A stretch of DNA of 27,204 nucleotides, from IMG/VR virus record IMGVR_UViG_3300030450_003021, positions 1 to 27,204 of that record; one strand, given 5' to 3'. Numbering within the stretch: the first letter of the stretch is position 1; each line of letters starts with the position of its first letter. This stretch comes from a virus. A program made the translations under genes and the position numbers. Under the pieces are notes generated by a model. The model was not told where the DNA came from, made no database searches, and worked only from the letters and a program-made list of their open reading frames with translations. This document shows positions 1 through 27,204 of this stretch, piece by piece.

Positions 1-2
1 CT

Positions 3-617
3 ATTGGTGAAGACCTTTATAATCTTATTATATCTGAAAAGAGTGCCAGTGTGGTTTGGAAATACACAATAACATCAAGTATAACAAGTGGGTCTAAAGA
101 TATTGCTGATGATGATTCTGCTGAAACAACAAATTTTGATAATTTATTAGTTAATATGTATGTGGAGGGAACAGGTATTCCTTTGTTTAAAGATGATTAT
201 ACTGATAATGAAGATAATCATTATACCAAAATAGTTAGCAAAACTGATGGTAGTAATATCTCGTTAAATGCTAGTGCTACTGCCACTAACGCAACTGCTA
301 GTTTAACATATTACACTCCTATTGGTTATTTAGTTGAGAAGTATATAAAAGATTTACTTGCTTTTGCTATTAAATTTGAAGCTTTGCCAGATATGACATA
401 TAATTCCACATCACAAGGTGTGGTAGAGAATATAGCAGATTTTACAACTCCTGTGAGTAGTAAAAAATTAAGCTTCCTAAGAAATGAAATATATAAACAA
501 GCTCAAACATATAAGAGAAAAATGATTGAGTTTATAAACCAAGAAGATTTAAACTATCCACTTTATATACCTGATGATGAATCAACTACTAAAAGGAGTG
601 GAATAATAATGTATTAA
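3..617 (+). CDS. Head-tail connector-like structural protein (5' partial), DUF6712-like
   Basis: The frame is open from the window edge, so the start lies upstream. The opening residues (IGEDLYNLII) and the C-terminal half (a helical YIKDLLAFAIKFEALPD stretch, then SSKKLSFLRNEIYKQAQTYKRKMIEFI) follow a pattern I associate with small head-tail connector/adaptor proteins of Bacteroidota phages (DUF6712-like). That assignment is from memory of the family and not from a search. Between these two halves sits a beta-rich, Ser/Thr/Asp-rich stretch of about 85 residues with a 'GTGIP...SNISLNASATATNATASLTYY' pattern, seen in many phage surface or decoration domains; it looks like an insertion into the connector fold. 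The gene is followed after 1 nt by the next structural gene, consistent with a late virion operon. Confidence 0.7.
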   Translation: MGEDLYNLIISEKSASVVWKYTITSSITSGSKDIADDDSAETTNFDNLLVNMYVEGTGIPLFKDDYTDNEDNHYTKIVSKTDGSNISLNASATATNATASLTYYTPIGYLVEKYIKDLLAFAIKFEALPDMTYNSTSQGVVENIADFTTPVSSKKLSFLRNEIYKQAQTYKRKMIEFINQEDLNYPLYIPDDESTTKRSGIIMY

Positions 618-618
618 T

Positions 619-1671
619 ATGGCATATACAAACTTACATAAAAACTTACCAGATAGGGAGATACACCCCCCTAAAAAATTTAATACAGCATCATCATCAA
701 GTGTGCTTACTAAAAGCTTAGGTAATGAAGTTGAGTGGGCTGGTGCTAGTTATACTGTAGAGATAGTAATAACCTGTTCAGCTGATGTTTCAGGTATAAC
801 AGGGGGCAGGTATTTTATATTACCATTAAAAAATGTAACTTATCAAGTTTGGTTTGATGTTGATAATGGGGATTCTTGTATTATTAACTCACGTCATACT
901 GGTCTTGAGATTGATATATCTGCTAATGATACTGCTTCAACTATTGCTTCTGCTTTAAAAACAGAGTTAAACGCAATATCTGGTGTTACAGCTGTTAATG
1001 CTAGTGAAAAGGTTACTATAACTATAGATGCAGACACTGTTAGTGTTTCAGCACCCCAAGATGGCCCTGCTGGCTCAAACACTGGTTACAAGTTTGTTAC
1101 TTCAAGAACTAGCACTGGAGATGAGTATTTAGCAACAGATAGTAGTGGTAATATAAGTTGGGAGGCTAAACCAAAAGCTGATTTTGTTTACCAATTTAGT
1201 GCATATACAAATGTAAAAAAGGCAGGAGATGTTGGGAAGTGGTCTTTTGGTAGTGCTACAGTTCAGCCTTATTTAAGTAATGGGCCTACAGCATTAAGTG
1301 TTTTTGATGCTAGTTTACCAACAAGCACCCCTGACCCACTTAAAGCTCAGTTAGGTTCATTTTTTCATGTACCTCATGATGCCTATATTACTGATATTAA
1401 TATCAATCTTGACACAGACAACGCCTCTACAAGGGTTGCTGGTTTTGCGTTGCAACAAGCTCTAATGGTTTCAGGAAGTACATCAGCTGTTAGTATAAGT
1501 AAGATGCACGAAGAAACATCTTTATCTTTAGTTTCAGGAGCTGTAACAAACTTTAATTTTAAAGATATATCATACATTGTATACGCTGGTAATTATTTAT
1601 ATATCCATCTAAAAATAGATGCCTTGTGTTTGGTTAGGGTAACAGGAACAATAAGTTTTAAATACAAATAA
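619..1671 (+). CDS. Beta-rich phage structural protein, possible fibre/decoration protein
   Basis: A 350-aa protein with no signal peptide or membrane segment, rich in Ser, Thr, Ala and Asp. Residues of about 60-130 contain the pattern YFILPLKNVTYQVWFDVDNG ... GLEIDIS.NDTAS.IASAL, a repeat-like domain seen in many virion surface and fibre proteins, where a beta sandwich is followed by a helix. The remaining C-terminal half is also predominantly beta. It starts 1 nt after the upstream connector-like gene and is followed by another beta-rich structural gene, so a virion role is likely. The exact structure (fibre, head decoration, or tail spike base) cannot be decided from sequence alone. No enzymatic motif is visible. 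Confidence 0.6.
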   Translation: MAYTNLHKNLPDREIHPPKKFNTASSSSVLTKSLGNEVEWAGASYTVEIVITCSADVSGITGGRYFILPLKNVTYQVWFDVDNGDSCIINSRHTGLEIDISANDTASTIASALKTELNAISGVTAVNASEKVTITIDADTVSVSAPQDGPAGSNTGYKFVTSRTSTGDEYLATDSSGNISWEAKPKADFVYQFSAYTNVKKAGDVGKWSFGSATVQPYLSNGPTALSVFDASLPTSTPDPLKAQLGSFFHVPHDAYITDININLDTDNASTRVAGFALQQALMVSGSTSAVSISKMHEETSLSLVSGAVTNFNFKDISYIVYAGNYLYIHLKIDALCLVRVTGTISFKYK

Positions 1672-1704
1672 TAGTTAAGTTAATAATAATAAAAATAATA
1701 AAAA

Positions 1705-2211
1705 ATGGCAACAATAATTAAAAACGCTTCACTCACATCATCTATCACAGATAGTGTGGTTTTGAATGGAGTAACTTACGGAAATAATAATAGAAAGTCT
1801 ATTAGTGCCTGTAATGAGGCAATTCAACAAGTGGTAACTGTACCTGCAAGTTCAGCGTCACAAGGCTCTGTTCCTTTGTTTGGTGCAAATGCAGCTCCAA
1901 ATAGTGCTGGGGATGTTACTTTTGATAAATTTAAATACGCTAGAGTAACAAATCTTGATGATACAAACTCTGTTTTTGTATCTGTTTCAGATATTGATGG
2001 TGTTGGCGGTAGCACTGCAACAGCATATTTTACTGTAGAAGTTCCAGCAGGGATGAGTTTTGTGATTCCTAGTTTAAATTTTGATTGTGCTACATCTGCT
2101 TTAGATGGTAAATCTTTAACACATTCAACTGCTTATAATACAAAAGCAAGAATTGATGTGGTAGCTATAACAGCTGATGTAGATGTTGAATTTATAGTAG
2201 TTACATTATAA
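1705..2211 (+). CDS. Small beta-rich structural protein (candidate decoration protein)
   Basis: A 168-aa protein, low in Lys/Arg and rich in Ala, Val, Ser and Thr, with a regular alternation of short hydrophobic strands (for example KYARVTNLDDTNSVFVSVSD, TAYFTVEVPAGMSFVIPS, DVDVEFIVVTL). This composition is typical of small capsid-decorating or tail-tube-associated beta proteins, but no named family is recognised. The ATG follows an AT-rich leader of about 30 nt, and the stop codon overlaps the next start by 1 nt (TAATG), implying translational coupling. The virion role is inferred from fold pattern and neighbours. Confidence 0.6.
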   Translation: MATIIKNASLTSSITDSVVLNGVTYGNNNRKSISACNEAIQQVVTVPASSASQGSVPLFGANAAPNSAGDVTFDKFKYARVTNLDDTNSVFVSVSDIDGVGGSTATAYFTVEVPAGMSFVIPSLNFDCATSALDGKSLTHSTAYNTKARIDVVAITADVDVEFIVVTL

Positions 2212-3257
2212 TGAAAAGGGATATTAGTCAAATAGTTTTATGGATAGTTCTCCTAGGAGTACTAGGTGGAACTTTTGCATTTGGTCAAGGTGACTTTTTT
2301 AAATACTCTACTTTTTATACTTCTATGAGTATGAATACAAGTATGGTTGAAAGAGAGGATTATATGGCTATAGATAGGGGTTATGAGGATGTAACTCAAA
2401 TTAATCCTTATGATTATTCTGTAACACTTGGCTTGCGTAAGGTGGCTAGGTATGATTATGAGTATAAGGTGAAGACTTGGTATTATGGTGATGAAAAAGC
2501 TGTTTCCGATAATGTTGCCATTGGAAACGCTAAGGGTTGGGAATACTTATTAAACTACTCTTTTATAAGGAATAGAGGAGAAAAATTTACAGAACAGAAT
2601 TTTTGGTTGAGGTATCTAGGTGGCGAGTGTGTTACAAAAGTCCAATACAAGGATAATCAGAGGGTTAACTTGAAGTACATAGCTTTTGACACTAGATATA
2701 GGTTGACTTTAGGTAAACTGGATATAACTGCTGGTGGTGTTTTTAGGGTGCATCCAGCTTATGGATTTTTACCGATTCGTGACTTTTGGACTCCAGGTGA
2801 GTCAACCTTTACTCAACTAGCTAGTGACTTTGGTTACAATAGAGAGTTTGTTAATGGTGACTGGCATTGGTTTAGTGGAGATGAACTTATAGCTACATCA
2901 AATGATGAGTTTTATAAACATTATTTTGGTGATGCTATTGCTAGTTTTAATGAGCAGGAACTTGAAAAGTTGGGAGAACAGAAAGAGTTGAGTGCTGTTT
3001 TTGGTTTATCTTATTATAGTTATACTCCAAAGTTTTGGGTACACTCATGGGTTAATGTAATGCCTTTTCATTATGGCATGGACGATTACTCATTTGAATA
3101 TGGTGATGGAATGAATAAGTTAGATTGGGATTCTGGTGTTGTTTTAGGATTAAGGATAACTAATCATTTAGGTGTTTTTATTGAGGGATTACATCAACGA
3201 TATTGGGGCAAGGAAGTTTTTGAGTGTAAATTTGGGTTTAATTATTTAATATATTGA
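2211..3257 (+). CDS. Exported outer-membrane beta-barrel-like protein
   Basis: A 348-aa protein starting with a signal peptide: MKRD, a hydrophobic stretch at about residues 8-22, then A-F-G before Gln26. Gln at +1 is the Bacteroidetes Q-rule for signal peptidase I substrates. The mature part is very rich in Tyr, Trp and Phe and alternates short amphipathic strands with polar turns (YDYEYKVKTWYYGD, KYIAFDTRYRLTLGKLDITAGGVF, DWDSGVVLGLRITNHLGVFIEGLHQRY). It ends in ...FNYLIY, an aromatic C-terminus like that of outer-membrane barrel proteins. The ATG overlaps the previous stop (TAATG) and the gene runs into the next secreted-protein gene with 2 nt between stop and ATG. Phage-encoded outer-membrane proteins can alter receptors or block superinfection; that role here is inference. 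A virion location cannot be excluded. Confidence 0.6.
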   Translation: MKRDISQIVLWIVLLGVLGGTFAFGQGDFFKYSTFYTSMSMNTSMVEREDYMAIDRGYEDVTQINPYDYSVTLGLRKVARYDYEYKVKTWYYGDEKAVSDNVAIGNAKGWEYLLNYSFIRNRGEKFTEQNFWLRYLGGECVTKVQYKDNQRVNLKYIAFDTRYRLTLGKLDITAGGVFRVHPAYGFLPIRDFWTPGESTFTQLASDFGYNREFVNGDWHWFSGDELIATSNDEFYKHYFGDAIASFNEQELEKLGEQKELSAVFGLSYYSYTPKFWVHSWVNVMPFHYGMDDYSFEYGDGMNKLDWDSGVVLGLRITNHLGVFIEGLHQRYWGKEVFECKFGFNYLIY

Positions 3258-3259
3258 GT

Positions 3260-3847
3260 ATGAAAAAATTATTAGTATTATTATTATTATTATCAGGTTA
3301 TGTTTTTAGTCAAACGAATTGTGAATTATGTGTTGAGCAAAATGGATTCTACTGTGGAGATGATGAATCTAATTGGACTCAGTATAGCCCTAATGGCTGC
3401 GTTCCTAATGGTGCTGGCGGCTTATTTTATCTTAATGACGGTTGGGAAGATTGTGTCAGTGGTGCGGATGAGCAGGATGCTGTTCCAACCACTTTAGCTG
3501 ATTGTGGTTTATATGGTGAAGAGTGTGATACCGTTTATATAACAGAGTATGAGACTATTTTTGACACAATAGTTGAAATACAGGTTGTTGAGGAATTTAT
3601 TATAGACACTCTTTATATATATGAGGATGTTTTAGATACTATGTATATAGAAGTTATAGAGTATATTGAGATAATAGAAACAGAATATCTGGATTGTGAT
3701 ACAGGCTTGCCTTGTAATACATCTATTGTGGAATTAATAAACAAATCAAAGGAAGATAATAAAATTTACGACCTTATGGGTAAAGAAATTTTAAGACCAA
3801 AAGGTTTGTATATACAAAGTGGTAAAGTAAAATATAAATTAAATTAA
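3260..3847 (+). CDS. Secreted Cys-rich protein with T9SS-like C-terminal sorting tail
   Basis: I chose the ATG at 3260 over the upstream TTG at 3254 because it gives a clean signal peptide (MKKLLVLLLLLSGYVFS, then Gln18, following the Bacteroidetes Q-rule). The 195-aa product has three parts: a Cys-rich segment at about residues 18-95 (NCELCVEQNGFYCGDD, NGC, DC, DCGLYGEEC); a low-complexity acidic stretch at about 95-145 built from repeats of DTxYI/EYIE type; and a C-terminal segment reading KIYDLMGKEI followed by KGLYIQSGKVKYKLN. The tail fits type A T9SS sorting domains, which carry a (I/V)YD(L/M)xGxxV motif followed by GxYxx...GK. Known T9SS cargo is moved across the outer membrane and anchored or released, so a cell-surface location is inferred. 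No phage function is known to me for it. Confidence 0.7.
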   Translation: MKKLLVLLLLLSGYVFSQTNCELCVEQNGFYCGDDESNWTQYSPNGCVPNGAGGLFYLNDGWEDCVSGADEQDAVPTTLADCGLYGEECDTVYITEYETIFDTIVEIQVVEEFIIDTLYIYEDVLDTMYIEVIEYIEIIETEYLDCDTGLPCNTSIVELINKSKEDNKIYDLMGKEILRPKGLYIQSGKVKYKLN

Positions 3848-3855
3848 ATTAAATT

Positions 3856-4068
3856 ATGAATACTATGAAAGAAATGTTAATGAAAATGTTTAAAAGTAGA
3901 AAATTCTGGTATGGGTTTTCTATAATTATGGTAATAATCTTTTCTGATAAAATGGGAGTCAGTGATGTGAAAATGAACACATTGTGTATGGTTGGTGTTG
4001 CTATGATATTAGGTCAGGGTATTGCTGACATGGCTTGTTCAAAAAAGGAAAATTGTAAAAAGAAATAA
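3856..4068 (+). CDS. Small two-helix membrane protein, possible holin-like
   Basis: A 70-aa protein with a basic N-terminal helix (MKEMLMKMFKSRKFW), a hydrophobic segment at about residues 17-30 and a second at about 41-58 (NTLCMVGVAMILGQGIADMA), ending in a Lys-rich tail. The pattern 'SRKFWY...LGV...ILGQGIAD' is one I associate with small membrane proteins beside lysis genes in phages of marine flavobacteria. It may help in lysis, but a 3-TM holin is encoded just downstream, so the role is open. The gene begins 8 nt after the T9SS-tailed protein, behind a short repeated AAATTAAATT leader. Confidence 0.65.
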   Translation: MNTMKEMLMKMFKSRKFWYGFSIIMVIIFSDKMGVSDVKMNTLCMVGVAMILGQGIADMACSKKENCKKK

Positions 4069-4081
4069 TCTTTAAATTAAA

Positions 4082-4357
4082 ATGGCAGAATTATCAGAAA
4101 ATAGTAAATTTCATATAAGTATAAAAACTTTAGGTGGTATATCAGTGTTGATATTTACTCTAGTGAGTATGTGGTTCGCTTTGCAGGCAGATATTGCTGA
4201 AGCAAAAGAACTTCCTAAACCAGAAATCAACAGAGTTGAATACGATTTAAAGGATGAGGCTGTGAGAAATGCAATATATGAGACACAGAATGATGTGCAA
4301 GATATTAAAACACAGTTAAATAAAATAGATGAAAGATTATATGAAATGGTTAAGTAA
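4082..4357 (+). CDS. Membrane-anchored coiled-coil protein near lysis genes
   Basis: A 91-aa protein with one transmembrane segment (about residues 17-34, GGISVLIFTLVSMWFALQ) and a C-terminal amphipathic helix (about residues 57-91, DEAVRNAIYETQNDVQDIKTQLNKIDERLYEM) with heptad-like spacing of hydrophobic residues. The layout, one membrane anchor plus a coiled coil, recalls inner-membrane spanin components, but there is no recognisable outer-membrane lipoprotein partner, so I do not call it a spanin. Its 3' end overlaps the start of the next gene, indicating coupling within the lysis/envelope operon. Confidence 0.65.
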   Translation: MAELSENSKFHISIKTLGGISVLIFTLVSMWFALQADIAEAKELPKPEINRVEYDLKDEAVRNAIYETQNDVQDIKTQLNKIDERLYEMVK

Positions 4358-4706
4358 GTTTATATCGCTACTCTTATTCTGTCAATTATTGACAGCTCAA
4401 GATTTTATAACAGAAAAAAACTACGAAAGTAAAATTGGTAGTGGAATTGTTGTTGTGGAGGTTTGGGCTGAATTTAATAAGGCTAATGAAGTCTCTTGGA
4501 TTAATCAGTTAACAGATTGTTCTGTTTACAGAATCACAGTTCAAGAGGCCTCAAGCCTAAATGTAAAAACAATACCCACTGTTATTGTTTATAGTTCAGG
4601 GGAGGAACACACAAGGTTTAAAGCTAACATTATGTTAGAGTTAAATGCAACAAAAAAAGATGTACAAAAAGTAATCAATGAAATAATCTTATCTAAATTT
4701 CAATGA
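4341..4706 (+). CDS. Secreted thioredoxin-fold protein lacking the CXXC motif
   Basis: The ATG at 4341 gives a signal peptide (MKWLSKFISLLLFCQLLTA, then Gln20, Q-rule); an in-frame ATG at 4329 adds four residues. The mature protein follows the thioredoxin order: a strand IVVVEVWAEF where active thioredoxins have FWAxWCxxC, a helix, a strand with YRITVQEAS, then TIPTVIVY, which matches the cis-Pro loop, and a final strand and helix (SGEEHTRFKAN ... VQKVINEII). At the active site the sequence is FNKANEV, so both redox cysteines are missing. It is probably periplasmic, with a binding or chaperone role and not a reductase. It overlaps the upstream gene by 17 nt and the endolysin start by 4 nt. 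Confidence 0.65.
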   Translation: MKWLSKFISLLLFCQLLTAQDFITEKNYESKIGSGIVVVEVWAEFNKANEVSWINQLTDCSVYRITVQEASSLNVKTIPTVIVYSSGEEHTRFKANIMLELNATKKDVQKVINEIILSKFQ

Positions 4707-5182
4707 AGTTATCAAAAAATTTTTATCTCTCTGAATTTCTAAAGAGTAATGTAGCTACTCGTAGAAATATATCAAATGAACCTACAAAAGAGGGTATAGT
4801 AGAGATGCAAAATTTATGCCAAAACCTACTACAGCCAATTAGAGACTGTTTAGGACCACTTCGTGTAAATTCAGGTTGGAGGTCCTTTGAGCTAAATAAA
4901 GCTATTGGGGGAGCTTATAAGATAATTAACGGTGAATATAAAGCTACTAGTCAGCATTGTAAGGGTCAAGCTGCTGATTTAAAATTTATTGACTCTGATG
5001 GCCATATTGATAACCAGCAGATATGGGATTGTGTTTTGGATTGTGGTTTAGAGTTTGACCAAATGATTAACGAATTTAATTGGACTTGGATTCACATATC
5101 ATTTAACAAGGGTAATAACAGGAAACAATTACTAGAAGCTTATAGAGGAGCAGATGGTAAAACTAAATATAAAAAGGTATGA
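4703..5182 (+). CDS. Endolysin: M15-family D-Ala-D-Ala (L,D) peptidase
   Basis: A 159-aa protein matching the peptidase M15A type. It begins with the typical NFYLSEFLKS helix, has VNSGWRS at about residues 55-61, the zinc-ligand motif H85-x6-D92 in SQHCKGQAADL, an acidic residue E124 in MINEF, and the last zinc-ligand His131 in WIHISF. These enzymes cleave peptide cross-links or stems of peptidoglycan and serve as endolysins. There is no signal peptide, so release would depend on the holin that follows; their genes overlap by 4 nt (ATGA type). Length is normal for phage M15 endolysins of this compact type. Confidence is high for family and moderate for the exact bond cut. Confidence 0.88.
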   Translation: MKLSKNFYLSEFLKSNVATRRNISNEPTKEGIVEMQNLCQNLLQPIRDCLGPLRVNSGWRSFELNKAIGGAYKIINGEYKATSQHCKGQAADLKFIDSDGHIDNQQIWDCVLDCGLEFDQMINEFNWTWIHISFNKGNNRKQLLEAYRGADGKTKYKKV

Positions 5183-5553
5183 TAAAAGGATTTATAAAAT
5201 CATTGGTAGGTGACGCTAGCGAAATTATAGACAATGTGGTCACAACTAAAGAGGAAAAAATGGAGCTAAAAAATGCTATGAAAAAGATGCTTTTAGACTC
5301 TGAGGTTGAATTACAGAAGACTGTTACAGAAAGATGGAAAGCTGACATGTCCTCTGACTCTTGGTTAAGTAAAAACATAAGGCCACTTACCTTAGCTTTT
5401 TTATTAATCTCAACTGTGTTACTTATATTTATAGACGCAGGATTTATTGACTTTGAAGTCAAAAATTCTTGGGTTGACCTCTTACAGCTCGTTATGATTT
5501 CTGTTGTGGGAGCATACTTTGGAGGACGTTCATTAGAGAAGATAAAGAAGTAG
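5179..5553 (+). CDS. Holin of the 3-TM (GTA holin-like) superfamily
   Basis: A 124-aa protein with an N-terminal helical cytoplasmic segment, the motif ERWKADMSSDSWLSKNIRPL at about residues 51-70 that precedes the membrane part in 3-TM holins, then hydrophobic segments at about 71-88 (LAFLLISTVLLIFIDAGF) and 98-113 (LLQLVMISVVGAYFG), and a GGRSLEKIKK tail. The pairing of a motif of this kind with an adjacent endolysin is typical of the GTA_holin_3TM family. It would form membrane lesions at the end of infection to free the M15 endolysin. The start overlaps the endolysin stop by 4 nt, so the two are likely translationally coupled. Confidence 0.85.
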   Translation: MIKGFIKSLVGDASEIIDNVVTTKEEKMELKNAMKKMLLDSEVELQKTVTERWKADMSSDSWLSKNIRPLTLAFLLISTVLLIFIDAGFIDFEVKNSWVDLLQLVMISVVGAYFGGRSLEKIKK

Positions 5554-5555
5554 CT

Positions 5556-5587
5556 ATTGTGTGATTCATTTTTTTTGTTTATATTAG
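5556..5587 (+). promoter_or_regulatory. Bacteroidota-type promoter upstream of the phosphoesterase gene
   Basis: ATTG at 5556-5559 and TATATTAG at 5580-5587 are separated by 20 nt. The Bacteroidota housekeeping consensus is TTTG, 19-21 nt, TAnnTTTG, so the -33 box matches at 3 of 4 and the -7 box at 5 of 6 fixed positions. It sits in the only gap between holin and phosphoesterase genes, 22 nt before the ATG at 5609, followed by an A-rich leader. Confidence 0.45.
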
Positions 5588-5608
5588 CGTAAACAAAAAC
5601 AAAACACT

Positions 5609-6373
5609 ATGGCCAAGAACGGACAATTCCGACCAAGACTATCTAAAAAAGAGTACGAAATTTTAAAATCTCACCGAAACAATAATAATGTGGGAATTAT
5701 AGGTGACACCCATGAACCCTTTTGTCATAAACACTATAGAGACTTCTGTTACGAAGTCTTTTCTCGTTTTGGGGTATCAGAGATAATTCATATTGGTGAT
5801 GAGGTTGATAACGCTGCCCTGTCATACCATGAGAGTATGGTGGAGATGCCAAATGCAGAGAGTGAAGCAGAGCAAGCACAGAGAGCTATGGAGAGGTGGT
5901 ATAAAACTTTTCCTAATGTTAAGGTGTGTGTAGGTAATCATTCGGCTTTACCTTTTAGAAAAGCAACCACAGCAGGAATACCAAATAGATTTATGAAAAC
6001 TTATGAGGAGATATGGAAAGCTCCTGATGGATGGAAGTGGGCTTTATCTTGGGAGATAGATGGTGTTTTATATGAGCATGGAACTGGTAGTAGTGGTATA
6101 TCTGGAGCTAGAAATAGAGCTATAGCTAATAGACAGTCAACAGTTGTTGGTCACTCACATTCTTTCGGTGGTGTAGCTTATATGGCATCAAGGAATGATA
6201 TTATATTTGGACTTAATGTGGGTTGTGGTATTGATGTTGACCACATGGCTTTTTCTTATGGTAAGAATTTTCCTAAAAAACCAACATTAGGTTGTGGAGT
6301 TGTTCTTGATGAGGGTAAAACAGGTATCTTTATTCCCATGAATTTAGGTAGGCGTAATTTGTATAATTTTTAA
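5609..6373 (+). CDS. Calcineurin-like metallophosphoesterase
   Basis: A 254-aa protein with the full set of metallophosphoesterase motifs: GDTH (D33, H35), GDEVD (D64), GNH (N110, H111), and GHSH (H182, H184), which together bind two metal ions. Substrate may be a phosphodiester in nucleic acid, a nucleotide or a phosphoprotein; the sequence does not say which. The N-terminal 27 residues are basic (FRPRLSKKEYEILKSHR). It is preceded by its own promoter-like element and an A-rich leader, and its stop codon lies within the first copy of the repeat at 6371-6406. Such genes are common in phages of marine hosts, where a role in DNA processing or packaging is sometimes proposed. Family assignment is confident; role is not. 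Confidence 0.88.
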   Translation: MAKNGQFRPRLSKKEYEILKSHRNNNNVGIIGDTHEPFCHKHYRDFCYEVFSRFGVSEIIHIGDEVDNAALSYHESMVEMPNAESEAEQAQRAMERWYKTFPNVKVCVGNHSALPFRKATTAGIPNRFMKTYEEIWKAPDGWKWALSWEIDGVLYEHGTGSSGISGARNRAIANRQSTVVGHSHSFGGVAYMASRNDIIFGLNVGCGIDVDHMAFSYGKNFPKKPTLGCGVVLDEGKTGIFIPMNLGRRNLYNF

Positions 6374-6406
6374 AAGTTCAAATGTACGCTAAAAAAGCCT
6401 TTAAGG
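6371..6406 (+). repeat. Four-copy intergenic repeat, copy 1
   Basis: It holds TTAAAAGTTCA, then AATGTACG, then AAAGCCTTTA. The core AAAGTTCA-nnn-GnACG and trailing CCTTTA recur at 6531, 10541 and 10581. Part of the sequence (GCT-AAAAA-AGC) can form a short hairpin. This copy begins at the stop codon of the phosphoesterase gene. Confidence 0.65.
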
Positions 6407-6496
6407 TAAAAAATTCTCTTAATTTCCTTAAATAAAAAAGAAGATTACATATATTTGTTGCTTGTTTTGTTTGTTTGTGTTTTCTTCTTAAAAAGT

Positions 6497-6522
6497 GGGG
6501 CTTTTCTGCCCCCTTTTTTTTT
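6497..6522 (+). terminator. Rho-independent terminator after the lysis/phosphoesterase genes
   Basis: GGGGC (6497-6501), loop TTTTCT, GCCCC (6508-6512), then C and nine T. It is a compact GC-rich hairpin in AT-rich DNA followed by a T-run, 120 nt after the phosphoesterase stop. Confidence 0.85.
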
Positions 6523-6530
6523 GACTATTT

Positions 6531-6566
6531 TTAAAAGTTCAAGGGTACGGTAAAATTCCTTTTAAT
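6531..6566 (+). repeat. Four-copy intergenic repeat, copy 2
   Basis: TTAAAAGTTCAAGGGTACGG followed by TAAAATTCCTTTTAAT. It shares the AAAGTTCA-nnn-GTACG core with copies 1 and 3, and lies just after the terminator. Confidence 0.65.
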
Positions 6567-6645
6567 AGAGGTTTATTCTTAATTCCTATTTAACATAATA
6601 TAATTATTCGGACAAAATAATTTCTCAAAAAAAACTTCCTAAAAA

Positions 6646-6678
6646 TTTGTTTTTCTTATTTTTTATTATTATTAATAT
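6646..6678 (+). promoter_or_regulatory. Promoter-like element, repeated type, copy 1
   Basis: AAAAATTTG ending at 6649, then exactly 20 nt, then TATTAATAT at 6670-6678, with the next ATG 22 nt after it. The same two boxes at the same spacing recur at 7023-7055 and 8818-8850. The -33 box is the Bacteroidota TTTG; the -7 box departs from TAnnTTTG. Confidence 0.55.
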
Positions 6679-6699
6679 ACTTTAATCAAAATTGAAATT

Positions 6700-7011
6700 A
6701 TGAGTAAGATATATATAGAAAATTCAAAATTTATGGAATACATAGATGAATTAGCAACAAGAATAACAGAAGAAAGATTTGGGGAAGAAACATTTGCATA
6801 CTCAAGTGAGGTAGGGCAAGAAGATACCTTAATGTTTACAGAAAAGGCACATGATTTTTATAATGATGTGTATGATGAATACGAAACACTAACTAATAAT
6901 CTGTTAGGTGTATATAGCAATACTGAATTAGATAATTTAGAAGATATTGCAAAAAAATATAGAGAATTATATGGGTCAAAATTTAAAGAAAATTTAAAAG
7001 ATGAAAAATAA
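6700..7011 (+). CDS. Hypothetical small acidic helical protein
   Basis: A 103-aa protein, first of the small-gene cluster. It is acidic and probably all-helical (KFMEYIDELATRITEERFG; ELDNLEDIAKKYRELYGSKF). No motif, signal peptide or membrane segment is seen and I do not recognise a family. The ATG follows a GAAATTATG leader downstream of a promoter-like element and terminator, so it should open a new transcript. Early expression is inferred from position and gene size. Confidence 0.65.
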   Translation: MSKIYIENSKFMEYIDELATRITEERFGEETFAYSSEVGQEDTLMFTEKAHDFYNDVYDEYETLTNNLLGVYSNTELDNLEDIAKKYRELYGSKFKENLKDEK

Positions 7012-7022
7012 TTAAAGAAAAA

Positions 7023-7055
7023 TTTGGAATTTAAAAAAATAAGTGTTATTAATAT
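7023..7055 (+). promoter_or_regulatory. Promoter-like element, repeated type, copy 2
   Basis: TTTG at 7023-7026, 20 nt, TATTAATAT at 7047-7055. The 27 nt at 7005-7031, which cover the -33 box, are identical to 8800-8826. The element lies in the gap between two small genes, 29 nt before an ATG. Confidence 0.6.
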
Positions 7056-7084
7056 AATGTACAAACAATTAAAACAAAACAATT

Positions 7085-7474
7085 ATGAGTGATTTTAGAT
7101 TTATAAAAAGATTTACAGAACAAGATGTTTACATGGTTGATGTAGATGGTATTGATAGTGAAGTACATATTAAAGAGGGTAGAGATTATGAGGTTGAATG
7201 TAATTTTGGGCATATTGAGTGGGAGATACAATTTGAGTTAAGAGAATATGGTATTAAATATATGGATATTAAATTAGTTGATTTAGAGATTGAATTAACA
7301 TGGTTAGATGAGTTGGGTGATGATATAGATACTATTACTTATAGATTAGAAGATTTTGAAAAACATGAGATTGAGTTTGATATTAACTTTAGCAATAGAG
7401 GTAATAGACATGTTGAACCAACAAACTTGAATGTTGATTTTAATGAAAAAAAGGTAACATTAGATATTTATTAA
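7085..7474 (+). CDS. Hypothetical highly acidic beta-rich protein
   Basis: A 129-aa protein with about 34 Asp/Glu against about 14 Lys/Arg and a regular pattern of short beta strands (EVHIKEGRDYEVECNFGHIEWEIQFELR; YMDIKLVDLEIELTWLDEL). No known domain is recognised. It starts behind its own promoter-like element and an A-rich leader that is repeated, letter for letter over 22 nt, in front of the gene at 7679. Strong negative charge on a small beta protein is a trait of DNA-mimic anti-restriction proteins, but that is only a suggestion here. Confidence 0.65.
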   Translation: MSDFRFIKRFTEQDVYMVDVDGIDSEVHIKEGRDYEVECNFGHIEWEIQFELREYGIKYMDIKLVDLEIELTWLDELGDDIDTITYRLEDFEKHEIEFDINFSNRGNRHVEPTNLNVDFNEKKVTLDIY

Positions 7475-7485
7475 AAAATAAAATT

Positions 7486-7659
7486 ATGAATATATATAGG
7501 AATAATCAAGGGTATTTAGTTATAGAAGATTTGTTGGGTGGTGAATATAAATATATGAGTTATTTATATTACACAAAACAAGAGGCAATTAAAAAATTTA
7601 AGCAAAAATATAGCAAATACTATTACAAAAACGGACATAAAATAAAAGATTTATATTAA
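7486..7659 (+). CDS. Hypothetical 57-aa Tyr/Lys-rich protein
   Basis: A 57-aa reading frame with ATG after the AAAATTATG leader typical of this cluster and a TAA stop. It begins MNIYRNNQGYLVIEDLLGG, continues with KYMSYLYYTKQEAIKKFKQK and ends in a Tyr/Lys-rich tail. The order of two or three strands, then a helix beginning 'TKQEAIKKF', is common in small phage proteins of unknown function. It fills the space between two neighbours neatly, which supports it being real. Confidence 0.6.
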   Translation: MNIYRNNQGYLVIEDLLGGEYKYMSYLYYTKQEAIKKFKQKYSKYYYKNGHKIKDLY

Positions 7660-7678
7660 CAATTAAAACAAAACAATT

Positions 7679-7990
7679 ATGAACACAAACAATTTAAATA
7701 GGCATTTAGAAAATAAAGCAACAAAAGATGTAACGGAAATAGTTAATGAGATATTGGATATTTTTGAAAAATATAATAAAAAATATAACTTAGAACATGA
7801 GAGTTTTTATCTTTTAAAAATTAATAAAAACGATAGGAATTGTAAAGAGGAAATAGTTTATGAGGATAAATTATTCAAAATAAACAACATGAGAGATATG
7901 TTAAGAACCATGTTAAAGGATAGATATTTTAATAGAATACTCAAAAGAAGAACAGAAGATTTATTAAACAAAGTAGAATTATTAGATTAA
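7679..7990 (+). CDS. Hypothetical small helical protein
   Basis: A 103-aa, Lys/Asn/Glu-rich protein with helical character (ATKDVTEIVNEILDIFEKYNKKY; MRDMLRTMLKDRYFNRILKRRTEDLLNKVELL). No recognised domain. Its 22-nt leader is identical to that of the gene at 7085, although no promoter-like boxes precede this copy, so the shared leader may be a translation-control sequence. Confidence 0.62.
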   Translation: MNTNNLNRHLENKATKDVTEIVNEILDIFEKYNKKYNLEHESFYLLKINKNDRNCKEEIVYEDKLFKINNMRDMLRTMLKDRYFNRILKRRTEDLLNKVELLD

Positions 7991-7996
7991 AAAATT

Positions 7997-8182
7997 ATGG
8001 ATAAAGAATTTGCAACATATAACAGACACTATAAAGATACTGCTGAGGGGCATATTTTCCTACAAAAGAGGGGTGCTTGCACTATTACTTTAGAGGGTGC
8101 TATGGCTATGACTCAAAAAGAATTAGATAAGTTTGCAGAAATTATGGTGAAAGCATTAAACGAAAACGAATTAAATAAATAA
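7997..8182 (+). CDS. Hypothetical 61-aa protein
   Basis: A short protein: strand-rich first half (TAEGHIFLQKRGACTITLEGAM) and a C-terminal helix (TQKELDKFAEIMVKALNENE). The ATG lies 6 nt after the previous stop behind AAAAATTATG, so it is part of the same transcript. Family not recognised. The strands-then-helix plan is seen in many small phage accessory proteins. Confidence 0.6.
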   Translation: MDKEFATYNRHYKDTAEGHIFLQKRGACTITLEGAMAMTQKELDKFAEIMVKALNENELNK

Positions 8183-8186
8183 AATT

Positions 8187-8516
8187 ATGATAGAAGTAAA
8201 ATTAACAGAACAAGAATTAGATTATATTAAATTAAAATTAGAAGAAGTTTTAGATGATGGTAAAAATTATATGAACAAATCAATTATTGAAGATTTATAT
8301 TCTAAATTAGTTTGCCTTAACTTTAATAAATTGATGGGTGTAAAAAAAGATAAGTTAGAGGTTTATGAGGTGTTGATTGATGGTTTGGAAAGAGAATTTA
8401 AAAATTCACCAAAAAGTGTGCAAGATTATATGGCGAATAATTGGAAAGAGTGTATGGAAGATTTGGTAAGAGATTTTGATGATAATATATTTAATAAGTA
8501 TTCAAATAATGTGTAA
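8187..8516 (+). CDS. Hypothetical acidic helical protein
   Basis: A 109-aa protein, largely helical (LTEQELDYIKLKLEEVLDDG; EVYEVLIDGLEREFKNSPKSVQDYM). No membrane or signal segment and no catalytic motif recognised. It starts 4 nt after the preceding gene, in the same A-rich leader context, and the following gene starts 4 nt after its stop, which indicates one transcript. Confidence 0.6.
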   Translation: MIEVKLTEQELDYIKLKLEEVLDDGKNYMNKSIIEDLYSKLVCLNFNKLMGVKKDKLEVYEVLIDGLEREFKNSPKSVQDYMANNWKECMEDLVRDFDDNIFNKYSNNV

Positions 8517-8520
8517 AACT

Positions 8521-8793
8521 ATGGAAAAAGAAACAATAATAATATGGGTAGATGGTTTAGAAAAATTCTACGAAATAAATAAAAAAGAATGGTTAAAGAA
8601 CAGAGATGTTTTAGTGTTCCCTGAAAATGAAAAAGGTTGGGGGTGTAGTGAACACGAATACGAATCAAACAAAGATTGGAATTGGAAAGGAAAAAATGAA
8701 ATAAAAAAGTTAAAAGAAGATTTAATTAATTATAATAGGACGCACCCAAATTCATCTACAACATTTGACAATTCAACAATAGATAGTTATTAA
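8521..8793 (+). CDS. Hypothetical Trp-containing small protein
   Basis: I chose the ATG at 8521 (90 aa, MEKETIIIWVDGLEKFYEIN) since the frame upstream overlaps the previous gene and has an atypical hydrophobic start. The protein has a short strand-helix N-terminus, then a Trp-rich middle (EKGWGCSEHEYESNKDWNWKGKNE) and a Ser/Thr-rich end. No family recognised. It ends just before the second promoter-like element of this cluster, suggesting it closes the preceding transcript. Confidence 0.6.
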   Translation: MEKETIIIWVDGLEKFYEINKKEWLKNRDVLVFPENEKGWGCSEHEYESNKDWNWKGKNEIKKLKEDLINYNRTHPNSSTTFDNSTIDSY

Positions 8794-8817
8794 AAAATTA
8801 AAATAATTAAAGAAAAA

Positions 8818-8850
8818 TTTGGAATTACGAAATTAATATCGTATTAATAT
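8818..8850 (+). promoter_or_regulatory. Promoter-like element, repeated type, copy 3
   Basis: TTTG at 8818-8821, 20 nt, TATTAATAT at 8842-8850, 30 nt before the ATG at 8881. The stretch at 8800-8826 is identical to 7005-7031, and the leader after it differs from that at 7066-7087 by a single extra T. Confidence 0.6.
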
Positions 8851-8880
8851 AGTATAGTAACAATTTAAAACAAAACAATT

Positions 8881-9102
8881 ATGGTAACAGATAAAAATAG
8901 AATAGATTACATTATGGCTTATGAAGATGGTAGTATTGATGATAAAGGGGTATTAGAATTATTTAGTCATCTTATAAAAAATGGTATGTGTTGGAGTTTG
9001 CAGGGGCATTATGGTAGAACCGCAAGTGCATTAATAGAGAATGATTATGTAAATAGAAATGGTGAAATTAATTGGTGTTTAATAAATAGTAAAATAGATT
9101 AA
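8881..9102 (+). CDS. Conserved small phage protein, 'LQGHYGR' type
   Basis: A 73-aa protein with the pattern IMAYEDGSIDDKGVLELFSHLIKNGMCWSLQGHYGR-x-A-x-ALI. I recognise this as a small family found in many unrelated phages (YEdGel...LFqxLIdtGxxWxLQGhYGRtAxxLI; probably DUF7417), function unknown. It is close to the usual family length. It starts the second transcript unit of the cluster and is followed after 2 nt by another conserved phage gene. The family recognition is from memory and not searched. Confidence 0.75.
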   Translation: MVTDKNRIDYIMAYEDGSIDDKGVLELFSHLIKNGMCWSLQGHYGRTASALIENDYVNRNGEINWCLINSKID

Positions 9103-9104
9103 TT

Positions 9105-9467
9105 ATGGGATATAGAAGTAAAGTAATTTTTGGTGTTAAAGAAGAACACAAAGATAAATTTAATAAAATGATAGATAAGGCATGTGAATTTGATAAGAGT
9201 GATTATTATAAGGGTAAAATTAAGGTTGTTAAGCCGATATATTTAAAAGAAAATTGGATAGTTTTTGAAGATGATTATTTAAAGTGGTATGATAGTTACA
9301 CATCTGTTTCTTTTATTAATGAAACAATAGCTGAGTGGTGTGAAGATGAGGACATGGGGGCATTTAGGATATGTTTAGGCGAAGATGGTTACAAAGATGA
9401 GTGTGGGCATTGGTACGATATAGTTGAGGAAAGGCATGATGTAAATATAGTTGAAAGGACAGAATAA
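9105..9467 (+). CDS. Conserved phage protein with MGYRSxV start
   Basis: A 120-aa protein starting MGYRSKVIFGV, a start shared by a family of small phage and prophage proteins (MGYRSDV/MGYRSEV), and carrying the matching later features KWYDSYTSVSFI and RICLGEDGYKDECGHWYD. The family has no established function that I know of. It lies 2 nt after the LQGHYGR protein and ends right before the structured noncoding stretch beginning at 9474, so it is the last gene of its transcript or regulated by that stretch. Confidence 0.72.
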   Translation: MGYRSKVIFGVKEEHKDKFNKMIDKACEFDKSDYYKGKIKVVKPIYLKENWIVFEDDYLKWYDSYTSVSFINETIAEWCEDEDMGAFRICLGEDGYKDECGHWYDIVEERHDVNIVERTE

Positions 9468-9791
9468 AAATAAGGGGGCAAGTTGCAATTATTTTAATTA
9501 ATTATTAATTAGTTATACTTTGTGTTCACTATTGCCTATTTCTTGCCCCTAAACATAATGGTGTGTAATGGTTTGTAGAGTAATTAACTACATATTCACT
9601 TAAATAACACAAATTCACTTGCGAAACCAAGTGTTAGCCATAATAATATAAGGTTGGATATAGGAGAAACCATATCTGTAAAAGTAAACTATTAGTCGTG
9701 TTTACTTTCCTATCAACATAAGGGGGTACTCTTTATAGGGGGGTACTCAAAGGGGGGGGGTGATATTATTAACAAATAAAACAAAAAAACT
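9468..9791. other. Gene-free, hairpin- and G-tract-rich region; possible structured RNA
   Basis: The 324-nt gap has no coding-quality frame but dense secondary-structure potential: an outer stem GGGGCAAG (9475-9482) / CTTGCCCC (9542-9549) with inner stem GCAAT (9485-9489) / ATTGC (9531-9535); CACTTG (9616-9621) / CAAGTG (9628-9633) with a competing pair TAACAC (9605-9610) / GTGTTA (9631-9636); GATAT (9657-9661) / ATATC (9672-9676); and a 9-bp stem AAAGTAAAC (9681-9689) / GTTTACTTT (9700-9708). It ends with three G-tracts. It could be a noncoding RNA, an untranslated control element or a DNA site. No known RNA class is recognised. Confidence 0.4.
9722..9760 (+). other. G-tract cluster, potential G-quadruplex
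   Basis: G5 at 9722-9726, G6 at 9738-9743 and G9 at 9752-9760 on the + strand, with GGGGGTACTC present twice. G9 could supply two G-runs, so four runs of three or more are available within 39 nt. It ends 31 nt before the ATG at 9792, so it would be in that gene's leader. Confidence 0.5.
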
Positions 9792-10040
9792 ATGATACAA
9801 AACAAATTAAGAGAACGATTAAAACTAGATTTTGTTCGTTTCAAGTACAAAAAAAAAGATGGTAATGTTAGACATGCTTTTGGCACAAATAACCCTGAAT
9901 ATCTATACAAATTCTTTAATGTAGTATTAGATAGTGATGGTAAACAAAAGGCAAGTGATGATTTGATAACCTATTATGATTGTGATAAAAAAGGTTGGAG
10001 ATGTTTAAGGAGTGATAACTTAATAGATATATTGGTATGA
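9792..10040 (+). CDS. SH3-like beta-barrel protein, WYL_2 (DUF2693)-like
   Basis: An 82-aa protein whose order of elements matches the small phage family with an SH3-like beta barrel (WYL_2): a basic N-terminal helix (MIQNKLRERLK), strand VRFKYKKKDGNVRHAFGT-N-x-EYLYKFF, then a spacer with Lys residues, and DLITYYDCDKKGWRCLRSDNLI. In the family the equivalent segments are KKKDGTxRxxxGTTN and xVxYFDxxKxGWRSF. Function is unknown; nucleic-acid binding is often proposed for this fold. It overlaps the next gene by 4 nt. Confidence 0.72.
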   Translation: MIQNKLRERLKLDFVRFKYKKKDGNVRHAFGTNNPEYLYKFFNVVLDSDGKQKASDDLITYYDCDKKGWRCLRSDNLIDILV

Positions 10041-10333
10041 AAAAAAAGGAAAGAGTTGTATGGATATTACAAAGAGTTGTTTATCATAAAGTAGGCGAAA
10101 TATGTGTTAATGTTCCTGATGATATTGAAACGGAAGATGTGGGCGATTGGTTGATGAATAATGAGGGTGATTGGTATGATGATATTGCTCAGGAGGTTCA
10201 TGAGTGTACTTTGCATTTAGGAGATGGTATTAGAAGTGGTAATTTAGGGGCATGGACAGATGAAGATGAAGATGTTGAAACTAGATATGAAGTTAAAGAA
10301 GATGATAAATTCATCTATGGAGGGCATGTTTAA
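10037..10333 (+). CDS. Hypothetical acidic protein
   Basis: A 98-aa protein with a basic start (MKKKERVVWILQRVVY) and a strongly acidic remainder (about 25 Asp/Glu against 10 Lys/Arg): ETEDVGDWLMNNEGDWYDDIAQEV, GAWTDEDEDVETRYEVKEDD. Its ATG overlaps the stop of the WYL_2-like gene by 4 nt (ATGA), so the two are coupled. No family recognised. Its N-terminal strand followed by 'GEICVNVPDDIETEDVGDWL' resembles small phage proteins with a mixed alpha/beta plan, but this is only a resemblance. Confidence 0.62.
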   Translation: MKKKERVVWILQRVVYHKVGEICVNVPDDIETEDVGDWLMNNEGDWYDDIAQEVHECTLHLGDGIRSGNLGAWTDEDEDVETRYEVKEDDKFIYGGHV

Positions 10334-10368
10334 TAATAATAATAATTAATAATAATAAAATATATAAT

Positions 10369-10461
10369 ATGATGGAGATTTTTAATAATGAGTTTTTAAT
10401 GATATTTTTAGTAGTGTTTTTTGCTATTTATAGCATGATGCAACCAAACTCAAGAATATAA
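10369..10461 (+). CDS. 30-aa single-pass membrane micropeptide
   Basis: ATG ATG start, TAA stop, 30 residues, with a continuous hydrophobic stretch at about residues 9-24 (FLMIFLVVFFAIYSMM) flanked by MMEIFNNE and QPNSRI. It follows an AT-rich leader 35 nt after the previous gene and lies just before a terminator. Its small size makes chance possible, yet the start context and clean transmembrane design support it. Role unknown. Confidence 0.42.
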   Translation: MMEIFNNEFLMIFLVVFFAIYSMMQPNSRI

Positions 10462-10489
10462 AATAAAATTATTGTTTTGTTGTGTGATT

Positions 10490-10540
10490 GGGGGATTGAT
10501 TTTTACTACTATTTTTATCTTTCCCCCTTTTGTTGTTTTT
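10490..10540 (+). terminator. Terminator-like hairpin with T-rich tail
   Basis: GGGGGA (10490-10495) can pair with TCCCCC (10522-10527) across a 26-nt AT-rich loop, followed by a T-rich run to 10540. The loop is long for a classic intrinsic terminator, so the call is moderate. It lies 28 nt after the micropeptide stop. Confidence 0.5.
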
Positions 10541-10577
10541 TAAAAAGTTCAAATGTACGGCAAATTTCCCTTTAAAG
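10541..10577 (+). repeat. Four-copy intergenic repeat, copy 3
   Basis: TAAAAAGTTCAAATGTACGG followed by CAAATTTCCCTTTAAAG. AAAGTTCAAATGTACG is identical to the same stretch in copy 1, about 4.2 kb away. It lies directly after the terminator-like hairpin. Confidence 0.65.
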
Positions 10578-10580
10578 AAA

Positions 10581-10618
10581 AAAAAAAGTTCAGGGGAACG
10601 GCAGAGTTGCCTTTAGGG
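10581..10618 (+). repeat. Four-copy intergenic repeat, copy 4
   Basis: AAAAAGTTCAGGGGAACGGC followed by AGAGTTGCCTTTAGGG. In this copy GTTC...GAAC is a perfect inverted repeat and GGCA-GAGT-TGCC forms a 4-bp hairpin. It follows copy 3 after 3 nt. Confidence 0.6.
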
Positions 10619-10983
10619 TAGATTATTGTTTTTGTTTTTTTTTTTTGTTAATAAGTTGCTAAAAATAACACTATAAAAATTAGGATATTTAAAAAAATCA
10701 TAATTGAAAAAAAGTGTTTTTTTCTTTGGTTTATTCATTTATTTTTATATAGATTTTTTAATTATTTATTCATAAGTAAAAAAATTAAATAAAACAAATT
10801 ATTTTTAAAATTTATTTCAAAAAAAAGTTAAAAAAAATTAGGAATTGTCAATTATTTTGTTATTCGTGTGTATGTATATATATATATATAGAAATTATTA
10901 AAAAAAACTTTGCTTTGTAAGTGCTTGATTATCAGTGTTTTAGCTAATAAAATGAAAATAATTTAAAAAAAAGTGTCAAAAAA

Positions 10984-11015
10984 TTTGGTGGTTCGGTTTG
11001 CCCTGCTTAAATTAG
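10984..11015 (+). promoter_or_regulatory. Bacteroidota-type promoter for the second small-gene cluster
   Basis: TTTG at 10984-10987, 20 nt, TAAATTAG at 11008-11015, which matches TAnnTTTG at all but one fixed position. The ATG of the next gene is at 11054. The stretch before the -33 box (AAAAAATTTGG) resembles the repeated elements at 7023 and 8818. Confidence 0.55.
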
Positions 11016-11053
11016 CAATATAATTGATTAAGTAATAATTAAAAAATAGTAAA

Positions 11054-11257
11054 ATGAAAAATACAGAATTACAAGCAAGATTAAATATGTTAGAAGAAAT
11101 AAACAGATTAAAAGAAGAAAATGAAAATTTAAATAGAGTGTTGAAATTTTATATAAAAGAAGTATTAAATTTAAAAAATCAAATTCAAGAGAGTGAAAAG
11201 TTAAATTATCAACATTTAGAAACAATAAATAAAATAATAAATAGAAACAATAAATAA
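11054..11257 (+). CDS. Hypothetical 67-aa coiled-coil protein
   Basis: Almost wholly helical with Leu/Ile at heptad positions (LQARLNMLEEINRLKEENENLNRVLKFYIKEVLNLK...). No other domain. It probably oligomerises or binds a partner through the coiled coil. First gene of the second small-gene cluster, behind an AAAAAATAGTAAAATG leader that recurs in front of the gene at 11452. Confidence 0.55.
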   Translation: MKNTELQARLNMLEEINRLKEENENLNRVLKFYIKEVLNLKNQIQESEKLNYQHLETINKIINRNNK

Positions 11258-11300
11258 AATAATAAATAAATAAAATAGTAATAATTAAAAAATTAATAAA

Positions 11301-11423
11301 ATGAATTTAACAAGACAAAGCAAAAAAAACAAAATTGAAAATGTAATAATAGGACTTATACAAATAATTTATATAAGTGGTTTTATAACAATGGTAGTAA
11401 TTGCAATTAGTAACGTGATATAA
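11301..11423 (+). CDS. 40-aa single-pass membrane micropeptide
   Basis: ATG start after the AT-rich leader of this cluster, TAA stop. A basic, polar N-terminus (MNLTRQSKKNKIEN) is followed by one hydrophobic segment of about 25 residues (VIIGLIQIIYISGFITMVVI...). Positive-inside topology would put the N-terminus in the cytoplasm. No family recognised; assigned from start context, length and design. Confidence 0.45.
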   Translation: MNLTRQSKKNKIENVIIGLIQIIYISGFITMVVIAISNVI

Positions 11424-11451
11424 TAATAATAAAAATTTAAAAAATAGTAAA

Positions 11452-11649
11452 ATGAAAATAGAATTAAGAACAACAGAATTATTTATAGTAATAGATGAAG
11501 AAACTCTATTAACTGCAAAAGGAAAAGGTAACAAAACTGCAAAGTTTGAAACAGAAGAACAAGCTTGGGAGTGGGCAAGTGAAAGATTAAATTTGTGGTG
11601 TGTGGTAAAAATACACTTTAAACATGAATGGATAGAACATAAAATTTAA
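11452..11649 (+). CDS. Hypothetical 65-aa alpha/beta protein
   Basis: It begins with strands (MKIELRTTELFIVIDEETLLTAKG), then a helix with FETEEQAWEWASERLNLW, then a final strand VVKIHFKHEWIEHKI with several His and Trp. The strand-helix-strand plan with a 'T-E-E-x-A' helix cap is frequent in short phage proteins. No function can be assigned. Its leader matches that of the gene at 11054 over AAAAAATAGTAAAATG. Confidence 0.58.
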   Translation: MKIELRTTELFIVIDEETLLTAKGKGNKTAKFETEEQAWEWASERLNLWCVVKIHFKHEWIEHKI

Positions 11650-11679
11650 AAAATAGTAATAATTAAAAAATAAAACAAA

Positions 11680-11874
11680 ATGAAAAATTTAAAAAATAGT
11701 ATCAAGAAGTTTATATGTTTATTTACAATAGTATTAATTATTTGTTGCGGTGTTGGTGGTGTAGTTTATACAATAGCAAACTTAGGGGCAATAAACACTT
11801 TTATTCTAATGGGGGCAATTATTTTTATTAAAGTAGGGGCAACAATGTTGAAAAGTATTAATTTAAAATTTTAG
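11680..11874 (+). CDS. Small two-helix membrane protein
   Basis: A 64-aa protein with a basic start (MKNLKNSIKKF) and two hydrophobic segments at about residues 12-31 (CLFTIVLIICCGVGGVVYTI) and 37-54 (AINTFILMGAIIFIKVGA). It is a probable inner-membrane protein; no family recognised. Its place in a cluster of small genes and not beside the endolysin argues against a holin role, though a membrane-linked effect on the host is possible. Confidence 0.55.
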   Translation: MKNLKNSIKKFICLFTIVLIICCGVGGVVYTIANLGAINTFILMGAIIFIKVGATMLKSINLKF

Positions 11875-11878
11875 AAAT

Positions 11879-12199
11879 ATGTATATATATAAAATTTATT
11901 TTGCAACAGATGTTGAATATAAACAAACTAATAAATTAATTAGTGAATTAGAAACATTATTTTTAAATAATAACATAAAATTAGATGGTTTTTCAATTAT
12001 TAATTCAAATGGATATTATAGACAAGAAATAGAAAAAAGTTATATTTTTGAATATATAGAAAATTTATCTTATTTTAATGATAAAATGGGAACAACGATA
12101 ATAATAGATAATTTAATAAAAAAAATATCTAAATTAATAAAGGGATATTATAAACAAAAAGAAGTATTAACAACAAAACAAAAAATTGATATATTATGA
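11879..12199 (+). CDS. Hypothetical small alpha/beta protein
   Basis: A 106-aa protein: YIYKIYFATDVEY as first strand, a helix NKLISELETLFLNNNI, then LDGFSIINSNGYYRQEIEKSYIFEYIENL and a C-terminal helix with Lys. The 'G(F)S...GYY..E.EKSY' pattern brings to mind small ferredoxin-like phage proteins with GxWxGxxExS (DUF3574-like), at low certainty. It overlaps the next gene by 4 nt (ATGA). Confidence 0.58.
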   Translation: MYIYKIYFATDVEYKQTNKLISELETLFLNNNIKLDGFSIINSNGYYRQEIEKSYIFEYIENLSYFNDKMGTTIIIDNLIKKISKLIKGYYKQKEVLTTKQKIDIL

Positions 12200-12378
12200 T
12201 GAATTACAAAGAATTTAAAAAAGAATGTTTATTCTATAATAAAAGAGTTATGTACGAACATAACGGAATTAATTATTATTTGTTCAGTAAGACAACGAAC
12301 ATAGAACACAACGAACAGAATTTAATTAATTGTTATGAATATATAAAAGAAAATAAAAAAGAATTATTAACAAATTAA
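12196..12378 (+). CDS. Hypothetical 60-aa protein
   Basis: Starts at an ATGATG that overlaps the previous stop; the second ATG (12199) is equally possible. The protein has a helix (MNYKEFKKECLFYNKR), strands (VMYEHNGINYYLFSKT) and a final helix (QNLINCYEYIKENKKEL). Lys, Asn and Tyr are abundant, as expected in AT-rich DNA. No family recognised. Confidence 0.5.
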   Translation: MMNYKEFKKECLFYNKRVMYEHNGINYYLFSKTTNIEHNEQNLINCYEYIKENKKELLTN

Positions 12379-12389
12379 AATAAAATAAG

Positions 12390-12743
12390 ATGAAAAAAGA
12401 AACAACACAACAACCACAACCACAACCACAACAACCAACACAACAACAACCAACAAGACAACCAATGATAAAACAATTAGTTATTAATTGTCCTGATGGA
12501 GATAACAAAGTAAAACACAACTTAATAAATAAGATAAGGGAATTATTAAATATATATACTAAGTTATCAGTACAGAATATCGGCTTTAATTGTGGTATAG
12601 ATACAACAAATAATATGTGTTATAATATAGACATTATTAAATATAATGAGGATATTATGAAGTTATACGAAGAATTAAAAAAGATTAAAGACATAGAATT
12701 AATATATGAAACGCAACAAGTATTATATTTTAAATTAAAATAG
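12390..12743 (+). CDS. Hypothetical protein with Gln/Pro-rich N-terminus
   Basis: A 117-aa protein. Residues of about 5-24 are a Gln/Pro/Thr low-complexity stretch (QQPQPQPQQPTQQQP...), encoded by tandem CAACCA/CAACAA-like units at about 12405-12462. The rest is an ordered alpha/beta domain (IKQLVINCPDGDNKVKHNLINKIRELL ... NIGFNCGIDTTNNMCYNIDIIKYNED). The disordered arm may be a linker or binding segment. No known family recognised. It shares AT-rich leader and spacing with its neighbours. Confidence 0.58.
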   Translation: MKKETTQQPQPQPQQPTQQQPTRQPMIKQLVINCPDGDNKVKHNLINKIRELLNIYTKLSVQNIGFNCGIDTTNNMCYNIDIIKYNEDIMKLYEELKKIKDIELIYETQQVLYFKLK

Positions 12744-12767
12744 TATTAACAAATAAAATAAAACAAT

Positions 12768-13040
12768 ATGAGAACGAAATTAAAAGTAAGAAACATGCAA
12801 AGTAAAAACTATAATTTAGTACCTAATCAATTTGAAATATATCTAAATAATAAAAGATATTTTCAAAGCTATGATACTATTATATGTTATTATGATAATA
12901 AGGGTCTTGTCCTTGATACTTATGCGACTGAGTACAGCCGTACAACATCAAAGTATTTAACGCTATTTACTGGCATGTACACAAAGGAATTAAGGCAAAA
13001 AATAAAAGATAAAACAATTAGAGTTAAAAATTTAAATTAA
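12768..13040 (+). CDS. Conserved small phage protein ('YFQSYDTII ... SRTTSKY' type)
   Basis: A 90-aa protein with VPNQFEIYLNNKRYFQSYDTIICYY, YATEYSRTTSKYLTLFTG, and a final VKNLN. Small phage proteins with the same order (F-I-I/Y, xFQSYxTxIa, YSxTTSKYxxxFL) are widespread and of unknown function (I believe a DUF8033-like group, from memory). Length agrees with that group. It overlaps the next short gene by 1 nt. Confidence 0.65.
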   Translation: MRTKLKVRNMQSKNYNLVPNQFEIYLNNKRYFQSYDTIICYYDNKGLVLDTYATEYSRTTSKYLTLFTGMYTKELRQKIKDKTIRVKNLN

Positions 13041-13162
13041 TGAAAAAACAAAACAATAATAAAACATATTTAAAGTATTTATATGATAATAATTTAATAT
13101 CATACTATAATTATTTATTCAGATTAAAAGCAAATCAATTAAAAATAAATACTTATATATAA
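13040..13162 (+). CDS. Hypothetical 40-aa Tyr/Asn-rich protein
   Basis: The ATG overlaps the preceding TAA by 1 nt, and the frame runs 40 codons to TAA, ending 24 nt before the terminator. Sequence is Lys/Asn/Tyr-rich (MKKQNNNKTYLKYLYDNNLI ...). Overlapping start and exact fit before the terminator favour a real gene; short length keeps this tentative. Confidence 0.42.
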   Translation: MKKQNNNKTYLKYLYDNNLISYYNYLFRLKANQLKINTYI

Positions 13163-13186
13163 ATAAAAATCTAAATACTATTTTTT

Positions 13187-13217
13187 AAAGTCGGCTTATT
13201 AAGTCGGCTTTTTTTTT
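13187..13217 (+). terminator. Rho-independent terminator after the small-gene clusters
   Basis: AAGTCGGCTT (13188-13197), loop ATT, AAGTCGGCTT (13201-13210), then seven more T. As RNA the two copies pair over 10 bp using two G-U pairs, followed by the U-run. Confidence 0.85.
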
Positions 13218-13482
13218 GGTCTATATTGTAATAATTATATATATATATATATTATATAATAGATATGTATTAAATATATATTATATACTTGCAATTTATA
13301 AACATTATTCAACACTAATACAATCAATTTAAACCTATTTACAAGCTATTTAAGAGCTTAAAAAAAAATTCAAATGATTTTGTTCCTTATTTACGTCTAA
13401 ACGTCTTATTCTTAAAGTGGTCCAGTATTCACACTAGATTTTCCTATTTCAAATTATTATGCACTTTGTGTAATATATTACC

Positions 13483-13513
13483 CTTGTTTTTAAGAAACTT
13501 TTTACTATATTTG
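13483..13513 (+). promoter_or_regulatory. Near-consensus Bacteroidota promoter for packaging/tail genes
   Basis: CTTG at 13483-13486, 19 nt, TATATTTG at 13506-13513. The -7 box is a full match to TAnnTTTG and the -33 box has 3 of 4. The terS ATG is 27 nt downstream. The two TTATTATGCACT repeats flank this promoter. Confidence 0.7.
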
Positions 13514-13540
13514 TTTTAAATTTATTATGCACTAAAAATT

Positions 13541-13999
13541 ATGGATAAGAATGAAGATATAAAAGCTGTTATTTCCGAGGTTGGAGTTGATAATGTTCCA
13601 ACTAAATTTGAGGGTAAAGCTACTAAGTTAGAGGCTTACAAGCGGACTAGTGAGGTTGTGAGATTGATATTACAGGGAGTTAGATATACTGATATAATTG
13701 AGTATTGTGATAAGAATTGGGGAATACAAAAAAGGCAAGCTTCTGTATATTATAAAAGGGCTTTAGAGTATTTCAAGGAGCAATTTGATGAAGAGAAGAA
13801 GTTTGAGGTAGATAAGCACACTATGATGTTGTATGATTTATATACAAAGGGATATAGAAGTGGTGATTTGAATATATGTAGATTGTTATTGCAAGATATT
13901 GCAAAAATGAAAGGGATAAGTATAGATAGGGTTGATGTAACTAGTGGAGGAGAGGGTTTTATTTTTAATTACAATAAACCAGAGGGAGAAGATGTCTGA
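13541..13999 (+). CDS. terS: Terminase small subunit
   Basis: A 152-aa protein placed before the large terminase. Residues 35-68 (RTSEVVRLILQGVRYTDIIEYCDKNWGIQKRQASVYYKRA) read as a helix-turn-helix of the kind used by terminase small subunits to bind phage DNA, followed by a helical oligomerisation part (KHTMMLYDLYTKGYRSGDLNICRLLLQDIAKMKGI). The small subunit picks the packaging site and hands DNA to the large subunit. It opens the packaging/tail transcript behind a near-consensus promoter and overlaps the next gene by 8 nt. Confidence 0.78.
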   Translation: MDKNEDIKAVISEVGVDNVPTKFEGKATKLEAYKRTSEVVRLILQGVRYTDIIEYCDKNWGIQKRQASVYYKRALEYFKEQFDEEKKFEVDKHTMMLYDLYTKGYRSGDLNICRLLLQDIAKMKGISIDRVDVTSGGEGFIFNYNKPEGEDV

Positions 14000-14156
14000 A
14001 TATAGTTATCCCCATTCAATAGTTTTGTCAGGTTGTTTTGACAAGCAAAACAATTTTTGTTACTTTCAAACAAATAAAAGATTATCTGAAAAACAACAGA
14101 ATGTGCAAGTTAATAGAATAAAAATTAATAATCAAGAAACTTTTAGAATAATTTAA
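13992..14156 (+). CDS. Hypothetical 54-aa protein between terS and terL
   Basis: I use the ATG at 13992 (MSEYSYPHSIVLSGCFDKQN...), 8 nt inside terS; upstream codons in this frame would overlap terS further with no support. The short protein has a strand-rich start and a polar C-terminal half (QTNKRLSEKQQNVQVNRIKINNQETF). No family recognised. Overlap with terS suggests translational coupling. Confidence 0.48.
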   Translation: MSEYSYPHSIVLSGCFDKQNNFCYFQTNKRLSEKQQNVQVNRIKINNQETFRII

Positions 14157-14167
14157 AAAATAAAGAA

Positions 14168-14548
14168 ATGTTTAAAAAATTAAAATATAAGATTGTACAT
14201 AGATATGCTATGGGTGAAGAAAGGGATAGGGGTAATCGTGACGCTGAGATTAAAGTCTATGGCCTTATGAATGCTCTTACCACTAAATATATGCCTCTTG
14301 GAGTTATGAGTCTTCATCAGGTTCATGCGTTTATGGCTATAATAGTTGACAAGCCTGGACAACCAGATTTGCACCCTGACTACTCTAAGGTAATGAAAAT
14401 GGTTGACCCCCATAGTAGAGAGAATGATTTGAGTGATGGTGTTGTTGTTGGGGCATCTACAACTGTAACTAAAACTCACTTTGTATCATTTTTGGAAAAG
14501 TATGACCCAAATAATCAAAATTTAATTATATTAAAAGAAGTAAAATAA
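14168..14548 (+). CDS. Hypothetical protein in the packaging module
   Basis: A 126-aa protein with a basic N-terminus (MFKKLKYKIVHRYAMGEERDRGNRD), a central helix (KVYGLMNALTTKYMPLGVMSLHQVHAFMAII) and a C-terminal segment DLSDGVVVGASTTVTKTHFVSFLEKYDPN. No known motif. Better codon balance and higher Gly/Val content than the small-gene clusters place it with the late genes. Position between terS and terL may mean a packaging accessory, but no nuclease or HNH motif is visible. Confidence 0.6.
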   Translation: MFKKLKYKIVHRYAMGEERDRGNRDAEIKVYGLMNALTTKYMPLGVMSLHQVHAFMAIIVDKPGQPDLHPDYSKVMKMVDPHSRENDLSDGVVVGASTTVTKTHFVSFLEKYDPNNQNLIILKEVK

Positions 14549-14553
14549 AAACT

Positions 14554-14745
14554 ATGGAAATGTTCGGTAAAAATGTCTTTAATAAAGATGCAGGATTTAT
14601 AGCAAACGCATTTGGTGTTGTTGCTATGATATGGTTATTGCCAATAATTATACTCTTTTTATTGTTAGACCTTGTGTTTAATCAAATACCAAGAGAGTTT
14701 ATGAGGTATATAAAAAAGAAAAAGAAAAAGAAAAAGAAAAAGTGA
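14554..14745 (+). CDS. Small membrane protein with poly-lysine tail
   Basis: A 63-aa protein with one hydrophobic segment at about residues 17-42 (ANAFGVVAMIWLLPIIILFL...) and a C-terminus of ten lysines encoded by tandem AAAAAG hexamers (about 14711-14742). Its last codon and stop overlap the GTG start of terL (GTGA). A membrane protein in front of terL is unusual; function unknown. Tail length may vary between relatives because the coding DNA is a hexamer repeat. Confidence 0.6.
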   Translation: MEMFGKNVFNKDAGFIANAFGVVAMIWLLPIIILFLLLDLVFNQIPREFMRYIKKKKKKKKKK

Positions 14746-16064
14746 ATATAAACTTTACCCCAACAAAGAAACAAGATAAAGCTTGGGAGTATTTGCATGA
14801 TAATGAAACCTCGGAGATATTGTTTGGTGGTTCTGCTGGAGGAGGTAAATCTTATTTTGGTGCTGCCTGGTTATTGTATTCTTGTTTAAGATACCCAGAG
14901 ACAAGATGGTTGATGGGGCGTGCTGTTTTAAAAACATTGAAAGAGACCACCTTAAATTCATTTTTTTCAGTCTGCTCCGACTGGGGTATTAAAAAGGGGG
15001 AGCAGTATAAATTTAATGCACAGTCTAATGTGATTGAATTTCTTAATGGCAGCCAAATACTTTTAAAAGACCTTTATCAATATCCAGCTGACCCTAATTT
15101 TGATAGCTTGGGTTCTTTAGAGATTACAGGAGCTTTTATTGATGAAGCAAATCAGATTACCGAAAAAGCAAAGAATGTTGTAAACTCTAGGATAAGACAC
15201 AAATTAGATAAATATAAACTTAAACCCAAAATGCTTATGAGTTGTAATCCAGCAAAAAACTGGGTTTATGATTATTATAAACAATGGAGAGATAATGTTT
15301 TACCAACTCACCAGAAATTTATTCAGGCAAAACTACAGGACAATCCGCACATCTCTGAATACTATGAAGACCAGCTTAGGAAGCTTGACCCAGCGTCAAG
15401 AGAAAGGCTTTTGCATGGGAACTGGGAATATGACGAGGGTAAAGACAAATTATTTGATTATGAAGCGTTACTAAATGTTTTTAAGAATAGTGATGTTAAA
15501 ACTGATGATAAATCAGCCCAATACCTAACCTGTGATGTTGCTTTAATGGGTAGTGATAAAATGGTTATAACAAGGTGGAAAGGAATGGTTGTTGAAGAAA
15601 TTATAACACAAGACAAAAGTTCTGCTCAAAACATAGAGGCTTTAATTAAATCTATTGCCGATAAATATGGAATTGATAGAAGAAATATAATTATTGATTC
15701 TGATGGGGTTGGACAATATCTATCTCACTACATGAAAGGTGTTACTCCCTTTATGAATAATAGCAAGGCTTTAAAAAAGGAAAATTATAAAAATTTAAAG
15801 ACTCAATGCTACTATAAGCTAGCTGAACAGATAAATGTGGGTAATGTTTGGATAAAATGTAAAGATATTGATATAAGAAATAAAATTATTGAAGAATTAG
15901 ATGTTGTTAGAAGAAAAAATATGGATATGGATGGAAAGTTGTGTATTTTATCTAAAAAAGAGATAAAACAATCTATTGGTAGGTCTCCAGATTATGGTGA
16001 TTCTTTGATGATGAGAATGTATTATTTACTTGGTAGAGGCAATAGAGTTTTAGCTTGGGGTTAA
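14742..16064 (+). CDS. terL: Terminase large subunit (ATPase and nuclease)
   Basis: A 440-aa packaging motor. ATPase part: adenine-type Q residue near the N-terminus (TPTKKQ), Walker A GGSAGGGKS at residues 29-37, Walker B with AFIDEAN at 131-137 (D134, E135), and the coupling motif MSCNPAKN at 166-173. Nuclease part: D265 in LTCDVA, D319/D321 in IIIDSDG, and D417/D420 in SPDYGD, the RNase H-like metal-ligand pattern. It drives DNA into the prohead and cuts the concatemer. The start is GTG, overlapping the upstream stop by 4 nt. The type resembles terminase_3/6-like proteins of Bacteroidota phages. Confidence 0.93.
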   Translation: MNINFTPTKKQDKAWEYLHDNETSEILFGGSAGGGKSYFGAAWLLYSCLRYPETRWLMGRAVLKTLKETTLNSFFSVCSDWGIKKGEQYKFNAQSNVIEFLNGSQILLKDLYQYPADPNFDSLGSLEITGAFIDEANQITEKAKNVVNSRIRHKLDKYKLKPKMLMSCNPAKNWVYDYYKQWRDNVLPTHQKFIQAKLQDNPHISEYYEDQLRKLDPASRERLLHGNWEYDEGKDKLFDYEALLNVFKNSDVKTDDKSAQYLTCDVALMGSDKMVITRWKGMVVEEIITQDKSSAQNIEALIKSIADKYGIDRRNIIIDSDGVGQYLSHYMKGVTPFMNNSKALKKENYKNLKTQCYYKLAEQINVGNVWIKCKDIDIRNKIIEELDVVRRKNMDMDGKLCILSKKEIKQSIGRSPDYGDSLMMRMYYLLGRGNRVLAWG

Positions 16065-16118
16065 TTATGTTCCAAACATGGGTTGAAAAAATGTAATAAA
16101 TTACCTATAATTGCAGTT

Positions 16119-16511
16119 ATGGATGAAAATGTTAAAATAATGTGTGTAAATGATAAGCATGAGCTTATTATTGTTTACTTTTTAGAGCAAATACAGCAGT
16201 ATGTTGACGAAATAACAGAACATGATGAGGATTTTGAGGTTTTTTTGAATGTTTTGATTGAATTAATAGCTAAAAGTAATGAAAATGTTATTTTTTCTTT
16301 TTTAGGAGCTGAATATACTGAAAAATGGCTTTCAGAGCTTCCAATGACTGTTTATTTTGCTGTTGTTGGGTATATGCACTTAATTGATGTTAGTTTGATG
16401 GATTTAATTGACACAACAGAAAAACTTAATAATTTAGTGAATGAAACACTAGATGAGCTTCAAAATGTAGAAGATTTTGGAGATTCTTATTATAAAATAA
16501 ACTTAAATTAA
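16119..16511 (+). CDS. Hypothetical acidic helical protein after terL
   Basis: I chose the ATG at 16119 (130 aa); a TTG at 16083 would add 12 residues. The product is acidic, mainly helical (YFLEQIQQYVDEITEHDEDFEVFLNVLIELIAKS ... VSLMDLIDTTEKLNNLVNETLDELQNV). No domain recognised. Its stop overlaps the next start by 1 nt, coupling it to the tail-assembly chaperone gene. Position between terL and tail genes suggests a morphogenesis role. The start remains uncertain because there is no Shine-Dalgarno guide. Confidence 0.6.
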   Translation: MDENVKIMCVNDKHELIIVYFLEQIQQYVDEITEHDEDFEVFLNVLIELIAKSNENVIFSFLGAEYTEKWLSELPMTVYFAVVGYMHLIDVSLMDLIDTTEKLNNLVNETLDELQNVEDFGDSYYKINLN

Positions 16512-17197
16512 TGAAAACATTAAAATTAAACGAAAAAGATATTAAAATACCTGAAAATTGGGCTGAAGTGCCATTTTCAAAGTTTTTAGAGTTTAATAAT
16601 CTCTCAAAAACATTTAAAACCAAGGAAGAGATGGAGGAGGAGTATAAAGATGATAAAGAGACGAAAGAATACAAAATTACCCTTGATAATTTAAAAGCAA
16701 ACACAAAAGTTGCTTCTTTTTGGACAGGATTAACAGAAGACGAGATTTCTATGTGTGATATAGATTCTATTAACGAGTTGATGGAGGATTTGAATTTTAT
16801 GACACAAACATATACTCCCATTAATATAAATAGCTTTAAATTTAAAGGTGAGGAGTATTTTGTTCCTGAAACTGGAATGAGAAAAAGTACATTTGGGGAT
16901 TACATTGAAGCAGAGCAAGTTGAAATAAACAATAAAGAGCTTGAAGACGGTAAATTAGAATCATTACCAATGCAAACAGCTATTTTATGTAAAAAGAAAG
17001 AGGAATTAGGAACAAATCTCTCTGAAGATACTGTGATGGAGAGGGTGGATATTTTTAAAGAATTAGATATGGCTACAATTTGGGATGTTGGTTTTTTTTT
17101 GACCAAACACGAACAAAGATTGTTGAGCAGTACCCTAATGTATTTAAAGCAGGAAAAACAACAACAGCTAAAAAAGTTGCCTCCCAAAAAACAATAG
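16511..17197 (+). CDS. Tail assembly chaperone, upstream frame (G-like)
   Basis: A 228-aa soluble, Lys/Glu-rich helical protein (NWAEVPFSKFLEFNNLSKTF ... DDKETKEYKITLDNLKANTKVASFWTGLTEDEI) in the position of lambda-like gene G. In tailed phages this protein binds the tape-measure protein, and a small fraction of ribosomes slip back at its end to make a longer G-T fusion. Here codons GGT TTT TTT TTG at 17090-17101 hold the slippery heptamer T TTT TTT, and the -1 frame beyond it is open for 97 codons. The zero-frame ending (KHEQRLLSSTLMYLKQEKQQQLKKLPPKKQ) also looks protein-like, so it is a real alternate C-terminus. Confidence 0.75.
   Translation: MKTLKLNEKDIKIPENWAEVPFSKFLEFNNLSKTFKTKEEMEEEYKDDKETKEYKITLDNLKANTKVASFWTGLTEDEISMCDIDSINELMEDLNFMTQTYTPININSFKFKGEEYFVPETGMRKSTFGDYIEAEQVEINNKELEDGKLESLPMQTAILCKKKEELGTNLSEDTVMERVDIFKELDMATIWDVGFFLTKHEQRLLSSTLMYLKQEKQQQLKKLPPKKQ
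17092..17098 (+). promoter_or_regulatory. Programmed -1 frameshift slippery site (T TTT TTT)
   Basis: The zero frame reads GGT TTT TTT TTG; a -1 slip on the heptamer makes the next codons TTT GAC CAA. The nine-T run is 17092-17100. The site lies at the junction of two overlapping frames in the tail-chaperone position. Confidence 0.7.
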
Positions 17198-17388
17198 CTG
17201 GGTATGGCTGGTTAAATAGTGTTTACCCATTAGCTGAAAAAGGTGTTTTTAATTTACCAAACGAAACACCTATAGAGAGTGTTTTAAAGGGAGGGCTTTA
17301 TGAGGTTTTAACATATTTAAGTTGGCAACAGGCTTGTGTTGATTACGAGGAAATGTTAATTGATTTACAGAAGAATAAAAACAAATAA
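17098..17388 (+). CDS. Tail assembly chaperone, frameshift extension (T-like)
   Basis: The -1 frame after the slip gives 96 residues (FDQTRTKIVEQYPNVFKAG ... TIAGYGWLNSVYPLAEKGVFNLPNETPIESVLKGGLYEVLTYLSWQQACVDYEEML). The 'GWxxxVYxLAe ... lxexLxYLxxxxxxxxYE' layout is what I expect from T-like chaperone domains in Bacteroidota phages. It has no ATG near its start; a TTG at 17080 exists but is unlikely to be used. Joined to the first 196 codons it gives a fusion of 292 aa. Reading both frames across 17098-17197 is dual coding. Confidence 0.7.
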   Translation, partial: FDQTRTKIVEQYPNVFKAGKTTTAKKVASQKTIAGYGWLNSVYPLAEKGVFNLPNETPIESVLKGGLYEVLTYLSWQQACVDYEEMLIDLQKNKNK

Positions 17389-17393
17389 ACAAA

Positions 17394-17678
17394 ATGAAAA
17401 AAATAACATGTGCTTTTTGTGATAAAGAGCTTAAAGGGTGTCCTTGTAAGTGGGGAAAAACATCTGACATTTATTATGATGACGGAAAAAGAAAATATAA
17501 AGTTACTTGTGATAAAAAATGTTTAAGAGCATACGAAAGTAAAAAAAACCATAATGTACCAACATGTGCTTATTGTGGATTACCATTTAAAGAGCCTGCT
17601 TATTTTAAAGGCATGGATGGTAAAGATGTACATTTTAAGTGTCAAAGAGCTTATGATAAAGAATTATTAAAAAAATAA
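17394..17678 (+). CDS. Small zinc-ribbon-like Cys-rich protein
   Basis: A 94-aa basic protein with two probable zinc sites: C6-x2-C9, C16/C18, C39 and C43 in the first half; and C58-x2-C61 with H80 and C83 in the second. The spacing (CAFCDKEL ... CDKKCLRAYES; CAYCGLPFKEPAYFKG ... HFKCQRAYDKE) resembles tandem treble-clef/FCS-type zinc fingers. It starts 5 nt after the chaperone extension. Metal-binding by sequence is likely, partner unknown; a nucleic acid or protein-binding role in tail or head assembly is possible. Confidence 0.68.
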   Translation: MKKITCAFCDKELKGCPCKWGKTSDIYYDDGKRKYKVTCDKKCLRAYESKKNHNVPTCAYCGLPFKEPAYFKGMDGKDVHFKCQRAYDKELLKK

Positions 17679-17681
17679 AAA

Positions 17682-18374
17682 ATGGCTTACAGTACAACAT
17701 ATAATTTAACAAGTTTAATGACAGACTTCAAAACTTGTGCTACAGCAGCAGGTTTTGCTACTATTAAATTTGGTAAACCAGAAGCTATAAATTTTGACCA
17801 CAACATTAGTTATGATTTGTTAAACATAAATTACCCAACAACATATATAGCTGAGGGGGTAAAAGAGGTTTACACATTTGAGCTTATTGTGGCTAGACCA
17901 GCTTCTTTAGGTTCAACACAGGGTGTTCAACTTTTTGATGATGATGTGGTTTCTATTTTTTCTGAACTTGAACTTAAAGTTTGGAATATGTTATCATGTC
18001 TTGCACTTGGGATAAGTGGTGGTGGTGGGTGTAAAGCTCATATACCTAAGCATAAGATACAAATGATTAGGGATAAAGGGGCTTTTAATGACAATCTTGT
18101 TATTATTAAAGTTAAATTTGATGCTATAGCAAATATAGCTGTAACTGTTGACCCTTGTGGAGGTAGTAGTGGTAATGGTGGGTGTGACGAGCCTTGTCAA
18201 GATTATTTTGGTTCTTGTGGTTGTACAGACCCAGCAGCAGTTAATTATGACGAAACAGCTGGTGTTGATGATGGAACATGTTGTTATGACACTAGTATTG
18301 AGCCATGTATTGATGAGGAAGATGGAACATTCCCTCCAACATTCCCAGAGGGAGAAACTGAAAATCCAGGTTAA
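17682..18374 (+). CDS. Tail-module protein with C-terminal Cys/GCTDP motif
   Basis: A 230-aa protein in two parts. Residues 1-155 form a mixed alpha/beta domain without obvious motifs (FKTCATAAGFATIKFGKPEA ... VYTFELIVARPASLG ... LVIIKVKFDAIANIAV), with spacing like small tail-terminator/tail-completion proteins. Residues 157-209 form a Cys-rich arm: CGGSSGNGGC, C, CGCTDPAAVNY, then A and DDGTCC and C. The order GCTDPxAxNYxxxAxxDDGxC is a motif I know from many secreted Bacteroidota surface proteins. It is followed by an acidic, Pro-rich end. A tail role is inferred from neighbours. Confidence 0.6.
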   Translation: MAYSTTYNLTSLMTDFKTCATAAGFATIKFGKPEAINFDHNISYDLLNINYPTTYIAEGVKEVYTFELIVARPASLGSTQGVQLFDDDVVSIFSELELKVWNMLSCLALGISGGGGCKAHIPKHKIQMIRDKGAFNDNLVIIKVKFDAIANIAVTVDPCGGSSGNGGCDEPCQDYFGSCGCTDPAAVNYDETAGVDDGTCCYDTSIEPCIDEEDGTFPPTFPEGETENPG

Positions 18375-18376
18375 TT

Positions 18377-18898
18377 ATGGTATTACAAGATTTTATTAAT
18401 GAGTTTAACAAATATCAAGATGAAATTCTTGGTGAATTTAGAAAGGGTCTTAAAAAGAAAAGGGGTTCTTATGATTTTAGTCACAATGCTAGTGGTCAAA
18501 CATCAAGGAATTTAGAAATGACTAATGGTACAATAACAAAAGATTCATTGGTTTGGGATATTAATAGTGATGGAGGTTTTTTCTTGCAGACAGGTGGAAT
18601 ACCTAAAATTAACTTTGGTAGTGAAAGTAAAAAACCAAACGCTTATATTGCAGCTATAGAAAAGTGGCTTGGCGATAAATATAAAATTTACGGACAGGCG
18701 GCTAAAAGAAAAGCATTTGCAATAGCTATGGCTGCTCATGAAAGAGCTGATGTTGTTAAGCATCCAGGGTGGGTTGATGATATAAGAAAAGAGGTGGTTA
18801 ATAAATCAAATTATTACATTTCAAGAGCTTGTAAATCAACAATGGATATTAGTTTAAGCAAGTTACCAAAAGAAGTAACAACTATTAAAAATATATAA
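18377..18898 (+). CDS. Tail completion / neck-like protein (HK97 gp10-like size)
   Basis: A 173-aa basic protein of mixed structure: helix FINEFNKYQDEILGEFRKGLKKK, then DFSHNASGQTSRNLEMTNGTITKDSLVWDINSDGGFFLQTGGIP, then helices (NAYIAAIEKWLGDKYKIYG, RKAFAIAMAAHERADVVKHPGWVDDIRKEVV). The plan (small basic protein with internal beta part and a 'AxxIxxWl' helix) resembles HK97 gp10-like and related tail-completion proteins, which seal the tail end and join it to the head. Not a firm match. Confidence 0.55.
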   Translation: MVLQDFINEFNKYQDEILGEFRKGLKKKRGSYDFSHNASGQTSRNLEMTNGTITKDSLVWDINSDGGFFLQTGGIPKINFGSESKKPNAYIAAIEKWLGDKYKIYGQAAKRKAFAIAMAAHERADVVKHPGWVDDIRKEVVNKSNYYISRACKSTMDISLSKLPKEVTTIKNI

Positions 18899-18900
18899 TT

Positions 18901-20469
18901 ATGGCAGTAAATTGGGATATAGCGGCTGATACACATGGCAGGGTTGTGACTTGTCAAAGACCTATATTAATATCTATGAAAGCTGAGGAGATAAATGTCT
19001 CTCACTTTAAATGTGAACTACAAATAAAAGATACTGGTGTAACACAAGTTGATATGGGATGGATTGATACTGGTATTAGAGTTAATGCTTACTCTGATGA
19101 TGGAGGTCAGATATATCAAGCTAACTTTGCTCCATACTGTAGAAATTATTTTAAATTATCTTCAGAATGGGTAAGTGGAGACCCTTATAGTCAGGTAATT
19201 AATAATGCTTATGATATAATACTATTTCCAGGTTTTGAAAATAATGACTGGAATCACATGTTTAGGAGACAGTTTAGGGTTAAGATATGGCCTGTTATAT
19301 TTACGCAAGATGAAAACCTAGTTGAGGAGCAAGATAATTATAAGTGGAATAGGGAGTTTATGGTTTTTGACACAAACATTAATGGTGATGAACAAACATC
19401 CATCTTTAAACATGACAATATAAGAATGGATGATTTTATTAATGGATGGTGTAATGGTGGTTATTATAGTAATACATACGGAGACCATGCTTATAGGGGT
19501 GATAGGTTCTCTAGGTTGTTAACAAATATGCCAGGCGTAGTTGATGTTACTAAATCAAGTGATGATATGATTCAAACAATTAACATGAATGACCATCAGG
19601 GGTTTTTTGTTGCAGGAATGGGGTACGCTTTTGATAACACCATGAGATATAAGAGACATATTACTATTACGGATTTAAATGGAGTTGAAACTACTTATAC
19701 TTTTACTGGAGTTTATGGCTCTCCTTATTTTTGGTTTGACACTAATAATGTTGATATTTTATATTTCTGTTGGGATTTATTAATGTTACAAGCCATGATT
19801 CAATTAGAGTATGGTGCAACTTACCCTATTATAAACGCCTCATACGAGCTTACTTGCAAACATATTAAGCAGTGGTTCACTTTTGAAACAGTAGCTGATG
19901 GCACTTTAAGAACAAGCCCTAGTATGGAGTTTAATATATCTGATAAGAAAAATGATGGAATGGGCTGTAATAGAACTAGATTTTTATTTAAAAACAGTAG
20001 AGGTTTAATTGATTTTTTTAATTGTTATGGTGAGAAAAGTAAAAAAGTATCTATCAGTGGTAATACATATATGAAACAACATAATGTTGCTAGAAATAAT
20101 AATTATATGGCTGGTGGGTTAATAAAAAGCCCAGGGCAACATTCCGTTTCAAATCTATGGAACAATAGAGTTGAAGAATATGAAATAATAACACAGCCAA
20201 TACCTATATCTTGGGCTAAATGGCTTGAGGAGTTAATAGCTTCACCAAATGTTTGGATTGAAGTTAATGATGAAAATGTTGAATCTGATGATACTGATAA
20301 TCAAACTTCATTAGAGGCTGATGATTATAGATATAGAACTTGCCAGAAATTAGTTCCTATTGTTATAGATAAAGGCTCTTATGACGTGTTTACAACATCA
20401 GACCACATGCACTACATTAGTTTTAAATATATAGTATCAAACGAAAATATAGTATCAAAAGCATTTTAA
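18901..20469 (+). CDS. 522-aa tail structural protein
   Basis: A large aromatic, beta-rich protein (many Trp, Tyr, Phe), with no signal or membrane segment. Residues of about 360-400 carry RTRFLFKNSRGLIDFFNCYGEKSKK, which resembles a segment of other Bacteroidota phage tail proteins (xLYFxNxxGGFDxFxF). It starts 2 nt after the tail-completion-like gene and its stop is immediately followed by the ATG of the 1889-aa gene. Position before the tape-measure gene suggests a distal-tail, tail-tube or baseplate protein; the exact part cannot be named. Confidence 0.65.
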   Translation: MAVNWDIAADTHGRVVTCQRPILISMKAEEINVSHFKCELQIKDTGVTQVDMGWIDTGIRVNAYSDDGGQIYQANFAPYCRNYFKLSSEWVSGDPYSQVINNAYDIILFPGFENNDWNHMFRRQFRVKIWPVIFTQDENLVEEQDNYKWNREFMVFDTNINGDEQTSIFKHDNIRMDDFINGWCNGGYYSNTYGDHAYRGDRFSRLLTNMPGVVDVTKSSDDMIQTINMNDHQGFFVAGMGYAFDNTMRYKRHITITDLNGVETTYTFTGVYGSPYFWFDTNNVDILYFCWDLLMLQAMIQLEYGATYPIINASYELTCKHIKQWFTFETVADGTLRTSPSMEFNISDKKNDGMGCNRTRFLFKNSRGLIDFFNCYGEKSKKVSISGNTYMKQHNVARNNNYMAGGLIKSPGQHSVSNLWNNRVEEYEIITQPIPISWAKWLEELIASPNVWIEVNDENVESDDTDNQTSLEADDYRYRTCQKLVPIVIDKGSYDVFTTSDHMHYISFKYIVSNENIVSKAF

Positions 20470-23400
20470 ATGGCATCAGATAGTAATATAAAAAAGGTAA
20501 CATTAGAAATTGGTGGTAAAATACTAAGAACACAAGAGTGGACTGATATAGATGGTTATTTTGAAACCACAGAAGTTGGTTTAGGAACTTTTACAGCAGA
20601 GTACGAAATATCAAGATGTTTAAGTGGGCCAGCAGTTGGATATGGTTATCAATTTGATGGTATTCCAGAGTGGGTTTATGATGAAGATAATGAAAACTAT
20701 CCGACTGTAAAAGATGCTTTAGAAGACTCTAGGTGTGGAGACCAAAGAAATACAGCACCTTTTTTTAATTTACCCCATTCTACTGATAAAGGTCGCCCTA
20801 ATTATGTTGGGTTTAAAATAATTGATGTAGAAACGATAGGCCAATCTCAATCAAATGAATTAACTGAAGATAATTATATAAATGATTCGGATGGTGATTT
20901 ATCTAGTTTAGAGTTAAATACCAATTCATACGCAATAAATTCTGACATGTCAGATATGAGGACTTACCAAAATGGAAACCCTTTATATGATTGGCTTGAC
21001 CCACAATATAGTGTTAGAAGAACTTGGGAATTTAAACCAGGTGCTTTTAGCCCATTAATAGGACAGATGGTGATGGGGATGGAATACGGTCAGCCAGCAT
21101 GGCCTGGTGGAGGTAAAACAATATGGAAATTTGTTTGTGAAAAAGCTGGTGGACAAGTAGCAAACTTTAGGTCTCCAGGTCCAAGAGGTTCATTTTGGGC
21201 TGAATTTGACAGTGATGGAACTATTAATGATGAATGGAGTTGGGATAATAATAGTGGTTATAGTGGACTTTTGGGCATGGGTGGTAATGGCTCTGGCTGG
21301 GGTGAGGTATATAATCCACAGGGGGATAATGTTTGGCAGCAAAGTGAAAATATGGGTATAGCTATAATCAATGAAAATATAGCTTCTGGAGCTTATGGAA
21401 CTGTTATGAATCCAAATTTAGCATACCGATACCATGATATTGACCCACCTTACAATGCTGATTCTACAGTAGAAAGACCTAGGCTTGGTGCTGAAAGTGT
21501 GCAAGGAAGAACACTTTATTTATATCCAACAGCAAATTCACCATATAGGCATCCAATAATTTTTGATATTTTTGAGGGAGTAGAAGATGCTATTTGGGTT
21601 AGAGGTAGTGCAAAGGGGATATTACTATGGATTGCTGAACTCGTCAAAAGGCAAGCTTATGAGGATGAGGGAGCTGGTTTTAACGCTGATTGGAGTGGAT
21701 ATACTGTAGATATGGAAGCTTTAGATTGGGGAATACCATTAGACAACATTTACCCAATGATGTTTAGTGATGATTTAGGTGATTATTGGCCTCCTGGAGT
21801 TGAAATGAGTGTTCAAGGATTTTTTAGCACATATAAATGTTATATATCACCATACCTACATAGTGGATTATGGTCGTACAACCAGAAATCATTTGCTGAT
21901 GGTAGTGTTTCTGGAGGTGGCGGTATAGTTTTTGAAGAAAACCCAGGAGATATTGGTGAATCAAGTAATAATGGTACTCTTAACCCATTAGCGACAACAG
22001 GTGGTATTATAGGTTTAAATCAAGATATATCACCAGTACATGCTATAGGCTCTTCTATAATACCAGTAGATTGGGATTATTATACTGAGAATTTAGCTTG
22101 GAATGCACCAGTAGATTCATACCCATATAATCCAGGTTCTGTTGTTAGCCCTACTTATAATCAATATAGAAGATTAGGTTGGAGGTCTGCGTGTTTTGAT
22201 ACTTATGATGGCCAATTAACATGGGGTATAGCTGGGAAGTGGGCTTTAAATTCTGGTTTTTCTTTAGAAATGAGAATAACTGAATTAGAAAACTGTGAGG
22301 TTTGGATTTTAACAGATTATTTTTCACCTCAAGAAAGAGCCGCCCTAGAAAGTTTACCTAATTATATAGATACATGGGATAATGGAGATACTGTTTATCC
22401 AGCAGTTCCATTTTCAAGCATGGTTCTTGAGTCTGAGGGGGATAACTCTATGTATAGTGGTTACGGAACTACAGGTGGTGGTGGTGATAATAGAGATTTG
22501 ATGGTTGGTAGAAGAATTACTAGTATTGGACAAACATTAACTTGTATGCCTAGAGCATATAGTCCATTTACAGAAAACGCTGGCTCAAATGTAGGTAAAG
22601 GAGGTATGATTATGCCATCAGGGCTAATGAAGAGGCATTGGAAAGAGATAATGACAATAACAGGAACATGGAAAACTACAGTTGCAGATGGGTATATGGA
22701 TTGTGTATATGAAGAGGGCGAGTATTATGATTTGTGGAATTGGGATGATTTTGAAGATGTTAATATAAGTACAGACTGTGAGCCACAATGGGTTGATGCT
22801 AATTCTCCAATTTGGTTGGACTTTTTACAACCATATTTAGAATACAATTATGATGACCATGCACCAGCATCACACTGGGAATTTATACATGTACAACCTA
22901 TAGACCCAAATTTACCATCTAGGTGTGAAATAGGTTCTTTTAAAGTTTATAAAAGTAAATGGGAGACTACGATTGATTATGTGGAAGACACAGAAATGGT
23001 CACTGAATTTATAGTTACTTCAGTTACAGAGGAGGTTCTGAATCAATTTAGAGATACATGGCAACAGTTAGATATACTTGACAACAAAGGAGTTCCTTTA
23101 TCTTTAACATTCCAATCAGGTGACTTAAGAGATGTTACAAAAAGGACAGCAGGATTCTCTAAAACATTTGAAATACCAGCAAACCCACACAACGAAAGAA
23201 TTATAGGAATGTTGTCAGGGCCAGGTAGATATAGAGATGGTGAGAATGTTAAATGGAGAAAAGGTAGAATTAAATCTGGTGATGTTGAGGTTTTTAATGG
23301 TTATGTTAGAATTGAGGGGTATAAAGCTGCAAAGGGTGGTTTATATAAATGTCATATAATTGAAGACCCAGCAGCATGGCCAACAATGATTGGGGATTCT

Positions 23401-26139
23401 ACTATTTGCGAATTATCAGATGCAGAAGAGGGGGGAATAAGATTTGTTCCTAAAACAGCAGAATATGTGATGTTGCCATTTGGTAATGGGATGGATGGCT
23501 CTATGCCAGGCGTGTTTACTGGAAGTGGACTAGCTTCAAATTATCAAATACTTGATGGATTAAGCCCTCAACAAGACCGTTCATATTATAAATTCCCTCC
23601 AATAAATTATGGCCCTTGGGAGAATAATGGAACTAATTTACTTACTCAAAGCTTACATCCAGCTGTTCATGTTAGATATTTATTGAATAAAATTTTTAAA
23701 AGTATTGGTTACACACTTGAAAGCAAGTGGATGGATGACCCTCAAGTTCAATATAATGGAGATGCACCAGATTGGGTTGGTGACCATAGTACAATGAGTA
23801 GGCTTGTCTTACCATACACAAGTGGGGAAGATTATGCTAATACAGATGATGCAACTGGCCCAGATGGTAAGTATTATGCTTTTGCTGGTAGAAGTGAAAA
23901 GTTTTACTTAGATAATCACTTTATGGCAGGCTACCCCCTTGATGACTACCCTTTTTCTTGTAGAGAATTTGATTGGGGTTCTAGTTTTCCAGGTTTTATA
24001 GAGGAAACAGACCCTATGGACTGCTACAATGAAAGCCCAGAACCACCAGTACCTAGTGCGACTAATCCAGGAGAATATAGTTCAGATACTGGAGCTGGAT
24101 ATGGTAACTTCTCCGACTCTACAGTAAATGGTGGTTACACAGTTCCTTTTACTGGTAGATATAGGGTTGCTTTTAAAGGTTGGTTCACTTGGTTAAAATA
24201 TGAAATGGGGGATTCTTGTAATCAAGGCCCTGTTATTTACGCTGCTTGGCATGTTAAACAACCAGGTGGGGCTGCCTTTTACCCATTAACAGCTGCCACA
24301 GGGAGTGATGTAGTTGGTGGGTTGTTAGAAAGTCAAAACCCTAGTTTAGTTAATCAATACTGGACTGGAGGCTACCAAAGTTACGAATGTACTGAAGTCA
24401 ATTTTGATGAGGGCGTTACACCAGGATTCCCATGGAATGTTACACAAACTTATGATTGGGCTGTAGATGACTATAACCAAGTAAATAGTCATATTGGAGC
24501 TAAAGTTAAATGGGATGGAAATGCGTGGAATTATCCTTTTGAGCCTTGTAGTGCTGATTGGGGAGTAGAGAGGGTAATAAATTGTGAAATGGATATAGAC
24601 CTGCAAGAGGGTCAAACAATTAAAATGGGTTTCTATATGAGGAATATAGATTGTAGTAGCCCTTGTACTGTTACAGCAAGAAACTGTGAATTAATGTTTT
24701 ATCCTTTATCAACAACATCAGAACCTGAAAACCCTGTTTCATTTTCAACAGCTCTTGGTTGTAATGTTAAACAAATGGATATAATAAAAGGTGTTACAGA
24801 GATGTTCAACTTGCATTGGACAGCTGATTCTGCAAGTAAAACTGTTTATGCAGAACCTTATGATGAGTTCTATGGCTCTGGTAAAATTTTAGATTGGTCA
24901 GACAAATTAGATATGGATTCTTGGGAGGATGTTTATATTATTGATGAGGTTGCAAAAGAAGTGTTCTTTAGATACGCTAGTGATGGTGGTGATGGCTTAA
25001 CTGTTGATTTTGAAGAGGTTGAAAACAATGACCCATTATGGTGTAAAAAGTTTTATAATGAGGCTATATTTAATAAGGTTGATTTAGATGAAAAGGGAAC
25101 AGATGTTTTTGCAAGCACATTCCAATTTCAACAATCTTTAACGTCTAGTGGTGATTTAACTTGGCCTTGTGGTGGAACTCCAGATATGCCTATATTATGG
25201 AAAAATGATGAAAATGCAGCTGGGAATAAACCTAATATCTCTTGGCAGGATGGTACAGAAAGACCTGATGATGATAATTCAGGTTCTGATTTTGATTTAA
25301 GAATTTTATCATATTTCGGTAATGACCCATCAGCAGAGATAACTGTTCAATCTGCTAGTCAAACAATAAGTTTAGATTCTTTCCCTTATTTTGGAACTCA
25401 AAACATGAGAGTTACTCCAAATGTTGATTACCATAATTTATCATGGGAAAATAGGGAGTCTGATTCTGTAGTTAACCCAGGAACAATGAACACATCTCTA
25501 GGCCTTTTTGATAAACATTGGAAAAGGCAATATGAGAAAACAACAGGAGAGGGTTCTTTAAGAATATGTCAATTTAACTTACAAGATGAAGATATAGAAT
25601 TATTTGATTATAGAGATGTAATTAAACTTTATTTTGACCATGTTGCAACATATTGGACTGTTAATAAAATTAAAGACTATAAACCAGGTGCTGGCGTTTT
25701 AACAAAAGTTGAACTTGTGCAATATGATTTAAATAAAGAACAGCTACAAAAGCCAGTTTCTATATACAAGAAGCAGGGTATAACAGATATTAAAAAACCG
25801 ATAAAAAGAAAGTTTAGAAAAAATAAAGAAAATAAAGTTGTTAAAAAAGAGCCTGAATTAAATAATCATAACATAACAGAGGAGGGAAAAACAAGTGTTG
25901 TTACTTTTAAACCTGGCAGAATGTTAAAAAAAGAAGATGGCTCTTATAAACTAAATGGCCCAAAACAATTACTTAAGAAAGCACAAGCACCAATAGTTAT
26001 AGATAATAAAACTGGTAATGTTATTATTAATGGAGGAGCAATACAGGCTAGCATGGATATTGATGGAAACTCTATTATTAGTGATGTTTATTATTATGAT
26101 TCAAGACAAAAAAAGCATTGTAAATTATATTTAAAATAG
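20470..26139 (+). CDS. 1889-aa multidomain tail/baseplate protein
   Basis: The largest gene. Residues about 1-850 are very aromatic and Gly/Ser/Asn-rich with no recognised domain. Around residue 870-990 it reads FQSGDLRDVTKRTAGFSKTFEIPANPHNERIIGML ... EVFNGYVRIEGY, which fits a module common in Bacteroidota phage tail proteins (Dxxxxxxxxx-FSKTxxIPxTxxN...). At about 1422-1475 it has FSTALGCNVKQMDIIKGVTEMFNLHW ... AEPYDEFYGSGKILDWSDKLD, matching a module of the same proteins (mFxLxxxxdxxxkxixIEPyxdF). The C-terminus is Lys-rich, then a short GNVIINGGAIQASMDIDG end. Probable baseplate hub or tail-tip protein. It is unusually large and precedes the tape measure. Confidence 0.72.
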   Translation: MASDSNIKKVTLEIGGKILRTQEWTDIDGYFETTEVGLGTFTAEYEISRCLSGPAVGYGYQFDGIPEWVYDEDNENYPTVKDALEDSRCGDQRNTAPFFNLPHSTDKGRPNYVGFKIIDVETIGQSQSNELTEDNYINDSDGDLSSLELNTNSYAINSDMSDMRTYQNGNPLYDWLDPQYSVRRTWEFKPGAFSPLIGQMVMGMEYGQPAWPGGGKTIWKFVCEKAGGQVANFRSPGPRGSFWAEFDSDGTINDEWSWDNNSGYSGLLGMGGNGSGWGEVYNPQGDNVWQQSENMGIAIINENIASGAYGTVMNPNLAYRYHDIDPPYNADSTVERPRLGAESVQGRTLYLYPTANSPYRHPIIFDIFEGVEDAIWVRGSAKGILLWIAELVKRQAYEDEGAGFNADWSGYTVDMEALDWGIPLDNIYPMMFSDDLGDYWPPGVEMSVQGFFSTYKCYISPYLHSGLWSYNQKSFADGSVSGGGGIVFEENPGDIGESSNNGTLNPLATTGGIIGLNQDISPVHAIGSSIIPVDWDYYTENLAWNAPVDSYPYNPGSVVSPTYNQYRRLGWRSACFDTYDGQLTWGIAGKWALNSGFSLEMRITELENCEVWILTDYFSPQERAALESLPNYIDTWDNGDTVYPAVPFSSMVLESEGDNSMYSGYGTTGGGGDNRDLMVGRRITSIGQTLTCMPRAYSPFTENAGSNVGKGGMIMPSGLMKRHWKEIMTITGTWKTTVADGYMDCVYEEGEYYDLWNWDDFEDVNISTDCEPQWVDANSPIWLDFLQPYLEYNYDDHAPASHWEFIHVQPIDPNLPSRCEIGSFKVYKSKWETTIDYVEDTEMVTEFIVTSVTEEVLNQFRDTWQQLDILDNKGVPLSLTFQSGDLRDVTKRTAGFSKTFEIPANPHNERIIGMLSGPGRYRDGENVKWRKGRIKSGDVEVFNGYVRIEGYKAAKGGLYKCHIIEDPAAWPTMIGDSTICELSDAEEGGIRFVPKTAEYVMLPFGNGMDGSMPGVFTGSGLASNYQILDGLSPQQDRSYYKFPPINYGPWENNGTNLLTQSLHPAVHVRYLLNKIFKSIGYTLESKWMDDPQVQYNGDAPDWVGDHSTMSRLVLPYTSGEDYANTDDATGPDGKYYAFAGRSEKFYLDNHFMAGYPLDDYPFSCREFDWGSSFPGFIEETDPMDCYNESPEPPVPSATNPGEYSSDTGAGYGNFSDSTVNGGYTVPFTGRYRVAFKGWFTWLKYEMGDSCNQGPVIYAAWHVKQPGGAAFYPLTAATGSDVVGGLLESQNPSLVNQYWTGGYQSYECTEVNFDEGVTPGFPWNVTQTYDWAVDDYNQVNSHIGAKVKWDGNAWNYPFEPCSADWGVERVINCEMDIDLQEGQTIKMGFYMRNIDCSSPCTVTARNCELMFYPLSTTSEPENPVSFSTALGCNVKQMDIIKGVTEMFNLHWTADSASKTVYAEPYDEFYGSGKILDWSDKLDMDSWEDVYIIDEVAKEVFFRYASDGGDGLTVDFEEVENNDPLWCKKFYNEAIFNKVDLDEKGTDVFASTFQFQQSLTSSGDLTWPCGGTPDMPILWKNDENAAGNKPNISWQDGTERPDDDNSGSDFDLRILSYFGNDPSAEITVQSASQTISLDSFPYFGTQNMRVTPNVDYHNLSWENRESDSVVNPGTMNTSLGLFDKHWKRQYEKTTGEGSLRICQFNLQDEDIELFDYRDVIKLYFDHVATYWTVNKIKDYKPGAGVLTKVELVQYDLNKEQLQKPVSIYKKQGITDIKKPIKRKFRKNKENKVVKKEPELNNHNITEEGKTSVVTFKPGRMLKKEDGSYKLNGPKQLLKKAQAPIVIDNKTGNVIINGGAIQASMDIDGNSIISDVYYYDSRQKKHCKLYLK

Positions 26140-26145
26140 TAAAAT

Positions 26146-27204
26146 ATGTCTCAAACTATACACACAATTAAGGTTAATGTTACCTCTCTGATAGCTGCTC
26201 AAAAAGAGGTTGGAAAGCTTAAAAAAGAACTTCAGCAGTTGGACACAAAAGACCCAAAGTTTAGTCAAAAACAAGCTGCTATTCAGGGTCAAATAGACAC
26301 TACTAACAGTAAGTTTAAAGGTCAAGTTAAAGCTATTAAGGGTGTTGAAAACCAAACAAAGCAATTAAACTCTACAGCTGGCAGGATGGTTAACACCTTT
26401 AAATCTGCTGCTATTGCTATTGCCTCAGCTTTTGCTGTTAGAGCTATTGTTGGTAGTATTAAAGGAGTTATAAAGGTTATGGCTGACTTTGAAGCTAAGA
26501 TGGCTGCTGTTAGAGCAATATCTGGTGCTACAAATGATGAGTTTGATAAACTTGAAAAATCAGCTTTAAAATTGGGTGAATCAACAGTGTTTACCGCAAG
26601 ACAAGTGGCTGAACTTCAAGAGGAGTACGCTAGATTAGGTTTTACAACAGAAGAAATAATTGCTGCTACTGATGCTACGTTAGACTTAGCTGCTGCCACT
26701 GGAGAATCTTTAGCAAATTCAGCTCAAACAGCAGGTTCTGTTTTAAGAGCTTTTGGTTATGATGCTGTACAAACACAAAGAATTGCTGAAACAATGGCTT
26801 CATCTTTTACAAACTCAGCACTTAATCTTGAAAGATTTACGGAAGCTATGAAGTTTGCAGCACCTGTTGCTGCATCTGTTGGTTTTACTGTTGAGGAAAC
26901 AACCACAATGTTAATGAAACTTGCTGATGCTGGTCTTCATGGTTCTATTGCTGGTAATGCTTTAAAGAAGATTTTTTTAGAAATTGGTACTTCAGGTTCT
27001 AAGTTATCTAAAAAATTAGGTGGGCCTGTAATGGGTATAGAGCAAATGTCAGAGGCTTTAAGTAAATTATCAGAAGAGGGATTTAGTGCTGGTGACGCAT
27101 CAGAATTATTAGGACAAAGAGCAGCTCCTGCTTTTTTAGCTTTAATAGAGTCTGTTGATGGATTAAATGATACAAATACTATGTTGTCAGAAACAGAGGG
27201 TGCT
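26146..27204 (+). CDS. Tail tape-measure protein (3' partial)
   Basis: The first 353 codons of a frame that runs off the window. The protein opens with a coiled-coil segment (VNVTSLIAAQKEVGKLKKELQQLD ... QAAIQGQIDT), a membrane-like helix (AAIAIASAFAVRAIVGSIKG), then FEAKMAAVRAISGATNDEFDKLEKSALKLGESTVFTARQVAELQEEYARLGFTTEEIIAATDATLDLAAATGESL, the hallmark region of phage tape-measure proteins (PhageMin_Tail/TIGR01760 type). It sets tail length and lines the tube. The ATG at 26146 follows the upstream stop by 6 nt, with an AAAATATG leader. Confidence 0.92.
   Translation, partial: MSQTIHTIKVNVTSLIAAQKEVGKLKKELQQLDTKDPKFSQKQAAIQGQIDTTNSKFKGQVKAIKGVENQTKQLNSTAGRMVNTFKSAAIAIASAFAVRAIVGSIKGVIKVMADFEAKMAAVRAISGATNDEFDKLEKSALKLGESTVFTARQVAELQEEYARLGFTTEEIIAATDATLDLAAATGESLANSAQTAGSVLRAFGYDAVQTQRIAETMASSFTNSALNLERFTEAMKFAAPVAASVGFTVEETTTMLMKLADAGLHGSIAGNALKKIFLEIGTSGSKLSKKLGGPVMGIEQMSEALSKLSEEGFSAGDASELLGQRAAPAFLALIESVDGLNDTNTMLSETEGA

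Follow-up and report, generated by a model that had tools for sequence, protein, structure and literature searches.

The described systems closest to the locus examined here concern the type IX secretion system (T9SS) and the general O-glycosylation system of Bacteroidota. A 2025 study of Prevotella intermedia used an HMM to find 48 'short' CTDs of 43-55 residues and determined the cleavage sites of five of them; these signals support cleavage and C-terminal glycosylation in P. intermedia, which was called the only reported species having both kinds of CTD (PMC11969387). Short CTDs have a Tyr/Gly motif B, a GxY-Ile motif D and a basic motif E, with a short spacing between B and D; they typically fold into a single sheet of three strands, and the first loop sometimes contains a helix (PMC11969387). 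Earlier work cited in PMC11969387 found that, for secretion of a reporter, the last 22 residues of HBP35 alone were absolutely required, whereas RgpB needs motif B. For phages, a 2020 report on Cryophage proposed phage-encoded T9SS cargo with recognised type A domains (PMC7468147). The general O-glycosylation motif of Bacteroidota is D(S/T)(A/I/L/V/M/T), in which Glu is hardly tolerated in place of Asp (PMC8550257, PMC12871550), and the sequon is also found on periplasmic proteins (PMC12871550).

The gene described here lies in a virus record of 41,897 bases (IMG/VR IMGVR_UViG_3300030450_003021), of which positions 1 to 27,204 make up the window, the whole stretch of DNA that was analysed. We consider it probable, with appreciable room for error, that the gene encodes an O-glycosylated, T9SS-exported surface protein that the phage places on its infected flavobacterial host. 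The open reading frame runs from an ATG at 3260 to a stop ending at 3847 and encodes 195 aa; the TTG at 3254 in the list of open reading frames was regarded as a mechanical start, and the ATG was taken. In order, the protein has a signal peptide, a Cys-rich head (residues 18-89), a D-T-rich stalk (90-144), DCDTGLPC, a helix and the tail KIYDLMGKEILRPKGLYIQSGKVKYKLN.

3260..3847, + strand: gene for the predicted exported protein with LDLa head, stalk and short tail (ORF, at least 80 related loci, purifying selection)
3260..3310, + strand: Sec signal peptide, residues 1-17, with Gln at +1 (inspection of the sequence; Q18 unchanged across 39 members)
3311..3526, + strand: degenerate LDL-receptor class A module, residues 18-89, as assigned from the 39-member alignment, Pfam and a cellular homologue above the Pfam cut-off
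3527..3691, + strand: variable stalk, 15-161 aa in the family, with D-T-[ILVM] O-glycosylation sequons (sequon counts)
3692..3715, + strand: DCxTGxPC, a conserved Cys pair closing the stalk (39-member alignment)
3716..3844, + strand: helix and short CTD-like tail (39-member alignment; model pLDDT about 88-90)
3764..3790, + strand: motif B equivalent, IYDLMGKEI (alignment and profile comparison; motif as defined in PMC11969387)
3803..3814, + strand: motif D equivalent, GLYI (alignment; PMC11969387)
3824..3844, + strand: motif E equivalent, the basic C-terminal strand KVKYKLN (AlphaFold model, 154-protein set; PMC11969387)
14742..16064, + strand: terminase large subunit (host link by 52% identity with Flavobacterium phage 11b)

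The gene belongs to a phage, as an earlier sequence-only reading of this DNA had proposed, and its features do not arise by chance: one scan of virus contigs gave 87 relatives, 80 of which were fetched. No relative was found among the INPHARED phages, and searches of Pfam, NCBIfam and PHROGs with the window protein returned nothing useful. The family counts given here refer to at least 80 virus contigs, to an alignment of 39 diverse members and, for the stalk, to a set of 115 proteins. Head, DCxTGxPC and tail are conserved in the alignment and the stalk is variable; between the window gene and its nearest relatives dN is about 0.12-0.14 and dS about 0.8-0.95, with purifying selection in both head and tail. 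The host is likely to be a flavobacterium, since the terminase shares 52% identity, across 95% of its length, with the one from Flavobacterium phage 11b. Two other products of the window may be recorded here: a small membrane ORF before the terminase (14554-14745) ends in ten lysines with A-rich coding, which is a possible slippage site or assembly artefact, and a protein of the structural block (17682-18374) carries a GCTDPAAVNYDETAGVDDGTC-type module that is also present in a large flavobacterial secreted protein (L164). A Foldseek search with the whole modelled window protein, a model of low confidence outside the tail, gave only noise (E of at least 2.2).

The N-terminus, MKKLLVLLLLLSGYVFS followed by Gln at +1, reads by eye as a signal peptide, and the invariance of Q18 in the 39 members upholds the earlier proposal of one. 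An AxA-Q-like signal peptide site is present in 153 of 154 short-tail proteins, a wider set introduced below. A lipoprotein was rejected on the grounds that there is no lipobox and that the distance from the Gln to the first Cys varies in the 39-member alignment.

The proposal of a Cys-rich protein also held, nine Cys being present in the window protein. Judged from its sequence, the head belongs with the calcium-binding LDL-receptor class A modules, in degenerate form. Its core resembles the C-x-P-x-x-W-x-x-DG-x-x-DC-x-DGSDE pattern of that class (PF00057), and all four acidic residues of the calcium site (D60, D64, D70 and E71) are invariant in the 39 members. PF00057 matches 25 of these 39, weakly (best 7.3e-4) and with no phage copy demonstrated above the Pfam cut-off; the window protein itself has no match. 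A head profile built from phage members only matches VLDLR chains at 1.3e-5. Unlike the class, the phage head lacks the six Cys and three disulfides of a canonical module: C4 is replaced by Asn, C6 is displaced, the C2-C3 loop is longer and there is an extra C21. The head would work like an LDLa module, and we do not file it as a canonical one. The best cellular homologue found for the head (L163) is a 1143-aa protein encoded in a Crocinitomicaceae MAG. It contains the head module twice, LDLa scores above the Pfam cut-off in it, and it ends in a genuine type A CTD that passes both TIGR04183 and PF18962. This layout recurs in a second Flavobacteriales protein, whose PF18962 match falls below the cut-off, and a Marinimicrobia protein carries the head module with the missing cysteines beside canonical LDLa repeats. 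Because the cellular homologue carries a genuine T9SS CTD, the phage head probably derives from a host T9SS cargo protein, with loss of the C4-C6 pair. The structure models of head and stalk are of low confidence.

The stalk is 15-161 residues long in the 115 proteins and is dense in the O-glycosylation sequon: 555 occurrences were observed against 66 expected by shuffling (8.4x), and the third residue is a permitted one in 555 of the 561 D(S/T) pairs. Spacings from one Asp to the next are nearly all even, from 6 to 18. The sequence-only reading was right about an extended stalk, but the 'EYIE repeats' it saw there are better described as D-T-[ILV] units at even spacings. Thr follows Asp in 556 of 740 stalk cases and follows Glu in 148 of 957, a preference that argues against the sequon enrichment being a mere side effect of strand alternation. 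The ectodomains of other phage short-tail proteins are likewise enriched (86 sequons vs 14.5 expected, 5.9x), whereas the cytoplasmic proteins of the phage examined here stand at 0.98x and its virion proteins at 0.76x. Enrichment in exported proteins, and not in cytoplasmic or virion proteins, is a separate line of evidence that the short-tail proteins are destined for the envelope of the host. On the strength of its sequons the stalk is probably O-glycosylated; since the sequon is also found on periplasmic proteins, it falls short of proving surface display.

In every relative the tail forms the very C-terminus of a protein that begins with a signal peptide. In the window protein it contains KIYDLMGKEI and KGLYIQSGKVKYKLN, and 43 residues follow the last Cys. 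Across the 39 diverse members, Y170, G174, Y184 and I185 show little or no variation. Within motif B, Y170 is present in at least 90% of these members and G174 in all, the next residue being K, R or Q in 143 of the 154 short-tail proteins. Motif D reads GLYI in the window; its Tyr and Ile are invariant in the family alignment (A1), and Gly is present in 93 of 154 tails. All 154 have K or R among the last eight residues, the position of the basic motif E. Only 7 residues separate the motif-B Gly from the start of GxYI, vs 18-31 in nearly all of 30 long CTDs from hosts. In the AlphaFold model the tail is a helix (156-166) with a small beta hairpin or sheet made of short strands (169-170, 176-177, 183-186 and 189-192), and the 3+4 beta-sandwich of an Ig-like domain is absent. 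No family model, TIGR04183 and PF18962 included, matched the tail of the window protein or of the 39 members at E<=10. A T9SS-like tail, as the earlier reading proposed, stands, whereas its assignment to the type A domain does not, and the seven-stranded Ig-like fold expected at the C-terminus is missing from the model. That reading had named the combination of no sorting-domain match and no Ig-like fold as its refutation, and both were found; we judge the test too strict because short T9SS CTDs of 43-55 residues are roughly three-stranded and have the same B, D and E motifs. In length, motifs and position, the window protein fits the short-CTD class of T9SS signals as that class is defined by sequence.

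Statistical comparisons point in the same direction. When the tail profile was aligned with host T9SS CTDs by hhalign, the score was 19.0 (probability 28%), vs 9.0 +/- 2.1 with a maximum of 16.9 for 200 column-shuffled tails and 10.0 for the reversed tail; the 34 reference CTDs came almost exclusively from a pair of Flavobacteriales MAGs, a Marinimicrobia MAG contributing one. What aligns is the B and D motifs, and about 15 of the residues that separate them are missing. A broader profile of the tail (A6), which includes host-derived tails, has matches in 84 of 395 Bacteroidota genomes, and SprA is present in 83 of these 84 vs 303 of the 395 overall (hypergeometric p=3e-10, with the overlap of the two lists counted by hand); since most of the matches are motif B of ordinary long CTDs, the association reveals a T9SS motif and not the function of every short tail. 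A search with the phage tail (A2) of 299 genomes from the host MAG's order, from which non-C-terminal false matches such as succinyl-CoA synthetase were discarded by eye, found cellular signal-peptide proteins that have unrelated ectodomains and the same short tail, for example DKIYDLLGREIEQVPIGQLYIQNGKKMFKVE. SprA is present in six of the seven flavobacterial genomes with short-tail proteins, and none was seen in short-tail genome G295, which may be incomplete. Searching the virus contigs with the cellular tails added about 48 virus loci. The 154 distinct short-tail proteins, a redoxin-like one among them, form six groups whose ectodomains BLAST does not connect; because a tail search yielded the groups, the tail itself was selected for, while C-terminal position and signal peptides were not. 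TIGR04183 matched none of the scanned members of the six groups, and only the long-CTD control was matched. The presence of the same tail on unrelated exported proteins, from phages and flavobacteria, indicates that the tail is modular.

Several short-tail loci have features of their own. The IEGKWK-type family (L275-L278, L280, L200/L202) occurs on virus contigs and in two flavobacterial genomes, which may reflect prophage, transfer or mis-binned virus. Virus locus L279:1937-3093 has two genes with a one-base overlap, CDS-type and redoxin-like, each with a signal peptide; the second carries the short tail at its end, and after it comes another gene with a signal peptide, so that the three form a small island of exported proteins. 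A 231-kb virus contig (L247:999-5596) has several signal-peptide genes in a row, together with a thioredoxin-like and a short-tail protein, and its positions 5444-5596 independently match the window protein (1.7e-11).

The neighbours of the window gene bear on where its product acts.

2211..3257, + strand: predicted outer-membrane beta-barrel, 348 aa, coupled upstream gene (neighbour in 80 of 80 loci; AlphaFold, Foldseek)
4329..4706, + strand: exported thioredoxin-like protein without CxxC (weak thioredoxin match)
4703..5182, + strand: M15 peptidase, probable endolysin (PF08291, 1.7e-10)
5179..5553, + strand: holin-like GTA_holin_3TM protein (PF11351, 4.8e-5, just under the cut-off)

The order barrel, window gene, small TM protein, TM/coiled protein, exported thioredoxin-like protein, M15 peptidase and holin-like protein is family-wide. 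The barrel gene is directly upstream in all 80 loci, with a gap of 1-3 bp in 76 of them. A family search with its product found no match; in Foldseek, its AlphaFold model (pLDDT 75) matched NanC, FapF, OmpG and autotransporter barrels, and by this model the gene encodes an outer-membrane beta-barrel. A PorV-like identity for the barrel found no support in the Foldseek or sequence searches. The thioredoxin-like protein is conserved in 70 of 80 loci and is probably not a disulfide catalyst, CxxC being present in only one of the 70 homologues.

This lysis-cassette neighbourhood counts against the surface-protein reading, and the main rival explanation is an envelope role in lysis together with the coupled barrel. 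The protein would then reside in the periplasm or on the inner face of the outer membrane and, with the barrel, holin and M15 peptidase, open the outer membrane in place of spanins, the tail serving as a folding or docking element. The family-wide recurrence of the gene order from barrel to holin, with the barrel adjacent in all 80 loci, would fit such a role, as would the occurrence of the sequon on periplasmic proteins (PMC12871550). The same tail is found, however, on cellular proteins and on unrelated exported phage proteins that have no barrel within 3 kb, and a stalk that ranges from 15 to 161 aa would be odd for spanning a fixed periplasm. We regard a lysis factor as unlikely.

The near-obligate pairing of the two genes, 1-3 bp apart, raises another idea, that the barrel serves to export or anchor just the window protein, in the manner of FapF or autotransporter barrels and independently of the host T9SS. 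FapF, EspP and EstA are indeed among the Foldseek matches of the barrel, but these matches are generic for barrels, at 6-10% identity. Moreover, the tail resembles T9SS CTDs, and its occurrence at loci with no barrel within 3 kb indicates that it is independent of the barrel, which leaves a dedicated exporter improbable. Least credible to us is a virion structural protein, a fibre or spike with a hydrophobic N-terminal segment other than a signal peptide. To judge by their position, the genes preceding the barrel may be structural, and the stalk-like repeats resemble fibres; yet the signal peptide is clear and has Gln at +1 in all members, the sequon enrichment is that of exported proteins and is absent from this phage's virion proteins, and a disulfide-rich head is unsuited to the cytoplasm.

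For a T9SS-exported surface protein, we infer the following route. The signal peptide would direct Sec export, and in the periplasm the D-T-[ILV] stalk would probably be O-glycosylated by the host's general system, as the enrichment of sequons suggests. The short tail would be read by the host T9SS, with its PorV shuttle and SprA channel, so that the protein crosses the outer membrane, and the T9SS may then cleave the tail and anchor the protein. The outcome would be a calcium-stabilised, LDLa-like head held off the membrane on a sugar-coated stalk whose length differs between phages. This reading is supported by the position and modularity of the tail, its advantage over all 200 shuffles, the SprA association, the spacing and sheet typical of short CTDs, a head shared with genuine type A CTD cargo and the sequons of the stalk. 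Against it count the lack of a match to curated models, the modest hhalign probability, the incomplete conservation of the motif D Gly and the genome in which SprA was not seen. The SprA association, coming mostly from motif B of long CTDs, and the low confidence of the head and stalk models also count against the overall interpretation. What the phage gains is a matter of speculation: our first guess is superinfection exclusion or receptor masking, and it is a doubtful one, in which the altered surface of the infected cell, perhaps together with the barrel, blocks competing phages or re-adsorbing progeny. Binding of competitors, which the earlier reading suggested beside receptor masking, would be equally speculative.

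More broadly, flavobacterial phages may possess a widespread, unannotated class of surface glycoproteins with a minimal T9SS signal that current models miss, the window gene and the barrel being a phage kit of two genes for remaking the surface of the infected cell, with superinfection exclusion as one example of its use; this we put forward only tentatively. If it is true, flavobacterial phages routinely hijack host O-glycosylation and T9SS and remodel the infected surface through signals that annotation misses, and short T9SS signals extend past the one reported species. The tail would also offer a natural minimal tag for probing what T9SS reads, and barrel and stalk protein would be a concrete candidate pair for superinfection exclusion in ecologically important polymer-degrading bacteria. 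A literature search of incomplete coverage found no description of the short signal on phage or flavobacterial proteins, the LDLa head, the sequon stalk or the coupled barrel.

Compared with known systems, the window protein shares with the Bacteroidota O-glycoproteins (PMC8550257, PMC12871550) predicted export, a high density of sequons and a strong preference for Asp over Glu; unlike them, it is phage-encoded, its sequons are arrayed in a repeat stalk and its glycosylation is a prediction. The Cryophage cargo (PMC7468147) likewise comprises phage genes with host T9SS sorting signals and variable proteins proposed to lie on the host surface; there recognised type A domains sit on enzymes or PA14 proteins, whereas here an LDLa head and a glyco-stalk are joined to a short signal that goes unrecognised. 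The core motifs of the phage tail align with those of the type A domain (TIGR04183/PF18962) by profile comparison, but the tail has about 15 fewer residues between the motifs, no Ig-like sandwich and no match to the models. With the short CTDs of P. intermedia, it has in common its place at the exact C-terminus of a signal-peptide protein about 43 residues past the last Cys, a Y-x-x-x-G motif B, a GxYI motif D close to it, a basic motif E and a small sheet in which a helix is allowed. It differs from them in occurring on phage proteins and in flavobacterial genomes and in a less strict Gly in motif D; cleavage and glycan linkage were demonstrated for the P. intermedia signals, and the phage tail is described here from its sequence and model.
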